DNA of 64,000 bases from Myxococcales bacterium (GTDB lineage Bacteria > Myxococcota_A > Polyangia > Polyangiales > Houyiibacteriaceae): NCBI GenBank assembly GCA_029861865.1, contig JAOTYL010000001.1, positions 62,001 to 126,000 on the forward strand, written 5' to 3'. A program made the translations under genes and the position numbers. Of this stretch, positions 1-64,000 are shown piece after piece. Within the stretch, counting starts at the first letter, position 1. Each line of letters begins with the position of its first letter. Under the pieces are notes generated by a model. It had not been told where the DNA came from. It saw only the letters and a list, made by a program, of their open reading frames with translations, and did no database searches.

Positions 1-220
1 TATCGAGCTCGGGATGCTTCTTGAGGTCGGCGAACTTGAGATCCTCTAGGCTTCCCCCTTTCACGTTGACCCGAACTTCCAGGCTGAACGTCTCACCGAC
101 CCGAATCTCTCGCGGGGTCGCGCTGAGAATGACCTCTGCCTCGGCATCGGCTCTTGCGTGCGCACCGTGGACCAGAGCTCCGATCGCCACCAAGCATACG
201 AACGTGGTAGGTCGTATCAC
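1..220 (-). CDS. batD: BatD-like aerotolerance membrane protein, 5' part only
   Basis: Only the N-terminal 73 codons are inside the window; the gene runs off the left edge. It starts with GTG at 220, which overlaps the TGA stop of the upstream TPR gene by four bases (GTGA at 217-220). The first ~25 residues form a signal peptide (a hydrophobic stretch ending near ALVHGAHARA), followed by the start of a beta-rich domain with the phrase VGETFSLEVRVNVKG, which is typical of BatD/oxygen-tolerance proteins. BatD is expected to be an envelope-anchored protein of the MoxR/Bat system. Position after the two VWA proteins and the TPR protein fits the usual Bat order. The assignment rests on context as much as sequence because the remainder is not visible. 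Confidence 0.7.
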   Translation of the reverse strand, partial: MIRPTTFVCLVAIGALVHGAHARADAEAEVILSATPREIRVGETFSLEVRVNVKGGSLEDLKFADLKKHPELD

Positions 221-1080
221 CAATCCTTCTCCGGCGGCCTGCGCCCCGCGCTCTTACGGCGCGCTCGCTGTAGCGGAAGGCTCTCCTCGTTCTGCTCCAG
301 CGCATCGAGAAACCGCTGCACGTCGTCTTGCGGCATCCGCTCCTCTCGCCGCTCCTGGCTCTGTCCCTGTCCCTCCTGCGGTTCTCGTTCTTGCTCCCGC
401 TCCTCTTCCTGCTGCTCCTCCTGTTCCCGCCCCTCTTCCTGCTGCCCCTCTTCCTGCTCCTGCCCCTGTTCCTGCCCCTGTTCCTGTTCCTGCTCCTGCC
501 CCTGTTCCTGTTCCTGTTCCTGTTCCTGCTCCTGCTCCTGCTCCTGCCCCTGCTCCTGCTCCTGCTCCTGTTCCTGCTGCTTCTCTTCCTGCTCCCGAAT
601 CCGCTGCAGCGCGTACTCGAGATTCCACGCTGCGTTTCGGTCGCCGGGCCGAATGCGAAGAGAACGCTTGAACGCGTCGGCCGCCTCACGGAAGCTCGCG
701 GTGGCTTGCTCGTGATCCTCCTGTTGCGCCAGCACGTCGCCCTGCCGAGCGTAGGCAATCCCGAGATCGTAGTAGGCGTCTGAGCGCGTGCTGGTCGGCG
801 CCGATGGATCGGCCGCAGCCAGAAACGCTTCCTTCGCTAGTTCAGTCGACTCTTGAGCGAGAAGCGCGAGGCCGCGATTGAGCTGAACGCCCTTTGAATC
901 GGGCAGCTCTTCGGCTGCGGAGTCATAGGCCTCGAGCGCCGCGGCGTACTGCTCCTCGGACATGAGGGCATTGCCCTTCTTGACGTCGGAGTTCTCGGTT
1001 CGAAGCGGGCTCCAGGCGAACGCAGTCGTCGGAGCGATTAGAGCGACTAAGCAAGCCAATCCCAGCAGGGCCCTTTTCAT
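217..1080 (-). CDS. batC: TPR protein with Q/E-rich tail (BatC-like)
   Basis: A 287-residue exported protein. A signal peptide (MKRALLGLACLVALIAPTTAFA) is followed by about three TPR-like helical pairs (residues ~30-165; for example GNALMSEEQYAAALEAYDSA and AWNLEYALQRIREQ). A long QEQEQ low-complexity segment then gives way to a charged C-terminus. The ATG at 1080 was chosen because it forms an ATGA overlap (1077-1080) with the preceding VWA gene; ten further upstream codons are open but would extend into that gene. TPR proteins in Bat operons are thought to bind the VWA partners in the periplasm. The Q/E tract is encoded by near-perfect hexamers and is likely variable in length. Confidence 0.85.
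   Translation of the reverse strand: MKRALLGLACLVALIAPTTAFAWSPLRTENSDVKKGNALMSEEQYAAALEAYDSAAEELPDSKGVQLNRGLALLAQESTELAKEAFLAAADPSAPTSTRSDAYYDLGIAYARQGDVLAQQEDHEQATASFREAADAFKRSLRIRPGDRNAAWNLEYALQRIREQEEKQQEQEQEQEQGQEQEQEQEQEQEQEQGQEQEQEQGQEQGQEQEEGQQEEGREQEEQQEEEREQEREPQEGQGQSQERREERMPQDDVQRFLDALEQNEESLPLQRARRKSAGRRPPEKDW
451..578. repeat. CCTGYT/CCTGCC hexamer tract coding for a Gln-Glu repeat
   Basis: The plus strand shows an almost uninterrupted run of hexamers of the form CCTGTT, CCTGCT and CCTGCC. On the coding (minus) strand this reads as alternating CAG and GAR codons, giving QEQEQE in batC. The absence of stop codons in all six frames here is a by-product of the repeat. Confidence 0.9.
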
Positions 1081-2135
1081 GCTTCCCTCCGTCGCCGTCG
1101 GACGACCCACGCTTCGGGAAGCAATCCCTCGAGCACGATGAGGAGGAACGCAGGCAAGAGCACCAACGCGAAGCGATTCTCGTGGACGGTTACTCGCCGT
1201 GCTTTCTGCTCGGTTGCCTGCAATTGCTGGAACGCAGCTCGAATCTGGTCGACCCCTACGGTGCCCTCGCGGGCTCGAAAGTATTGACCTCCGGTGATCG
1301 ACGCGACCTCCTCCAGCTTAGCTTCGTTTTCGGTGGTGAGCGCGGTCATGATGAGGCGGCCGGCCGAGTCTTTCATGTGGCCCGTGAGCGTTCCGTCGGA
1401 AGTGTAGCTCGGGATCGGCTCGCCGTTACTCGAACCGATGCCGACGGTGTAGACCTGAATGCCGGCGGCCTTGAGCTCCTCGGCTGCCGCGATGGGATCC
1501 CCCTCGTGATCCTCGCCGTCGGTGAACAGAAGGACGACCTTCGAGCGAGGGTTCGGCTCGTTGGCCTCGCTCCGGCCCTCGTTGGAGCTCTCGATGAGCC
1601 GTTTCGAGGCGATGAGGGCCTTGCCGATCGCAGTTCCACCGAAGGGCATGTCCATGGGGCCGAGGTCTCGTAGGAACAAACGGATGGCCGAATAGTCGAC
1701 CGTCATCGGGAATGCCATCGCGTCCCCTGCAAAGGCCACGAGCCCCACACGATCGCCATCGAGGTCGTTCAGCAAGCGCTCGAGCTCCGCTTTGGCTCGT
1801 TTGATCCGGCTCGGATGAACGTCTTGTGCGAGCATGCTCTTCGAGAAGTCGAGCGCGATGACGACATCGATGCCGCGCTTACGAAGCACTCGGGTCCGGC
1901 TTCCATATTGAGGGCCTGCGAATGCGACGATCAGGAGTGCGATCCCGACAGTGACCAGCAGTGCTCGAGCCAACCGCCACCATCGGGCATGACCGACGAT
2001 CAAAGCCTCGACCGTCGCACTATCTCCAAAGCTGCGAGTAGCGCGGCGTCGTCTTTGGGCGTTCCACCAATACGCGCCCATGAGCACTGGAACCAGCAGC
2101 AAGAGCCAAAGCGCCCGTTCATCAGCCCAGCTCAT
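1077..2135 (-). CDS. batB: VWA-domain membrane protein (BatB/BatA-like)
   Basis: A 352-residue protein. Two N-terminal membrane segments (residues ~10-25 and ~53-75) are followed by a von Willebrand factor A domain beginning at RGIDVVIALDFSKSM. The DxSxS MIDAS motif (DFSKS), a downstream Thr/Gly segment (PFGGTAIGKAL) and the Asp-rich TDGEDHEG loop are all present, so metal binding should be intact. A C-terminal hydrophobic helix (FALVLLPAFLLIVLEGLL) anchors it again. The ATG at 2135 overlaps the previous stop as ATGA and has a GAGGTGG ribosome site just upstream; six upstream codons are also open. It is the second of two tandem VWA genes, so it probably partners with BatA and the TPR protein. 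Confidence 0.88.
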   Translation of the reverse strand: MSWADERALWLLLLVPVLMGAYWWNAQRRRRATRSFGDSATVEALIVGHARWWRLARALLVTVGIALLIVAFAGPQYGSRTRVLRKRGIDVVIALDFSKSMLAQDVHPSRIKRAKAELERLLNDLDGDRVGLVAFAGDAMAFPMTVDYSAIRLFLRDLGPMDMPFGGTAIGKALIASKRLIESSNEGRSEANEPNPRSKVVLLFTDGEDHEGDPIAAAEELKAAGIQVYTVGIGSSNGEPIPSYTSDGTLTGHMKDSAGRLIMTALTTENEAKLEEVASITGGQYFRAREGTVGVDQIRAAFQQLQATEQKARRVTVHENRFALVLLPAFLLIVLEGLLPEAWVVRRRRREA

Positions 2136-3244
2136 GGCCACCTCTTCAACCAAAGGAGGACCAGTGCCTCGATCAACAAAAACAGCAGCGCCGGACCGAC
2201 GAATGCGGGAAAGAGCTCCGTGTACATGCGCCCCGCGTCCTCGATTTCGCTCTTTTCGAGCTGGTCGAGGATCTGGTGGAAGCTCCGTTCGAGGCCCTCA
2301 CGGTCGCTGACAGCAAAGAACTCGCCTCCGGTCTTTTCCGCCATCTCTTCGAGCAGCTCTGGGTTCACCGGGTAGTTGCCTTGGCTCCATAGAGCTCGGC
2401 CGAAGATGCCGACGCCCTTTTGAACTCGGGCCTGGTCGCTCACCCCCATCAGAATGGGGAAGATCTTCACCCCCATCGCGCTTGCTAGATCGGCTGCCTG
2501 TGACGGCGACACATTCCCCGTGTTCGATTCCCCATCCGTAAGAAGGATGAGCACCTTGCTCTTCGCGTGTGATCGCTTGAGGCGGTTCAGACCGACCCCA
2601 ACCGCATTTCCGATCGCGGTGCCGCGTCCGTCGATTTGGTCGAGCGCTAGACCCCTTAGCGCGGTTCTCAAAGCTTCTCGGTCCGTCGTGAGTGGAAGAA
2701 GCGTGTATGCCTCGACTCCGAACACGACCGCGCCGATTCGATCGTTGGGCCGCCTATCGATGAAGTCTCTAACCACCGCTTGCGTCGCCCTGAAGCGAGT
2801 CGGGCGAATGTCTGCTGCTTCCATCGACCGCGACATGTCGAGTGTCAGTACGATTTCGATCCCGTCGATATCGGCGGTGTCGCGAGCGTGAATGCTCTGC
2901 GGGCCCATGAGACCGATCACCAACAGGGCGAGAGCCACGGTCCGAAGGGCGTTTGGAAGGTCACCGAGCCGCGCCCGCCAACTCGTTTGTGGCACTCGAA
3001 GGGCAACACCGCGGCTGAATTGTAGCCGTGGCTTGGACAATCGCTGCACCCACGCGCGCGCTAGCCAGACCAATACGGCGCCGAGCAAGAGCAGGCCCGC
3101 CCATGGGCGCTCGAACCTCAGCTGTGGGTCGATGATCAAGATCTGATAGCGGGTTTCGAGGTAACGCAGGCTGACGATGAATCCGACAATCGCCACGGTG
3201 CCAAACCACGCAAACGCCCACAATCGCCCTTGCGACCGACTCAT
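2132..3244 (-). CDS. batA: VWA-domain membrane protein (BatA-like)
   Basis: A 370-residue protein with hydrophobic N-terminal segments (WAFAWFGTVAIVGFIVSL; WAGLLLLGAVLVWLARAW; ALRTVALALLVIGLMG). A VWA domain starts at DGIEIVLTLDMSRSM, with an intact MIDAS motif DMSRS and the later ILLTDGESNTG loop. A C-terminal membrane helix (PALLFLLIEALVLLW) follows. It overlaps both neighbours by ATGA (2132-2135 and 3241-3244), a sign of translational coupling. In the Bat system the paired VWA proteins are membrane-bound and are thought to be acted on by the MoxR AAA+ ATPase. Family assignment is firm; the exact A/B naming is by gene order. Confidence 0.88.
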   Translation of the reverse strand: MSRSQGRLWAFAWFGTVAIVGFIVSLRYLETRYQILIIDPQLRFERPWAGLLLLGAVLVWLARAWVQRLSKPRLQFSRGVALRVPQTSWRARLGDLPNALRTVALALLVIGLMGPQSIHARDTADIDGIEIVLTLDMSRSMEAADIRPTRFRATQAVVRDFIDRRPNDRIGAVVFGVEAYTLLPLTTDREALRTALRGLALDQIDGRGTAIGNAVGVGLNRLKRSHAKSKVLILLTDGESNTGNVSPSQAADLASAMGVKIFPILMGVSDQARVQKGVGIFGRALWSQGNYPVNPELLEEMAEKTGGEFFAVSDREGLERSFHQILDQLEKSEIEDAGRMYTELFPAFVGPALLFLLIEALVLLWLKRWP

Positions 3245-4182
3245 GCGCGCCCTCCCAACTCAGCGGTGCTCACGGGTCGCGTGCGATCAACGAGCGCAAA
3301 GGCTTCGGCGATGAGGTCCTCGGACGCTTCGTCAGCAAGCGAGGCCCTAGCGAACTTCACGAGGTCGCATTGGCCCAGGAAAGCGATGGCTTCGTTCGGC
3401 TGGATCGTCAGAGCCTCGGTTTGGTCGAGCTCGGTCGCGATTTCGTCGGTCGTGCTTTCGAGCCCATGGAAACCGAACCGAAGCCCGAGGTAGTTGCGAA
3501 TGGAGTCGCTCACGGCGTCGACCCACTGCTCGGTGCGCCCGTTCTCGATCGCGGACGCGCGCCGCTCGTGCAATGCGCGAAGCTCGGCCAGGGCAAGCTC
3601 CCAAGGTGGTGGCGGTGGCGGCGGTTCCGGCTCGGGGCGATCGCGCCGCTGCCACCATCGCATGACGAGCCAAGCCAAGAGCGCACCGACGAGCACAGCC
3701 AAGAGCGCGCCGAGAATCACCAACAATGTGAAGTCATCTTGCTCGACCACGACTGGGGCGGAGGGCGGCTTGAGCTCCGCATTCGGCTCATTGGCCAAGA
3801 CCGAATGCACTTCGACGGTTCGTGCGTCCGAATCCGCGTACTCGAGCTCGCCGGCCAGGTTCGACAAGCGAACCCGAATCGGCCCGAGCTGGTGAATACC
3901 CACCTCGAAGCACTGGAGCGTCAGCTCAAACGTAAACGTCTTGGTGTCGCCATCCTCGGAAGGCTCGACCGTGAGTTTCTTCGCGAGCATCTCGAAAGGA
4001 GCGATCGATTGGTCGGGGACCGCGGCGTCTCCAGACGCGTCGGTCGTCACTCTCAGGATGACTGGAATCGGATCGCCAAGGGTCGTTTCCAGTGGCACCT
4101 CGAGCTCCACCGTCGGTCCCTGAGCGGCCGCAGGGATCGTGATCAGGAGGCTCAACGCCAAAATGACGCCCGCGCCCCTCAC
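3241..4182 (-). CDS. Membrane protein of MoxR/Bat operon (BatD/DUF4381-like)
   Basis: A 313-residue exported protein: signal peptide (GVILALSLLITIPAAAQG), a beta-rich extracytoplasmic domain (residues ~25-150), one membrane helix (LVILGALLAVLVGALLAWLVM, ~155-178), a poly-proline linker (PEPEPPPPPPP) and a cytoplasmic helical domain ending near residue 300. This layout resembles BatD fused to the DUF4381-type helical module found in MoxR operons. It starts with GTG at 4182 and overlaps the DUF58 gene by GTGA (4179-4182); its stop overlaps batA by ATGA. Its precise role is unknown; by position it may link the DUF58 and VWA partners at the membrane. Confidence 0.75.
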   Translation of the reverse strand: MRGAGVILALSLLITIPAAAQGPTVELEVPLETTLGDPIPVILRVTTDASGDAAVPDQSIAPFEMLAKKLTVEPSEDGDTKTFTFELTLQCFEVGIHQLGPIRVRLSNLAGELEYADSDARTVEVHSVLANEPNAELKPPSAPVVVEQDDFTLLVILGALLAVLVGALLAWLVMRWWQRRDRPEPEPPPPPPPWELALAELRALHERRASAIENGRTEQWVDAVSDSIRNYLGLRFGFHGLESTTDEIATELDQTEALTIQPNEAIAFLGQCDLVKFARASLADEASEDLIAEAFALVDRTRPVSTAELGGRA

Positions 4183-5066
4183 CGAAAACCCGTCAGTCGT
4201 CGCTGCCTGAGGCGAAACAACTCGGCTAGAGGTCGGACGTAGTCGCGATTGGTGCTGACCGTGACATGGTCTAGCTGGAGCCGTTTGAAGAGATGCTCCC
4301 GGTTTGCGCGCTGCTTTTGGGCTTGCCGCGCATATGCGGCCCGCACGTCCGAGCTCGATGTGTCGACTTCGATGATGTCTCCTGTTTCCAAGTCTTCGAC
4401 GAGGGCGAGGCCGAGGTCGGGGAGCTCGTCTTCGCGCGGGTCGACGACTTGGATCGGAATGAGATCATGCTTTGCCGCCACCAACTTGAGAGGTTTTTCG
4501 TAGCCTTGTGCGATGAAATCGCTGATCAGAAAAGCGACGGTGCGTCGCTTGCCGATCCCACCGAGGAGGTCGAGCGCAACTCCTAGATCGGTTTCGCGTC
4601 CTTCGGGCACAGCGTTTAGAATCTCCGTCACCACGCGCATTACGTGAGACCGTCCCTTCTTGGGAGGGACGAATCGTTCGACGCGGTCGGTAAACAAAAT
4701 CAGGCCCACGCGGTCGTTGTTCTTGATGGCGCTAAATGCGAGAAGCGCAGCAACCTCGGCCACCGTTTCGATCTTGGGCTTGGCGACCGACCCGAATCGC
4801 TCGCTCGCCGAGAGGTCGACGAGCAAGATCACCGTCATCTCGCGTTCTTCCGTGAAGACTTTCACATACGTATCGTTCATCCGAGCGCTGACGTTCCAAT
4901 CGATGAACCGTACGTCGTCGCCGGGCTGATATTGACGCACCTCGCTGAACGCCATGCCCCGCCCTTTGAACACGGAGTGATAGCTTCCGGCGAGCTGGTT
5001 GTTGGCGAGCCTCGAGGTGTAGATCTCGATCTTCTTGAGTTTCTTAACGAGTTCGCGAGAGATCAC
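4179..5066 (-). CDS. DUF58 domain protein
   Basis: A 295-residue soluble protein with the DUF58 hallmark segment GDDVRFIDWNVSARMND around residues 50-66, followed by a degenerate VWA-like fold (VILLVDLSASERFG; later AFLISDFIAQGYE). DUF58 proteins nearly always sit directly after moxR, as here (12-bp gap). They are presumed adaptors or substrates of the ATPase, although no biochemical activity is established. The DLSAS segment keeps a DxSxS pattern, so metal binding remains possible. The gene is full length for the family. Confidence 0.9.
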   Translation of the reverse strand: MISRELVKKLKKIEIYTSRLANNQLAGSYHSVFKGRGMAFSEVRQYQPGDDVRFIDWNVSARMNDTYVKVFTEEREMTVILLVDLSASERFGSVAKPKIETVAEVAALLAFSAIKNNDRVGLILFTDRVERFVPPKKGRSHVMRVVTEILNAVPEGRETDLGVALDLLGGIGKRRTVAFLISDFIAQGYEKPLKLVAAKHDLIPIQVVDPREDELPDLGLALVEDLETGDIIEVDTSSSDVRAAYARQAQKQRANREHLFKRLQLDHVTVSTNRDYVRPLAELFRLRQRRLTGFR

Positions 5067-5078
5067 GCTAGACCTCGG

Positions 5079-6092
<1,014 letters not shown>

Positions 6093-6336
6093 GAAATCTC
6101 CTTAGGGCGAGGGGCTAGCATGCAGGTCCACCCCCCACCAACAGCTGGGCGCCGAGGATTATTCGGGTTGTTGGGTTTTCGAGGCCGGGCCGGGGTTTCA
6201 GCGTCAGCGGCGGTGCCAGTGTCAGCGGCAGTGACAGTGTCAGCGACAGTGGCAGCGGCAGTGTCAGTGGCAGTGTCAGCGCCAGTGTCAGTGAAAGCGC
6301 TTGACAGGGGGCGGGGGGATCTCAAGGCTCCGCGGC
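6093..6336. other. Divergent intergenic region moxR/hemL
   Basis: This 244-bp region lies between the divergent moxR and hemL genes and must hold both promoters. Its hemL-proximal half is filled by the hexamer array at 6203-6298. I see no convincing -35/-10 pair; a TTGACA at 6301-6306 has no recognisable -10 at 16-18 bp. Confidence 0.6.
6203..6298. repeat. Degenerate GNCAGY hexamer array (about 16 units)
   Basis: Reading in steps of six from 6203 gives GTCAGC, GGCGGT, GCCAGT, GTCAGC, GGCAGT, GACAGT, GTCAGC, GACAGT, GGCAGC, GGCAGT, GTCAGT, GGCAGT, GTCAGC, GCCAGT, GTCAGT, GAAAGC. Nearly every unit keeps CAGY at positions 3-6 while the second base varies. A similar array in the opposite orientation lies at 41105-41166. 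It ends 38 bp before the hemL start. Confidence 0.85.
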
Positions 6337-7620
6337 ATGGCTGACCCGGTCTCTCGAGAGCTTTTTGCCCGTGCTTCCAAGGTCATCCCTGGCGGCGTCA
6401 ACTCTCCGGTGCGCGCCTTCCGCGCCGTTGGCGGCGAGCCGATCTTCATCAAAGAAGCGCACGGCTCCATGCTGGTCGGCGCTGATGGCACCGAGTACGT
6501 CGACTACATCGGTTCTTGGGGTCCGATGATCCTCGGGCACGCCCACCCCGACGTTGTGGCGGCGATTCAGCGCGCGGCCGAGAAGGGCTCGAGCTACGGC
6601 GCACCGACCGAAGCCGAGATCACCATGGCGGAGCGCATTCGTGATGCCGTTCCGTCGATGGAGATGTCGCGGCTCGTGTCGAGTGGCACGGAAGCCACGA
6701 TGGGCGCGCTTCGCCTGGCGCGCGGGTTTACGGGGCGCGACCTGATCGTGAAGTGCATCGGCGGTTATCACGGCGGTGCCGATTACTTGCTCGTCAAAGG
6801 CGGAAGCGGCCTTGCGACGCTCGGCGAGCCCGACAGTGCGGGTGTTCCCTCCGCAATCGCCGCAACGACCGCGGTCGTCCCCTATAACGATGCCTACGCG
6901 CTCGAGCAGCTCTTCGCCGAGCGGGGCGGTGAGATCGCTGCGGTGATCTTCGAGCCCATCGCCGGCAATATGGGCTGCATCCCGCCCGACCCCGTCTGGC
7001 TCGACGCGCTCCGCACGCAGACCCAAAACCACGGCGCTCTCCTGATCTGCGACGAGGTGATGACGGGCTTCCGCGTGGCATGGGGCGGGGCCCAGGCCCT
7101 CTATGACATTCGCCCCGATCTCACCTGCCTCGGAAAAATCATCGGTGGCGGCCTGCCGGTCGGCGCGTACGGCGGTCGAACCGACATCATGAAGAAGGTC
7201 GCACCTGTCGGGCCGGTGTATCAAGCCGGCACCCTCAGCGGAAATCCACTCGCGGTTGCTGCCGGACTGGAGACGTTGGAGCTCTTACTTCGGCCCGGCG
7301 TCTACGAGGACCTCGAGCACAAGGGTGACCAAGTCCAAGCCCTGATCGAACAGCACGCGGGAGCCGGCGGCGTCCCGATCACCGTGCAGCGCGTAGGCTC
7401 GATGCTGACGGCGTTTTTCCGAGGGAAGGCCATACGCAACTGGGACGAAGCGGCAGACACCGACCGCGACGCCTTTGGCCGATGGCACGCTGCCCTTCTC
7501 GAAAACGGCGTCTACTGGCCTCCCAGTCAGTTCGAGGCCGCCTTCGTTTCTCTCGCTCACGACGCCGAAGCGCTGGCGAAGACCAGTCGCGCCTTCAAGG
7601 CGGCGTTTGCCGCTCTGTAG
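6337..7620 (+). CDS. hemL: Glutamate-1-semialdehyde 2,1-aminomutase
   Basis: A 427-residue PLP enzyme that converts glutamate-1-semialdehyde to 5-aminolevulinate, the first committed tetrapyrrole precursor in the C5 pathway. The N-terminus SRELFARASKVIPGGVNSPV and the substrate/PLP segment GSWGPMILGHAHP are characteristic. The PLP lysine is K267 in LGKIIGGGLPVGAYGG, with the family's DEVMTGFR upstream. The length is normal. The ATG at 6337 was chosen because it aligns with the family N-terminus; a TTG at 6301 would add twelve glycine-rich residues encoded by array-adjacent DNA. Ribosome-site signal is weak. Confidence 0.96.
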   Translation: MADPVSRELFARASKVIPGGVNSPVRAFRAVGGEPIFIKEAHGSMLVGADGTEYVDYIGSWGPMILGHAHPDVVAAIQRAAEKGSSYGAPTEAEITMAERIRDAVPSMEMSRLVSSGTEATMGALRLARGFTGRDLIVKCIGGYHGGADYLLVKGGSGLATLGEPDSAGVPSAIAATTAVVPYNDAYALEQLFAERGGEIAAVIFEPIAGNMGCIPPDPVWLDALRTQTQNHGALLICDEVMTGFRVAWGGAQALYDIRPDLTCLGKIIGGGLPVGAYGGRTDIMKKVAPVGPVYQAGTLSGNPLAVAAGLETLELLLRPGVYEDLEHKGDQVQALIEQHAGAGGVPITVQRVGSMLTAFFRGKAIRNWDEAADTDRDAFGRWHAALLENGVYWPPSQFEAAFVSLAHDAEALAKTSRAFKAAFAAL

Positions 7621-7669
7621 ACCAGCAAAAACGAGCACTTGCGCGTATTCGATTCGTCCGTAACCAACC

Positions 7670-7697
7670 TTGACCCTAGATCCTCTCATGCTATACG
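7670..7697 (+). promoter_or_regulatory. Candidate sigma70-type promoter for atpZ-atpI-atpB-atpE
   Basis: TTGACC at 7670-7675 and TATACG at 7692-7697 are separated by 16 bp, in the only sizeable gap before atpZ (7621-7743). A start about seven bases downstream would give a ~40-nt leader containing the AGGGAAAA ribosome site. Confidence 0.5.
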
Positions 7698-7743
7698 CCG
7701 CGCGCTCTTCGAGCGTGGATCCTTGGAACTGTAGGGAAAAGAT

Positions 7744-8001
7744 GTGCTGGCGATGCTCCTCAACCGCGAACAACGGGAGCAGCTCAAGCAGTTGGGCAGC
7801 CTGTCGACGATCGGCCTCGAGCTGGGCCTGTCGATTGCACTCGGCTACCTCGGAGGCCGTTGGCTGGACGCCAAACTCGGCACCGAGCCTTGGCTCCAGT
7901 GGATTGGACTTGCACTTGGGCTTGCCGCAGGCGCTCGAAGCCTCTACAGGGTCGTCCGTCGCGCCCAGCGGATGATGGAAGAAGAAGACGAATCCCCGTG
8001 A
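7744..8001 (+). CDS. atpZ: AtpZ-like F-ATPase accessory protein
   Basis: An 85-residue protein with two predicted membrane helices (LSTIGLELGLSIALGYLGGRWL and LQWIGLALGLAAGARSL) joined by a short polar loop (DAKLGTEP). This matches the AtpZ/AtpI-related small proteins (AtpZ, 'F0F1-ATPase subunit' family) encoded ahead of atpI; in some bacteria AtpZ helps ATP-synthase function or Mg2+/Ca2+ transport. I chose GTG at 7744, nine bases after an AGGG; an ATG three codons later is an alternative. Its TGA overlaps the GTG of atpI (GTGA at 7998-8001). Confidence 0.85.
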   Translation: MLAMLLNREQREQLKQLGSLSTIGLELGLSIALGYLGGRWLDAKLGTEPWLQWIGLALGLAAGARSLYRVVRRAQRMMEEEDESP

Positions 8002-8399
8002 TCGATCAACTGAAAACGCACATTCCCCGATATGTCGCCATCGCAGCTGCGGGATTGGTCGCATTGGGCTTCTTGCTTGGGGGGACTACCGTCGGCGTAG
8101 GTACGGTCGCCGGCGCTGTCGTCGCCGTGGCCGATGCATGGGCGCTCACCTGGCTCGCGGTCAGGGTCGTGTCTGGCGCGGGCTTTATGAGCCGTGGGTT
8201 CGCTGCAGCGCTTCTCGGTGGCAAGCTCTTTCTTTTGCTGGGCATTTGTTGGGCCCTGCTCGCACGTTTTGGCGTCGACCCGGTGGGCTTTTGCCTCGGA
8301 CTCGGAGCGCTCGTTCTCGGAATGCTTTACGGGGGCGCCGAGCTGTCATTCAAAGAAGCGCAGGCCGCTCGAGAAGCCCAAGCAGCGGGGGAGGGCTGA
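7998..8399 (+). CDS. atpI: ATP synthase subunit I-like membrane protein
   Basis: A 133-residue, four-helix membrane protein (for example YVAIAAAGLVALGFLLGG, VGTVAGAVVAVADAWALTWLAV, GGKLFLLLGICWALL, GLGALVLGMLYGG) with a charged C-terminus. Size, topology and position between atpZ and atpB identify the AtpI (ATP synthase I chain) family, which assists c-ring assembly. The GTG at 7998 overlaps the atpZ stop. The reading frame is open for 46 codons upstream, but that stretch lies inside atpZ and is hydrophilic, so the internal start is preferred. Confidence 0.85.
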   Translation: MIDQLKTHIPRYVAIAAAGLVALGFLLGGTTVGVGTVAGAVVAVADAWALTWLAVRVVSGAGFMSRGFAAALLGGKLFLLLGICWALLARFGVDPVGFCLGLGALVLGMLYGGAELSFKEAQAAREAQAAGEG

Positions 8400-8402
8400 A
8401 AG

Positions 8403-9564
<1,162 letters not shown>

Positions 9565-9578
9565 GCCTCATCTCGCTT

Positions 9579-9604
9579 CAGGACGGTACTCTTGGCGCGT
9601 CCTG
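9579..9604. terminator. Possible hairpin after atpE
   Basis: CAGGACG (9579-9585) pairs with CGTCCTG (9598-9604) around a 12-nt loop. There is no T-run, so it may be an RNA stabiliser or weak attenuator rather than a terminator. Confidence 0.35.
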
Positions 9605-9634
9605 GCGGGAGGCGACTCCAAGCACCATACTTGG

Positions 9635-10153
9635 ATGATGACGAGCGAGCAGGGTTCTGGTCCTTCTCCTGATTCCCCGACACGCGGCGGGATCCCCGGT
9701 GCCGTCAAGGTCGGCGTCGTTTTCGTGGTTCTGGTGGGGGCTGCTGCGTGGCTTCTATCGGGCAGCGACAATCCATTCGTATACTCCAAGCTCGTGCACG
9801 AGGTGATGGGTGCACCCGAGTCGTTCGAAGGCCGGCGTTTGCGGGTCGAGGGCGAGCTGCGTCAGGGGTCGATTCAGTTTCGCGAGGAGCCCTGTGAATG
9901 GCGCTTCGTTCTCTACAAAGAGGACAAAGAGATGCCGGTTCGTTTTCCGCAGTGCGTCGTCCCCGACACCTTTCGAGACGGCATGGGCATTCAGGTGACC
10001 GTCCAGGGCGAGCTCGGTGACGACGGCGTGTTCCTCGCAAATCAGGTGATTCCGCGCTGCCCCTCGAAGTACGAGATGCAGCAGCGCTTGGAGGCCGGCG
10101 AGGAAATGCCCTACGACCCGAACGCCAAGCTTCCTGGCGAGGGCGAAAGCTAA
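9635..10153 (+). CDS. ccmE: CcmE-type haem chaperone (CxxxY variant)
   Basis: A 172-residue, single-span membrane protein (helix VKVGVVFVVLVGAAAWLL, residues ~24-41) followed by a periplasmic OB-fold domain. The domain shows the CcmE landmarks: VYSKLVHEV, then the barrel, then ANQVIPRCPSKYEM. In classical CcmE the haem-binding residue is His in HxxxY; here C142 occupies that place, giving CxxxY with Y146. This is the variant known from archaea and some sulfate reducers. CcmE carries haem to the cytochrome c lyase. No other ccm gene is adjacent. It begins with tandem ATGs at 9635 and 9638; the ribosome site is weak. Confidence 0.85.
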   Translation: MMTSEQGSGPSPDSPTRGGIPGAVKVGVVFVVLVGAAAWLLSGSDNPFVYSKLVHEVMGAPESFEGRRLRVEGELRQGSIQFREEPCEWRFVLYKEDKEMPVRFPQCVVPDTFRDGMGIQVTVQGELGDDGVFLANQVIPRCPSKYEMQQRLEAGEEMPYDPNAKLPGEGES

Positions 10154-10183
10154 AAAGCCCGCCTCCTCGGAGACGGGCTCTTT
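10153..10183. terminator. Bidirectional intrinsic terminator
   Basis: A stem GCCCG-C-CTC / GAG-A-CGGGC (10157-10178, one mismatch, 4-nt loop) is flanked by A's on the left and T's on the right. It sits between the convergent ccmE and the Lys/Ala-rich gene, and can terminate in both directions. Confidence 0.75.
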
Positions 10184-10185
10184 GA

Positions 10186-10234
10186 GCATCACTTCATAGC
10201 CCCAGGGCGACCGGGTCGCTCTATGGGGTGATGC
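10186..10234. repeat. Long imperfect inverted repeat
   Basis: GCATCAC (10186-10192) pairs with GTGATGC (10228-10234), CATAG with CTATG, and GCGACC with GGTCGC at the tip, giving a ~49-bp interrupted stem. It lies directly beside the terminator at 10153 and ends just before the stop codon of the minus-strand gene, so it may act as a second terminator for that gene. Confidence 0.7.
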
Positions 10235-10235
10235 G

Positions 10236-10781
10236 CTACATCCCCTCGACTTGTGTGATCCGCTTCTCGTGGCGGGCCTTCTCTTGCTCGACCTGCTTAT
10301 CAAGGGCCTCGAGCTGCTTCTTGTGTTGCGCTTGCATCCGCTCTCGTTTCTTCTCGATCGCGGCGAGCCGACCATTGTGTCGCTTTTCCTCGGCCTCGAT
10401 CATGCGCGTCTTGCGCTCGGCCTTGGCCTTTTCGGCTTTGGCCTTCTGGGCGGCCTTGCGTGCCTCGGCGTCAGCTTTAGCTTTGTCGCGCTTAGCCTGT
10501 GCGTCGCTCTTGGCCTTGCCGCCGGCGGCTTTGGCGTCGTCGCCTTTGGCCTTGGCGTCGTCGCCTTTGGCCTTGGCGTCGTCGCCCTTGGCTTTGGCGT
10601 CGGCGCCCTTGGTCTTAGCGTCGGCTTTGGCGTCGTCGCCTTTGTCTTTGGCCTTCGCAGCTTCGCCCTTGGCTTTGCCCATGGCCTTTTCGTGATGGTC
10701 GGCGCTTGCGGTGGGTACGGTCGCGACCGCGACACCCAGCGTGAGGGCCAGCGCGATGCACAACGATGAAATGACTCTCAT
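10236..10781 (-). CDS. Secreted Lys/Ala-rich coiled-coil protein, copy 1
   Basis: A 181-residue exported protein of unknown function. A signal peptide (MRVISSLCIALALTLGVAVATVPTASA) precedes a mature N-terminus ADHHE, then an AKAKGDD repeat region (residues ~50-100), then a charged helical C-terminus ending near EKARHEKRITQVEGM. It is paralogous to the gene at 60792-61298: same signal peptide style, same ADHHE and the same C-terminal EEKRHxG...EKARHxKR pattern. The ATG at 10781 has a GGGAGGAA ribosome site. Composition (Lys, Ala, Glu, Asp) suggests a long periplasmic or surface coiled coil. Confidence 0.8.
   Translation of the reverse strand: MRVISSLCIALALTLGVAVATVPTASADHHEKAMGKAKGEAAKAKDKGDDAKADAKTKGADAKAKGDDAKAKGDDAKAKGDDAKAAGGKAKSDAQAKRDKAKADAEARKAAQKAKAEKAKAERKTRMIEAEEKRHNGRLAAIEKKRERMQAQHKKQLEALDKQVEQEKARHEKRITQVEGM
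10536..10619. repeat. Four 21-bp tandem repeats inside the Lys/Ala-rich gene
   Basis: Units beginning GTCGTCGCC or GTCGGCGCC occur at 10536, 10557, 10578 and 10599. They encode seven-residue AKAKGDD units. The first two copies are identical, which points to recent expansion. Confidence 0.85.
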
Positions 10782-10882
10782 TACAGATTCCTCCCTTGCG
10801 ATGTGGACGCAGACGAACTGCCCCCCGTCCACAACCTCTCTACAGTAGGGGGCTACCGAGCGCTCCTCAAATCGTTCGGTTC

Positions 10883-10912
10883 TTGACCCGTCTGCCTAAA
10901 CAACCGTACAGT
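10883..10912 (+). promoter_or_regulatory. Candidate promoter for a leaderless mrfA transcript
   Basis: TTGACC (10883-10888) and TACAGT (10907-10912) are 18 bp apart. A start seven or eight bases after the -10 falls at the ATG of 10920, and no Shine-Dalgarno site is visible. Confidence 0.45.
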
Positions 10913-10919
10913 GCTGCGC

Positions 10920-13352
10920 ATGAGCGCAGTGGGGGGCCGGTCGGGCGAGCCAATTGGGGAGCAAACGCGGACGTTTCGCCGGGTCGACAGGCCCTGGGAT
11001 CGGCCCCGCGGGGTTTCCGAAGTTCTCGCGCGGTGGGAGTCCGACGGCACCTGGCGCAACGTGACGTGGAGTCACGGAGTCGAAGCCCAGGAACCGAGCA
11101 TCGCAGCGATGCCATCGTCATTGTCCCCTCTGGTAGCGCGAGCGCTTTCCCTACGAGGCATCGACCAGCTTTACAGCCATCAAGCGGAGGCGTTCGAGCT
11201 CGCGCCCGCCGGGAAGCATGTCGTCGTGGCGACGCCGACCGCATCCGGCAAGAGCCTCTGTTACAACCTTCCGATCCTCCAGGCGCTCGCCTCGGATCCG
11301 AGCGCGCGGGCTCTCTATCTCTTCCCGACCAAGGCCCTCTCGCGCGATCAAGAGGAGTCCTTGCGCCAGCTCATGCGCGATGCGGACCTCCCGATTGGAA
11401 CGATCACCTACGACGGCGACACACCCGATGATGCGCGCCGCGCAGCCCGGCAGCGCGCGGGCGTCCTGCTCACGAACCCGGACATGCTTCATGCGGGCAT
11501 CATGCCCCACCACACGGCATGGGCGCGGCTGTTCTCGAATTTGAGGTATGTCGTCATCGACGAGCTACACACGTATCGGGGCGTGTTCGGCTCGCACCTC
11601 GCGAATGTCGTTCGGCGGCTCTTGCGCATTGCTCGCTTCCATGGTTCGTCGCCCACCTTCTTGTTTGCGTCGGCCACGATCGGCAATCCGAAGGAGCATG
11701 CGCAGAGGATCTGCGGTGAGCCGGTCGAGCTGATCGAGCAAAGTGGCGCGCCTACCGGGCCGCGTCGCGTCATCTTGTACAACCCACCGGTGGTCAATGC
11801 TGAGCTCGGGATTCGGCAGAGTTACCTCAAGACCGCCGTGCGGCTCACCCAAGATCTCGTCCGGGCGGGGGTGCCGACGTTGGTTTTCGGCAACTCGCGC
11901 AATGGCGTCGAGGTCATGCTGAAGTATCTGCGCGACCGGTTGGCACGTGATCAGATCGACGCTTCTACAATTCACGCGTACCGCGGTGGCTATTTACCCG
12001 ACACGCGACGCCGCATCGAGGCTGCGCTTCGAGCAGGCGACATTCGATGTGTCGTGGCCACCAACGCGCTCGAGCTAGGCATCGACATCGGAGCCCTCGA
12101 TGCGGTGGTGTGCGCGGGGTATCCCGGAACGATGGCGGGGCTTTGGCAACGCTTCGGTCGAGCCGGGCGTCGACGAGATCTGTCTCTTTCTGTGTTGGTC
12201 TCCTCGAGTAATCCAGTCGACCAGTATGTCGCGCGGCATCCGCGGCAGTTGGTGTCGGCGCCGATCGAACATGCCCGAATCGACCCCGACAACATCGAGA
12301 TTCTTATTCAGCACCTCAAGTGTGCGGCCTTCGAGTTGCCTTTCGAACCGAATGACCTGTACGGCGATGTTCCAGACGATGCGCTTGCCGAAGCCCTCGA
12401 CTACCTGGCCGACAACGGGGTCATTCATCCGACGCCCAGCAGCGCTGGCTCGATCTATCACTGGGCGTCCGACAGTTACCCGGCCAACAACGTCTCGTTG
12501 AGGAGCGCGAGCTGGGACAACTTCGTCATCATCGATCTCGACGGCAATCGCACGATCGCCGAGATGGATTGGCGAAGCACCCACACGATGCTGCACGAGC
12601 AGGCCATCTATCAACACGAGGGCGGTCAATACCAAGTCGAGCGCCTCGATTTCGACAACCACAAGGCGTTCGTCCGCCGTGTAAAGCCTGACTACTACAC
12701 GACGGCGATGACACACAGCAAAGTCACGGTGCTCGAGCACGATCAGGGCGCGATGATCGATCTCGACGAAGTGCCGCTCGAAGCAGCGCTCGGTGATGTG
12801 AGCGTCATCGAGAAGGTGGTCGGATACAAGAAGATCAAGTTCCACACCCATGAAAACGTCGGCTACGGCGAGGTACACCTGCCCGAGATGCAAAAGCACA
12901 CCACCGCGTTTTGGCTGACCTTTCCCGAAGACTTCGTGCAGAGTCAGCCCGAGCCCCGTGCCGTCGTCGTCGATGCGCTGCGAGGGCTTTCGAAGGCGAT
13001 GCACGTGGTGGGAGCGGTCGGCCTCATGATCGACCCACGCGACCTCGGACGCACCCTGGGGAGCCGCACGGAAGATGATGCGCTGCCAGGGAACGGACAG
13101 GGGCCGGGCTATGATCCGACGATCTTTCTCTATGACACGGTTGCTGGGGGTGTCGGCCTCGCACCGCGGCTCTTCGAGGAGCGTGTGGAGCTGTTGCGAC
13201 GTGCCCGGCGCTTGATCGAGAGCTGCGACTGCGACGAAGGATGCCCCGGGTGCATCGGTCCGGACGCGTCCGGCGACGACGAACCCGAAGCGGCTCGCAA
13301 ACAATTGGTTCTTGGCCTGCTGGATGCCGTTGGCATCTGCGCAACCCATTAG
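10920..13352 (+). CDS. mrfA: DEAD/DEAH helicase with DUF1998 domain (MrfA/YprA family)
   Basis: An 810-residue superfamily 2 helicase. Motif I is TPTASGKSLCY (residues ~105-115) and motif II is VVIDELHTY. Helicase domain 2 contains STIHAYRGGYLP and the motif VI region QRFGRAGRR. The C-terminal DUF1998 region ends with a cysteine cluster, SCDCDEGCPGCIG, which in B. subtilis MrfA binds zinc. MrfA is a DNA helicase that works with the MrfB exonuclease in repair of mitomycin-type damage. The ATG at 10920 is chosen on the promoter evidence; a GTG three codons upstream is also possible. The mrfB-like gene follows after 6 bp. Confidence 0.92.
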   Translation: MSAVGGRSGEPIGEQTRTFRRVDRPWDRPRGVSEVLARWESDGTWRNVTWSHGVEAQEPSIAAMPSSLSPLVARALSLRGIDQLYSHQAEAFELAPAGKHVVVATPTASGKSLCYNLPILQALASDPSARALYLFPTKALSRDQEESLRQLMRDADLPIGTITYDGDTPDDARRAARQRAGVLLTNPDMLHAGIMPHHTAWARLFSNLRYVVIDELHTYRGVFGSHLANVVRRLLRIARFHGSSPTFLFASATIGNPKEHAQRICGEPVELIEQSGAPTGPRRVILYNPPVVNAELGIRQSYLKTAVRLTQDLVRAGVPTLVFGNSRNGVEVMLKYLRDRLARDQIDASTIHAYRGGYLPDTRRRIEAALRAGDIRCVVATNALELGIDIGALDAVVCAGYPGTMAGLWQRFGRAGRRRDLSLSVLVSSSNPVDQYVARHPRQLVSAPIEHARIDPDNIEILIQHLKCAAFELPFEPNDLYGDVPDDALAEALDYLADNGVIHPTPSSAGSIYHWASDSYPANNVSLRSASWDNFVIIDLDGNRTIAEMDWRSTHTMLHEQAIYQHEGGQYQVERLDFDNHKAFVRRVKPDYYTTAMTHSKVTVLEHDQGAMIDLDEVPLEAALGDVSVIEKVVGYKKIKFHTHENVGYGEVHLPEMQKHTTAFWLTFPEDFVQSQPEPRAVVVDALRGLSKAMHVVGAVGLMIDPRDLGRTLGSRTEDDALPGNGQGPGYDPTIFLYDTVAGGVGLAPRLFEERVELLRRARRLIESCDCDEGCPGCIGPDASGDDEPEAARKQLVLGLLDAVGICATH

Positions 13353-13358
13353 AGCACG

Positions 13359-14537
13359 ATGTCGATCAAACGAAGCCTTGCCCGTCTCGCGCATACGCCG
13401 CCCCGCAGGCTAGATGTCGCGGCGGTTCGCGGGGCGCTTCCCGGACAGTGCACCCAGACCGAGCACGGTGAGCTTCATCTGATCGACGAATATCTCGAGC
13501 CACACCACCACCATGGGCGTGCCCCGATCGCAAAAGCGCTCCAGGTGTCTTCCGAGCGTCTCGCGCAGCTCGCCTTGGACCCAACCCTCGAGGAAGTCGA
13601 TATCAGCCGCGCTCTGTTTTTCGACACCGAGACCACGGGGCTTGCCGGAGGGACGGGGACGGTGCCGTTCTTGATCGGCATCGGTTGGTTCGAGGACGAG
13701 TCACTCCGCATCCAGCAGTTGTTTCTCCCCGAGCTCGGGCGGGAGGCACCGATGCTTCACTGGCTTCGTGAGCGCATCCGACGGAGCTCTTGCTTGGTGT
13801 CGTTCAATGGCAAGACGTTCGACTGGCCTCTCTTGCGCAATCGCTTCGTAATGAACCGTGTGCGCTCGCCCGAGCTTCCCCCGCACCTCGACCTCTTGCA
13901 TTGTGCCCGCCGCATTTTAAAGCGGCGGCTTCGCTCGATTCGCCTGGTAGAGCTCGAGCGGGAAGTGCTGGGCATGTATCGAGAGGATGACGTATCCGGC
14001 GCTCTGATCCCGCAGCTCTATTTTGATTACCTCGACGGAGGCGATGTCTCGCCGATCGCCAAAGTCATCGAGCACAACGCCAACGACTTGATCGCCCTGG
14101 CGGCCTTGGTCGCCGAGCTCGTGTCCCATTTTGACGAGATCCACCGTGAGGACGACCCGCGCGATCACCTTTCCTATGCAAGAGTAGCTGAGCGTGCTGG
14201 TGATCCATGTCGTGCACGATCGTTTGCGCGGGCCGCCGCCGACGGCGGGGGGGAAGCGGCCTGCACAGTCGAAGCATGTCTACTGACGGCGCGGATGGCT
14301 CGACGCAGCGGCGATGTCGAAGAGGAGGAGCGAGCCTTGCTCGAAGCACTTCGAGCTGCCGATGACGACGAGCTCAGGGCGAGCGTGCGACTGATGCTCA
14401 GCAAACACTATGAACATCGGCGCAAGGACCTCGAACGTGCGCTCGAACACGCAGCCGGAGCGGCGTTGGCCGAAGGCGAGGAGGCCACCGAGCGTCGCGT
14501 AGCGCGCCTCGAGCGTCGGCTGGCCCGCCACACGTGA
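13359..14537 (+). CDS. mrfB: DEDD exonuclease with C-terminal TPR-like region (MrfB/YprB family)
   Basis: A 392-residue protein. An RNase H-like DnaQ-type exonuclease domain (residues ~80-250) shows the acidic motifs FFDTETTGLAGGTG, VSFNGKTFDWP and HNANDLIALAAL, matching the DEDD layout of YprB. The C-terminal ~120 residues are helical and Ala/Glu/Arg-rich, resembling TPR-like repeats (AEGEEATERRVARLERRL). It lies 6 bp after the MrfA-like helicase, the same partnership as in Bacillus, so the two probably act together in excision repair of adducts or crosslinks. The N-terminal ~75 residues show no obvious motif. Confidence 0.88.
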   Translation: MSIKRSLARLAHTPPRRLDVAAVRGALPGQCTQTEHGELHLIDEYLEPHHHHGRAPIAKALQVSSERLAQLALDPTLEEVDISRALFFDTETTGLAGGTGTVPFLIGIGWFEDESLRIQQLFLPELGREAPMLHWLRERIRRSSCLVSFNGKTFDWPLLRNRFVMNRVRSPELPPHLDLLHCARRILKRRLRSIRLVELEREVLGMYREDDVSGALIPQLYFDYLDGGDVSPIAKVIEHNANDLIALAALVAELVSHFDEIHREDDPRDHLSYARVAERAGDPCRARSFARAAADGGGEAACTVEACLLTARMARRSGDVEEEERALLEALRAADDDELRASVRLMLSKHYEHRRKDLERALEHAAGAALAEGEEATERRVARLERRLARHT

Positions 14538-14685
14538 AGTTTTTGCAGGCCTCCGAGACGCCCTTGGCACGCAGTGGCACAGGGGCGTATTCTCGTGGGT
14601 CCGAAATCACTTTGGTTTTTCGCGCTTCCGTTGGCACTGAAGTTGCTGCTACTCGTGGCCGGGCATGCTCATTCGGAGAGAAACG

Positions 14686-16458
14686 ATGAATCGATTCAGG
14701 ACTTGCGTGGTGTTGGGGGCAGTCATGGTGATCGGGGCCGGTTGCGGGGATACCGGCAATACGGAGGCGACCCCACTCGAGGGCTTTGTCTGCGGTGCCG
14801 ACGGAGAGACATATTCCGTCGAGGAGGCCGCGCGCGAAAAGCGCGAGGTGACACACCGCGGTCGGTGCGACGCGCCGATGCCCTGTGCATCGCCCGTCGA
14901 CTGCTTCGTGGGCGACGTCTGTCTGCCTCGGACGGGACTCGATCTCGAGGCCCCTCCGACCGGATCACAAGCCCACTGGTGCGTTCCAGGCCCGACGCGG
15001 TGTAACTGCCCGGGCGTGTTCGAGCCCGTGTGCGGAGGCGATGGGCGCAACTACATCAATGCCTGTGAGGCCGCTTGTGCCGGCGTGGGCGTGCGGCACG
15101 ATGGGTACTGTGAGGAGCCACCGGGCGACGGATGCGTGCGCGCGGGTTGCAGCGATCACCTTTGCGTAGACGAGGGCGTGCCGATCGTCAGCACCTGCGA
15201 GTGGCGGGACGTCTACGTGTGCTACCAGCAAGCCACCTGCGAGCGGCAAAAGAACGGGCAGTGCGGTTTCACACCAACCCACGAGCTAGTGGAGTGCTTG
15301 GAGAGCCACGGTCAAGGAATGTGCCGTGTCGATCCACGCTGGCAGGACGGGTTCATCGCCGAATGTGAAAGCGAGCAGGTTCCGGGCATCGTTGGCGTCA
15401 TCGCGGTGACGCCGAAGCGCATGATGGTCCTCGGCGAGCCGTTCCCCGCATCTTTCAGGTTGCTCGAGCCGCCGGTGTTTGATGAGGAGTACCCCGGCGA
15501 GGGCGAGCTCTTCTGCGACGGTGAGGAGACACGATTGCGAGGTTTGGCGTTCATGACCCCGCTTGGCGATCTCAGTTTCACGTGTCGCATCCTCCCAGAA
15601 CCGCAACCAGGCGAATGCCTCGACGATCGTGATTGTCCGCCTGGGCAGTACTGCCAACCGGTCGACCCCTGGAGCGCCGTTGTCGATCCGTCGTGGCCCG
15701 AGCCCCAACCGCGGCCGGGTGTCTGCATGGACCTGTGCGCCCTGATCGACTGCGCTCCGGGGTACGTCTGCGAGCTCGGTCAGTGCGTGCCGGACGACCG
15801 CAGGTGCAAAGACGATCGAGAGTGCCCGGTTGGGTGGATCTGCCAAAACGGAATCTTCGAGAGCCTCCAGCCCCTATGGTACGACGGTGTCTGTGAGCCC
15901 TGCGCGTGCCCAGAGATCTATGCACCGGTCTGCGGAGTCGACGGACGAACCTACGGCAATGCATGCGAGGCGCGGTGCGCCCATGTCGAGGTGGCCTACA
16001 GTGGCGAGTGCAGAGACGACTGCCCGGCGCTGACTCATGTGCGTAGGCCCGACGGCCAGTGTGTGCCGAAGTGCTACGGTGATGAGCAATGTGACGAAGG
16101 CCAGCGGTGCAACGCGCCCGAGGTCTGCTTACAAGACCCGGCTTGCCCGCAGTGTGACGTCTGTGTCGGCTGGTGCGTGCCCGAGGAGCGCGATTGCCGA
16201 CGGACGGGCTGCAATGGCGAAATCTGCAGCGACCGAGACGTGGCTTCACCCTGCGTCGTACTCCCCGAGTTCGCTTGCTACCAGGAATACGGGATGTGCG
16301 AGCGCCAGCCTTGGGGCAGTTGCGATTGGACCCCGACCCCCGAGCTCGACATGTGCCTGGCGCGGTTCGACTGCCGCAGCAAAGGGTGCCCTCAGGGGAG
16401 CTATTGCGGGTTCTGCTGGATTTCTTACGAGTGCATCCCCGACGGGGCCGTCTGCTGA
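14686..16458 (+). CDS. Cys-rich lipoprotein with Kazal and eight-cysteine-cluster domains
   Basis: A 590-residue predicted lipoprotein (VVLGAVMVIGAGC lipobox, Cys at about residue 22). A partial Kazal-like segment (VCGADGETYS) opens the mature part. Two full Kazal-type motifs follow at residues ~106-143 (CNCPGVFEPVCGGDGRNY) and ~406-441 (CACPEIYAPVCGVDGRTY). Each is followed by a ~55-residue eight-cysteine cluster (residues ~150-205 and ~504-557) sharing the CY...CERQ..G.C..TPT.EL pattern. The middle region has other Cys-rich EGF-like stretches (DDRDCPPGQYC). Kazal domains typically inhibit serine proteases; the role here is unknown. Ribosome site GGAGAG precedes the ATG. Confidence 0.85.
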   Translation: MNRFRTCVVLGAVMVIGAGCGDTGNTEATPLEGFVCGADGETYSVEEAAREKREVTHRGRCDAPMPCASPVDCFVGDVCLPRTGLDLEAPPTGSQAHWCVPGPTRCNCPGVFEPVCGGDGRNYINACEAACAGVGVRHDGYCEEPPGDGCVRAGCSDHLCVDEGVPIVSTCEWRDVYVCYQQATCERQKNGQCGFTPTHELVECLESHGQGMCRVDPRWQDGFIAECESEQVPGIVGVIAVTPKRMMVLGEPFPASFRLLEPPVFDEEYPGEGELFCDGEETRLRGLAFMTPLGDLSFTCRILPEPQPGECLDDRDCPPGQYCQPVDPWSAVVDPSWPEPQPRPGVCMDLCALIDCAPGYVCELGQCVPDDRRCKDDRECPVGWICQNGIFESLQPLWYDGVCEPCACPEIYAPVCGVDGRTYGNACEARCAHVEVAYSGECRDDCPALTHVRRPDGQCVPKCYGDEQCDEGQRCNAPEVCLQDPACPQCDVCVGWCVPEERDCRRTGCNGEICSDRDVASPCVVLPEFACYQEYGMCERQPWGSCDWTPTPELDMCLARFDCRSKGCPQGSYCGFCWISYECIPDGAVC

Positions 16459-16481
16459 GTTTTTAGCGTTGTTGATGTCGT

Positions 16482-16513
16482 CGGCCTGGCGGTTTCACCA
16501 TCCCGTCAGGCCG
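16482..16513. terminator. Possible convergent hairpin
   Basis: CGGCCTG (16482-16488) pairs with CAGGCCG (16507-16513) between the convergent lipoprotein and OsmC genes. It overlaps the OsmC stop codon and has no T-run. Confidence 0.35.
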
Positions 16514-16955
16514 GCGGCGCGACTTCGATCTTGGTGGTCACCGAGCTCGCGATGAAACAGTGCTCGTGCGCCTGGTGGTGTAGCTCGTCGAGTTGTTTTT
16601 GGTTTGGGGGCTCGCCTCCCCAGGTGATCTTCGGATGAAGCACGACTCGGGTGATCGCGATCTTCTTCTGGTCGTTGCGCTCCATGAACCCCACTGCGGG
16701 GTCTTCGTAGTTGTCGATGAGGAAGCCGTCGCGGGCGGCAAGCGCTAGGAAGGTCAGCATGTGGCAACTCGACAGAGAGGCAACGAAAGCCTGCTCAGGG
16801 TCCACGAGGGCATCGTTCCCCAGGTACTTTGGCGCCGCAGAGGCACGCACCTCGCTTCCACCTTCGAACTTCCAAACGTGGTCACGGGTGTATTCTTTGT
16901 AGGTGAACTCGGTCCCCTGGCGGTTCCAAACGATCGTGGCGCGGTGTTCCGTCAT
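16506..16955 (-). CDS. OsmC family peroxide-reducing protein
   Basis: A 149-residue protein with the two redox cysteines of the OsmC/Ohr fold: C64 in SLSSCHMLTFLALAA and C133 in HEHCFIASSV. OsmC-type proteins reduce organic hydroperoxides using thiols. The N-terminus RATIVWNRQGTEFTYKEYTRDHVWKF resembles the OsmC-like YhfA/SACOL subgroup more than Ohr. The ATG at 16955 has an AAGGAG ribosome site seven bases upstream; 17 further codons are open upstream but unlikely to be used. It is a single gene with its own promoter, probably within 16956-17059. Confidence 0.9.
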   Translation of the reverse strand: MTEHRATIVWNRQGTEFTYKEYTRDHVWKFEGGSEVRASAAPKYLGNDALVDPEQAFVASLSSCHMLTFLALAARDGFLIDNYEDPAVGFMERNDQKKIAITRVVLHPKITWGGEPPNQKQLDELHHQAHEHCFIASSVTTKIEVAPPA

Positions 16956-17059
16956 CGATGCTCCTTCTAGCGAAAAGTCTAGTGCGGTTCGGTCACCCGT
17001 CCACACTTTCGCTCCAAGGAGCGTGCGGTGCAGTGCCGCATTTCTTGCGCGGTGTTCCC

Positions 17060-18244
17060 TTAGCCGCCGGCGAGGGCGGGGATGTCGAGGTGCACTGGGG
17101 GGGTGTCATCGATCAAGCGTTCTGCGAGGAATCCCTCGGGGAGGGAGACCTTCTGACGGCCGGCGGTCTTGCCCCGGGGCACGCGCATCGCTTCCGGTGG
17201 GAAGGGTTCGGCGGCGTCGACGGCACTCAGGACATCCTCGAGCTCGCCTAACGTGGCGACCCGCATCAAGCGCGCGCGGAGCTTAGCGCTACCCCGGAAG
17301 CCTTTGGTGTACCAGCTACTGTGTCGCCGGAACATGCGCATGGCCTGATCCTCGCCCGCCCATTCGCAAAGCAAAGCGGCGTGCTCTACCGCTATCTGGA
17401 CCACTTCGCCAAGCAAGGGGGGATCGCGCGGCTCGCGGCCCTCGAACACATCTGCCAGGTCGCGAAAGAGCCACGGGCGTCCGAGGCATCCGCGGCCGAT
17501 GACAACGCCGTCGCAGCCTGTATCTCGCATCATCCGAAGGGCGTCGTGGGCTTCCCAGATGTCACCGTTACCGAGGACCGGAATCGTTCGCACCCTGTCT
17601 TTGAGATGTGCGATCGCTTCCCATCGCGCTTCTCCATCGTAGAGTTGGGCCGCCGTTCGGGCATGCAAGGCCACCGCAGCGCAGCCTTCTTCTTCCGCTA
17701 CTCGTCCGGCGTCTTCGTAGGTGAGCAAACTGTCGTCGATACCCATCCGGAATTTGATCGTCACCGGAATCTCACCTGCGCCTTGCACAGCCGCTCGCAC
17801 GATGTTGGCGAGCAAGCGAGGCTTGGCAGGTATCGCCGAGCCGCCACCCTTGCGCGTGACTTTGGGAACGGGGCAGCCGAAGTTCAAATCGATGTGGTCG
17901 ACACGCCCCTCGCCGACCAGCCACTTCACGGCTTCGCCGACGTAATGAGGGTCGACGCCATAGAGTTGCAGGCTCCTCGGGGACTCACCGGCTCCGAATT
18001 CCGCGAGCATGAGCGTCTTGGCACGCCCCTCGACCAGCGGCCTCGCCGTCACCATCTCGCTCACGTAAAGCCCAGCGCCGAACCGCCGACAGATCGCGCG
18101 AAACGGCCAGTTCGTGACCCCCGCCATCGGCGCAAGCACCACCGGTGGCCACACCGAAAGGCCGCCAATCGCAACTGGCGCAAACTCCCCCGCCCCCGCA
18201 AGCGGCACCTCCCAGTTCACCAAACTCTTATAAACGTCATCCAT
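17060..18244 (-). CDS. dusB: tRNA-dihydrouridine synthase
   Basis: A 394-residue FMN enzyme that reduces uridines in tRNA. The FMN-binding start is VVLAPMAGVTNWPFRAICRRFG; the catalytic cysteine lies in LNFGCPVPKVTRKGGGSA; RVRTIPVLGNGDIWEAHDA and CDGVVIGRGCLGRPWLF are also typical. The C-terminal helical tRNA-binding domain extends to ~395. A tandem GTG-ATG offers two starts (18247 and 18244); the ATG is given. The 21-bp palindrome at 18249 lies immediately upstream, exactly where a ribosome site would be, and no other Shine-Dalgarno sequence is seen. Confidence 0.93.
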   Translation of the reverse strand: MDDVYKSLVNWEVPLAGAGEFAPVAIGGLSVWPPVVLAPMAGVTNWPFRAICRRFGAGLYVSEMVTARPLVEGRAKTLMLAEFGAGESPRSLQLYGVDPHYVGEAVKWLVGEGRVDHIDLNFGCPVPKVTRKGGGSAIPAKPRLLANIVRAAVQGAGEIPVTIKFRMGIDDSLLTYEDAGRVAEEEGCAAVALHARTAAQLYDGEARWEAIAHLKDRVRTIPVLGNGDIWEAHDALRMMRDTGCDGVVIGRGCLGRPWLFRDLADVFEGREPRDPPLLGEVVQIAVEHAALLCEWAGEDQAMRMFRRHSSWYTKGFRGSAKLRARLMRVATLGELEDVLSAVDAAEPFPPEAMRVPRGKTAGRQKVSLPEGFLAERLIDDTPPVHLDIPALAGG

Positions 18245-18248
18245 CACG

Positions 18249-18269
18249 AAAAGGGGACAGTCCCCTTTT
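18249..18269. repeat. 21-bp perfect palindrome, copy 1 (core GGGGACAGTCCCC)
   Basis: A4-GGGG-AC-A-GT-CCCC-T4 forms a perfect inverted repeat around a central A, with two extra T's on the right. It sits between the amidotransferase stop and the dus start, both on the minus strand. An identical copy lies at 62872-62892. The hairpin with flanking A/T runs can act as an intrinsic terminator in either direction. Confidence 0.8.
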
Positions 18270-19121
18270 TTAGTTTACGACTGCTAGGTGGCGCTGGCGG
18301 GTGGTGCGTAGGAGCTTCATCCGCCAGTCGACACCGATGAGCTCGCCAGCCTCCAAGGGCAGCCAGATGTTTTCGCCTTCGATGACCTCGCTCGAGAAGA
18401 TCAGATGATTGACGTAGCCGCTTTCCGAGGGAGCCTCGCACTCGAGCGAAAGGCTCGGGCAGGTCTCCCTATCACCGCATCGCGTCTTATACGTCGACCA
18501 GAAGAGCTCTTTGCCGCCCTCGGCTGCGACCATCGTGGTGCCGTCGGTCACGATCGTCGTGAGCAGTGAAGGCTCTTCGTCGGGATCGGTGTCGCAAATG
18601 CCACGCACGTGGTCGAGCGTGGACTGCAATGCCATCGACGTCTCTTCGACTCCGATACGGCCGGATAGCGGGCCGTGCTGCGCGAGGTGTGTGAGAAACA
18701 GGAAGAACAACACCTCGCTGTCGGTGTCGCCGAGAATGTATCGACGGAGCCGCGGAGCAACCCGCTGCAGCAACTGTTCTCGGTGGTCTGCGTAGCCGCG
18801 GATGTCCCCGTTGTGCGCCATGACCCATTTGCCGTACTGAAACGGGTGACAGTTCAACACCGACAGCTCGCCGTAGGTCGCCCGGCGCACGTGCGCAAGA
18901 ACCGTTTCCGAAGCCACGATGCCACTGACCCGACGAAAAAGGCCGCAATCGATGGCCGTAGTGGGGCTTCGGGTGATGTGCGGCGCGCCGTCGACGTAGA
19001 ACGCAACTCCCCAGCCATCCCGGTGGTCGGTGCTCTGGGCCCCGAGGGCATTGTCCGCGTCCATGAGGGACCGATGCACCTGGCTCTGAATGACGCTGCG
19101 GAAGCCGAACAGGCGACACAT
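18270..19121 (-). CDS. Class II glutamine amidotransferase
   Basis: A 283-residue N-terminal-nucleophile amidotransferase (YafJ/EgtC-like). C2 in MCRLFGFRS would be the nucleophile after Met removal. The glutamine-binding HRDGWGVAFY, AHVRRATYGELSVLNCHPFQ and AHNGDIRGY segments are present. Such proteins hydrolyse glutamine or gamma-glutamyl amides, and no synthase partner domain is fused. It is probably cotranscribed with dus only if the intervening palindrome is not a terminator. It begins at ATG 19121 in the divergent region before the biotin carboxylase gene. The physiological substrate cannot be named. Confidence 0.88.
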   Translation of the reverse strand: MCRLFGFRSVIQSQVHRSLMDADNALGAQSTDHRDGWGVAFYVDGAPHITRSPTTAIDCGLFRRVSGIVASETVLAHVRRATYGELSVLNCHPFQYGKWVMAHNGDIRGYADHREQLLQRVAPRLRRYILGDTDSEVLFFLFLTHLAQHGPLSGRIGVEETSMALQSTLDHVRGICDTDPDEEPSLLTTIVTDGTTMVAAEGGKELFWSTYKTRCGDRETCPSLSLECEAPSESGYVNHLIFSSEVIEGENIWLPLEAGELIGVDWRMKLLRTTRQRHLAVVN

Positions 19122-19203
19122 AACGTGTCCATTCTGACATGAACCGCAGACCCATGCCGCCTCCGCTGTTCAGGACGCACCCACGGTGTTAAGGTGCGCG
19201 CCG

Positions 19204-20547
19204 GTGGAGCGTTTTCGGCGCCTTTTCATTGCGAACCGCGGGGAGGTGGCGGCCCGCATCGCGAGGACGTGCGACGACCTGGGCATTACCCCCGTCTTCG
19301 GTGTGTCCGAGGCCGACCGCGGTGCCCCGTATCTCCGCGGTCGAGAGTCGGTCGTCGTCGGCCCGTCGCGCTCGAATGAGAGCTACCTGGCAAGAGAGCG
19401 AATCGTGCAGGGCGCAATTCAAACCCGGTGCAGCGCCCTTCATCCAGGCTGGGGCTTTCTCGCCGAAGACCCGCTCTTCGCGTCGCTGTGTGAGGCGCAC
19501 GGCGTGACCTTCATCGGGCCCTCAGCCTCGGTGATGCAAACGCTCGGCCGAAAGACCCCGGCCAAAGGGGCGATGGCCAAAGCAGGATTGAAGCTGATTC
19601 CCGGGAGCCCGGGGGTCTTGCGCAACGTCGATCATGCGGCCGAGGTCATCGAGTCGCTGGGTCTTCCGGTTCTACTCAAGGCCGAAAGCGGTGGCGGCGG
19701 GCGTGGCATGCGAGTCGTTCGAGACTCTGCCGAGCTCAAAGAAGCGTATGCTTCGGCTCAGGCCGAGGCGCGGGCTGCCTTCGCGGACGACCGACTCTAT
19801 CTGGAGAAGCTCATCGAAGGTGGGCGTCACATCGAGATCCAGGTCTTGGCAGACGAGTACGGCCACGTGGTCCATCTCGGAGAACGCGACTGTTCGGTAC
19901 AGCGCAAGCATCAGAAACTCATCGAAGAGTCGCCCGCCCTCGTCCTCGACGATGCGGAACGGGCACGGACGCTCGACGCTGCGGTTCGGGCCACGCGCGC
20001 GATCGGATATACCGGCGCTGGTACGATGGAGTTCTTGCTCGATGAGGGCGGAACGCTCCGTTTCATGGAGATGAACGCTCGGCTCCAGGTCGAACATCCC
20101 GTGACCGAAATGCGAACCGGGATCGACCTGGTCGAGGCCCAGATCCGCATCGCGGCGGGGGAGCCTTTGTGGTTCTCGCAGGATGACGTCGAGCTCCGTG
20201 GGCACGCCATCGAGTGTCGCATCAACGCCGAGGACCCATCGAATGCGTTCGCTCCAAGCCCCGGGGTCATCGAACGTTGGGAAGCGATCGAAACCGACGG
20301 AATCCGTATCGACACGCACGTCGAAGGAGGGTACGAGGTGCCGCCGCACTACGACAGCTTGGTGTGCAAAGTGATCGCGTGGGGACCAGACCGCAACGCG
20401 GCATGCGACCGCTTGGCCAAGACGCTTCGAGAGATTCGCTGCGACGGCATTTCGACTACGATTCCGATGCATCTCTCGGTGCTGGCGTCGAAAGCGTTCA
20501 GAGACAATCGGTACGACACGCGTGCCGTACCAGGGTGGGGTGACTGA
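19204..20547 (+). CDS. accC: Biotin carboxylase subunit of acyl-CoA carboxylase
   Basis: A 447-residue ATP-grasp enzyme that carboxylates biotin on the carrier protein. It shows [19 protein letters not shown] at the N-terminus, the ATP-binding glycine loop GGGGRGMR, and the signature [16 protein letters not shown] with the catalytic Arg/Glu pair. The GTG at 19204 is preceded by AAGG about nine bases upstream and gives the standard family length; a GTG at 19186 would add six residues. It is the first gene of a three-gene operon, and its TGA overlaps the next ATG by one base (TGATG). Family identity is firm; the acyl-CoA substrate is set by the carboxyltransferase. Confidence 0.95.
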
Positions 20548-22277
20548 TGGCACACGTACCGGTAGTTCCGATCGGCAAAGAGCGCGCGGCTGTCGTCGAT
20601 CAAGCAACGTTCGATCGCGAAGTGTCGAGCCACGAGCCGCTCGTTGAAAAGCTGAATGCGCGCCGCGGCGAGGTGCAAGCTGGGTGGGGCCCCAAGTACG
20701 TCGACCGCGTGCACGAAAAAGGTAAGCTCACGACTCGGGATCGCCTCGAACGGCTCAAAGACCCGGGCACGCGGCTGTACGAGATTGGCACTTTCGTCAA
20801 CTATGGGATCGACTTCGACGGCCTCGAATCCCCTGCGGCCGGCGTCGTGACCGCCTTCGCGCAGATCGAAGGTCGATGGTGCATCGTCATCGCGAACGAC
20901 AACACGGTCGCGTCGGGCGCCTGGTGGCCAAAGACGCCAGAGAAGATCCAGCGCGCGCAAGAAATGGCTCGCCGACTGCGGCTCCCGACGCTCTATCTCG
21001 TGGACTGCAGCGGACTGTACCTTCCCGAGCAAAGAAAGAGCTTTGCGGGAGCCACCGGCGCTGGGCACATCTTCAAGATGAACAGCTTGCTTTCGGCTGA
21101 GGGCGTGCCCCAGATCGCTGGCGTGTTCGGCGACTGCATTGCGGGCGGTGGTTACATGCCGATCATCAGCGACCGCGTCTACATGACCGAGCAAGCATAC
21201 ATGGTCATTGCTGGTGCAGCGCTCATCAAGGGAGCCAAGAGCCAGCACATCACCTCGCTCGACATCGGCGGTCCAGAGGTTCACGTACATCAGTCAGGAT
21301 GCGCGGACGAACGCGTGCCCGACGACGAGACTTTGATCGCATGCTTGCGCCGCGAGGTCTCGCGCCTGCCAAGCTCCGGCGCGGCGTTCTATCGAGGAGG
21401 CGTCGAGTCGATGGAGCCAAGCTACCCGACATCGGAGCTCCCTGGGTTGATTCCGGTCGACCACCGGCAAGCCTACGACGCTGAAGAGGTGCTTGCGCGC
21501 CTCTGCGATCAGAGCCTCTTTTGGGAGGTGCTTCCTTCGGTTGGCCGCGAGATGATCTGCGGAGTCGGTCGCGTGGGCGGGCTCTATGCCGGATTCGTGA
21601 TCAATCGGCAGGGGTTGATCGAGGATCCCGAGGCCCTCGCCGAGCTGCGGCCGGCGGGAATTCTCTATCGACAGGGCATCGCAAAGATCAGCGCGTTCAG
21701 CCGTGCGTGCAATAGCGATGGCCTTCCGCTGATCTGGCTTCAAGACATCAGTGGGTTTGACATCGGTGCCGAAGCCGAACGACACGGCCTTCTCGCGTAC
21801 GGCTCGAACCTCATCTACACGAACAGCACCAACGAGACCCCGATGTTCACTGTCCTGCTCCGCAAGGCCTCAGGGGCGGGATACTACGCCATGGCAGGGC
21901 TTCCTTACGATCCCGTCGTCCAGCTCTCGACGCCGATCTCACGCCTCAGTGTCATGGAGGGGCGCACGTTGGCGATCGCATCGTACAACAGCAAGCTCGA
22001 TGACGACTTCGAGATTGTCACCAAAGACTCCAAGGAACGCGCCGAGATCGAGAGAAAAATGGCGGAAGTCGAAGCGCGGATCGACGCTGACATGGATCCG
22101 TACGTTGCGGCCCGACAGCTGGACACCGACGAAATCGTTCGACTGGACGAGCTGCGCGACTGGCTGAGCGTGCTGGTCGAGATGAGCTACCAGGGCGTCG
22201 GCTACCGGCGAGTCAAGAATCCACGGATTTGGACGATGCATGACCTCGATGTGCTCACCAGCGGGGGCCGCGCGTGA
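20547..22277 (+). CDS. Acyl-CoA carboxylase carboxyltransferase (GcdA-like)
   Basis: A 576-residue crotonase-fold carboxyltransferase with both halves: [19 protein letters not shown] (N half) and [22 protein letters not shown] plus [13 protein letters not shown] (C half). At 576 residues it is longer than typical PccB/AccD5 (~520) and closer in length and in the C-terminal phrases to the glutaconyl-CoA decarboxylase alpha subunit. Because a biotin carboxylase and carrier protein are cotranscribed and no membrane decarboxylase subunit is seen, an ATP-dependent acyl-CoA carboxylase is more likely than a decarboxylase. The substrate is undetermined. Confidence 0.88.
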
Positions 22278-22861
22278 CGCATGCCTATTTGCTCGGCACT
22301 GTGCGGCGCGGCCCGACCGAGAGCGAGCTCACCGCCCCCACTGTGGGAATCTTCACGTCCACTGCATCGCCCGGCGAGCTCGTGTCGGCAGGGCAGGTCA
22401 TCGGTCGCATCGAGGTCCTCGCGGTGAAGTATGCGTTGCGCGTACCAAACGGAGTGGCGGGTCGTGTGACGTCGGACGTCGGACGAGATCGTACGAGGGT
22501 GCCGGTGCAATACGGAGACACCCTCTTCACTTTGTCGACGGCTTCCAAGGTAGACGCTACCGCATCTGCATCCAGCCAGGCCGAAGGCGCCGAGGCGAAG
22601 CTTTCGTTCTTGGCGCCGATGAGCGGTCGGTTTTACAGCCGTCCCTCACCGGCGGAGGCGGCGTTCATCCGCCCGGGTGACACGGTTCAACAGGGCCAGA
22701 CAGTGGGGCTCCTCGAGGTCATGAAGACCTTCAATCGGCTCGTCTACCAAGGCGAGTCGTTGCCCGAGTCAGCGGTGGTTCAAAGGATCCTACCGAATGA
22801 TGGCGACGATGTCGTAAGAGGCGACGTGATCCTGGCGCTAGAACCCGCTGGCGGGAAGTAA
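22274..22861 (+). CDS. Biotin carboxyl carrier protein with duplicated barrel-sandwich domains
   Basis: A 195-residue protein with two biotinyl/lipoyl-like domains. The C-terminal domain (residues ~108-192) carries the biotin-accepting lysine in [11 protein letters not shown] (K151). The N-terminal domain (~15-88) has the same beta-sandwich phrasing ([25 protein letters not shown]) but reads EVLAVKYAL at the hairpin, so the MK pair is lost and biotinylation there is unlikely. A Ser/Ala linker separates them. GTG at 22274 overlaps the carboxyltransferase stop (GTGA). It completes the acyl-CoA carboxylase operon. Confidence 0.87.
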
Positions 22862-22863
22862 AC

Positions 22864-24057
22864 ATGGCTAAGCCTGTGCTCGGTGATCGATCGCTGTTTC
22901 CCGATCTGACCTGCGTCGCCTATCTCGCGCATGCCGCGATAGCGCCGCTGTCCGCACCGGTCCGCCATCGAATCGCGGAGGTGAGCGCATCTTATGCACG
23001 CGGTGGGATGTCGGGCTTCGGCGAGTGGGCGCCTCGGCTCCAACAGGTTCGCAAGGACATCGCAGGGTTGATCGGCGCCTCTCCACGCGAGATCGCATTC
23101 GTTTCGAATACGACACACGGGGTGATCGACGTCGCCTTCGGTTTGCGATGGCGAAAGGGCGACCGCGTGCTCCTCTTCGAGGGCGAATTTCCTGCAAACG
23201 TGACCCCATGGCAGCAGGCCGCCAAGGAATTCGCGCTCGAGCTATGCTGGCACTCGCTCGAGCCGTTTCATCGTTCGGCCGACGAAGGGCTCGCAGAGCT
23301 CGAGCGGGCGCTCGACCGCGGCTTGCGGATCGTCGCGGTCAGTGCGGTGCAATACAAGACCGGCCTCCGCATGCCGTTGCCCGAGATGGCAGCGCTTTGC
23401 CGGCGGTACGAGGCCGAGCTGTTCGTCGACGCCATCCAAGCCCTCGGCGCGACACCGATCGATGTGTCGTGCGGCATCGACTACCTCAGCAGTGGAAGTC
23501 ACAAGCACCTCATGGGCCCGGAGGGGGCGGGCTTCCTCTACGTCGCCGAGAGGTGTGCGAGCAGCTGCCAACCAAGACTTGCCGGGTGGCTCAGCCACCA
23601 AGACGCGATCGAGTTCTTGATTCGGGACGAACCCACACTCAGGTACGACAATCCGCTCAAGACGGGTGCCCAGGTGTTCGAGATTGGAACGACCAACGTC
23701 ATCGGTATTGCAGCCCTCGGCGCTTCGGTAGAGGCCCTACACGGGCTCGGGATTGGTGCGATCCACGCCCACGCGAACGCCTATCTTGACGCCCTAGAGC
23801 ACGGCCTGGTCGAACGCCGCTTTGCGAGCCATCGATCCAGAGCGTCTACAGCTCGGTCGACATTGTTGAGCGTCACTAGCCCTGACGGTGTGCCGCCGAC
23901 CCGACTTTCCGCAGAGCTCGGCAAGCGAGGAGTGGTGTGCAACACGCCCGACGGCCTCGTCCGCTTCTCTCCCCACTGGCCCAACCATCTCAACGAGGTG
24001 CCCAGAGTCCTCGACGCAGTCGATGAGGCATTGGCCGAGATCGTGGGTCGAGCCTAA
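22864..24057 (+). CDS. Class V aminotransferase (cysteine desulfurase-like)
   Basis: A 397-residue PLP enzyme of fold type I. The PLP lysine is in YLSSGSHKHLMGPEGAGFLYV; the aspartate that contacts the pyridine nitrogen is in AELFVDAIQALGATPIDV. The N-terminus CVAYLAHAAIAPLSAPVRHRI matches the YLDNAA-type start of the family. It lies 2 bp after the biotin carrier gene, so it may be cotranscribed. Members include cysteine desulfurases, kynureninase-like enzymes and isopenicillin-N epimerase-like proteins; no active-site cysteine loop typical of IscS/SufS is obvious, so I do not assign a substrate. Confidence 0.85.
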   Translation: MAKPVLGDRSLFPDLTCVAYLAHAAIAPLSAPVRHRIAEVSASYARGGMSGFGEWAPRLQQVRKDIAGLIGASPREIAFVSNTTHGVIDVAFGLRWRKGDRVLLFEGEFPANVTPWQQAAKEFALELCWHSLEPFHRSADEGLAELERALDRGLRIVAVSAVQYKTGLRMPLPEMAALCRRYEAELFVDAIQALGATPIDVSCGIDYLSSGSHKHLMGPEGAGFLYVAERCASSCQPRLAGWLSHQDAIEFLIRDEPTLRYDNPLKTGAQVFEIGTTNVIGIAALGASVEALHGLGIGAIHAHANAYLDALEHGLVERRFASHRSRASTARSTLLSVTSPDGVPPTRLSAELGKRGVVCNTPDGLVRFSPHWPNHLNEVPRVLDAVDEALAEIVGRA

Positions 24058-24066
24058 GCTCATCGC

Positions 24067-24588
24067 GTGACCATGCAGAGCGATCGAAGCTTTTGGATCT
24101 TCAATGGAGTCATTTCGACGCTTGCCATTGCCTTTCTCGGCTGGCTCCTGGTCATTCGCGAAGCCGGCGGGGTGAACGCTGACCTGCGCTTCATGCCTGG
24201 CGTCAACGCGGCCCTCAACGCGACCTCGGCCACTTTGTTAGTCTTGGGCTTTGCCGCGATCCGCAGTGGGCGCCGTCGAATTCATCAACGGCTCATGGTC
24301 TCCGCTTTCGTTGCGTCTGCCGTTTTCCTGTTGGGTTATGTGAGTTATCACTATGTGCACGGTGACACACCGTACCAAGGCGTCGGAGCGATCCGAACGG
24401 TCTATTTCACCATACTGATTTCGCACGTGCTTCTGTCGATCGTCATGCTCCCCATGATTCTGACCACGTTCTACCTGGCGTCGCGAGAGCGATTCGCAGC
24501 GCACAAGCGCCTGGCACGCTGGACGCTTCCGATCTGGCTCTACGTGTCGGTCACGGGCGTGGTGATCTACGTGATGCTGCGTGGCTAG
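24067..24588 (+). CDS. DUF420/CtaM-like membrane protein
   Basis: A 173-residue, five-helix membrane protein with conserved histidines at helix ends: RRRIHQRLM, YVSYHYVHGDTPYQG, FTILISHVLLSIV and RFAAHKRLARWTLPIWLYVS. This is the pattern of DUF420 (YozB/CtaM), proteins needed for maturation of haem-copper oxidases in some bacteria. I give the GTG at 24067; an ATG two codons later is equally possible. It is 9 bp downstream of the aminotransferase gene. No oxidase genes are in the window, so the link to respiration is by family only. Confidence 0.85.
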   Translation: MTMQSDRSFWIFNGVISTLAIAFLGWLLVIREAGGVNADLRFMPGVNAALNATSATLLVLGFAAIRSGRRRIHQRLMVSAFVASAVFLLGYVSYHYVHGDTPYQGVGAIRTVYFTILISHVLLSIVMLPMILTTFYLASRERFAAHKRLARWTLPIWLYVSVTGVVIYVMLRG

Positions 24589-24608
24589 CGTTCGGCGTAG
24601 TCCATCTG

Positions 24609-25559
24609 CTACTCATCCCAGAGGGTCCGTGGCGAGTAAGTCTCTCCGACGAACCAAAAGCCGCCGTCGACCATACGTTGGTGGTTATCGAGCGAGGCGA
24701 TTGCACTCATGTCTCTAGGCGTCAGCGCCAGGTCCCGCGCTCCCCAGTTCTCGGCGATCCGCTCGGGGTTGATCGACTTCGGGATGACGCTCGTGCCACG
24801 AGCTAGCGCCCAGGCGATCAGAACCTGGCCCGTTGTGGCTTCATGCGTCTCGGCGATCTCGACGATGGTCGGGTGCTTCGTGAGCAAGATGCGGTCCTCT
24901 CGGCCGAGCATCGCGGCCGAGTCCGGAGACCCGAGCGGTGAATAAGCCGTGACCGCAACGCTCATGTCCTTGCACGCCTCCAAAAGCTCGTCTTGCTGAA
25001 GGTAGGGATGAAGCTCGATTTGGTTGACCGCCGGCGTGCGACCTGTCGCATCACGCACTTGTTCGATCTTGCGCTTGCTGAAGTTCGACACGCCGACTTC
25101 CCGCACGAGGCCTTGCTCATCGACTTCCAGCATGGCCGCCCAAGTCGAAGCCAGGGGAATCGTCGATAACGAAAGAAAGTCTTCGGGCCCGCGCGGGAGG
25201 TCGACCCCATGCCTGAGGGCCACAGGCCAATGGATGAGATACAGGTCGAGATAATCGAGTTGGAGTCTTTTCAGGCTTCTCTTGAGCGCGCGCTGCACGT
25301 GCTCGGGCGCGTGAGAATCGTTCCAGAGCTTGCTGGTGACCCACATCTCTTCCCGTTTGACATCGCCAGCCGCGAAGGCGTCGGTGAGCGCGCGTCCGAT
25401 CTCTTCTTCGTTTTGATAGATCGCTGCGCAATCGATGTGCCGATAGCCGACGTCGATCGCCGTTCGGACGGCGCCGTAAACCGCTTCCGGCTCCGATTTC
25501 CAGGTGCCGAGCCCCAAGGCGGGCATCGTCGTTCCACTGCTCAGCTTTTGAGTTTTCAT
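24609..25559 (-). CDS. Aldo/keto reductase
   Basis: A 316-residue NADPH-dependent (beta/alpha)8 reductase. The catalytic tetrad is visible: Asp and Tyr in GYRHIDCAAIYQNEEEIG, Lys in MWVTSKLWND and His in LDLYLIHWPV. The NADPH phosphate-binding loop is in RGTSVIPKSINPERI. The length is normal. It is a single minus-strand gene, convergent with the DUF420 gene (20-bp gap). Substrate range cannot be read from sequence; the family reduces aldehydes and ketones including methylglyoxal. Confidence 0.93.
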   Translation of the reverse strand: MKTQKLSSGTTMPALGLGTWKSEPEAVYGAVRTAIDVGYRHIDCAAIYQNEEEIGRALTDAFAAGDVKREEMWVTSKLWNDSHAPEHVQRALKRSLKRLQLDYLDLYLIHWPVALRHGVDLPRGPEDFLSLSTIPLASTWAAMLEVDEQGLVREVGVSNFSKRKIEQVRDATGRTPAVNQIELHPYLQQDELLEACKDMSVAVTAYSPLGSPDSAAMLGREDRILLTKHPTIVEIAETHEATTGQVLIAWALARGTSVIPKSINPERIAENWGARDLALTPRDMSAIASLDNHQRMVDGGFWFVGETYSPRTLWDE

Positions 25560-25572
25560 GGACGCCCCTCTG

Positions 25573-25824
25573 TCAGCCCTTTCTCACCAGCCGATAGGCC
25601 CAGAGGACCACGAGGGCGCCGGCGATTGCGATGACGAAGCTGCGCACGTTGAACCCCGTCACCTTGCCGAAACCGAGAGCGGTTCCTACGAAGCCGCCCG
25701 CCAGCGCTCCGACGATGCCGAGGGCTGTCGTTTTCAGCAGTCCGCCGGCGTCGTCGCCTGGCATGAACACTTTCGCGAGAGCCCCCGCAACGAGCCCGAA
25801 GATCACCCAAGACACAATCCCCAT
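25573..25824 (-). CDS. GlsB/YeaQ/YmgE-type small membrane protein
   Basis: An 83-residue, three-helix protein (IVSWVIFGLVAGALAKVFM; GIVGALAGGFVGTALGFG; FVIAIAGALVVLWAYRLV) with the family phrase GDDAGGLLKTTALGIVGA, as in the transglycosylase-associated GlsB/YeaQ family. A strong GAGGAGG site lies seven bases before the ATG at 25824, which fixes the start; the open frame continues upstream without sense. These proteins are often stress-induced, function unknown. It is upstream of the aldo/keto reductase on the same strand (13 bp). Confidence 0.88.
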   Translation of the reverse strand: MGIVSWVIFGLVAGALAKVFMPGDDAGGLLKTTALGIVGALAGGFVGTALGFGKVTGFNVRSFVIAIAGALVVLWAYRLVRKG

Positions 25825-25904
25825 GCCACGCCTCCTCGCGACGCAGTGTCGATCATCGGAGTCGGAAGGTAAAGGAGAAGGCGGCGCCGTCGCGTGCGGG
25901 CTCG

Positions 25905-26990
25905 TCAGGTCTCGACCCCAATCGCGTCTTGCACGCGCGCAAATCCCGCTGCGTTGGCGAGCTCGCCGAGTCCTGTAGCCAACCGCTTTGGCAACAACGG
26001 GCCTTCGTAGACGAACGCGGTGTAGACTTGCACCAGGGTCGCGCCTGCTCGGATTCTCGCCCAAGCCTGCTCGGAATTTTCGATCCCACCGACCGAGATC
26101 AGCACCAATCGATCACCGGCCCTCTGACGCAATCGTTTCAACACTTCGAGAGAGCGACGCTCGAGCGGTGGACCGCTGAGGCCGCCAGCGCCGCATCTCT
26201 CGACTCGGGTTCGGTCGCTGTCGAGCCCGTCACGCCCGATGGTGGTATTGGTCGCGATCACCCCGTCGAGCCCGAGCTCGATCGCGAGGTCTGCCACCGC
26301 ATCGATGTCTTCATCCACTAGGTCAGGGGCGATCTTCACGAGCAGGGGCACCCGACGTGTCGGGGACACTTCACGAAGAGCCTCCCGAACTGCCATCAGC
26401 AGCGGGCCGAGCTTTTCGATTGCCTGTAGCTCGCGCAGCCCCGGCGTGTTCGGTGAGCTGACGTTGACGACGACGTAGTCTGCATAGGCACCAACTCGTC
26501 TGGCGCTCGAGACGTAATCGGCAATTGAATCGGATTCCGGCACGACCTTGGTTTTGCCTATGTTTACCCCGACGATGGTCTGATGGGGTCGGCGAAGCCG
26601 TTTGACGGCGTCGGAGGAGCCGCGGTTGTTGAACCCCATGCGATTGATGAGCGCGCGGTCACGGGGGAGTCGAAACAACCTCGGCTTCGGATTGCCCGGT
26701 TGAGGTTGCCCCGTCAGCGTTCCAACCTCGACGAAACCGAACCCAAGCGCACCAAGCGCCTCGTACCCGAGTGCGTCTTTGTCGAAGCCCGCTGCAAGCC
26801 CGATTGGATTCGGTAGCTCGAGGCCGAGCGCATGAACTCGGGTGCGCTCGGTGCTCACCAAGAAGCATCGTCGCAGCCAAGAGATGACCCCCGGAATCGC
26901 AGCAAACCATCGCAGGCAAGCAAACGTGAAGTGATGTGCGGCCTCGGCTGGCAGCAGGTAGAGGAGCGGGCGAATCAGCGTGCGGTACAC
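25905..26990 (-). CDS. pyrD: Dihydroorotate dehydrogenase, quinone type (class 2)
   Basis: A 361-residue FMN enzyme of pyrimidine synthesis, membrane-associated. The N-terminal helix pair ([22 protein letters not shown] and [12 protein letters not shown]) marks class 2. The core shows [40 protein letters not shown], and the catalytic serine in [15 protein letters not shown]. Start is GTG at 26990 with a GAGGGG ribosome site, 7 bp after the dapA stop, so the two genes are probably cotranscribed. The open frame extends into dapA but does not give family-like sequence. Confidence 0.94.
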
Positions 26991-26997
26991 GGTCCCC

Positions 26998-28059
26998 TCA
27001 ACGGGCGAGTGCCGACCATACCGCGTCGTCTCCAAGGCGTTGACCGATTCGTACGTCGAAGGGCTCTTCGATCGGCCCCAGGATCGCTGGGTCAGCTGAA
27101 TGCACGTCTCGAAGAGCATCCCGACACTGCGCGACGGCCGTGGCGCTCATGCGGCCGAGCGGCGCGCGGCTTGCGAAAGTGATCATGCCGAGCCCCGCCA
27201 TCATCGTCTTCAATGGAACGGGGTTACGAAACTTGTCGGTCACTTCGACGCTTTGGCCATTGGGGAGGGCGCGCACGCTGGTCACTCGGCAGCTTACGAT
27301 AGCGAGGATCGGAGAAAGTGCAGCCGCAAGTCGATCAGCCTCCTCGAGGTCGTCGGCTTCTTGTGCGCGCACCAGCGAGCTCAACGCACCCGGCACGAGG
27401 TTCGACATCACGCTGACGACTCCAGATGCCCGAATCTCCGGGTCGCGCATCATCGTGAGGGTCATGTCGTCGTCGCCTGACAGAATACCCAATGCCGGCC
27501 CTGCGAGCTTACGATCGAGGCGCATTCGATCGACGTTCCCGGTGGCCTCCTTGACGGCGGGCACACGTTGCGGGCGGTTGAGGTGCAGCACGGCGAGGTC
27601 CGCGGCCGAAAGCTCGCACCCGGTTCGGCCGGGAATGATGTACGGAACGATGGGGATGTCCGGGACTTCGTCGAGGATGCGCTCGTAGTAATCCGTGCGA
27701 AGCTCGAGGCTAGACGGCCCGTTGTAGTAGCAGTCGACCAGGAGTGCCGCAGTCGCCCCCGCGTCCTTGGCGTGCGCCGTCCCGCGAATCGCCTCCTTTG
27801 TATTGTTGCTCCCCGTCCCCGCAAGCACGCCAGCGCGGCCTTCGACGACTCGTACTGCGGCATCGATGACCGCGTCGTGCTCCTGCCAGGATAGGGTCGG
27901 CGACTCCCCAGTGGTTCCGCATGGAACGATACCGTCGACGCCCTCGCCGAGCTGAAACTCGATCAAACGGCGCAAGGCTTCGTGATCCACCTGACGATCC
28001 GTCGAAAACGGAGTCACCAACGCAGTCCACACACCGTGGGGTCGGAAGGTCCCGCTCAT
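26998..28059 (-). CDS. dapA: 4-hydroxy-tetrahydrodipicolinate synthase family protein, C-terminally extended
   Basis: A 353-residue class I aldolase-type lyase. Active-site residues are present: GTTGES (Thr pair), the Tyr of [11 protein letters not shown] and the Schiff-base Lys of [14 protein letters not shown]; the Arg of PGRTG that binds the aspartate-semialdehyde carboxylate is kept. It is about 55 residues longer than usual, with a C-terminal insertion around [25 protein letters not shown]. DapA commits aspartate semialdehyde to lysine/DAP synthesis; other members of the family act on different keto acids, so confidence in the exact reaction is moderate to high. Confidence 0.88.
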
Positions 28060-28143
28060 GCCCGGGACCTTAGCGTTTTTCGGACCAAAGGAAAGCGGCT
28101 TTGTGCTTGACCCGAAACCCGAAAAAGCCCACCAACGCCGGAC

Positions 28144-29865
28144 ATGGCAGCCGTCGCCGCAGCTCTGATCCTCGCTGCGTTCGCCCTCGCGTACCGCTTC
28201 TACGCACGATTCCTGGGTGACCGCATCTATGACGATCGCCAGGACTTCGTCACGCCGGCGCACGAGCTCGAAGACGGCATGGACTACGTCCCAACGCAAC
28301 GCGCGGTCTTGTTCGGCCACCACTTCACGTCGATTGCGGGTGCCGCGCCGATCATCGGTCCTTGCGTTGCCGCGTATTGGGGTTGGGGACCGGCGCTCGC
28401 CTGGGTGGTCCTTGGGACGATCTTCATGGGCGCGGCTCACGACTTCGGCGCGTTGGTGGCGAGCGTGCATGAGAAGGGGCGCTCGATCGCCGACATTGCG
28501 GCCAATACGGTGAGCCGACGCACTCGCATCTTGTTCATGTGCTTCGTGTTGGTGTTGATCTGGCTCGTTCTGGCGGTTTTCGCGATGGCGATCGCCGGTC
28601 TCTTCGTCAGCCAGCCCACGAGCGTCATCCCGATCAACGTGCAAATCATCGTCGCGATCGTCATCGGGTGGTTGGTCTACAAACGGAAGGTGAAGCTGCT
28701 CGTCCCGTCCCTCATCGCCCTAGCCGTGCTCTACTTCTTCGTGTGGGTAGGGACGAAAGTGCCCGTGGATTTCGTGGCGATGGGATTCGACGAGCACGGG
28801 GTCACGACGGCCTGGATCTTCTTCCTGTTGGTATATTCCGCGATCGCGAGCTTGCTGCCGGTGTGGCTTCTTCTTCAGCCGCGGGACTACATCAACAGCC
28901 ATCAGCTATTGGTCGGCCTCGGGCTCCTGTTCTTGGGCGTTTTGATCGCGCATCCCAATTTCGATGCCCCGATTTTTCGAACCGCTGAGGAAGGGGCACC
29001 GCCGATCTTTCCGATTCTCTTCGTGACGATCGCCTGCGGCGCGATCAGCGGCTTTCATGGGCTGGTCGCCTCGGGGACGACATCCAAGCAGGTCGATCGT
29101 CTTTCGGACACGCGCATGATCGGATACGGCGGCATGCTCGGCGAAGGCTCGTTGGCGCTGGCCTCGACACTCGCCGCTGTTGCGGGCATCGGGTTGGTGG
29201 GAGCCTGTGCCCTTCCAGGCCAAGGCGTGGTCGAGAACCTGAGCTGGGCGGTCTATTACGACAGCTGGGAGCACGCCGGTGGCAACAAAGCCGCCGCCTT
29301 CGTGCTCGGCGGCGGCGCGTTCCTCGAGGCGGTCGGCTTGTCGGCGGAGCTATCACGAACACTGATGGCAGTGTTGGTCATCGCGTTTGCGGCCACGTCT
29401 TTGGACACAGCCGTGCGCATTCAGCGCTTCATTCTCGCCGAGCTCGGCACCGCTATGCGAATCAAGTCGCTCACGAACCCCTACATCGCGACCTTGGGTG
29501 CAATCGTGCCTGCGATGTACCTCGCCTTGGCGGAGACGCCCGACCCTGCAACAGGTCAGGCGAAGGCAGTCGGCTGGGTCCTGTGGCCGATCTTTGGCGC
29601 AAGCAATCAGCTTCTTGCCGCGCTCACGTTGATGACACTGTCTCTCTACTTCTTCGCCAAGAAGAGAAACGTCTGGCCCTTGGTGATCCCGATGGTGCTC
29701 GTGATGTCGGTCGCAGGCCTGGCGCTCCTGACCAACCTCCAAGACTTCATCGCACAAGGCAACGTGCCGTTGGTCGCCCTCGCATCGCTGATGTTGGTGC
29801 TCTTGCTGTGGATGGTGATCGAAGGAGTTGCCGCAGCCCGAAGAAGCGTGAGTTTGCGCCGCTGA
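28144..29865 (+). CDS. cstA: CstA-family carbon starvation/pyruvate or peptide transporter
   Basis: A 573-residue polytopic membrane protein of at least 15 predicted helices. Family phrases are FARFLGDRIYDD-like near the N-terminus, GHHFTSIAGAAPIIGPCVAAYWGWGP and AAHDFGALVASVHEKGRSI. CstA proteins import pyruvate or peptides, in E. coli during carbon starvation. It is shorter than E. coli CstA (~700) but inside the range of the shorter DUF4161-less group. The start ATG lies in an 84-bp divergent gap with dapA; no clear ribosome site is visible. The 3' end is 3 bp from the convergent amidohydrolase gene. Confidence 0.92.
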   Translation: MAAVAAALILAAFALAYRFYARFLGDRIYDDRQDFVTPAHELEDGMDYVPTQRAVLFGHHFTSIAGAAPIIGPCVAAYWGWGPALAWVVLGTIFMGAAHDFGALVASVHEKGRSIADIAANTVSRRTRILFMCFVLVLIWLVLAVFAMAIAGLFVSQPTSVIPINVQIIVAIVIGWLVYKRKVKLLVPSLIALAVLYFFVWVGTKVPVDFVAMGFDEHGVTTAWIFFLLVYSAIASLLPVWLLLQPRDYINSHQLLVGLGLLFLGVLIAHPNFDAPIFRTAEEGAPPIFPILFVTIACGAISGFHGLVASGTTSKQVDRLSDTRMIGYGGMLGEGSLALASTLAAVAGIGLVGACALPGQGVVENLSWAVYYDSWEHAGGNKAAAFVLGGGAFLEAVGLSAELSRTLMAVLVIAFAATSLDTAVRIQRFILAELGTAMRIKSLTNPYIATLGAIVPAMYLALAETPDPATGQAKAVGWVLWPIFGASNQLLAALTLMTLSLYFFAKKRNVWPLVIPMVLVMSVAGLALLTNLQDFIAQGNVPLVALASLMLVLLLWMVIEGVAAARRSVSLRR

Positions 29866-29868
29866 GCG

Positions 29869-30741
29869 TCAGAGCTCCAAGAGCTCGCCAGCATTCGCGC
29901 CCAGCACACGATCGATTTCTCCCGAGCTGATGGGGAGACGCTCGACCCAACCCTTGATATGGCTGTAGTCGTAAACGTTAGGGTCGTGCTCGGCGTGAAA
30001 TCCGTAGGGTGCATCGGTGCCGTAGAGAGCGCGTTCCGGTCCCACGGCCGCCACCGCCCGCCTTGCGAGCGCTTCATCTAGATAGGGGCTCGACAGGTCG
30101 AGCGAGAGGTTCGGGTAGTCGCGCATCTTTTTCCACGCCCGCTGAAAGTGCGGCATGCCCGCGTGCGCGAAGATCATGCGAAGCTTCGGAAACTTCTCGG
30201 CGACCCATTGCCACTCGCCACGCCTGCCAAAACCGAGATGGATCAAGATCGGCAGACCGAGCTCCTCGCACCGCCTAAAGATCGCCTCGCCTTCTTGGAT
30301 CTCCCAACCATGCCAATGCGGGTGGAGCTTCACGCCGATATAACCCGGCTCCATTCGCCAGCGTTCGAGCTCCTGGAGCTGGTCGGCCGTGACGCGAGGA
30401 TTCAGAAAAATCCAGCCGACGAACAGCTTCGGGTGCGCACGCAGCACGACGGCCACCTGAGAGTTGTCGGGCTCGCTGTAGATCTCGTAGATCTTGCCTT
30501 GCAGCTTGAGATTGCCGTCTTTCATGAACGCACGCTGCAGCACGTTTGCCAAGCTATGGGCCGGAGAGCACATAAGTGCGCGAACGAACCCGAGAAGCCC
30601 GGCGGGCGTTTCGGGCAGCGGGTCATTCATGGTCGGGATCAGCGCGACCTTGTCGACACCGTGCGACATCATTTGTGCCCGCATCGGTTCGACCTCGAAC
30701 ATGCGCGGCTCGAAGTGCGCGTGGATGTCCAGTACGGGCAT
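29869..30741 (-). CDS. Amidohydrolase-family metallohydrolase
   Basis: A 290-residue amidohydrolase-2 type TIM-barrel protein. Metal ligands can be traced: HxH in [10 protein letters not shown], later His in [10 protein letters not shown] and [10 protein letters not shown], and the catalytic Asp in [16 protein letters not shown]. Family members decarboxylate or hydrolyse aromatic and lactone substrates. The ATG at 30741 gives the expected N-terminus; the open frame upstream adds 26 low-similarity residues. It starts in a divergent region with the 30864 operon, so the two may share regulation. Confidence 0.88.
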
Positions 30742-30863
30742 AGTGTGGGCGAGTCTGTCACAGATTGCCCAGCGGCGTACAGGGCCTACGGCGTGTAAGC
30801 TGATTCGAGACTCGTCCAAAGCCTGGCCTTGGCAAATCGAGGGTGCGTCTCTAGACTAGGCCG

Positions 30864-31631
30864 ATGGCGGGGCGCGCACAGAGCCTGGTTCGCCGCGCCG
30901 CGCGCGGGACGACTTGGGCACAGTTCGTCGATTACATGTCCCCGGCCCTCTACGAGGTGATGCCGCTTCGGTCCATCTTCGCACAGGGCAAGGAGTTCAT
31001 CGCTAACAGTCTCGATTCAGCGCGGTCGGCGCAAGCGCGAAAACAAGTCGAGGACTGGCTCTCAGATCAGGAGGGCGTCATTCAGCTCGGGGCGGGCTCC
31101 AAGGGCGACGGCGAGCAGTGCCTGGCAGAGCTCGAGGAGGACGCGCGACGTAGTGTCGGCCAGCGAATCCTCGAGCTCTATTTCGGCCAGATTTTCGCGA
31201 GCAACCGCGCGATCCTCGATCTTCGCGCCGAGTCCTTCGCGGCCGCGGAGGGGGGCGTCCTGTGGCGGCCGCGGTCGATCTATCTCGAGTGGCAGCCCGA
31301 GTTTCTGGGCGGACTGCGGGATCTCTACGCGGGGTTCTACCTCGGTGACGACCCAAGATTCGAACGCGGTTTGGCGGCGCTGAGTCTCGAAGAGGCAGGC
31401 GATCTGCTCGTGAGTCATCTCGGCGACGGCGACCAGCGCAGCGTTCGATTCGAGATGACCGTGTTTCAGTCGAGCTTCCATGAAATGTTTCTGCGGTGCC
31501 GAGATCGGGGCATCTCTTTGCACCGGAACTTCGTCGCGCTAGGTACTTACTTAGTGTGCCTCTACGACGTACTCGAGACACTCGATCTGGAGCTCGACGT
31601 CCGAGACGCGTTCGAGCGGATTCACGCATGA
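30864..31631 (+). CDS. Unrecognised helical protein, first gene of ArsA-pair operon
   Basis: A 255-residue protein I cannot assign to a family. It is soluble, mostly alpha-helical by composition, and begins basic (GRAQSLVRRAARGTTWAQFVDYM). There are no membrane segments, no cysteine clusters and no nucleotide-binding motifs. A conserved-looking segment is LWRPRSIYLEWQPEFLGGLRDLYAGFYLGDDPRFERGL-like (residues ~133-170, given here in parts). The C-terminal half has FQSSFHEMFLRCRDRGISLHRNF. The downstream gene begins 58 bp later on the same strand. By context it may work with the isoprenoid-synthase-like protein and the two ArsA-type ATPases. Confidence 0.7.
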   Translation: MAGRAQSLVRRAARGTTWAQFVDYMSPALYEVMPLRSIFAQGKEFIANSLDSARSAQARKQVEDWLSDQEGVIQLGAGSKGDGEQCLAELEEDARRSVGQRILELYFGQIFASNRAILDLRAESFAAAEGGVLWRPRSIYLEWQPEFLGGLRDLYAGFYLGDDPRFERGLAALSLEEAGDLLVSHLGDGDQRSVRFEMTVFQSSFHEMFLRCRDRGISLHRNFVALGTYLVCLYDVLETLDLELDVRDAFERIHA

Positions 31632-31689
31632 GCGGGCCGGAACAGACCCTCGGCAATGGCTCTGGACCCTGTTAGGCTGGCATCTGCCC

Positions 31690-32757
31690 ATGTGCAATTC
31701 CGCAAACCCACAGCAAACCACGGTAGTCGTCGAAGCTCTGGCGCTTTCGAGAGCGCAGCGAGTGCAGAAACTTCGGGCGCTCATGGGGCATGCAGACCCT
31801 GCCGTGAAGCAGCTGACGATGGGCATCCGAGACATCACTTCGCGTCACTACGACCTCTTCGTGATGCCTCTGATTCGCCGGCACTGGCCGGGCATGCTCA
31901 GCGATCCATTCGCCGTCAAGATGCGCCTGGCCGCGTGTGATCTCTACGCGTCTGCGCCCTATACGGTCCTCTTTTGCGCGCCGCACAGGCCGTTTTCCGT
32001 TGCTTTGATCACGCATCTTGGAAACCGCTTCGCCCTTCCCGACGTCGTGCTGGGGTTCGCGTCGCGTCTAGCTTTGAACGTACTCGGGCGCGTTGCGCTG
32101 GCAGATCAACACCGGCGGATCATTCTCATTGCAGCCTTCATCGCCATGATCGATCACGCGTTCGACCACTGCATGGATGACTCACCCGAAGAGCGCGGTC
32201 GCAAGCTCCATGCACTGCTCGATGGCGACTGGGAGCCCGATACTCCCCAACTCGAGCTCACGCGCGCCCTTCAAGTAGAGATGGAACGCGATTTGGGGCC
32301 GCTCGAGCGGGAGCATTTCGATCAAGCGGTCCGCAAGCTCAAAGACTGGGTCGACTCCGAAGTGGCAGGGATGACCGGCGTGGCTGATCCCACCGGGGTA
32401 GGCCATCGGCTCGCGGGAATCGAAGGCACCATCGATGGGCTCCTTTTTCCTGTCCACCGCTATGCCGGTGAAAGGGCGCGGCCCTGGATGTACGAGGTGT
32501 CCCTGTTCGTGCAGATGCTCGACGACTATATCGACGTCGAAACCGATACCAATGACGGGCGGTTGACGCCTGTGATCTCAGGCGAGTGGACTTTCGAAGA
32601 CATCGCCCGCACGTGGCGCAACACGGTCGCCGGCATCGAAGAGCTAGCGCGGGCGGGCGGGCATGCCGCGCCCCATTACGTGCGCTTCATCCGCGAAGCC
32701 TATGTGCTCATGCTTTGCGAGGTGCTGGAGGGGATGGCGGCGGGCCTTGCCGACTAA
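31690..32757 (+). CDS. Class I isoprenoid-synthase-like protein, function unknown
   Basis: A 355-residue all-helical protein. Two Asp-rich motifs are spaced as in trans-isoprenyl/squalene-phytoene synthases: MIDHAFDHCMDD (D155, D159, D163, D164) and FVQMLDDYIDVETDTNDGR (D278, D279, D282, D286), followed by LTPV, which recalls the Q...D..ED...GR.YLP motif of phytoene synthases. Such motifs bind Mg2+-diphosphate. The similarity is motif-level and the N-terminal ~110 residues are not family-like. It overlaps the following ArsA gene by 11 bases if that gene starts at TTG 32747. Alternative: a non-catalytic relative. Confidence 0.6.
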   Translation: MCNSANPQQTTVVVEALALSRAQRVQKLRALMGHADPAVKQLTMGIRDITSRHYDLFVMPLIRRHWPGMLSDPFAVKMRLAACDLYASAPYTVLFCAPHRPFSVALITHLGNRFALPDVVLGFASRLALNVLGRVALADQHRRIILIAAFIAMIDHAFDHCMDDSPEERGRKLHALLDGDWEPDTPQLELTRALQVEMERDLGPLEREHFDQAVRKLKDWVDSEVAGMTGVADPTGVGHRLAGIEGTIDGLLFPVHRYAGERARPWMYEVSLFVQMLDDYIDVETDTNDGRLTPVISGEWTFEDIARTWRNTVAGIEELARAGGHAAPHYVRFIREAYVLMLCEVLEGMAAGLAD

Positions 32758-33670
32758 TGAAGGAACCTCGGGGGCACATGTCCAACTCGCTCCCGCAGTA
32801 TTCGTCACGGGCAAGGGTGGGGTTGGCAAGACGACCGTCGCCGCGGGACTTGCTTTGGCTGCAGCGGAAGCCGATGGCGAGTCCGTGTATGTGGAGTTTG
32901 GGGACGCCGCAGGCGGACGCCGCGTGCTTCGGAATCGGCCGAGCGGCCTCGAGCACATCACACTCGATCCGAGTCGGGCGGTGGTGAAGGCTGCGACACC
33001 AGTGTTCGGGTCAGCGAGGCTTGCCAAGTTGGCCCTCGACAACTTCGCGATGCGGCCGCTGATCCGCGCTGCACCCGCAATTCGGGAGCTTGGCGTCCTC
33101 GAGCTCGCACGACAGGTCGTCGCAGAACATCCCGGCAAGCGGGTCGTTTTCGACATGCCCGCCACAGGACATAGCGTGGCTTGGCTCAAAGTCGCGCGGC
33201 AGGGGCGGGAGCTGACGGGCAAAGGGCCCGTCCACGATGTTTGCGCGAGGATCGAGGACGAGCTGGTGTCACCGGGCCGCGCTTCCGTCGTCGTCGTGAC
33301 ACTTCCCGAGCGCCTTGTGCTCTTCGAGACTTTGGCGCTGTGCGATACGGTCGAAAAGGAAGTGGGCCTCTTGGTCGATCGACTCGTGGTAAACCGCGTT
33401 CCTCAGGCGCCGTCGGCCGCTGCCCTCGCCGACGCGGCCGCTCTCTCCAAGACACCTGACCGCGTCGGTGAGGCGGCCGCGAAGCTCGCTGAGCTACTCT
33501 CGGTACGAACCACAGTTCGGGAACAGGTCATCAACGCGCTCAATGAGACCGTGCACCGCCACGGCGAGGGCAAGGGCGTCGAAAAGGGGCTCACGCTGCT
33601 GCCGATGGCGGCCAAAGACCCCACAGCCGCGACGGTCGCCGACTGGTTGCGTGCCGCGGGAGCCGCATGA
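32747..33670 (+). CDS. ArsA/Get3-type ATPase, subunit 1 (BagA-like)
   Basis: A 307-residue deviant-Walker-A ATPase. The P-loop VFVTGKGGVGKTT (residues ~18-30) contains the signature lysine K23 used in trans in ArsA/Get3/MinD dimers. Switch II reads FDMPATGHSVAWLKV, followed by ELTGKGPVHDV, which resembles M. tuberculosis Rv3679. No arsenite-binding cysteines are seen, so arsenic export is unlikely. Start is uncertain: TTG at 32747 (inside the previous gene's end) is the best in-frame choice, since no ATG or GTG lies between it and the P-loop. It overlaps the next gene by four bases (ATGA). Confidence 0.85.
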   Translation: MPTNEGTSGAHVQLAPAVFVTGKGGVGKTTVAAGLALAAAEADGESVYVEFGDAAGGRRVLRNRPSGLEHITLDPSRAVVKAATPVFGSARLAKLALDNFAMRPLIRAAPAIRELGVLELARQVVAEHPGKRVVFDMPATGHSVAWLKVARQGRELTGKGPVHDVCARIEDELVSPGRASVVVVTLPERLVLFETLALCDTVEKEVGLLVDRLVVNRVPQAPSAAALADAAALSKTPDRVGEAAAKLAELLSVRTTVREQVINALNETVHRHGEGKGVEKGLTLLPMAAKDPTAATVADWLRAAGAA

Positions 33671-34734
33671 GCCGCCCAAGAGTCATTGTGTGCTCTGGAG
33701 GAGGCGGCGTTGGCAAGACAACGACTTCCGCTGCGCTTGCGCTCGCCCTGGCGAAGAGCGGATCCCGTGCGCTAATCGTGAGTATTGATCCGGCCCGCCG
33801 CCTGGCAGACGCTATGGGCGTCGAGCTCGGGACGAAGGCCCGTGAGATTTCGCTCGATGCCGGGCGAGGACAGCTCTTTGCGCTCATGCCCGATCCACAT
33901 AACGCGTTGCGGACGTTCATCGAGATTCTCTTCGAAGAGGAGCCCGGGTCGATCGAAAGGCTTCTGAAGAACCGATTGTATCTCGCCCTCGAAGCCGCGG
34001 TTCCCGGCATCCATGAAATAGTCGCGATGAGTCTCACGTGGCGAGCGGTTGTCGATTATGACATCGACGTGGTCGTCATCGATACTGCGCCGTCTCGAAA
34101 TGCCGTCGATTTCATCGGCTATCCAAAGCGTTTGGCGAAGCTTCTGGGTGGTCGCGCGGTCGGGTGGATGGCGGCGATCGGGAAACGTACGAACATTGCG
34201 TCACAGGACGACAGGATGGGGCGGGTCGAGGGACTGTTGGTGCGAGCACTCGGCCCGGTGGCGCGAGACGTGGCCGGTCTGTTCTCCGAAATGGCCCGTG
34301 TTCGCGAGCGCTTCATCATGCTCAACGAGCACACGAGCGAGCTACTGCTGCACCCGGATACACGTTACTTTCTCGTCGCCTCGCTCACCGCAGCGGCGAG
34401 AGATGACGTCGATTACCTGTTCCGAAAGCTGAGCGCGCTCGAGCTCGCGCCGCGGGCTCTCATCATCAATTCGGCGTTCGTCCCGAAGCGTGACTGGATC
34501 GAGGCCCTCGAGAGCTCCGACGAAACAACGACCGCGATCCGTGAAGTGCTCGCCGCGCTCGATGAAGAAGAATTGACCCGCCAGCGGGCTGCAGAGCGCA
34601 CCACTGGGGCTTTCTCGAGACGATATCCAAACGTGCCGCAAGTGCGCCTGCCATTCATCGAGGTGGTGGAGCCTCGAAGCATCGTGCACGCTCTCGCAGA
34701 CCACTTCGACATTCCGGCGCTGCTCGCTCAGTAG
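33667..34734 (+). CDS. ArsA/Get3-type ATPase, subunit 2 (BagB-like), signature Lys missing
   Basis: A 355-residue paralogue of the preceding gene. P-loop VIVCSGGGGVGKTTT keeps K17 but has Gly (G12) where the signature lysine should be. The second motif is VVVIDTAPSRNAVDFIGYPKRL, very like the DTPPSRNALDF segment of M. tuberculosis Rv3680. An N-terminal SIDPARRLADAMGVELG segment is also shared with that family. The two gene products probably form a heterodimer. The ATG overlaps the upstream TGA (33667-33670). Its 3' end is 13 bp from the convergent oleD stop. Confidence 0.87.
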   Translation: MSRPRVIVCSGGGGVGKTTTSAALALALAKSGSRALIVSIDPARRLADAMGVELGTKAREISLDAGRGQLFALMPDPHNALRTFIEILFEEEPGSIERLLKNRLYLALEAAVPGIHEIVAMSLTWRAVVDYDIDVVVIDTAPSRNAVDFIGYPKRLAKLLGGRAVGWMAAIGKRTNIASQDDRMGRVEGLLVRALGPVARDVAGLFSEMARVRERFIMLNEHTSELLLHPDTRYFLVASLTAAARDDVDYLFRKLSALELAPRALIINSAFVPKRDWIEALESSDETTTAIREVLAALDEEELTRQRAAERTTGAFSRRYPNVPQVRLPFIEVVEPRSIVHALADHFDIPALLAQ

Positions 34735-34747
34735 CGAGGCCGCGAGC

Positions 34748-35740
34748 TCATTTCATGGTCCGCTCGGCCCACGCCTTGAGACGCTTCATGCCTTCGGCGT
34801 AACTGACATTCGGCTGGTAGCCGAGGTCGCGTCGCGCCGCCGAGATGTCGTACCAGTGCGCGGTCGAGAGTTGGCTCACGAGATATCGTGTGATGGGTGG
34901 CTCGGAATAGAGCCGCAAGAGCTTCCAGAGGCTTTCCACTGTTGCCGCTGCGCTACGCGCAAAGGTCGCGGAAACGGAGCGGGTCACCGGCGGGAGCCCG
35001 ACGGCATCCAGCATGTCGTTGATGAACTGAGGGCCGGGCAGCGGCTCGTCTTGCGTGATGAAGTATGCCCTGCCGGCGACCGGAGAGCCTGGCGATAGAC
35101 GGTCGTAGGCCAGGAGGTGAGCCGAGACCGCGTTGTCGATGTAGGTAGTATCCAACGGTTGTGGCTGCCCAACCATCCTGAGCCTTCCAGACTTCGCGCG
35201 CGCAACGAGGCGAGGAAGCACGGATGTGTCGCCCGGGCCCCAAACCAGGTGCGGTCGAATCGCGACCGTTGACAGTGCTTCGTCGTTCGTCGCCAAAATC
35301 TCGCGTTCGGCCATTGCCTTAGTCGCCGGATAGTGCGCTTCAAATCGTTCGGGGTAGGGCGCGGACTCGTTGACGCCATCGACCGAGTCGCCGCCGTGCA
35401 CGACGCTCGGGGTGCTGGTGTAGACGAGCTTGCGGACTTCGTGCGTGCGACACGCCCAAATCACGTGACGAGTCCCTTGCACGTTCGTTTGAAAGAAGTC
35501 CTCGTATCTGCCCCAAAGGTCGAAGCGAGCCGCGACGTGGAAAACGCCGTCGCATCCTGCCACCGCCGTCGCGACCGCATTCCCGTCCGCCAAGTCACCG
35601 CGATGGAGCTCGACGCCCAAGTCGCGAAGATCCGGGTAGTCGCCTCGACAGAAGACGCGAACCCGCTCGCCGCGCTCGACGAGCGCTCGTACGATCCCGC
35701 GACCGACGAAGCCGCCGCCTCCGGTTACGAGTAGCGTCAT
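34748..35740 (-). CDS. oleD: OleD, NAD(P)H-dependent 2-alkyl-3-ketoacid reductase
   Basis: A 330-residue short-chain (extended) dehydrogenase with the N-terminal nucleotide-binding motif LLVTGGGGFVGRGIVRAL and the catalytic YPATKAMAE (YxxxK). It is of the 3-beta-hydroxysteroid dehydrogenase/epimerase type seen in OleD, which reduces the OleA 2-alkyl-3-ketoacid product to the 2-alkyl-3-hydroxyacid. The ATG at 35740 overlaps the oleC stop (ATGA, 35737-35740). It is last in the oleA-B-C-D operon and convergent with the ArsA-type operon. Identification rests on family plus complete gene order. Confidence 0.92.
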   Translation of the reverse strand: MTLLVTGGGGFVGRGIVRALVERGERVRVFCRGDYPDLRDLGVELHRGDLADGNAVATAVAGCDGVFHVAARFDLWGRYEDFFQTNVQGTRHVIWACRTHEVRKLVYTSTPSVVHGGDSVDGVNESAPYPERFEAHYPATKAMAEREILATNDEALSTVAIRPHLVWGPGDTSVLPRLVARAKSGRLRMVGQPQPLDTTYIDNAVSAHLLAYDRLSPGSPVAGRAYFITQDEPLPGPQFINDMLDAVGLPPVTRSVSATFARSAAATVESLWKLLRLYSEPPITRYLVSQLSTAHWYDISAARRDLGYQPNVSYAEGMKRLKAWAERTMK

Positions 35741-37398
35741 CGGCCAGCTTTCGATTCGACCCAGTGCATCAGCTTCTCGCGACCGATCTTCGCATTGTGC
35801 CGGATGTCTACGGGGAACCCGGGATGCTGCACGAACGTGTCGATCCGGGTGAGCTTCGGATGGGTGCGTGCGATTTCGCGCAGCTCGCGTTCGATCTTTC
35901 CCCAGTCGCCCGAACCTGGCTCGAGCTCGACGCACAGAGTGGGCCGACGCACGCCTCCGATCGACGGTGCGACCAATGCCGATCGATAGACGGCAGGGTG
36001 CGTGTCAAATACCTTTTCACACGGTACGGTGAACATCGTTTCGTCCTCGAGCGTCACCCTGTGGCTCTTTCTGCCACAGAACCAAAGCCGGCCCGACGCG
36101 TCGCGCCAACCGAGGTCTCCCATGCGGTGCCAAATGGTATCGCCATCGCGTATCTTGGCGAGCGCCGTGCTGCGCTCGTCGCCGAGATATTCCTCGGTGA
36201 CCATCGGTCCACGCACGGCAATCTCGCCCACCTCGCCGTCGAGAAGCTCCAGGCCATCGGAAAAGCTCGCGATCGGTTCATCAGTGATCTGAATGACCTT
36301 GATTTCGATGTCGGGGACTGGCGCGCCAACGCAGACGCCCGCGCCCTGCTCCGTGTCATGCCACGTGCTCCCCAAGATATCCCGGCCTGCTAGACACGCG
36401 ACCGGCAACGATTCGGTCGCCCCGTAGGGCGGGAACACGTCACCCTCTGCCGGCAGCATTTGATGCCAGCGAGCGAGCGTTTGACCTGGCATTGGAGCGC
36501 CCGCCGCGATGACCCGCCGAAGCGTGGGCAACTTCGTTCGGTGTTGCTCGCCAAACCGACCGACCGTATTGAGAAGAGCCGGCGAGCCGAACATCGTCGT
36601 GATACCGAAACGCTCGATCGGCTCGATCACGTTCCTCGGGTCCACGTCTGCGGGCCGCGTCGGATCCATGTCGGGAAGCACCGTCGTCATACCAAGCGCA
36701 GGATCAAACAGGGCAAACATCGGAAAGGTCGGCAGATCGATCTCCCCGGGCTCGATCGAGAAGAGCTTTCGAATCGCTTCTACCTGCGCGAGGAAGTTGC
36801 GGTGACGGTAGACGACCCCTTTCGGCGGTCCGGTGCTTCCAGAGGTGAAGAGCACGGCGGCCACTTCGTTTCCGCGCGTCGGCATTGGTCGATGACCTTC
36901 GGCGACCCGCTTCGCGCCAATCCTTTCGACCTGCTGGAGCGTGTGTTTGGCGAGCCCCCAACCTCCAACATTCACCGTGTGTCGAATCGTCGACCGGCCC
37001 CAGCCGAGGGTAAGACGTGCGGCGTGGGCCACCGGGATCCCTATGAAGGCGCTTGGCTTCGCGCGGGCGATACACCGACCGAGGCCCCGAATCCCGAGAC
37101 CGGGATCGATCATCACTGGCACCACTCCTGCCTTGAACATCCCAAACGTCAGTGCGAAGAGCTCAGCGCTCGGTCGCACCATGAGTGCCGCGCGGTGGCC
37201 GCGCTCGATGCCCACCGCGTGCAGGCCCGCGGCAATTTGATCGCTGCGTCGATCGAGCTCTTGATACGAAATGCACGTGTACACGAGCTGTCCATCCGCG
37301 TTGCGCCGTTTGGTAGGCACGTACATGGCGGTCACGTTCGGCTGCGACGTGGCCATTGTCGGGAGTACGTCTGCAACGGTTTCGGTCGCAGTGGTCAT
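35737..37398 (-). CDS. oleC: OleC, beta-lactone synthetase (acyl/AMP-ligase family)
   Basis: A 553-residue adenylate-forming enzyme. The AMP-binding loop is LFTSGSTGPPKGVVYRHRNF (residues ~183-202). Other landmarks are PPYGATESLPVACLAG, the LWFCGRKSHRVTLEDETMFT hinge region, and a C-terminal catalytic lysine region NAKIGREKLMHW. OleC converts the 2-alkyl-3-hydroxyacid to a cis-beta-lactone using ATP. It overlaps oleB (ATGA, 37395-37398) and oleD. The gene is full length. Confidence 0.93.
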   Translation of the reverse strand: MTTATETVADVLPTMATSQPNVTAMYVPTKRRNADGQLVYTCISYQELDRRSDQIAAGLHAVGIERGHRAALMVRPSAELFALTFGMFKAGVVPVMIDPGLGIRGLGRCIARAKPSAFIGIPVAHAARLTLGWGRSTIRHTVNVGGWGLAKHTLQQVERIGAKRVAEGHRPMPTRGNEVAAVLFTSGSTGPPKGVVYRHRNFLAQVEAIRKLFSIEPGEIDLPTFPMFALFDPALGMTTVLPDMDPTRPADVDPRNVIEPIERFGITTMFGSPALLNTVGRFGEQHRTKLPTLRRVIAAGAPMPGQTLARWHQMLPAEGDVFPPYGATESLPVACLAGRDILGSTWHDTEQGAGVCVGAPVPDIEIKVIQITDEPIASFSDGLELLDGEVGEIAVRGPMVTEEYLGDERSTALAKIRDGDTIWHRMGDLGWRDASGRLWFCGRKSHRVTLEDETMFTVPCEKVFDTHPAVYRSALVAPSIGGVRRPTLCVELEPGSGDWGKIERELREIARTHPKLTRIDTFVQHPGFPVDIRHNAKIGREKLMHWVESKAGR

Positions 37399-38285
37399 GT
37401 CTGCGTTCCGAGGAACTCGCGGACGAGCACCTCGATCTCGTCTGGCGCGTCTTCGAGGAGGTAGTGGCTGCAGTCAGCGAAGCGATGCACCGTCGCATTC
37501 GAGAGAACCTCTTGCCACCGACGGAGGAAATGGTCGTCGAACACGAAGTCGCGATCGCCCCAACAGATCAGCGTTGGGCGATCGTTAAACTGCGAAAGAT
37601 GCTCACCGACGTCACGGACGATCGAGAAGCTCGGGTCGGCGTCGGAGAGCGGGATGTCTTGGACGAATCTCAGCACGGCACGACGGTTGTCCCAGCTATC
37701 GTATGGTGCGCACAGAGCATCGCGCACCTCCTTTGGCAGCTTGCGTCGAGTCACAGCGAGTCGCGTTGCGCCTCGTGCGAACGCGTTGAGTCCACGAACC
37801 AGCACGGCGCCCACTGCCGTGTCTCGCGCTAGCCGGAGTGCAGCTGGAAGCCTCTTGGAAGATGGCATTGGGAACGCAGCGGTGTTGAGGAGTACGAGCC
37901 GCGAAACGAGCCGCGGGTGGCGATGCGCCCAGCCCATGCCGATCATGCCTCCCCAATCGTGCAGAACGAGCGTGATGTTCTCGAGCCCTAGATGGTCGAC
38001 TAAGGTCTCGATGTCGTCGATCCGTTGCCGGAGTCGATAGCTGTACTCGTCGTCATTGGGTTTGTCGGATTTTCCGCATCCGACGTGGTCGGGCGCGATC
38101 ACCCGATGAGTCGGCGCCAGCGCCTCGATCAGCCGCCGCCAGTAGAACGACCACGTAGGGTTACCGTGCAGCATGAGCACCGGCGGGGCATCGCAACCGC
38201 CTTCATCGACGTAGTGCATGCGCGCACCGCCCGGGAGCTGCAGCCAGTTAGGTTCAAACGGGTAGAGCTCCTCCGAAACTTCCAT
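37395..38285 (-). CDS. oleB: OleB, beta-lactone decarboxylase (alpha/beta hydrolase)
   Basis: A 296-residue haloalkane-dehalogenase-like alpha/beta hydrolase. The nucleophile is D110 in LVLHDWGGMIG; the oxyanion HGNPTWSFYWRRL and the late His in FADCSHYLLEDAP complete the catalytic set. OleB decarboxylates the beta-lactone to a cis-olefin. I place the start at ATG 38285, eight bases after the oleA stop; a TTG at 38300 in the same frame would overlap oleA. OleB and OleC are separate genes here, unlike the actinobacterial and some gammaproteobacterial OleBC fusion. Confidence 0.93.
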   Translation of the reverse strand: MEVSEELYPFEPNWLQLPGGARMHYVDEGGCDAPPVLMLHGNPTWSFYWRRLIEALAPTHRVIAPDHVGCGKSDKPNDDEYSYRLRQRIDDIETLVDHLGLENITLVLHDWGGMIGMGWAHRHPRLVSRLVLLNTAAFPMPSSKRLPAALRLARDTAVGAVLVRGLNAFARGATRLAVTRRKLPKEVRDALCAPYDSWDNRRAVLRFVQDIPLSDADPSFSIVRDVGEHLSQFNDRPTLICWGDRDFVFDDHFLRRWQEVLSNATVHRFADCSHYLLEDAPDEIEVLVREFLGTQT

Positions 38286-38293
38286 CTGTGCGG

Positions 38294-39310
38294 CTACCAA
38301 ACGACTTCGGCCATGCTGCAGTTGAGACCCGAGCCGATGCCCAGCAGTCCCACGCGGCTGCCCGACTGAACGCGACCGGCCTCGACGGCCTTCGACAAGA
38401 CGATCGGCACCGCGGCAGGTCCCACGTTCCCTAGCTCTTCGTAAGTCGTCAGGATCCTCTCGGGCTCGAGCTCGAGCGCAGCCGCGAGCTTTTCGGTGTG
38501 AGCCTTGCTGACTTGATGCAAGACGTATTCATCGAGGCAACCGGGGCTCCAGCCGAGCTCGACCTTCGCGGCGTCCCACGTCCGTTTTGCGAGCTTGATG
38601 CCTTCGACGAGAAGCTCCCGGGTTTTCGTCTGCATCTGGTCAACCTGACCGTGGCAAAGGTGGTTGTGCTCCGTCGCTGCCACGGTCACCGAACCGACAA
38701 ATCTGTGTCCGTAGGGTACGAGGTCGCTCCTACCGAGCAGCATCGCCGCGCTGCCGGATCCGAGGGTCAGCGTCGCAAAGTTCGCGCGGAAGAATGCCTC
38801 GTCGACGTCGGGCTGGCGCAGTCGCTCAAGGGTCTTGCTCACGACGTAGCGACTGTTCTCGCCGTCGACCACGATCCCGTAGTCGATCTGACGCCGTTCG
38901 ATCATGTTGCCAACGATCTCCATGCCACTGAGAAAACCCAAGCAGGCGTTTCCGAGGTCGAAATTGACGCAGTCCGAGCCCAGACCGAGGTTTCGGTGCA
39001 CGAGGGCTGCGGTCGAGGGTTCGATGTAATCGCGACACACAGATGTGTTGATCAAAATTCCGAGGCGGCCGCGGTCGACGCCGGCTCGTTCGATGGCAAC
39101 TTCCGCCGCGGCGGTGGCTGCCTCGGAAGGTTGAAACGAGGCTTCCCACATCCGACGCGCCACGATCCCGGTAAGTCCTCGGAGGATCCCGCGCGGAATG
39201 CCCAGCCGCTGCATTGGCTCGGCTAGCGTGGCCTCGAGCTCCGTCGAGGTTACGCGATCGCGAGCATCGACGTGGGCCACGCTGCAGATCGATACATTCT
39301 CAAAGCGCAT
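38294..39310 (-). CDS. oleA: OleA, thiolase-like acyl-CoA condensing enzyme
   Basis: A 338-residue KAS III-like enzyme that condenses two fatty acyl-CoAs head to head. It begins MRFENVSICSVAHVDARDRV, closely like known OleA N-termini. The catalytic Cys is C123 in DLGNACLGF; E97 in DYIEPST is the OleA-specific base; H265 (LHQVSKAHT) and N295 (GNVGPAAVP) complete the site. The C-terminus GLLGIGSGLNCSMAEVVW is typical. The open frame upstream is 35 codons longer but lacks similarity. It is first in the operon; 39311-39430 should carry its promoter. Confidence 0.95.
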   Translation of the reverse strand: MRFENVSICSVAHVDARDRVTSTELEATLAEPMQRLGIPRGILRGLTGIVARRMWEASFQPSEAATAAAEVAIERAGVDRGRLGILINTSVCRDYIEPSTAALVHRNLGLGSDCVNFDLGNACLGFLSGMEIVGNMIERRQIDYGIVVDGENSRYVVSKTLERLRQPDVDEAFFRANFATLTLGSGSAAMLLGRSDLVPYGHRFVGSVTVAATEHNHLCHGQVDQMQTKTRELLVEGIKLAKRTWDAAKVELGWSPGCLDEYVLHQVSKAHTEKLAAALELEPERILTTYEELGNVGPAAVPIVLSKAVEAGRVQSGSRVGLLGIGSGLNCSMAEVVW

Positions 39311-39430
39311 CGGGAGGCAACCTAGTTCGCGGGAGGTAGCCGGACAAGCCACTCCGGCACTGCAAACCATCCTCTCGGCGCCAAGATTCGCAGCGAACCA
39401 CTGTTGAGCTGCCAAATTCGGGGGCTAAAG

Positions 39431-40540
39431 CTACTTCGCCACGAAGCTGACCGCCGGTTCGTTGGCGTTTGCGTAGGCCGCCGTCAGGAACCGATCGTAG
39501 CCGGTTTGGCCGAGGAGGAAGCGCTTGAAGTGGGCCACCATGTAGAGGTTCTGGAGCCTGGTCGCCTCGGCAATCGGGAACACGTCATCGGTGCAGGTGT
39601 CGTCGTAAGGTTGAATCAGTGCTTCCGCGCCGATGTCGGGCCACTGGTCTTGGGTTAGGCCGAGCTCGTCGAGGAGCAGATCTCCGATCGCGCAGACGTT
39701 CGCAAAGTGGGTATGGTTTGCGCCGGTCACCTCGACCTTGAACAGGCCCTCGGCCTTCGGCATGCGATCGAACACGTAGTTGTGGTTCTCGAGTAAGGGA
39801 TCCAAAGTGCCAACCAAGAGGATCGTCGGCTCGGTCACGGTCGCGAGGACCTCTTCACTAAAGTTGTCGCTCCCCACCCCGCCAGCGATGACGCCGATGG
39901 CCTTGACTCGCGGGTCCGCGTCGGCCCCAGCCCAGCCGGCGACCATGCCCATCGCGGTGGCTCCGCCGAACGAGTGCCCGAGTACGCCGACTTTCGATTC
40001 GTCGATGCGGCCTTCGAACGCATCACCCGGCGTGTTGGAGAGCTCGAACATCCGGTCGATCACGAGCGAGACATCGGGCACGCGTTTCTCGGCAGGGTTT
40101 TCGTCGCTCCTATCGAGTGCCGTATTTCCGGTGTGCTCGGGCGATGCGACGATGAAGCCGTGGCTCGCCAAGGCCTCCATGAGCTGTGTCGACTGCGTGT
40201 TGATCCCACCAAAACCGTGGGAGAACACCAAGAAGGCGAGAGGTCTTTCGGACGACACCGGAAGGTCATCGACCGCCACTTCCGAGGCGAGTGTGAAGAA
40301 CGATTGAAGAGTGTATTCCGTGCGGGGCTCTGTCGCCGCATCGGTCTTGTCGACCGGATACCAGACGTCGACCGCCAGCTCGCGGTCCTCCCGCTCCGCG
40401 TCAAACACGGAAAACGTCTGATGACCCACCGCGTACGAGCCCAACGCATCTGGCGCGTCGACGGGCGTGCTGCCGTCACCGTCACCGCTGCATGAGGCAA
40501 CCCACATCACCGCGGCGAGCGTCACAACCAATCTTGTCAT
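39431..40540 (-). CDS. Lipoprotein alpha/beta hydrolase (PAF-acetylhydrolase-like)
   Basis: A 369-residue protein with a lipoprotein signal (MTRLVVTLAAVMWVASC). The hydrolase domain has the nucleophile elbow LGHSFGGATAMG, the oxyanion segment FSHGFGG, and a late histidine in VTGANHTHFANVC. This resembles platelet-activating-factor acetylhydrolase/dienelactone hydrolase family esterases. The ATG at 40540 has AAGGA upstream. It probably acts at the envelope on short ester lipids; the substrate is unknown. The gap of 120 bp to oleA makes cotranscription uncertain. Confidence 0.87.
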   Translation of the reverse strand: MTRLVVTLAAVMWVASCSGDGDGSTPVDAPDALGSYAVGHQTFSVFDAEREDRELAVDVWYPVDKTDAATEPRTEYTLQSFFTLASEVAVDDLPVSSERPLAFLVFSHGFGGINTQSTQLMEALASHGFIVASPEHTGNTALDRSDENPAEKRVPDVSLVIDRMFELSNTPGDAFEGRIDESKVGVLGHSFGGATAMGMVAGWAGADADPRVKAIGVIAGGVGSDNFSEEVLATVTEPTILLVGTLDPLLENHNYVFDRMPKAEGLFKVEVTGANHTHFANVCAIGDLLLDELGLTQDQWPDIGAEALIQPYDDTCTDDVFPIAEATRLQNLYMVAHFKRFLLGQTGYDRFLTAAYANANEPAVSFVAK

Positions 40541-40832
40541 CCTAAGATCCTTCTTCCGGGTGCACGGGCGATGATTAGGGCAGGGTTTGACGACACGCAA
40601 GGGGTGAGTGCATCCTGCGGCACTCCTTACGCATCAGGTGCCCACCCTCGACGACACGCTCCGAGCAGATTGGCCGGATGATCGCGTGGAAGCCAGAGCG
40701 GATTCTGCTCGCTCATGGCAAGTGCGTCGAGCACGATGGCGAGGCTGTGTTGCGCAAAGCCTATGCGTGGCTGAACACCCCGCCCCGCTCGTAGGTTTGT
40801 CTTCGCTGCGAGTTTGGGGTAGGCGAGGGCCC
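40541..40832. other. Intergenic region (292 bp), no gene recognised
   Basis: Divergent between the lipoprotein hydrolase and the small acidic protein. The plus frame of the small protein is open back to 40608, but the translation is not protein-like and a GAGGG ribosome site marks 40833 as the start. No clear promoter or hairpin was found. Confidence 0.6.
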
Positions 40833-41093
40833 ATGGAGATCGTCAAGAAGACCGAAGAGTACGAGATCATCAAGAAGCGGTCGGGCCGTTACGGCGTTCG
40901 AGATGCCAAGCGCAACTGGATCAGCGGTGACGAAAAGGTGAGAATCCTTCTCGCCGAGCAGCTGATCAAGGCACCTGCTCCGAAGGAGAAGGAGCCCGAA
41001 CCGGTGTCCGAAGCACAAGCCGCTGAGGCCTCGGCGGATGCCGCAGGTGAGGCCGCCGCCGAAGAAGCGCCTGCCGAAGAAGCCAGCGAGTAG
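40833..41093 (+). CDS. Small acidic protein with Ala/Glu-rich tail
   Basis: An 86-residue protein of unknown function. The first ~45 residues are well ordered looking (MEIVKKTEEYEIIKKRSGRY, then GVRDAKRNWISGDEKVRILL), suggesting a small beta/alpha domain. The last ~40 residues are an Ala/Glu/Pro repeat (EEAPAEEAS). Ribosome site GAGGG lies just before the ATG. It is a lone gene between two divergent/tandem neighbours; no regulator motif is visible. Confidence 0.7.
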   Translation: MEIVKKTEEYEIIKKRSGRYGVRDAKRNWISGDEKVRILLAEQLIKAPAPKEKEPEPVSEAQAAEASADAAGEAAAEEAPAEEASE

Positions 41094-41104
41094 TTCCGAC
41101 ACTC

Positions 41105-41166
41105 ACTGGCACAGGCGCTGGCACTGGCACTGGCACTGGCACAGGCACTGCCACTGACGCTGTCAC
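41105..41166. repeat. Degenerate GGCACT-type hexamer array
   Basis: ACTGGC, ACAGGC, GCTGGC, ACTGGC (three times), ACAGGC, ACTGCC, ACTGAC and GCTGTC follow in register. On the reverse strand these are GCCAGT-family units, the same as the array at 6203-6298. It lies between the small acidic protein and the phosphofructokinase gene. Confidence 0.85.
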
Positions 41167-41221
41167 TAGGACCGGATGCGGGGTGAGGTACGGCAAGACC
41201 CTGAAGCAAAGCTACTATTAG

Positions 41222-41239
41222 CCTACACCAGCTGGTAGG
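41222..41239. promoter_or_regulatory. Near-palindrome upstream of phosphofructokinase
   Basis: CCTAC-AC-CAGCTG-GTAGG is a 16-bp palindrome interrupted by two extra bases, ending nine bases before the ATG at 41249. It could be an operator or translational hairpin; TAGGA at its 3' edge may serve as the ribosome site. Confidence 0.4.
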
Positions 41240-41248
41240 ATTTGCTGC

Positions 41249-42439
41249 ATGAGATCGACGATCGGCATTCTGACGGGCGGAGGCGATGTTCCCGGCCTTA
41301 ATCCGGCGATCCGGGCTGTGACGTTTCGTGCATTGCGTGAGGGGCACCGCGTCCTAGGGATTCGCCGTGGCTGGGGCGGCCTCGTGGATCTCGTCCCAGA
41401 CAGGAACGCGGACAACAATGACAATGTGCAGCTCCTGACCGAAGAACGCGTCAACAGAGCCGGACGCACGGGCGGTACGTTCTTGCACACCTCGAGAACT
41501 CGACCGAGTCACTTGCCGAAAGCGCTCCTGCCTCGCCATCTGCAGGATAAATACAAAGAAGACATCAATGACGTCACACCGGAAGTTCTGGCCAACCTCG
41601 ACTTCCTCGGCATCGACTATCTGATCCCCATCGGCGGCGACGACACCCTCAGCTATGGCGCGCACCTGCACGAGAAGGGTGTCCCCGTAGTCGCGATCCC
41701 GAAGACGATGGACAACGACGTTCCCGGTACCGACTACTGTATTGGGTTCAGCACGTGCGTGACGCGCACGATCGAGCTAACTCACAAGCTACGGACCACC
41801 GCGGGCTCGCACGAGCGGTTTCTGGTGATCGAGGTCTTCGGTCGTTATGCGGGCTACACCGCTTTGCTCCCAACGATGGCCGGCGCCGCAAATCGGTGCG
41901 TCATCCCAGAGCATACGTTCAACATCGAGGCGCTCACCGACCTTCTCGTCCACGACCGCGACCGAAACCCGAGCAGGTACTCCGTCGTATTGGTATCGGA
42001 AGGTGCTCAGATGAAAGGCGACGAGGCGATGTCCTTCGAATCGGAGGAGACCGACCAGTTTGGTCATCGCAAGCTCGGCGGCATCGGAGACCGCGTGGCC
42101 AATGCGCTCAAAGAGCTGTCGCCCAAATTCAACCAAGGCCGTCGCGTCAACGTCCTCAGTCAGCGGCTCGGCTACCTGGTTCGTTGCGGCGAGCCCGATG
42201 CCCTCGATTCGATCGTCCCTATGGCATTTGGCAATCTAGCGCTCGATCTCATCGATGCGGGCACTTCAGGCCGACTGGTCGCCATTCACGACGGCCACTA
42301 CGACAGCGTTCCCATCGAGACCATCGTCGGAACCAAGAAGGCGGTCGACGTCGAAAAGTACTACAACACCGACCGTCTTCGGCCGAAGTACAAAGCCTTT
42401 GGGGGCATGCCGCTCTTCATCATGACCAGCGACACCTAG
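41249..42439 (+). CDS. pfp: 6-phosphofructokinase with PPi-type active-site residues
   Basis: A 396-residue phosphofructokinase. The N-terminal GILTGGGDVPGLNPAIR loop is typical. At the phosphoryl donor site it reads IGGDDTLSYG (D131, D132) and AIPKTMDNDVPGTD (K152). In ATP-dependent enzymes these positions are Gly (GGDG and PGTIDND). Asp and Lys there are associated with pyrophosphate-dependent PFK. The sugar-phosphate motif is EVFGRYAGY. It catalyses the committed step of glycolysis, possibly reversibly. The gene name follows this inference; a bifunctional or ATP-using enzyme is possible. Confidence 0.85.
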   Translation: MRSTIGILTGGGDVPGLNPAIRAVTFRALREGHRVLGIRRGWGGLVDLVPDRNADNNDNVQLLTEERVNRAGRTGGTFLHTSRTRPSHLPKALLPRHLQDKYKEDINDVTPEVLANLDFLGIDYLIPIGGDDTLSYGAHLHEKGVPVVAIPKTMDNDVPGTDYCIGFSTCVTRTIELTHKLRTTAGSHERFLVIEVFGRYAGYTALLPTMAGAANRCVIPEHTFNIEALTDLLVHDRDRNPSRYSVVLVSEGAQMKGDEAMSFESEETDQFGHRKLGGIGDRVANALKELSPKFNQGRRVNVLSQRLGYLVRCGEPDALDSIVPMAFGNLALDLIDAGTSGRLVAIHDGHYDSVPIETIVGTKKAVDVEKYYNTDRLRPKYKAFGGMPLFIMTSDT

Positions 42440-42454
42440 CTCCCTCCACACACG

Positions 42455-42478
42455 CAGACGCTGGCACCGACACTGTCG
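42455..42478. repeat. Decayed hexamer-array fragment
   Basis: GCAGAC, GCTGGC, ACCGAC and ACTGTC follow in a six-base register just after the phosphofructokinase stop. These are GNCAGY-like units on the reverse strand, so this may be a short or decayed copy of the arrays at 6203 and 41105. Confidence 0.45.
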
Positions 42479-42481
42479 CGG

Positions 42482-43741
42482 CTATCGATCGACGACCGCC
42501 GCGGCGATCGAATCCGACCACACGTTCACCGTCGTTCGGCACATGTCGAGGATGCGATCCACCGCCAGGATCAAAGCGACAGCGCTCGTTGGCAGACCGA
42601 CAGCATTCAAGACGACGACCATCATCACCATCCCGGCATGTGGAATACCGGCCGCCCCAATGCTCGCCAAGAGAGCCGTCAGCGCGACGATGATCTGTTG
42701 GGTCATGCTCAAGTCGATGCCATAGACCTGCGCGATGAAGAGCACTGCCACTGCTTCGTAGAGGGCGGTGCCATCCATGTTGATCGTGGCGCCGAGGGGA
42801 AGGACGAACGAGGTCACCTCGGGTTTGACGCCGGCGTCCTCCACGTTTTGCATCGTGAGCGGTAGGGTGCCGTTGCTCGACGCGGTGCTGAAGGCGGTCA
42901 CAAGGGCGGTGGTGAGCTTGCGCGCATAGTCGAGCGGCTGGCGGCCTGTCATCACCCTCAAGATCGCGGGCAACGTGACCAGTGCATGAATCGCGAGCGC
43001 GAAGAACACCGTCAACACGTACCAACCGAGCACCCGAAACGCTGCGGGCCCCTTGCCGGCCGCCGCGAAAAGAGTGAAGCCAAAGACGCCGATGGGTGCG
43101 AACTTCACCACGAAGAGCGTCATTTGCATCATCACGTCGAACAGACCTGAAAAGAATCTTCGAACCACGCTTGCATCTTTCGATTCGTGCGAGTGCTCGC
43201 TCAACCCGATGAACACCCCAAGCAGGAGCGAAAACGAGATGATCGGAAGCATGTCCCCCCTGGCGGCTGCCGCGAATGGGTTCTTCGGGATGAGCGCCTG
43301 GAGCTGCTGCCAAAGCACGAGCCCGATTCCGTCCGGCGCCTCGGCGAGCAGGGGTTTCGTAGCCGCGACCCCCTCTTCGAGGAGCGCGAGCTCGGCACCA
43401 GTTCCTGGGCGGATGATGTTGACGAGGACGATACCCGTCACGATCGCGGCAAAGCTCGTGGTCAGATAGAACGCGATCGCCCGGCCGCCGATCGAACCCA
43501 AGGTCCGGAGGTCGCCCATGCCGGTGACGCCAGTGATTAGCGACGAGACGATCAGCGGCACCACCAGCATCTGTAAGAGCCGCAGGAACAGGTCGCCAAT
43601 CCCTTTGCCGATGGCGGCCACCTTGCCGACGTTTTCAGTATCGACCATGTCGTGCACGCCCGCCCAGTTGAGCCCAAGGCCCAAGGTGGCGCCTAAAACC
43701 ATTGCGATGAGTATCCAGTGGTGGAGTTGCAGTCGCTTCAC
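42482..43741 (-). CDS. Dicarboxylate/amino acid:cation symporter (DAACS family)
   Basis: A 419-residue membrane transporter of the GltP/DctA/Glt fold. The HP1 serine-rich tip is SSNGTLPLTMQNVE and the NMDGT motif is in ATINMDGTALYEAVAVLFIAQVYG. Eight core helices and two hairpins fit the length. Members import glutamate, aspartate or C4-dicarboxylates with Na+ or H+. HP1 reads TASSNGTL rather than the SSSS tip of glutamate transporters, so the substrate is open. It is divergent from tyrA (45-bp gap) and convergent with pfp. Confidence 0.92.
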   Translation of the reverse strand: MKRLQLHHWILIAMVLGATLGLGLNWAGVHDMVDTENVGKVAAIGKGIGDLFLRLLQMLVVPLIVSSLITGVTGMGDLRTLGSIGGRAIAFYLTTSFAAIVTGIVLVNIIRPGTGAELALLEEGVAATKPLLAEAPDGIGLVLWQQLQALIPKNPFAAAARGDMLPIISFSLLLGVFIGLSEHSHESKDASVVRRFFSGLFDVMMQMTLFVVKFAPIGVFGFTLFAAAGKGPAAFRVLGWYVLTVFFALAIHALVTLPAILRVMTGRQPLDYARKLTTALVTAFSTASSNGTLPLTMQNVEDAGVKPEVTSFVLPLGATINMDGTALYEAVAVLFIAQVYGIDLSMTQQIIVALTALLASIGAAGIPHAGMVMMVVVLNAVGLPTSAVALILAVDRILDMCRTTVNVWSDSIAAAVVDR

Positions 43742-43786
43742 GGGCGCGCATTATGCGGACGCCGCTCTTCGATGTAAAACCAAGCC

Positions 43787-44947
43787 ATGACCGACGACAA
43801 TACAGACCAAACCCCGCTCGAAGACCTGCGGGCGGCCCTCGACACGGTCGATCACGAGCTGCTAGAGCTGCTCGTGCGTCGGATGGGTATCGTTGCGGAT
43901 ATCGCGGTGCGGAAACGTGAGCAGCGCGTACGAATTCGCGATCTCGCACGTGAGCGCCGGGTCCTCGACGATCGGTGCGCCCGCGCCAAGAAGCTCGGCC
44001 TGCCTCCTGACAGCATCGAGTCAGTCTGGCGGCAATTGATGTTGATGAGCCGAGAGCGACAAGCTGCGTTGCGTGCCGAGGTGCCACCGGATGTCGAGCC
44101 GCAGCGAATCGCAATCGTCGGTGGCGAAGGCGGAATGGGGCAGTCGCTGAGCACTTTGTTCTCCGATCTCGGTCATGAGGTGTTGATTGCGGATCTCGAC
44201 ACGGAGCTCACGCCGGTAGCCGCATCACGAGCGGCAGATGTCGTGGTCGTCAGCGTACCAATTCGCGAGGCCCGTGCCGTGATCGAGCAAGTCGGGCCCC
44301 ACGTGCGCCAGGATGCGCTCTTGATGGATGTCACCTCGATCAAAGTAGACCCGATGGCCGCTATGTTATCTGCCACGGAGGCAAGTGTGCTCGGCACTCA
44401 TCCGATGTTTGGCCCGGGGGTCAACACCTACCAAGGGCAGCGTGTCGTGATCTGCCCGGGCCGCGGAGATGCCTGGCTCGAGTGGGCGCGGCAGATGTTC
44501 AGCGCGCGTGGTCTGGTGATTACCGAGACGACCCCCGAGGAGCACGACGCGATGATGGCGATTGTCCAAGTGCTTCACCATTTCAAGACTCAGGTGCTCG
44601 GGCTCGCGCTGAGTCGTCTTGGCGTTCCTCTCGAAGACACCCTTCGGTTCACCTCGCCGGCGTACCTGCTCGAGACCTACGTGACCGGGCGCCATTTCGC
44701 GCAGTCGCCCGAGCTATACGGACCGATCGAGATGCTCAATCCGGACTCGAAGCGGGTCGTCGCGGCGTTCCAGAGTGCGGCCGCGGCCCTCGCGGACATT
44801 CTCGCGGCCGGTGACCAAGCGGCTTTTGACGATGTCTTTGCCGAGGTGCGGACGTTCTTTGGAGACTTCACCGACGAGGCACTCGAGCAAAGCCGCTTCC
44901 TGATCGATCGGTTGGTCGAGCTCAGCGCCGGGCGTTCGTCGACGTAA
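43787..44947 (+). CDS. tyrA: Bifunctional chorismate mutase/prephenate dehydrogenase
   Basis: A 386-residue protein. The N-terminal ~95 residues form an AroQ-type chorismate mutase helix bundle (LRAALDTVDHELLELLVRRM...IADIAVRKREQ). The remainder is an NAD-dependent prephenate dehydrogenase: RIAIVGGEGGMGQSLSTLF (nucleotide loop), VLGTHPMFGPGV (prephenate-binding His), and a C-terminal helical domain. This fusion order equals E. coli TyrA, the T-protein, which makes 4-hydroxyphenylpyruvate for tyrosine. No phe/tyr partner is adjacent. Length is slightly greater than E. coli's 373. Confidence 0.94.
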   Translation: MTDDNTDQTPLEDLRAALDTVDHELLELLVRRMGIVADIAVRKREQRVRIRDLARERRVLDDRCARAKKLGLPPDSIESVWRQLMLMSRERQAALRAEVPPDVEPQRIAIVGGEGGMGQSLSTLFSDLGHEVLIADLDTELTPVAASRAADVVVVSVPIREARAVIEQVGPHVRQDALLMDVTSIKVDPMAAMLSATEASVLGTHPMFGPGVNTYQGQRVVICPGRGDAWLEWARQMFSARGLVITETTPEEHDAMMAIVQVLHHFKTQVLGLALSRLGVPLEDTLRFTSPAYLLETYVTGRHFAQSPELYGPIEMLNPDSKRVVAAFQSAAAALADILAAGDQAAFDDVFAEVRTFFGDFTDEALEQSRFLIDRLVELSAGRSST

Positions 44948-45003
44948 CGGGTCGATTGACGCTCGACGTCGCATCTGCGATGTCGTCTTTCGAGGACCCG
45001 ACC

Positions 45004-45810
45004 ATGGTCAAAGTTGCGATACATGGAGCTGCGGGACGCATGGGCCAAAGCCTAACCGCGGTCATCGAGGCCGACCCAAAGGCCGAGCTGGTCGCCGCCA
45101 TGGATCACCCACAGAGCCAGCTCATCGGCCAGGACATCACTGCGCTGGCAGGGGCCGAGCCGCGAGGCGTGCGGATCACCGCTGACGTCGAAGAGTTCTT
45201 GGCCAACGTCGAGGTGGTCATCGATTTCAGTACCGCGACCGCGACCGAGAAGCTTCTTCCGATGTGCGCCGGCCAGCAGATCCCAATGGTCATCGGCACG
45301 ACGGGGTTGGACAGGTCGACACGCGCTGGCCTCGAGCGAGCCGCCGAGATGCTGCCAATCGTGTTTGCGCCGAACTACAGCCAGGGGGTCAACGCCTTGT
45401 ATTTCCTCGCGGCGCGCGCGACGGAGCTGATGGGCGCCGGGTTCGATGCCGAGATCGTCGAAATGCACCACCGTCACAAGGTCGATTCCCCGAGTGGCAC
45501 CGCGGTGCGGCTCGCCGAGGTCGTGAGCGCTGCGAAGAATCTCGCGGCCGAACGTGCGGTCACCCACGGTCGAAGCGGCCATATTGGCGCCCGTCCCCCC
45601 GATGAGGTCGGCGTGATGGCGCTCCGAGGCGGCGACGTGGTCGGTGAGCACACGCTGTACCTCGTCGGTGAAGGCGAGCGACTCGCGCTCACACACCAGG
45701 CAACCGATCGCTCGATCTTCGCGCGCGGGGCGGTGCGTGCCGCCCATTGGGTCATCAGCCGTCCAGCGGGTCTCTACGACATGGCAGACGTCATGGGAAT
45801 CCCCCGCTAA
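45004..45810 (+). CDS. dapB: 4-hydroxy-tetrahydrodipicolinate reductase
   Basis: A 268-residue NAD(P)H-dependent reductase in lysine/DAP synthesis. The nucleotide loop is VAIHGAAGRMGQ; the substrate/catalytic segment is EIVEMHHRHKVDSPSGTA (His pair and Lys); IGTTGLD and APNYSQGVN are also conserved. The ATG at 45004 has GAGGA nine bases upstream; sixteen upstream codons are open but unlikely. It acts after DapA, whose candidate gene is at 26998, so the lysine genes are dispersed. Likely cotranscribed with tyrA (56-bp gap) but not necessarily. Confidence 0.95.
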   Translation: MVKVAIHGAAGRMGQSLTAVIEADPKAELVAAMDHPQSQLIGQDITALAGAEPRGVRITADVEEFLANVEVVIDFSTATATEKLLPMCAGQQIPMVIGTTGLDRSTRAGLERAAEMLPIVFAPNYSQGVNALYFLAARATELMGAGFDAEIVEMHHRHKVDSPSGTAVRLAEVVSAAKNLAAERAVTHGRSGHIGARPPDEVGVMALRGGDVVGEHTLYLVGEGERLALTHQATDRSIFARGAVRAAHWVISRPAGLYDMADVMGIPR

Positions 45811-45848
45811 GCGATCCCAAGCGTTTTCTGTTACGGTAGAGGCGCCCT

Positions 45849-46427
45849 ATGGATTGTCCCCAATGTGGAGCCGAAGTTCCATCCGACAACGCGTTCTGCG
45901 GGAAGTGTGGCTACGCGATGCGCGATCAAGGTCCGCAACGCACTGACCAGTCACGCATTCGTGTTCACGAAGAGCGGACGCCGACGAACGAAAGAGATCG
46001 CGATAGTCGTACTTCATCACCGCGAATCCGAAAACACACGGTGCTTGGCATGCCGCCTGCGACTCTACGGCCGAGCGAGCCGCCGGCGTCCGAACCTCCG
46101 CCTCCACCCCCAGCTTCGCTCGCGTCGGCCCGCTCCGCCCGAAGAACGAAACAAAAGACCATGCTGGGCATGCCCCGTCTCGAGTCTCTTGAACCGAGTG
46201 ACAGCGAGCCCGAGCTCGAGCCCATGATGCCAAGCACGGCGGCGCAAGGGCCTCCGCCCGTTCCTGGCGAGGATCGGCCGAGTCATCGCTTCCGGGCGCG
46301 CGTCCGATACGACAGCTCGCTCGAGCCGCCCCCGGTTACCATGCGGAGGCGCCGCGCTTTCGGAGGTGTGGCGGTCCTCGTTGCTTCGGCAGCAGCGTGG
46401 CTTATCTATCGTTTTCTGAATGGCTAG
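45849..46427 (+). CDS. Zinc-ribbon membrane protein with T(V/M)LGMP motifs
   Basis: A 192-residue protein. A C4 zinc ribbon (MDCPQCGAEVPSDNAFCGKCG, C3/C6/C17/C20) is followed by a proline/serine-rich, low-complexity region containing KHTVLGMPP (residues ~60-68) and KQKTMLGMPR (~100-109). A C-terminal membrane helix (FGGVAVLVASAAAWLIYRFL) anchors it. It overlaps the Ser/Thr kinase gene by eight bases (ATGGCTAG), so the two are translationally coupled. Similar TMLGMP repeats are, in my memory, common in myxobacterial proteins near kinases. The threonines could be phosphorylated by the adjacent kinase; this is inference. Confidence 0.75.
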   Translation: MDCPQCGAEVPSDNAFCGKCGYAMRDQGPQRTDQSRIRVHEERTPTNERDRDSRTSSPRIRKHTVLGMPPATLRPSEPPASEPPPPPPASLASARSARRTKQKTMLGMPRLESLEPSDSEPELEPMMPSTAAQGPPPVPGEDRPSHRFRARVRYDSSLEPPPVTMRRRRAFGGVAVLVASAAAWLIYRFLNG

Positions 46428-48321
46428 TATCGCGCCAGACGGTCACGTCGTGTGCAGTGCTTGTGGGGGAAGCAATCCTCTCGAGTCTAAGTACTGCGGC
46501 AAGTGCGGAGACGCACTCGAGCGTGGGCTTCCAAAGCCCGGAGATGTGATCGCGGGCCGCTATAGGGTGGTTGCCCCGATCGGCCGCGGCGCGATGGGCA
46601 TGGTTTATCGCGCGGAGCACGTCCAGATCAGCAAGGTCGTCGCGATCAAGCTCCTCCACCGAGAGCTCCAAGAAAACCCCGAGAACGTCTCTCGCTTTCA
46701 TCTCGAAGCAGAGTCTGCATCGAGGCTCAACCATCCAAACACGGTGCACGTGTTCGACTTTGGGAGAACCGAGTCTGGGGCCCTCTACATCGTGATGGAA
46801 TACGTCGACGGAGCCGACTTGGGCAAGCTCATCGGCAAAGGAGGGCCGATGCCGTTTGGTCGCGTGGCTTACCTTTGTGCGCAAGTCGCGGGCTCGGTTG
46901 CCGATGCACACGAGGCAGGCATCATCCACCGCGACCTCAAGCCCGAAAACATCGTCGTCACCGAAGGACGCGATGGGGAGATGGCCAAGGTTCTTGACTT
47001 CGGGTTAGCCAAGCTGTTCGAAGGGTCCGCCGAGGTGCAGGTGACGAGCAGCGGGACGATCGTGGGTACCCCATACTACATGTCTCCGGAGCAGATTCAA
47101 GGTCAAGAGCTCGATGGGCGAAGCGATGTATACGCGATGGGCGCGATCATGTACGAGTGCGTCGTCGGCAAACCCCCGTTCGAGGCGCCGAACCCCGTCG
47201 GCGTCCTCTCGAAGCACCTCTCTCAGCAGCCACTGCGTCCTTCGTTGCGATCCCCGCTCTCGGTTCCGACAGAAGCCGACGACATCATCATGCGATGTCT
47301 CGAAAAGGATCTCGAACGTCGTTACGAATCTGCCGAGGCCCTCCGCGGCGCCCTGATCGCATACCTTTCGACCGTCGGTCACGAAGATTGGCGGACGAGC
47401 CGCCTCGGGATGCGGTCGATGAGCAGTGGCACGCGCCGTGTGGATTCTCTTTTCAAAGGTAAGCGAAGGGGCTGGTGGCTGTTCGCGTTGGTTTCGATCC
47501 TGCTCTTAGGGATCGGGGGATGGCACTACCTGACGCGGGGCCCGTCCGAGCACGAGCCCAACCACACGGAAGAAAACGCCAGCTGGTTGCCAGAGAAGAC
47601 CAAAATGAAGGCGTATCTCGGACAGCGGCTCGACGAGAAGAGCGGCGATGTCGACCTGTTCGCGATCGAGAACACCGGAGCGGAAGCTCGAGCCGCAATC
47701 GTGGAGGTAAGCGCCATTCCCAACATGGACTTGACGCTGGAAGTTCTGAAGACGCGCGAGCAGGAGCCCGAAGTGTTCACGGATACTGAGGGTCTTGGCG
47801 AAGGGGAACGGCTCCCCAACGTTCCGGTCGAGCCAGGTACATACTTCATCCGGGTGCGGGAGAAGGTCAGCGGTCAAAGCCTCCCTACAGAGAACGTTTC
47901 CGATGAATACTACGTTCGTTGGGAGCTTCGTGACCGAGATCCCGAATTCGAGCGCGAACCCAACGACTCGCTCGAGCTGGCGGAGCCGCTTCCGTTCAGG
48001 GCCGACCGACGCGCATGGATTGGATGGCCCGGCGATGTCGACACGTTCTGCTTGAGCGAGGACGCAGACGCCGTCGTCGCGCAGGTTAGCGCGCTTGCGG
48101 GTGTCGACCTGGTGCTCCGGATCGTCGATCGACGTACGGACCGAAGTGGAAAGCACGACTCCAACAGGATGGGGCGTGGCGAGACGACCAAGACCTGGCG
48201 CAAAGCCAAGGCCGGCATGCTGTGTGTCGAGGTGTCAGCCCATCCGCAAGACGGACGGGGCGCCGCCGCTCAGCCTGATGAGACTTATGGTGTCCGCTTC
48301 ATAAGTGCGCCCGAACGCTAA
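46420..48321 (+). CDS. Membrane Ser/Thr protein kinase with zinc ribbon and extracytoplasmic PPC-like domains
   Basis: A 633-residue protein. An N-terminal C4 zinc ribbon (CSACGG...KYCGKCG, C12/C15/C26/C29) precedes a Hanks-type kinase (~residues 42-310) with GRGAMGMVYRAE, AIKLL, IIHRDLKPENIVV, DFGLAK and GTPYYMSPEQ, so catalysis should be intact. One membrane helix (WWLFALVSILLLGIGGWHYL, ~350-369) separates an outer region with two PPC-like repeats (EPNHTEENASWLPE and EREPNDSLELAEPLPF, each with D-V-D-x-F). It is translationally coupled to the zinc-ribbon gene. The role is probably sensing an envelope signal. Confidence 0.9.
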   Translation: MASIAPDGHVVCSACGGSNPLESKYCGKCGDALERGLPKPGDVIAGRYRVVAPIGRGAMGMVYRAEHVQISKVVAIKLLHRELQENPENVSRFHLEAESASRLNHPNTVHVFDFGRTESGALYIVMEYVDGADLGKLIGKGGPMPFGRVAYLCAQVAGSVADAHEAGIIHRDLKPENIVVTEGRDGEMAKVLDFGLAKLFEGSAEVQVTSSGTIVGTPYYMSPEQIQGQELDGRSDVYAMGAIMYECVVGKPPFEAPNPVGVLSKHLSQQPLRPSLRSPLSVPTEADDIIMRCLEKDLERRYESAEALRGALIAYLSTVGHEDWRTSRLGMRSMSSGTRRVDSLFKGKRRGWWLFALVSILLLGIGGWHYLTRGPSEHEPNHTEENASWLPEKTKMKAYLGQRLDEKSGDVDLFAIENTGAEARAAIVEVSAIPNMDLTLEVLKTREQEPEVFTDTEGLGEGERLPNVPVEPGTYFIRVREKVSGQSLPTENVSDEYYVRWELRDRDPEFEREPNDSLELAEPLPFRADRRAWIGWPGDVDTFCLSEDADAVVAQVSALAGVDLVLRIVDRRTDRSGKHDSNRMGRGETTKTWRKAKAGMLCVEVSAHPQDGRGAAAQPDETYGVRFISAPER

Positions 48322-49365
48322 ATGCGCATCGAGGATCTCGACTACGAGCTGCCCGAGGAGCTCATCGCACAAGAGCCGCTTCCGGAGCGCGATGCTTCGA
48401 AACTGATGGTCCTCGACGTCGGCTCTGACGCTATCGACCATCGCCTGTTTACGGATCTTCCCGCGTTGCTCCCGCCAAGCCTGTTCATTCTCAACGACAC
48501 CCGGGTGTTTCCCGCTCGACTTCACGGCCACAAAAAGACCGGCGGTCGAGTCGAGCTCTTGTTGCTGCGTAAGACCGAGCAACTCGGCGATAGGTGGCTT
48601 GCCATCGGCCGCGCGTCTAAGGCGCTGCGGGCCGACATGGAGCTGGTACTTTGCAAAGGTTCGCTGCGTGCAAGGGTGCTCCAGGTGCTGGGCGATGGGC
48701 AGCTCGAGATCGAGCTCGAAGCGACAGGAGACGTCGACGAGGCCATCGAGAAAGTCGGCGAGGTGCCTCTTCCTCCCTACATTCGAAGACCGGCCGAAGA
48801 GGCCGACAGGGCACGCTATCAGACCGTTTATGCGCGCAGGGTCGGGGCGGTAGCTGCACCAACCGCTGGGCTTCACTTCACGAAGCACTTATTAAGTACG
48901 CTCGAGGAGGCGGGCCACCAAACGGCCTACGTGACACTCCACGTCGGACCGGGCACGTTCCGCCCCGTGCAGGTCGATCGATTGGACGATCATCGCATGC
49001 ATGAAGAGTGCTACGAAGTACCGAAGGACACGGTCGACGCGATCGTGCGGGCGCGTGCAGAGCGTCGCTCCGTGGTCGCGGTTGGGACGACGGTGGTTCG
49101 AACGCTCGAGTCCGCGATCGATGCGGCGGGCACTCCGCGGGCTGGCATCGGTCAGACAGGGCTGTTCATCAAGCCGCCGTATCGTTTCCGAGTCGTCAAT
49201 CACCTCATCACCAATTTCCACCTCCCCCGGTCCACTCTGCTGGCGTTGGTGATGGCATTTGCGGGCGTGGATCTCACGCGGCGTGCCTATCTGGAGGCGA
49301 TCGATCGCAGGTATCGGTTCTATAGCTATGGTGACGCGATGTTGATTCGGGGGACACACGCATGA
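48322..49365 (+). CDS. queA: S-adenosylmethionine:tRNA ribosyltransferase-isomerase
   Basis: A 347-residue enzyme that transfers the ribosyl part of SAM to preQ1 in tRNA to give epoxyqueuosine. Family phrases are YELPEELIAQEPLPERDASKLMV, FILNDTRVFPARL, and TAGLHFT with VTLHVGPGTFRPV. The ATG is directly after the kinase stop (TAA at 48319-48321), and the gene overlaps tgt by four bases (ATGA). Normal length. Confidence 0.96.
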   Translation: MRIEDLDYELPEELIAQEPLPERDASKLMVLDVGSDAIDHRLFTDLPALLPPSLFILNDTRVFPARLHGHKKTGGRVELLLLRKTEQLGDRWLAIGRASKALRADMELVLCKGSLRARVLQVLGDGQLEIELEATGDVDEAIEKVGEVPLPPYIRRPAEEADRARYQTVYARRVGAVAAPTAGLHFTKHLLSTLEEAGHQTAYVTLHVGPGTFRPVQVDRLDDHRMHEECYEVPKDTVDAIVRARAERRSVVAVGTTVVRTLESAIDAAGTPRAGIGQTGLFIKPPYRFRVVNHLITNFHLPRSTLLALVMAFAGVDLTRRAYLEAIDRRYRFYSYGDAMLIRGTHA

Positions 49366-50507
49366 CGCTTCCAACTCCCGGCTTTTCGTTTCGCGTGGGC
49401 GCTCATGATGGATCGGCTCGCTGCGGCGTGTTTGAGACGCCACGTGCCTCGATCGAAACGCCTGCCTTCATGCCGGTCGGAACCCAGGCCACGGTGAAGG
49501 CGCTCACTCCGGAGGAGGTAGCATCCACGGGCGCCCGCATCATCCTAGCCAATACTTACCATCTATGGCTTCGGCCCGGCGCGGAGCTCGTCGCCCAGCA
49601 AGGTGGGGTGGTCGGTTTCATGAAGTGGCCGCATGCGCTGCTCACTGACAGCGGTGGCTATCAGGTCTTCTCGCTGGCGAAGCATCGAACCATCGACGAC
49701 GACGGCATTACGTTTCGATCCCACCTCGATGGAACCGAGCACCGATTGACGCCCGAAGAAGCCATGCGGATTCAAGCCTTGCTCGGTTCCGACGTGGCAA
49801 TGGTGCTCGACGAGTGTCCGCAGGGCGGTGCGCCACGGTCCGTCGTGGAACAAGCGATCGCGCGCACGACCGATTGGACGAAGCGTGGCCTTCGCGTTCC
49901 CGCGGCCGAAGGGCAGGCTCGTTTCGGGATCGTACAAGGAGGGATTGAGCGCGATCTGCGGCTTTCGCATTTGCAGACCATCGCCGCGCTCGAGGTCGAT
50001 GGCGTCGCGCTCGGCGGATTCTCGGTCGGGGAGCCTACGTCGGCGATGTACGACGTGCTTGCAGACATTGGTCCTAAAATGCCTGCGGATCGGCCGCGGT
50101 ACCTGATGGGAGTCGGTACGCCATCCGACCTGCTTCGCGCAATTGCTTGCGGTATCGATTTGTTCGACTGTGTCTTGCCGACTCGGAATGCTCGCAACGG
50201 CCAGGCCCTGACATGGGGTGGCCGCGTTAACCTCCGCCAAGCCCGACACCGCGACGACCAGTCAGCGCTTGACGCTCGATGCGACTGCACGGTTTGCACG
50301 ACCTACTCACGCTCCTATCTTCGCCATCTCTTCAAGGCCGAGGAAATGCTTGGCCCGCGATTGCTTTCCCTGCACAATCTCCACTTCTATGGCGCGCTGA
50401 TGCGCAAGGCGCGTGAGATGATTCGCGACGGGGAGTTGGGTCCATGGACGCGTGCGACTCTTGCCCAGATGAGAGACCTCGACGAGATCGTTGGTTTCCA
50501 GGGCTGA
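49362..50507 (+). CDS. tgt: tRNA-guanine transglycosylase
   Basis: A 381-residue enzyme that exchanges guanine-34 of tRNA for preQ1. The catalytic base Asp is in LLTDSGGYQVFSL and the nucleophile Asp in IDLFDCVLPTRNARNG. The zinc site is DCTVCTTYSRSYLRHLFK with a His in LLSLHNLHFY. It overlaps queA (ATGA, 49362-49365) in the classic queA-tgt arrangement of queuosine synthesis. The length is typical. Confidence 0.97.
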   Translation: MTLPTPGFSFRVGAHDGSARCGVFETPRASIETPAFMPVGTQATVKALTPEEVASTGARIILANTYHLWLRPGAELVAQQGGVVGFMKWPHALLTDSGGYQVFSLAKHRTIDDDGITFRSHLDGTEHRLTPEEAMRIQALLGSDVAMVLDECPQGGAPRSVVEQAIARTTDWTKRGLRVPAAEGQARFGIVQGGIERDLRLSHLQTIAALEVDGVALGGFSVGEPTSAMYDVLADIGPKMPADRPRYLMGVGTPSDLLRAIACGIDLFDCVLPTRNARNGQALTWGGRVNLRQARHRDDQSALDARCDCTVCTTYSRSYLRHLFKAEEMLGPRLLSLHNLHFYGALMRKAREMIRDGELGPWTRATLAQMRDLDEIVGFQG

Positions 50508-50540
50508 TCGCGCTCCGCCGCAAAATCTGTTCGTTCGCGA

Positions 50541-50569
50541 TTGACGGCAATCTGGGTGCGCGGTATGGC
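50541..50569 (+). promoter_or_regulatory. Candidate sigma70 promoter for purH-purD-yrdC
   Basis: TTGACG (50541-50546) and TATGGC (50564-50569) are spaced by 17 bp between tgt and purH; a start near 50576 would leave a short leader with an AAGGTAGGGG ribosome site. Confidence 0.4.
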
Positions 50570-50590
50570 CCCGCCTTCGAAGGTAGGGGC

Positions 50591-52141
50591 ATGACAGAGA
50601 TCAAACGCGCACTGATATCGGTCTCCGACAAGACGGGCGTAGTCGAATTCGCCAAAGGGCTCTCCGATGCGGGGGTCGAGATTCTATCTACGGGCGGGAC
50701 GGCCCGCGCGCTTCGCGAAGGCGGCGTTCCGGTGGTCGACGTCTCCGAGTACACCGAATCCCCAGAGATCATGGACGGACGAGTCAAGACTCTGCATCCC
50801 AGAGTCCATGGTGGCATCTTGATGCGTGACACCGAAGATGACCGCTCTGCCCTTGGCGGGATCGGTGGCAAGCCGATCGATCTGGTGTGCGTCAATCTCT
50901 ACCCGTTCGAGCAAACCGTAGCCCGTGGTGCATCCCACGAAGAGACCATCGAGAACATCGACATAGGGGGGCCCTCCATGGTGCGAAGCGCCGCGAAGAA
51001 TCAAGCGCGCGTCGTCGTCGTCACCGAGCCGAGCGACTATGACGAGGTGCTTCGTACCGTGCGCTCCGGCGATGGGCCGGGCGCTGCCCTTCGCGCACGA
51101 TTGGCCGCCAAAGCCTTTGCACAGACCGCCGCTTATGATGGCGCGATCGCCGCGTACCTGACCTCGCGGGACACCGACTCGAAGTTCCCAGGTTCGCTGA
51201 CTTTGACCTTCACCAAGGCGTACGATGTGCGGTACGGTGAGAACCCGCATCAGCAAGGCGCGTTCTACATCGAGCGAAATGCGCCTTCCGGCAGTCTGGC
51301 TCTCGCCGAATCCCTCGGTGCTGGTGGCAAAGAGCTTTCCTTCAACAATCTCGTCGACGTTGATGCGACCCTGGAGGCAGTGAGAGAATTCGACCAGCCC
51401 GCCGCCGTCGTCGTGAAGCACACCAATCCGTGTGGGGTGGCGCGCGCAACGACCCTCGAACATGCCTACCGCATCGCTCGCGAGGCCGACGCCCAGAGCG
51501 CCTTCGGTGGTATCGTCGCGTTGAACCGAAAGGTCGACAGGGACACCGCCAATGCGATCGCCGAAACCTTCATCGAGTGCGTGATCGCTCCTGGATTTGC
51601 GCCTGATGCCTTGGAGAGGCTTCGAAAGAAGAAGAACCTCCGAATTCTGGCTACCGGCGAATGGCTTTCGGCGGACTACGCGGCGTTGCAGTTCAAGCGT
51701 GTGGGCGGCGGTTTGGTTGTCCAGGATCGGGATGCGAGTGGTCCGAGCGAAGTCCGTGCAGGAAAGGTAGTCACGCAGCGTGCGCCCACCGATGATGAGT
51801 TTCGAGCGCTCGATTTCGCATGGCGCGTGTGCAAGCACGTGAAATCGAATGCGATCGTTTTCGCCAAGCCCGACCGCACGGTTGGCGTCGGGGCAGGGCA
51901 AATGGCGCGCGTGACAGCGGTTGGTATCGCCTCCCAGAAAGCAGGCGAGCTGTCGCGCGGCGCAGTCATGGCCTCGGACGCGTTTTTCCCTTTCCCCGAT
52001 GGTATCGAAGCTGCCGCGGAGGCCGGCATCAAGGCCGTCGTTCAACCTGGCGGATCGAAGGGTGACGACGCGGTGATCGCGGCCGCCAATGCAGCCGGGC
52101 TTGCTATGGTCTTCACGGGCGTTCGTCACTTTCGGCATTAG
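50591..52141 (+). CDS. purH: Bifunctional AICAR formyltransferase/IMP cyclohydrolase
   Basis: A 516-residue enzyme for the last two steps of IMP synthesis. The N-terminal cyclohydrolase domain shows ISVSDKTGVVEFA, ILSTGGTARAL and MDGRVKTLHPRVHGGIL. The formyltransferase domain shows RYGENPHQQGAFY and VVKHTNPCGVARA, which carries the catalytic Lys-His-type residues. The ATG at 50591 has AGGGG upstream and gives the known N-terminus; the frame is open for 49 more codons inside tgt. It lies 2 bp before purD. Confidence 0.97.
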   Translation: MTEIKRALISVSDKTGVVEFAKGLSDAGVEILSTGGTARALREGGVPVVDVSEYTESPEIMDGRVKTLHPRVHGGILMRDTEDDRSALGGIGGKPIDLVCVNLYPFEQTVARGASHEETIENIDIGGPSMVRSAAKNQARVVVVTEPSDYDEVLRTVRSGDGPGAALRARLAAKAFAQTAAYDGAIAAYLTSRDTDSKFPGSLTLTFTKAYDVRYGENPHQQGAFYIERNAPSGSLALAESLGAGGKELSFNNLVDVDATLEAVREFDQPAAVVVKHTNPCGVARATTLEHAYRIAREADAQSAFGGIVALNRKVDRDTANAIAETFIECVIAPGFAPDALERLRKKKNLRILATGEWLSADYAALQFKRVGGGLVVQDRDASGPSEVRAGKVVTQRAPTDDEFRALDFAWRVCKHVKSNAIVFAKPDRTVGVGAGQMARVTAVGIASQKAGELSRGAVMASDAFFPFPDGIEAAAEAGIKAVVQPGGSKGDDAVIAAANAAGLAMVFTGVRHFRH

Positions 52142-52143
52142 CA

Positions 52144-53412
52144 ATGCGGATTCTCATCGTCGGAGGCGGCGCGCGCGAGCATGCATTGGCCTGGCGCCTT
52201 TCGCATGATCCGGGGGTAGAGGTCATTGGTGCGCCTGGAAATGCCGGCACCGCGGCCATCGGCCGAAATGTCGAGCTCGACCCCACCGATGCGAACCGCG
52301 TGGTCGCTTTGGCGAAGCAGGAGTCTGCCGACCTTGCCGTCGTAGGACCGGAAGCCCCACTCGTTGCTGGGGTGGTCGATGCCCTTCGCGCCAACGGGAT
52401 CGACGCGTTTGGACCCGATCGAAATGCCGCGCAGCTCGAGGGCTCCAAGATCTTCTCGAAAGAGTTCATGGCGCGGCACGACATCCCGACTGCCGGCTTT
52501 CGCGTCTTCGATGATCCCGATGCGGCCACTCGGTATATTGAGGAGGCCAGTCGTCCATTAGTCGTGAAGGCTGACGGGCTTGCCGCAGGGAAGGGCGTCA
52601 TCGTCGCGAGCACGGCCGCCGAGGCCGTCGCGGGGGTCGACCGCATCATGCGCGAACGTGCGTTTGGCGATGCTGGCGATCGGGTGCTCATTGAGGAGTG
52701 CCTCGTTGGACAGGAGGTCAGCTACCACGTCGTAGCGGATGGCAAGCGGTTCATTCCACTGGCGCCGGCGCAGGATCACAAGCGGGCCTATGACGGAGAC
52801 GAGGGCCCGAATACGGGTGGAATGGGTGCGTACTCGCCACCGCCCGTCGTGACCCCGGAAGTCGAGCAGAAGATCCTCGATCGCGTGATCGACCCAACCC
52901 TGCAGGGCATGGCGGTGGAGGGCAGGCCGTTCCGCGGGGCTCTCTTCGTGGGTCTGATGATCGTCGAAGGCGAGCCTTGGGTGCTTGAATACAACGTTCG
53001 ATTCGGTGATCCGGAGTGTCAGACGCTGGTCACCCGCTGGGCAGGGTCGATCCTTCCCATCGTCGTCGGCTCTGCACGAGGGGACTTGGGCGATCTGCGC
53101 CCGCGGTGGGAAGCGCCGGCCTCGCTGTGTGTGGTGTTGGCATCGGGCGGCTACCCCGGGAGCTACGAAAAGGGAAAGCCGATCACAGGCCTCGAGGAGG
53201 CTGACGCGCTTTCGAACGTGACCGTTTTTCACGCCGGCACTCGCCTCGAGCGTGACACGGTGGTCACTTCGGGAGGTCGCGTGTTGTCGGTCACCGCCAT
53301 CGGGGCTGACATCGATCAGGCCGCCGCTCGCGCCTACGAAGCCGCTGACATGATCGACTTTGAAGGAAAGCACCTCCGCCGGGATATCGGCTGGCGGGCG
53401 CGCACGCGCTGA
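52144..53412 (+). CDS. purD: Phosphoribosylamine-glycine ligase
   Basis: A 422-residue ATP-grasp enzyme, second step of purine synthesis. It begins RILIVGGGAREHALAWRLS, has VVKADGLAAGKGVIVAS (ATP loop) and LEYNVRFGDPECQ (metal ligands). It overlaps the next gene by one base (TGATG). The length is typical. Confidence 0.97.
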   Translation: MRILIVGGGAREHALAWRLSHDPGVEVIGAPGNAGTAAIGRNVELDPTDANRVVALAKQESADLAVVGPEAPLVAGVVDALRANGIDAFGPDRNAAQLEGSKIFSKEFMARHDIPTAGFRVFDDPDAATRYIEEASRPLVVKADGLAAGKGVIVASTAAEAVAGVDRIMRERAFGDAGDRVLIEECLVGQEVSYHVVADGKRFIPLAPAQDHKRAYDGDEGPNTGGMGAYSPPPVVTPEVEQKILDRVIDPTLQGMAVEGRPFRGALFVGLMIVEGEPWVLEYNVRFGDPECQTLVTRWAGSILPIVVGSARGDLGDLRPRWEAPASLCVVLASGGYPGSYEKGKPITGLEEADALSNVTVFHAGTRLERDTVVTSGGRVLSVTAIGADIDQAAARAYEAADMIDFEGKHLRRDIGWRARTR

Positions 53413-53993
53413 TGGACCACCTCGCCGACCTCGTCGAAATCCTACGCCGCGGCGGTGTCGTGGCCTGCCCCACCGAAACCTGGCTCGGCTTGTTGGCCGA
53501 TGCACGAGACGAAGTCGCGATTGAACGCGTGGCGGAGCTCAAACGGCGGCCGGCCGACTTGCCGATCTCCCTGCTGCTGCCGAACGCCGAAGCGATAGCG
53601 GAAGTTAGCGCCGAGCCCCCCTCCGCCGCTTCGCGCTCTCTGATGGACCGGCACTGGCCCGGTCCCCTGACGATCTTGGTGAAGGCGGCGCCGAGCCTCA
53701 GCCCAAGGCTCACCCGAGATGGAAAGGTCGGTGTCCGCGTGCCCGGGCCAAGCCCGGCAGCCGAGTTGGCCCGCGCGTTCGGTCACCCGCTGACGGCGAC
53801 CAGTGCCAATCGGACCGGAGAGCCGCCGATACGGTGTATCGACGAGCTTCCTGACTCGCTTCGAGAGGGTGTCGATGCGGTCGTTCCAGGCATGGCCCCA
53901 GGGGGTCCCCCTTCGACCCTGGTCGACGCTACCCTCAGTCCGATGCAGATCCTTCGTGCGGGGGCCATCAAGATTCCGGCGGCTGGTCTTTGA
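53412..53993 (+). CDS. YrdC/Sua5-type threonylcarbamoyl-AMP synthase
   Basis: A 193-residue single-domain YrdC protein. GGVVACPTETWLGLLADA, the KRRPADLPISLLL substrate/ATP segment, PGPLTILVKA and LTATSANRTGEPP (S-x-N motif) are all present. Members make threonylcarbamoyl-AMP for t6A-modified tRNA. It is near the short end of the family and lacks the C-terminal Sua5 extension. It follows purD with a one-base overlap, so it should be cotranscribed; the purine link is not functional. Confidence 0.92.
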   Translation: MDHLADLVEILRRGGVVACPTETWLGLLADARDEVAIERVAELKRRPADLPISLLLPNAEAIAEVSAEPPSAASRSLMDRHWPGPLTILVKAAPSLSPRLTRDGKVGVRVPGPSPAAELARAFGHPLTATSANRTGEPPIRCIDELPDSLREGVDAVVPGMAPGGPPSTLVDATLSPMQILRAGAIKIPAAGL

Positions 53994-54037
53994 CAGGGGT
54001 GGTCGCGCTGCGTCACTCTTAGGCGCACGGAGGACTG

Positions 54038-54301
54038 ATGGCCCTGATCGAAACCGAAGAAGCTTCACGTCGCTTGGCCAGAGCGATCTCGAGCGACCTT
54101 GCTCTCTACAACGAGGACAAGATCGCGGAGGGCATCAGGAACGACAACCTTTTCGAGGTCATGCAAGAAGAGATTCAGGAAGGCCGCGATCTTTTCGAAA
54201 GCCGCGTCGCGCCTGCCCTGCTCGCGCGCAACCAGTACGACCGTGCAATCGTCGACCTTTTGGTCCGCTCGAAGGCTCACGTCGAATCGCCGATGTGGTA
54301 A
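54038..54301 (+). CDS. Small conserved helical protein, unknown function
   Basis: An 87-residue, wholly alpha-helical protein (TEEASRRLARAISSDLALYNEDKI; LFEVMQEEIQEGRDLFESRVA; YDRAIVDLLVRSKAHV). It has a strong GGAGGA ribosome site seven bases before the ATG. There are no motifs I can name. The heptad-like charge pattern suggests a coiled coil or small partner protein. It is 44 bp after the YrdC gene. Confidence 0.75.
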   Translation: MALIETEEASRRLARAISSDLALYNEDKIAEGIRNDNLFEVMQEEIQEGRDLFESRVAPALLARNQYDRAIVDLLVRSKAHVESPMW

Positions 54302-54314
54302 GCCAACGATCAGC

Positions 54315-55157
54315 ATGACGCGAACCGAGCTTTGCTTGTTGCCCGCCGTTTTCGCCTGCCTGGGTACAATCTCGATCGGCTGCAGCGAGCGTGGGCAGTC
54401 CACGGGGTCGAACGCTCTTACTTTTTATGGGCGACTTCCCGGGACGTACGAGATCTGTTTTCATCAGGGCGATGATCTTGCGACCCTCACCCCGAGTGTC
54501 GCGTGCGACCGCGACGGGGCAACTGCCTACTCGTTCAACATCATCGTCGAAGGAGGCAGCGATCCGAACGGCGCACCTTGCTCGTTCGAGTTCGCCTACG
54601 AAGAGGCGATCGAGATCGCGGAGGACGGGACGTTTCGTGTACCGCCCCTTGGCGAGAATTCCGATTTCTCAATCGAGGGCACGATCGAAAGTGGAGCAGC
54701 CGATGGGTCTGCGAAAAGGATCGGAGCTCCAGGAGAGGACTGTGAGGTCCTTTGGACTGCGGGCGTAGGGCCGGTCTGCAGGGAGGATGACGAGGCGATG
54801 TGCGCCTTGCTGTTCGACTGCTGCGATTCGATCCTTCTCGTTTCACCGATTTTGGAGCAGTGCCTTAGCGTGGTGGATCAATGCGACGGGCTCGCATGTC
54901 GCGAGGTGCTGTCGGGCTATACCCAATGCCCGCAGCCACCCCTTTGCCCCACGAATGAGGACCCGGAAGGCGTGTGCGAGCTCTTGAACGAGTGCTGCAA
55001 CTCGACCGACCTCTCGAAAACCGATCTCGTAGACTGCTTGAAGACCGCTGCGGCGTGCGAACCGGCCGAGTGCGAGCCGTCGTTGGCCCGCTATGCGCAA
55101 TGCATTCAATCGCCCGACGCCGGTGTCCCGGATGCCCCCTCAGGCCTCGCGCAGTGA
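54315..55157 (+). CDS. Cys-rich putative lipoprotein
   Basis: A 280-residue predicted lipoprotein (lipobox LGTISIGC). Residues ~25-140 form a beta-rich region (LPGTYEICFHQGDD, VEGGSDPNGAPCSFEF). The C-terminal half has two similar Cys-rich units: MCALLFDCCDSILL...CLSVVDQCDGLACREVL and VCELLNECCNSTDL...CLKTAAACEPAECEPSL, each with C-x6-CC and later Cys, so an internal duplication is clear. The ATG at 54315 is chosen to place the lipobox. It overlaps the convergent rluD by 18 bases. The function is unknown. Confidence 0.78.
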   Translation: MTRTELCLLPAVFACLGTISIGCSERGQSTGSNALTFYGRLPGTYEICFHQGDDLATLTPSVACDRDGATAYSFNIIVEGGSDPNGAPCSFEFAYEEAIEIAEDGTFRVPPLGENSDFSIEGTIESGAADGSAKRIGAPGEDCEVLWTAGVGPVCREDDEAMCALLFDCCDSILLVSPILEQCLSVVDQCDGLACREVLSGYTQCPQPPLCPTNEDPEGVCELLNECCNSTDLSKTDLVDCLKTAAACEPAECEPSLARYAQCIQSPDAGVPDAPSGLAQ

Positions 55158-56078
55158 CGCGAGCGTTTTTTGAAAGTCCTCGGGTGGCTCGGTCTCGAAA
55201 CGCACGGGCTTACCGGTGATCGGGTGGGCAAATGCAAGCAGCGTGGCGTGAAGCGCTTGGCGTCCGAGCTCGGTGGATGCGCGGCGTAGCTTCAGGTCTC
55301 CGATCGACTTCCCGTACAGCCGGTCGCCGAGCACCGGATGCCCATGCTCTGCCAGGTGCACCCGGATCTGATGCGTGCGCCCGGTTTCCAAGCGACAACG
55401 CACGAGTGAGGCACCGTGGAGCGGCTCTATCATCTCGAGTCGCGTGACTGCTCGTCGCCCGCGGTCACCTTTGGAGGTGAACTTCTTTCGGTGGCCGGGA
55501 TGCCGTGCGTGAAAGGTGTCGTACGTGGCGGTCGCGGGTGGTCTGTCGAGCACGATGGCGAGATACGCTCGCTCGATGTCGTGACTTTGGAACATGTCGA
55601 CCAGGCGTTCGTGCGCCGCACGGGATTTCGCGACCACCATTACGCCGCTGGTGTCTTTATCCAATCGGTGGACGATCCCGGGACGGTTCGGGTCAGCCCC
55701 GCCCTGGACCGCGGCGTGGTAGAGGATCGCATTCACCAAGGTCCCGTCGGGGTGCCCTGGTGCGGGGTGCACCACGAGCCCGGCCGGCTTGTCCACGATG
55801 AGCAGGTGCTGATCTTCGTAGAGCACCTCGAGCGGGATCGCCTGGGGCTTGGCGCTCAGTTGCTCTGGCGGGGCAGGCAGAATCGTGACTTCGGCACCTG
55901 CCAATGCTTTGGTTTTCCGAGAGACGACCTCGCCGGCTTGCTCGATGCGGCCCTGCTCGATCCAGCGTTGCAAAGCGCTCCGCGAGAATTCGGGGCAGTG
56001 CTTCGCGAGAACTCGATCGATCCGGCGTCCCGCATCGTCATCGGTGAGCACCACCACGGTCGGCGCGGGCGCCGACAT
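55140..56078 (-). CDS. rluD: RluD-type 23S rRNA pseudouridine synthase
   Basis: A 312-residue enzyme. The N-terminal S4 RNA-binding domain (RIDRVLAKHCPEFSRSALQRWI) is followed by the catalytic domain with the essential Asp in GIVHRLDKDTSGVMVVAKS. RTHQIRVHLAEHGHPVLGD is the C-terminal RluA-family signature. It probably modifies helix 69 of 23S rRNA. It follows the DUF72 gene by 3 bp on the minus strand and overlaps the Cys-rich lipoprotein gene at its 3' end. RluC/RluD subfamily assignment is by length and S4 domain. Confidence 0.93.
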   Translation of the reverse strand: MSAPAPTVVVLTDDDAGRRIDRVLAKHCPEFSRSALQRWIEQGRIEQAGEVVSRKTKALAGAEVTILPAPPEQLSAKPQAIPLEVLYEDQHLLIVDKPAGLVVHPAPGHPDGTLVNAILYHAAVQGGADPNRPGIVHRLDKDTSGVMVVAKSRAAHERLVDMFQSHDIERAYLAIVLDRPPATATYDTFHARHPGHRKKFTSKGDRGRRAVTRLEMIEPLHGASLVRCRLETGRTHQIRVHLAEHGHPVLGDRLYGKSIGDLKLRRASTELGRQALHATLLAFAHPITGKPVRFETEPPEDFQKTLASLREA

Positions 56079-56081
56079 CGA

Positions 56082-56729
56082 CTACTCGAGTCTCTTGATG
56101 AGTTGGTGGGCGTTCGTTTGCATGTCGATGTTGCAGAACACGCAAATCCCGAGCTCCGGGTTGAGCTGGTTGCAATGCTCGGCGAGCTCTGCGACGGCGG
56201 CTTCGTCGTAGCGTGACCGATGGCCCGCCGGCCCGGCGAGGCGGATGTAGACCATGTTCGACGGGGGAGGGGGATCGTCGGTCAGAGGGTCGTAGGCTGC
56301 GATTGCGGGGCGGTCGCCACAGGCGGCGACGATGTCGCTCGGCTTCCATGCCTCCAAATCGAAGACGACCGGGGGCATCTTGGACGGAAGGAAACCAAGG
56401 AAGGCACGAAGCGCCGCCCGGTTCGCCTTGCCGTGTTTGAACTTCTCGTCCGCGCTGAAGACCACCGCCTTGGCTTTGAGGTCACTGGCCAGCTTGGCCA
56501 CTTCATCGCAGGTCGCTTTGTTCTCTTTTGTGCGCCGGAATCCGGATTCGCTCACGGATTTCGGAGCAACGACCGTGAAGACATACCCCTCTGGTGCCTC
56601 ACGGATCCATCGGCGCACCGTACCCGCGCCCGGGATGGCGATCTCCGTATCCGAGATTTCCACCGCCGCAAACTCGCGCCAATAACGGCTGACAGGAACG
56701 GGAAATCCCGAACAAGCGACCACAAACAT
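56082..56729 (-). CDS. DUF72 family protein
   Basis: A 215-residue protein with the DUF72 pattern: an N-terminal strand FVVACSGFPVPVSRYW, EGYVFTVVAPKSV, VFDLEAWKPSDIV and a C-terminal VYIRLAGPAGHRSRYDEAAV...AELAEHCNQL. DUF72 is a TIM-barrel-like family of unknown enzymatic function. The ATG at 56729 gives the family N-terminus; the frame stays open far upstream only because it is antisense to the TPR gene. It is 3 bp before rluD on the same strand. Confidence 0.85.
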   Translation of the reverse strand: MFVVACSGFPVPVSRYWREFAAVEISDTEIAIPGAGTVRRWIREAPEGYVFTVVAPKSVSESGFRRTKENKATCDEVAKLASDLKAKAVVFSADEKFKHGKANRAALRAFLGFLPSKMPPVVFDLEAWKPSDIVAACGDRPAIAAYDPLTDDPPPPSNMVYIRLAGPAGHRSRYDEAAVAELAEHCNQLNPELGICVFCNIDMQTNAHQLIKRLE

Positions 56730-56826
56730 TTCGGCGAAGTATACCGGTTTTGGGGCAGAAGGCCCGGCCTCGGTGCCTTTGGCGGGAATTCCGGATTGAG
56801 GGGGCGCCTCTGATAGAATCGCGGGC

Positions 56827-58152
56827 GTGTCGGATTTCGGTTTCGATGCATATGCGCTGGACGATCTGGATCCAACGGGGGAACCACCCTCTCTGGAAGT
56901 TGCGCGCGATCTGATCCTGACCGGAAAACCCAGATCCGCGCTCGAAATCTTGGCGGAATACCACACGCGTCTGGCTGATGATCCGGAGTACTTGATGCTC
57001 TGCGGAGAGGCATGGTTTGCGGCAGGCGACGCGCCGCGTGCACAGCATGCGTTTCTCGGGGCGATTCGGGTCGCGCCGAATAGCTCGCGCCCGCTTCGCC
57101 TCTTGGGAGACCTGCTGGTCGAACGCGGCGAACGAGCGCGCGCGCGGCGCGTGTTCGACAAGGCTGAGCGTCTCGAGCTCGCCGAGGCATCGGAAACCGA
57201 AGAGTTCGAAGAGGCTGACATGCCCGATGACCTCATCGCGGCCGCCGAGCGCGACGAGCGAATCCGTCAAATCCCGTTCAACCCTCGTCAACTACTTCTC
57301 GTCGTCGCGATCGTCCTGGGAATCGGTCTCCTGATGTCCGTCATCGCGCTGCTGGTCGCACCTGCTCCGCCGATCGCGGAGGAACAGCCAACGGCTCCGG
57401 TGGTAGCTCTGCCGGAGGTCGAGATCGCGCGCGCCCCTGAGCAACCGGTACCTGTGGAACCAGCCACTGTCCAAATCGTTCGCGAGCCGACGGCGCCGAA
57501 AGCCGACCCAACGGCCGGGACTGCGCCCGTGATTGCGCCGGCCATCGAGGTGTCGTCGAGGCCGACACCTGCGGTCGTGCCGCGCGCGAACAAGCGTCCA
57601 AAGTCCTCTCCGCCGTCTCGGACAAAGGTCGAGAGCCCATCGGAACCCACGGAGGCCGACCTCGATGCTGAGCTCGCGGCATCGACCAATGCAGCCGCGC
57701 TCACCCGACGTGCGGATTCGCTCGGCGCCCGTGCGGAACCGGCATCGGCTGCCCAATTCTACCGTCGTGCGTTGGAAATCGACCCCGACTATGCGCCCGC
57801 TCTGGTCGGGATCGGGCGAAGCCTCCTTCGTGCCGAGAAGTACGCCGAAGTGATGCGCAACGCGACCCGAGCTCTGGAGCTTGCCCGCGGGGTCGATGCC
57901 CGCCCTGGGCTCGAGGCCGAAGCGCTCTATCAGATAGGCCGGGTTTACCATCAGCGGGGCGAGGAGGACACCGCTCGACGCCTCCTGCGACAAGCGATAT
58001 CGCTGCCGAGAGTCCCCGGAGAGGCTTGGTTCTATCTTGGGGAATCACTGGCGCAGGACAACTCCCCGGCCGCGCGGGACGCCTATGAGAAGTACTTGGA
58101 GCTCAAGCCCAACAGCCATTTGTCGGAGCGAGCCCGCCGCGCGATTCAGTAG
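56827..58152 (+). CDS. TPR protein with central membrane helix
   Basis: A 441-residue protein starting with GTG at 56827. An N-terminal TPR block (residues ~20-110: LEVARDLILTGKPRSALEIL; RPLRLLGDLLVERGERARAR) is followed by a membrane helix (LLLVVAIVLGIGLLMSVIALL, ~158-178) and a Pro/Ala/Thr-rich linker. A C-terminal TPR block (~290-440) contains AAQFYRRALEIDPDYAPALVGIGRSL. The layout suggests a membrane scaffold with TPRs on both sides. Two small genes follow on the same strand, the last also a TPR protein. Confidence 0.82.
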   Translation: MSDFGFDAYALDDLDPTGEPPSLEVARDLILTGKPRSALEILAEYHTRLADDPEYLMLCGEAWFAAGDAPRAQHAFLGAIRVAPNSSRPLRLLGDLLVERGERARARRVFDKAERLELAEASETEEFEEADMPDDLIAAAERDERIRQIPFNPRQLLLVVAIVLGIGLLMSVIALLVAPAPPIAEEQPTAPVVALPEVEIARAPEQPVPVEPATVQIVREPTAPKADPTAGTAPVIAPAIEVSSRPTPAVVPRANKRPKSSPPSRTKVESPSEPTEADLDAELAASTNAAALTRRADSLGARAEPASAAQFYRRALEIDPDYAPALVGIGRSLLRAEKYAEVMRNATRALELARGVDARPGLEAEALYQIGRVYHQRGEEDTARRLLRQAISLPRVPGEAWFYLGESLAQDNSPAARDAYEKYLELKPNSHLSERARRAIQ

Positions 58153-58164
58153 TACACTCCCGCC

Positions 58165-58482
58165 ATGGCGAAGAAGAAGAACGAGCGGCGGGAGGCGCGC
58201 AAAGAGCGCGCCAAGGCCGCGAAAGAAGCCAAGCGCGAGGCCGAAGCAGAAGCTTTGAGGACGAGGCGGCGCTGGCGGCTCGCGTCGATTGCGGTCGCGG
58301 TGTTGAGCATCGCTCTCGCGGCGCTGTCGTATTGGGTCTTGGAAGACCGGAGACTGGTGGGGGTGTCTCTCTTGGTCGGCGGCGTTCTGTTCCTTCTCCT
58401 GGCGCTCGGATCACTCGGTGCCGGGGTCAAGCCACGCGACAGACGCACTGCGGGCTCAATCGATTTTGGGAAGCGGGACTGA
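58165..58482 (+). CDS. Small basic membrane protein
   Basis: A 105-residue protein with a very basic, Lys/Arg/Ala-rich helical N-terminus (residues ~1-37; MAKKKNERREARKERAKA) and two membrane helices (LASIAVAVLSIALAALSYWV; VGVSLLVGGVLFLLLALGSLG). There is no family I recognise. The positive N-terminus should stay cytoplasmic and may bind nucleic acid or lipid. It lies between the two TPR genes (12 bp after the first, 10 bp before the second). Confidence 0.7.
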   Translation: MAKKKNERREARKERAKAAKEAKREAEAEALRTRRRWRLASIAVAVLSIALAALSYWVLEDRRLVGVSLLVGGVLFLLLALGSLGAGVKPRDRRTAGSIDFGKRD

Positions 58483-58492
58483 GGCCGTCTCG

Positions 58493-59011
58493 GTGGACGA
58501 CTTGCAATCGAAGCGCTGGGAGGCTGCGGAAGAGGGCATGGAGCTTCTCCACGCGGGCGAAGTCGACCAGGCCGTTGCCGAACTCTTGCGCGTGGCGCGA
58601 GAGGACTCCCACAACGAGTATGCGTTCCACTTCCTCGGCCATGCGTATTTCGAGAAGGAAGCCTATCCCGAGGCGCTCAAGAGCTACATCGAGGCTCTCC
58701 GACTCGCTCCGGAATACGTGGGCGCGATGATCGGCGCAGGTCAGACGCTTCGCATGATGGGCGAGTACGACCGCGCCATTCGCATGGGGCAACGTGTGCT
58801 CCAAAATGATCGAGACGATCCAGACGCACTCTTCTTGGTCGGGGCGGCCCATTTTCAAAAAGGCGAAAATCAACAGGCGAAACGCTATCTCGAGCGCTAT
58901 CTCGAGACTGGGCCGGAGCTTGAAGTTGCGCTCGAAGTCGAGGGAATGCTGCAGGTCGTTCGTGGCGAAGTGTTGCCTTTCCCAACGGCCGAAGACGCGG
59001 TAGACAACTGA
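58493..59011 (+). CDS. TPR protein
   Basis: A 172-residue protein of about four TPR units (EEGMELLHAGEVDQAVAELL; AFHFLGHAYFEKEAYPEALK; AMIGAGQTLRMMGEYDRAIRM; ALFLVGAAHFQKGENQQAKRYL). GTG at 58493 follows the previous stop by ten bases and has GAGG about nine bases upstream. There is no signal peptide, so it is probably cytoplasmic. It precedes the mutase gene by 9 bp. Confidence 0.8.
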   Translation: MDDLQSKRWEAAEEGMELLHAGEVDQAVAELLRVAREDSHNEYAFHFLGHAYFEKEAYPEALKSYIEALRLAPEYVGAMIGAGQTLRMMGEYDRAIRMGQRVLQNDRDDPDALFLVGAAHFQKGENQQAKRYLERYLETGPELEVALEVEGMLQVVRGEVLPFPTAEDAVDN

Positions 59012-59020
59012 GAGGAGGCA

Positions 59021-60739
59021 GTGGTGACTGCAGACCCGGCCAAGACCCTCGGATCTCGAGGCGAGTCAGAAAGTGACGACAAGGCACGTCTGCAGGACGA
59101 AGCAAAACAGTGGCGCCAACGAGACGTTCAACGTGCCGTCGACCAGCAGCCACTTCGAAAAGAAAGGTTCGCCACGCACAGCGACCAAGAGGTGCCGGAC
59201 CTTCTCACCCCGGCTGACCTCGACGACAGCTATCTGCGGGACCTCGGATTTCCAGGCCAGTTCCCGTACACCCGCGGGGTGCAACCGACGATGTACCGAG
59301 GTCGGCTTTGGACGATGCGCATGTTTGCCGGGTTCGGCACGCCGCGGCAGACGAACGAGCGTTTTCGATATCTTCTCAGCCAGGGCCAAACCGGGCTATC
59401 GACCGCCTTCGATTTTCCGACGCTCATGGGCTACGACAGCGATTCGCCTCGGTCGCTCGGGGAGGTCGGGATGGTCGGGGTGGCGGTCGACACCCTACGC
59501 GACATGGAGATCCTGTTCGACCAAATCCCGCTCGATCGCGTGACGACCTCGATGACGATCAATGGGCCTGCCGCGGTCTTGTTGGGCTTCTACGTGGCGC
59601 TGGCCGACAAGCGCGGGATACCGCGCCACGAGATCGGCGGCACCGTTCAAAACGACTGTCTCAAGGAGTTCATCGCGCAGCACGCCTGGGTGGTTCCGCC
59701 TCGCCCCGCCATGCGCATCGTCACCGACAGCATCGAGTTCTGTGCGGCCGAGGTCCCTCGATGGAACAGTGTCAGCATCAGCGGCTATCACATCCGCGAA
59801 GCGGGTTCGACCGCGGCGCAAGAGCTTGCGTTCACGATCGCAGACGGCCTCGAGTATGTGAAGTGGGCGGTGGAGCGCGGGTTGGACGTCGACGATTTCG
59901 CTCCGCGGCTTTCGTTCTTCTTCGATGTCCATAACGATTTCTTCGAAGAGGTGGCGAAGTTCCGGGCAGCGCGCCGGATGTGGGCTCGGTTGATGAGAGA
60001 TCGCTTCGACCCGAAGAACCCAAGGTCGCTCATGCTTCGGACCCATGCCCAGACGGCGGGTGTCTCTCTCACCGCGCAACAGCCCTACAACAACGTCGCA
60101 CGCGTTGCGCTTCAAGCTTTGGCCGCTGTCCTCGGCGGTACGCAGTCGCTTCACACCAACAGCCTCGATGAGACGTTTGCCCTCCCAACCGAGGAGGCCG
60201 TGACGGTGGCCCTGCGCACCCAGCAGATCATCGCCGAAGAATCGGGTGTGGCCAATACCATCGATCCCCTTGCGGGCAGTTACTTCGTCGAATGGATGAC
60301 CGACAAGCTCGAAGACGACGCCATGGGCTACATCCGCAAAATTGACGATTTCGGCGGGATGGTCGAGGCGGTCGAGCGCGGGTATCCCCAGCGCGAGATT
60401 GCGGCCTCTGCCTACCGACTCCAGCGGCAGATCGAAAGCGGCGAAAAGACGGTAGTCGGCCTGAACAAGTACGAGCAGCAAGAGCAGGCTCAGATCCCCA
60501 CCTTGCGGATCGACGAATCGATTCAGCGCGAGCAGATCGAGGGGTTGGCGAAAGTCAAAGCCGAGCGAGACGACAAAGAAGTCACGCGGACGCTTGGATT
60601 GATTCGCGAAGCCTGCAAGAGTGACCGCAACGTCATGCCTGCCATCGTCGAAGCCGCCAAGGCGTATTGCAGCGAGCAAGAGATCTGCGATGTATTCCGA
60701 GAGGTCTTCGGCCAGCACCAAGACCGACCGGAGTTTTAG
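59021..60739 (+). CDS. icmA: B12-dependent acyl-CoA mutase large subunit, isobutyryl-CoA-mutase-like
   Basis: A 572-residue TIM-barrel mutase subunit without a C-terminal cobalamin-binding domain, so it needs a separate small subunit (not in the window). Active-site His is in [11 protein letters not shown] (H257). The two residues that set specificity differ from methylmalonyl-CoA mutase: F102 in [12 protein letters not shown] (Tyr in MCM) and Q220, 37 residues before H257 (Arg in MCM). Phe/Gln is the isobutyryl-CoA mutase pattern, and the length (~566 in Streptomyces IcmA) agrees. It would interconvert isobutyryl- and n-butyryl-CoA. It starts at GTG 59021 after AGAGGAGG. Confidence 0.88.
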
Positions 60740-60791
60740 GACTGGGCCCCTTCGTCGAGCGTCAAGGCCAACCATTCACGAGAGGAATAGT

Positions 60792-61298
60792 ATGAGAATC
60801 GTTTCATTGTTACTGATCGCTTTGTCACTGGTTGTTGGCGTTTCAGCCGTGACTACACCGACGGCAAACGCCGACCACCACGAAGCGGTAAAGCGCGAAG
60901 CCAGCGACAAGGCTGCCGAGGGCAAGGAAAAGGCTGAAGACGTAAAGAAGGCAGCCGACAAACAAAGTGAGGAAGCCAAAGAAGATGCCAAGGCCAAAGC
61001 TGAGGCTCGCAAGGAAAGTCAAAAGGCTAAAGCCGAGGCGGCCAAAGCGGAGCAGAAGACCAAAGCCGAAGCTCGTAGGGAAGCTCACAAAGCCCGGGCC
61101 GAGGCGGTCAAGGCAAGTCGAAAGGAGCGTTTGCTCAGGCAAGAAGAGAAGCGCCATGAGGGCCAGATGAAGGAGATCGAAGGGAGACGCGCCCGCATAA
61201 TCGAGCTCCGCGAAAAGCAACTCAAGAGCGTGGATGCCGCAGAGGTGAGGGAAAAAGCCCGGCATCAGAAGCGCGTTGAACAGATCAACGCACAATAG
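60792..61298 (+). CDS. Secreted Lys/Ala-rich coiled-coil protein, copy 2
   Basis: A 168-residue exported protein with a signal peptide (MRIVSLLLIALSLVVGVSAVTTPTANA), mature start ADHHE and a long Lys/Ala/Glu helical region (AKAKAEARKESQKAKAEAA). The C-terminus EKRHEGQMKEIEGRRARII...EKARHQKRVEQINAQ matches copy 1 at 10236-10781. Unlike copy 1 it has no tandem GDD repeat. The ribosome site GAGAGGAA precedes ATG 60792 by about five bases. The function is unknown. Confidence 0.8.
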   Translation: MRIVSLLLIALSLVVGVSAVTTPTANADHHEAVKREASDKAAEGKEKAEDVKKAADKQSEEAKEDAKAKAEARKESQKAKAEAAKAEQKTKAEARREAHKARAEAVKASRKERLLRQEEKRHEGQMKEIEGRRARIIELREKQLKSVDAAEVREKARHQKRVEQINAQ

Positions 61299-61337
61299 CC
61301 GCGTTTCACCGAACGGCCGTTGCCACTGCGACCGGAA

Positions 61338-61763
61338 CTACTGGCCCGTCATCCGCAGCCACATTGCCACCAGCATCGCGGCTACCAACACCGCCAGCCC
61401 CACGATACCGACCGCTTCTTCGATGCGTCGCAGTCGTGGTCGGTCTTCGTTCCACGCGCGCGGAAGAGAGTCATCGGCCAGTGGCTCGGCAGGGAGAGGG
61501 GCGGGAGGGGGAATTCTGCGGTGTAGGGGCGGGTCAGGAAGTGGGGGCGCGTCGTTCGCAACCCGTGCCCAAAGCTCTCCTTGCATGCTCTCGTCCACAC
61601 CACGGTCGGAGTCGTCGTCGGTGTCTCGCCGAACACGGAGGACCTTAGTCGTACTGTCCTTGCGTCGTTTCCGGATGTGACTCGGTCGTCGCCGCTTTTT
61701 TTGGGGAGCGTCCGAGTCGTTTTCGGGGTGCGGCACCGAGATCATTCCTTTCACCGCCCCCAT
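61338..61763 (-). CDS. Basic/Pro-rich protein with C-terminal membrane helix
   Basis: A 141-residue protein. The N-terminal half is highly charged (PQKKRRRPSHIRKRRKDSTT; RVRRDTDDDSDRGVDES), then a Pro-rich stretch (PPLHRRIPPPAPLPAEP), and a single C-terminal membrane helix (EAVGIVGLAVLVAAMLVAMWL). It looks like a tail-anchored protein with a cytoplasmic disordered region. The start could be Met 1 at 61763 or Met 7 at 61745; neither has a good ribosome site. There is no recognised family. The complementary frames are shadows. Confidence 0.6.
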   Translation of the reverse strand: MGAVKGMISVPHPENDSDAPQKKRRRPSHIRKRRKDSTTKVLRVRRDTDDDSDRGVDESMQGELWARVANDAPPLPDPPLHRRIPPPAPLPAEPLADDSLPRAWNEDRPRLRRIEEAVGIVGLAVLVAAMLVAMWLRMTGQ

Positions 61764-62014
61764 CGGCTACACCGAGTATACAGCTCACCGGTTCAGTGTC
61801 ACTCGTCCGCTCGACTTTTCGAGAGTTCGCTTACAATTCCGAAATGCGATCGGCAAGCGCGGTTGCTCTGGTGACCCATCCGCAAGGCGCTGGATTCGTC
61901 GAAGCACCCACGCGACCGAAATCGAAGCACGCCCGGACTTGATCGTCGACGAGGTAATTGCGATGCGTTTAGCAAAGGCGGCGCTTCAGGTCTTCTTCTC
62001 GTAAGCTTACCGTC
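61764..62014. other. Divergent intergenic region, no gene recognised
   Basis: About 250 bp between the tail-anchored protein and the epoxide-hydrolase-like gene. Short open frames on both strands do not look protein-like. No hairpin or clear promoter is visible. Confidence 0.6.
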
Positions 62015-62869
62015 ATGCGGCGGCTGCGTTCTGAAGCGGCGGGAATGTCCTATGTCTCGACCGGAGACGTGGATGCTCCATCGGTGGTATGCCTGCATGG
62101 GTTCCCCGACATCCCACGCACATGGGGCCCGCTGACGAACACGCTCGTCGGCGCCGGCTTTCGGGTGATGTCGCCATGGCTCCCTGGTTACGCGCCGTCT
62201 TCGCTAGAGGGTCCTCTCGACCCGCCAGCCGTGGTCCGACGACTGCTGACGTTGATCGGGGAGGTCTCGCCGGACGCTCCCGTTCGAATCGTAGGCCATG
62301 ATTGGGGGGCGGTCCTCACACATGCCGCGTTGTCGCAAAGGCCGGAGCGATTCCGCGCAGCAGCGATCCTATCGATACCGCACCCACTCGTGCTCGAAAG
62401 AAACGTCGTCGAGTTGCCGCGTCAGTCGCTCCGAAGCTCGTATATGGCTCTGTTTCAGCTTCCGGTGATCCCGGAGAAGCTGATTCGCGCGCGAGACTTC
62501 GCGTTCATCGAGTGGCTATGGAAGGTCTGGTCGCCGGGATTTAGTCCCGGGGCCGACTACTTCGACGAGCTGAAGCAGTGCCTTAGAGCGAGCATGCCCG
62601 CCCCGCTTTCTTATTACCGTTCGCTTCGCTCCCCTAAAGTCATCCGCGAGCTCCGCGCCATCCTCCAGAGTGACCCGATCTCCGTCCCGAGCTTGTACCT
62701 GCACGGTGAGCGCGATCGCTGCATCGGTGTGGAGCTCATGAACGGTCAAGAGCGCTACTTTAGCGCCTTGTTCGAAGCCGTTCGCCTCACCGAAACCGGG
62801 CACTTTGTTCACCTCGAGCGTCCCGCCGAAGTCAATCGAGCCATCGTCGACTGGTTCCTCGCCCACTAA
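62015..62869 (+). CDS. Alpha/beta hydrolase (epoxide-hydrolase-like)
   Basis: A 284-residue enzyme. The oxyanion segment is VVCLHGFPDIPRTWGPL, the nucleophile Asp is in IVGHDWGAVLTHAAL, and the late His is in LTETGHFVHLERPAEV. An Asp nucleophile in GHDWG points to the epoxide hydrolase/haloalkane dehalogenase group. The start codon at 62015 (ATG) has no good ribosome site; Met 11 (AAGMSYVSTGD) is an alternative. The gene ends 2 bp before the palindrome at 62872 and is convergent with purF. Confidence 0.87.
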   Translation: MRRLRSEAAGMSYVSTGDVDAPSVVCLHGFPDIPRTWGPLTNTLVGAGFRVMSPWLPGYAPSSLEGPLDPPAVVRRLLTLIGEVSPDAPVRIVGHDWGAVLTHAALSQRPERFRAAAILSIPHPLVLERNVVELPRQSLRSSYMALFQLPVIPEKLIRARDFAFIEWLWKVWSPGFSPGADYFDELKQCLRASMPAPLSYYRSLRSPKVIRELRAILQSDPISVPSLYLHGERDRCIGVELMNGQERYFSALFEAVRLTETGHFVHLERPAEVNRAIVDWFLAH

Positions 62870-62871
62870 AC

Positions 62872-62892
62872 AAAAGGGGACAGTCCCCTTTT
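62872..62892. repeat. 21-bp perfect palindrome, copy 2 (core GGGGACAGTCCCC)
   Basis: Identical to the copy at 18249-18269, again with an extra T on the right side. It is centred between convergent genes (stop codons 62867-62869 and 62898-62900), where a bidirectional terminator would be expected. Confidence 0.85.
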
Positions 62893-62897
62893 TCTGG

Positions 62898-64000
62898 TTA
62901 GACGCCGACGAGGGGGAGCTGGCGCCGTGGTGCGGCTTCGTCGGTGATTGGAACCGGGTAGTTGCCGCTGAAGCAGGCGTCGCAAAACCCCTCGCCACCG
63001 ACGGCACGCCGGAGCCCCTCGAGCGAGAGATAGCCGAGGCTGTCAGCCGTGACGTAGTCGGCGACCTCGTCGACGCTGTGATGCGCCGCGATCAATTCCT
63101 CGCGAGTGGGGGTGTCGATCCCGTAGAAGCAGGGCCAATGCGTCGGCGGGGAGCTGATGCGCAAATGGACTTCGCTTGCGCCTGCGTCGCGAATCATTTT
63201 CACGATCTTGCGGCTGGTCGTTCCACGCACGATCGAGTCATCGATCACGACGACCCGCTTGCCCTCGAGGATGCTCCGCACGGGGTGAAGCTTCAGCCTA
63301 ACGCCGAAGTGGCGAATCGACTGAGTTGGTTCGATGAAAGTTCGGCCGACGTAATGATTCCGAATCAAACCGAGCTCAAAAGGGAGGCCCGAGGCCTGGG
63401 CGTATCCTATCGCGGCGGCGACCCCGCTATCGGGAACCGGAACGACGACGTCTGCGGGGGCCGGTTGATCCTCTGCGAGGGCATGCCCCATTCGCTTGCG
63501 GGCGTCGTAAACGCTGATTCCGTCGAACGTTGCGTCCGGGCGTGCGAAGTACACGTACTCGAAAATGCACATGTGACGGCGATCGGGATCAGTGCGGAAC
63601 GGGCGAAGGCTCTTTAGCCCAGACTGGTCGACCACGATCATCTCGCCTGGCTCGACGTCGCGAACGAATTCGGCTCCGATGAGGGTGAAGGCCGGGGGCT
63701 CCGACGCAATCAGATACGCACCGTTGAGCTTACCGAGGCAGAGCGGACGAAAGCCGTAGGGGTCGCGCACGGCGATCAGCTCTTGCGTCGAGAGAAACAC
63801 GAGCGAGTACGCACCTTCGACCTGGTGCAATGCATCTGCCACACGGTCGACCATGGTCTCTTTCTGCGAGCGAGCGACGAGATGTACCAGAACCTCGGTG
63901 TCGCTGTCCGACGAGAAAATCGAGCCGCTCTTTTCGAGCTGGTCGCGGAGGGCCAGCCCATTCGTGAGGTTGCCGTTGTGGGCTACCGATATCGAGCCAT
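62898..64000 (-). CDS. purF: Amidophosphoribosyltransferase, C-terminal ~367 codons (5' end outside window)
   Basis: PurF makes phosphoribosylamine from PRPP and glutamine, the first purine step. The visible part starts in the glutaminase domain ([18 protein letters not shown]) and continues into the phosphoribosyltransferase domain with the PRPP loop [20 protein letters not shown]. Cysteines in [24 protein letters not shown] and [12 protein letters not shown] fit the 4Fe-4S type of PurF. An internal ATG (63854) is not the real start; the frame stays open and family-like to the right edge. Convergent with the hydrolase gene. Confidence 0.95.

Follow-up and report, generated by a model that had tools for sequence, protein, structure and literature searches.

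Delivery of tail-anchored proteins is what the Get3-type machine is known for. While a cargo is brought to the membrane, Get3-type ATPases keep its hydrophobic segments shielded, and in one structure of plant Get3d the chamber holds density that is consistent with a phospholipid and that its authors describe as possibly nonspecific (PMC10248533). The mycobacterial BagA/BagB pair has been implicated in protection from the toxicity of glycerol metabolism and of nitric oxide, according to work cited in PMC10597346. In trans-type isoprenoid synthases, Mg2+ and the allylic diphosphate are held by a pair of Asp motifs located on helices that face each other (PMC7839719), and terpene cyclases likewise use paired Asp motifs, Mg2+ and an allylic diphosphate (PMC9814573).

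Here we describe a locus in which a protein resembling the second kind of system is encoded directly beside a pair of ATPases resembling the first. The window, a stretch of 64,000 nucleotides from a Myxococcales bacterium (contig JAOTYL010000001.1), contains a gene with an ATG start for a 355-residue protein (31690..32757, + strand), identified from its open reading frame, 32 relatives, its predicted fold and structural matches in the PDB. The protein carries two Asp-rich motifs at the positions where a first-pass annotation had located them, DHAFDHCMDD at residues 155-164 and LDDYIDVETDTNDGR, which holds D278, D279, D282 and D286. Its reading frame is kept across the 32 further relatives, which are 48-94% identical to the window protein; we therefore regard the gene as real, and a chance open reading frame is ruled out. 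Nearly all of the relatives come from metagenome-assembled genomes of Myxococcota. The distribution is patchy, with a relative in 26 of the 183 genomes of the host's order, others in two further families of its class, and one in at least one genome from another part of the phylum. A pattern-led scan of 84,980 species yielded 31 loci, all in metagenome-assembled genomes; for 30 of them the title names Myxococcota, Deltaproteobacteria or something related, and for the remaining one it says just 'bacterium'. More distant homologues were sought as well, and the search returned only weak matches in four genomes (L227, L228, L246 and L247), which we take as chance; the one that was inspected, in L227, overlaps a longer open reading frame on the opposite strand.

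Sequence searches with the window protein gave no match in Pfam, NCBIfam or PADLOC and no meaningful one in the PDB. The Pfam and NCBIfam family HMMs likewise gave zero matches when run against all 26 or 33 members, an absence that is expected if the protein is divergent and that fits the earlier suggestion of a divergent family member.

AlphaFold2 models built from 26 and from 33 sequences (pLDDT 86.0 and 88.8, pTM 0.84 and 0.87, respectively) predict an all-helical bundle. With VIA-align, the first model was superimposed on epi-isozizaene synthase with Z 16.6 (rmsd 4.1 Å, 261 residues), and the same enzyme was the best match of the second model with Z 18.1 (rmsd 4.1 Å, 263 residues); all 50 of the 50 rows listed were class I synthases. 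The Foldseek E-values were weak, from 1e-3 to 1e-2, and the matches listed were all class I terpenoid synthases, including CrtM-like dehydrosqualene synthases. Such E-values, together with the ease with which helical bundles score high, would suit a look-alike, that is, an unrelated helical bundle with Asp-rich helices. We consider this highly improbable, since the Z of 18 exceeds the value of about 14 that the tool's guide gives as a typical best for helical models lacking a clear match, the matches listed are purely class I synthases, and the profile comparison described below aligns the motifs in register. Membership of the class I terpenoid-synthase fold superfamily is thus well supported by the predicted structures. 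The helices that follow motif 1 (166-178, 186-199, 204-228, 238-259 and 264-288) fit the order D1, E, F, G and H of this fold. Motif 1 would accordingly lie on helix D (138-161) and motif 2 on helix H (264-288), and the side chains of both motifs probably face one cavity. The first-pass annotation had proposed an arrangement like that of isoprenoid synthases; the predicted class I bundle, its PDB matches and the position of the motifs at the ends of helices D and H support this at the level of fold and motifs.

Conservation was counted in an alignment of 33 members, the window protein and its 32 relatives. Invariant in 33/33 are D155, H156, D159, H160, R169, R240, G243, G246, D249 and G250, and also Q275, D278, D279, D282 and D286. 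Metal motif 1 (residues 155-160, DHAFDH; 32152..32169, + strand) follows the pattern DHxxDH, its two Asp and two His residues are each conserved throughout, and in the models it sits near the C-terminal end of its helix. The earlier reading had extended this motif to D164, and here only the first part stands: D163 and D164 are variable (position 163 is D in 17/33 members and otherwise E, T, P, Q or G), so the metal motif proper is D155xxxD159 with H156 and H160. The helix-G motif (residues 242-250, AGIEGTIDG; 32413..32439, + strand) is an AGxxG followed by DG, in which A242, G243, G246, I248, D249 and G250 occur in every member. Metal motif 2 (residues 275-286, QMLDDYIDVETD; 32512..32547, + strand) has the pattern QxxDD[YW]xDxxxD in 33/33 members and is placed by the models at the end of its helix. 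Because a DDxxDxxxD string appeared in 1,883 of 200,000 shuffles of the window protein and is thus not rare by chance, the weight of the motif evidence lies in its conservation.

To our knowledge, a His at the second position of motif 1 followed by a second His is unusual in the superfamily. H156 and H160 equal the Asp residues in invariance and stand one helical turn apart, an HxxxH arrangement that could indicate that DHxxDH binds a transition metal instead of Mg2+-diphosphate and that the protein carries out a different chemistry, for example that of a hydrolase or an oxidase. We judge this very unlikely, as motif 2 is exactly of the polyprenyl-synthase type and the predicted topology is that of diphosphate enzymes.

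To place the protein among the synthase families, it was compared with sets drawn from related genomes, consisting of 21 polyprenyl synthases, 25 squalene/phytoene synthases and 21 terpene cyclases. Profile-profile comparison gave P 0.0035 for the squalene/phytoene synthases (148 columns, with both motifs in register), 0.0075 for the polyprenyl synthases (166 columns) and 0.067, the weakest of the three, for the terpene cyclases, a value to be set against the 0.027 obtained with a reversed control. The reversed controls ranged from P 0.027 to 0.5, and 14 unrelated clusters gave P of at least 0.097 over short alignments. When the squalene/phytoene set was split, its phytoene-type part alone gave P 0.015 and the other part P 0.17. 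These P-values are marginal, and the profile comparison is suggestive of kinship with squalene/phytoene and polyprenyl synthases.

The diagnostic patterns do not point to one family. QxxDD[hydrophobic]x[DNG] is present in 33/33 members and in 16/21 polyprenyl synthases, and in 0/25 squalene/phytoene and 0/21 terpene synthases. AGxxG is found in 33/33 members, and the stricter [VL]AGxxG in 13/25 squalene/phytoene and 0/21 polyprenyl synthases; column counts place [AS]Fx4DxxxD in 33/33 members, and it occurs in 14/25 of the squalene/phytoene and 0/21 of the polyprenyl synthases. A GGKRxR-type isopentenyl-diphosphate site, which appears as a GG[KR]xxR-type sequence in 14/21 polyprenyl synthases, was not found in the aligned region; residues 111-117, which HMMER aligns to it, read mostly G[ND]xLPLP. 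By these patterns the protein is a mosaic of a squalene/phytoene-like motif 1 and AGxxG, a trans-polyprenyl-like motif 2 and an absent isopentenyl-diphosphate site. Given this mosaic we claim no membership in a single named family, and we read the window protein as a new lineage outside every one of them.

Two genes for ArsA/Get3-type ATPases follow on the same strand. ArsA1 (32747..33670, + strand), which is BagA (Rv3679)-like and has the P-loop GKGGVGKT, matches Pfam ArsA_ATPase at 4.5e-14 and PDB 6bs3_A (Rv3679) at 3.5e-6; BagA is its top NCBIfam match, at 55.6 bits, under the 400-bit equivalog cut-off. Its start is probably the TTG at 32747, the only suitable in-frame start seen before the P-loop, which overlaps the end of the synthase gene. 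ArsA2 (33667..34734, + strand), which is BagB (Rv3680)-like and has the P-loop GGGGVGKT, matches Pfam at 1.9e-27 and, over its whole length, PDB 6bs3_B (Rv3680) at 8.6e-32, with BagB as its top NCBIfam match at 160.5 bits, under the 521-bit equivalog cut-off. The ArsA2 gene starts at an ATG that lies in a 4-base overlap with the end of ArsA1. The chains 6bs3_A and 6bs3_B belong to one solved complex, and each is matched by one of the two ATPases. Both proteins contain the ArsA_ATPase domain, with the signature Lys in ArsA1 and Gly instead in ArsA2, so that ATPase activity may be impaired in one of the two. Among the relatives, ArsA2 proteins nearly always have GGGGVGKT, without the lysine that marks the deviant P-loop, and ArsA1 keeps GKGGVGKT. 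A PADLOC search for defence systems yielded only weak P-loop matches of the ATPases.

The pairing of synthase and ATPases is strongly supported. ATPase genes adjoin the synthase in 29/31 loci and do so in two gene orders, synthase-ArsA1(-ArsA2) in 25 loci and ArsA1-ArsA2-synthase in 4 (L040, L051, L053 and L054). In L035 the ATPase pair lies elsewhere in the genome, and the genome of L056, which we count against the reading preferred below, has distant ATPase pairs only and no close one; an unlinked ATPase pair is kept in G183. Within the order, a close ArsA2 (E <=1e-70) is encoded in 26/26 genomes that bear the synthase and in 15/157 that do not (Fisher 2e-21, kinship between genomes being ignored). 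In the ArsA2 tree the synthase-linked copies largely group, in a few groups; of their neighbours in the tree, L098 and L099 have lost or do not have the synthase, and in L100 and L117 the view is ended by a contig end. No other conserved neighbour of the synthase was found across the examined loci.

Close BagAB-like pairs also occur in genomes where no synthase accompanies them (L098, L099 and L101-L109), and beside these a constant neighbour is absent. The genes found there vary and include those for SDR and GNAT proteins, a histidine kinase and an RCC1-repeat protein, and an unfiltered HMM search of 20 such neighbourhoods recovered 0 hidden synthase homologues. Since the pair occurs alone in other genomes it does not need the synthase, and the lack of a constant neighbour there argues that it has a role of its own. 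We know of no report of an isoprenoid-synthase neighbour of the mycobacterial BagA/BagB pair, and our literature search found no paper tying such a protein to ArsA/Get3. The near-constant adjacency suggests that lipid synthesis and an ATP-driven carrier are coupled here in a way not described before.

The linkage bears on two further explanations. One is that the protein is a divergent but ordinary terpene cyclase whose product is a volatile or small terpene of secondary metabolism, with the ATPases as neighbours that have no direct mechanical link to it. The best structural matches are indeed terpene cyclases, epi-isozizaene synthase first, the missing isopentenyl-diphosphate site suits a one-substrate enzyme, and the patchy distribution (26/183 genomes of the order) also speaks for it. 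We nevertheless consider it rather unlikely, because the protein departs from the NSE-type motif, with D282 at the S/T position, because terpene cyclases gave the weakest profile match, and because the ATPase linkage survives the change in gene order. The other explanation, which the constant association with two ATPases would equally suit, is a non-catalytic protein of class I fold that works like a regulatory subunit, sensing or holding a prenyl diphosphate and controlling the two ATPases. The superfamily does include non-catalytic subunits (PMC7839719), and the host is already supplied with core synthases, as detailed below. In our view it is distinctly unlikely, given that the ligand candidates are invariant in 33/33 members and that the motifs are missing from the non-catalytic small subunits that PMC7839719 describes. 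A tail-anchored client of the ATPases is ruled out, as a hydrophobicity scan detected no hydrophobic C-terminal segment in any member (the best 19-residue mean near the C-terminus was 1.47); the synthase itself is also without a membrane anchor.

The remaining neighbours vary among the loci. Directly upstream lies a gene for a 255-residue protein (30864..31631, + strand) with no Pfam, NCBIfam or PADLOC match, whose C-terminus (GISLHRNFVALGTYLVCLYDVLETLDLELDV) is reminiscent of the end of AarF/UbiB-type proteins; the only other loci in which it accompanies the synthase are the near relative L027 and L033, and it is outside the conserved unit. In three loci of the same genus a protein that by eye is HAD-phosphatase-like takes its place (L028:4751-5614, L029:3-593 and L030:3631-4332), and this might act on a prenyl phosphate. 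Further upstream, a CstA carbon-starvation transporter (28144-29865, + strand; Pfam 7e-136) is unrelated to the synthase. A complete long-chain olefin pathway, oleD, oleC, oleB and oleA (34748..39316, - strand), is convergent with the synthase operon; OleD and OleC are top or near-top NCBIfam matches and the other two have OleB/OleA-type folds. The same layout is found in L027, L028, L029 and L034, all of the host genus. A general link to olefin biosynthesis is ruled out, since ole genes lie beside the synthase only in that genus. Three polyprenyl synthases and two squalene/phytoene synthases are encoded in the host genome, which makes it unlikely that the protein replaces a missing core enzyme.

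Taken together, we give about an even chance to the reading that the protein is an active, prenyl-diphosphate-using enzyme of a deeply divergent new class I lineage that is served by the ATPase pair. That the candidate ligands never vary speaks for a functional active site; the absence of a significant sequence-family match, the marginal profile P-values and the unusual His pair count against this reading. Mg2+ would be held by D155 and D159 on one helix and by D278, D282 and D286 on the facing helix, and would bind the diphosphate of an allylic prenyl diphosphate, which the enzyme would ionise. It might then rearrange, cyclise or transfer one prenyl chain, or join two; simple elongation with isopentenyl diphosphate is less likely, as the GGKRxR site is absent. 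ArsA1 and ArsA2, made from the same operon, probably form a heterodimer like BagA-BagB, and their most plausible task would be to shield a greasy product, or the enzyme itself, or deliver it to the membrane using ATP. The shielding by Get3 and the phospholipid-like density in Get3d make it plausible that such a pair handles a greasy isoprenoid. The specific proposal that the heterodimeric Get3-like ATPase takes up the hydrophobic product of this new-lineage synthase and brings it to the membrane is, in our estimate, quite unlikely as it stands; if true, a machine for the delivery of tail-anchored proteins would work on an isoprenoid.

Beyond the first-pass annotation, the analysis adds the mosaic of motifs, an invariant pair of His residues and ATPase partners that are nearly constant. 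The mosaic, with the His pair, gives the protein an intermediate place among families normally treated as separate, and it bears on the divergence of class I synthases. For the BagAB-type pairs of bacteria, which are poorly understood, the near-constant link to the synthase offers a concrete lead to what they do.

Relative to CrtM, the window protein is presumably about 100 residues longer at its N-terminus. With the squalene/phytoene synthases (PF00494), CrtM included, it shares the [AS]Fx4DxxxD motif 1, the AGxxG helix and the best profile P, but its motif 2 is DDxxDxxxD and not NxxRDxxED, with no [RE] before D282, and the members scanned did not reach the family cut-off. With the trans-polyprenyl diphosphate synthases (PF00348) it has in common the second motif QxxDD[hydrophobic]xD, an Asp motif 1 followed by the invariant R169, and a weak profile match to solanesyl-diphosphate synthase (E 0.7-0.9). 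It differs from them in a first motif that reads DHxxD (33/33) and not DDxxD and in the absence of GGKRxR, and 0/26 members scanned passed the PF00348 cut-off with a library and method that recognise ordinary domains. The bacterial class I terpene cyclases (PF19086; epi-isozizaene synthase 3kb9 and Sat1646 7e4n) are the best structural matches, at Foldseek rank 1, and have Asp motifs at equivalent helix ends, and DDxxDxxxD resembles their (N,D)DXX(S,T)XXX(E,D) motif (PMC9814573); the window protein is nevertheless only ~10% identical to them, has no Pfam match and places D282 at the S/T position in 33/33 members. Finally, the ATPase pair lies well under the NCBIfam equivalog cut-offs for mycobacterial BagA/BagB (PDB 6bs3; PMC10597346) but shares with it the arrangement of an adjacent pair of unequal ArsA/Get3-type ATPases.
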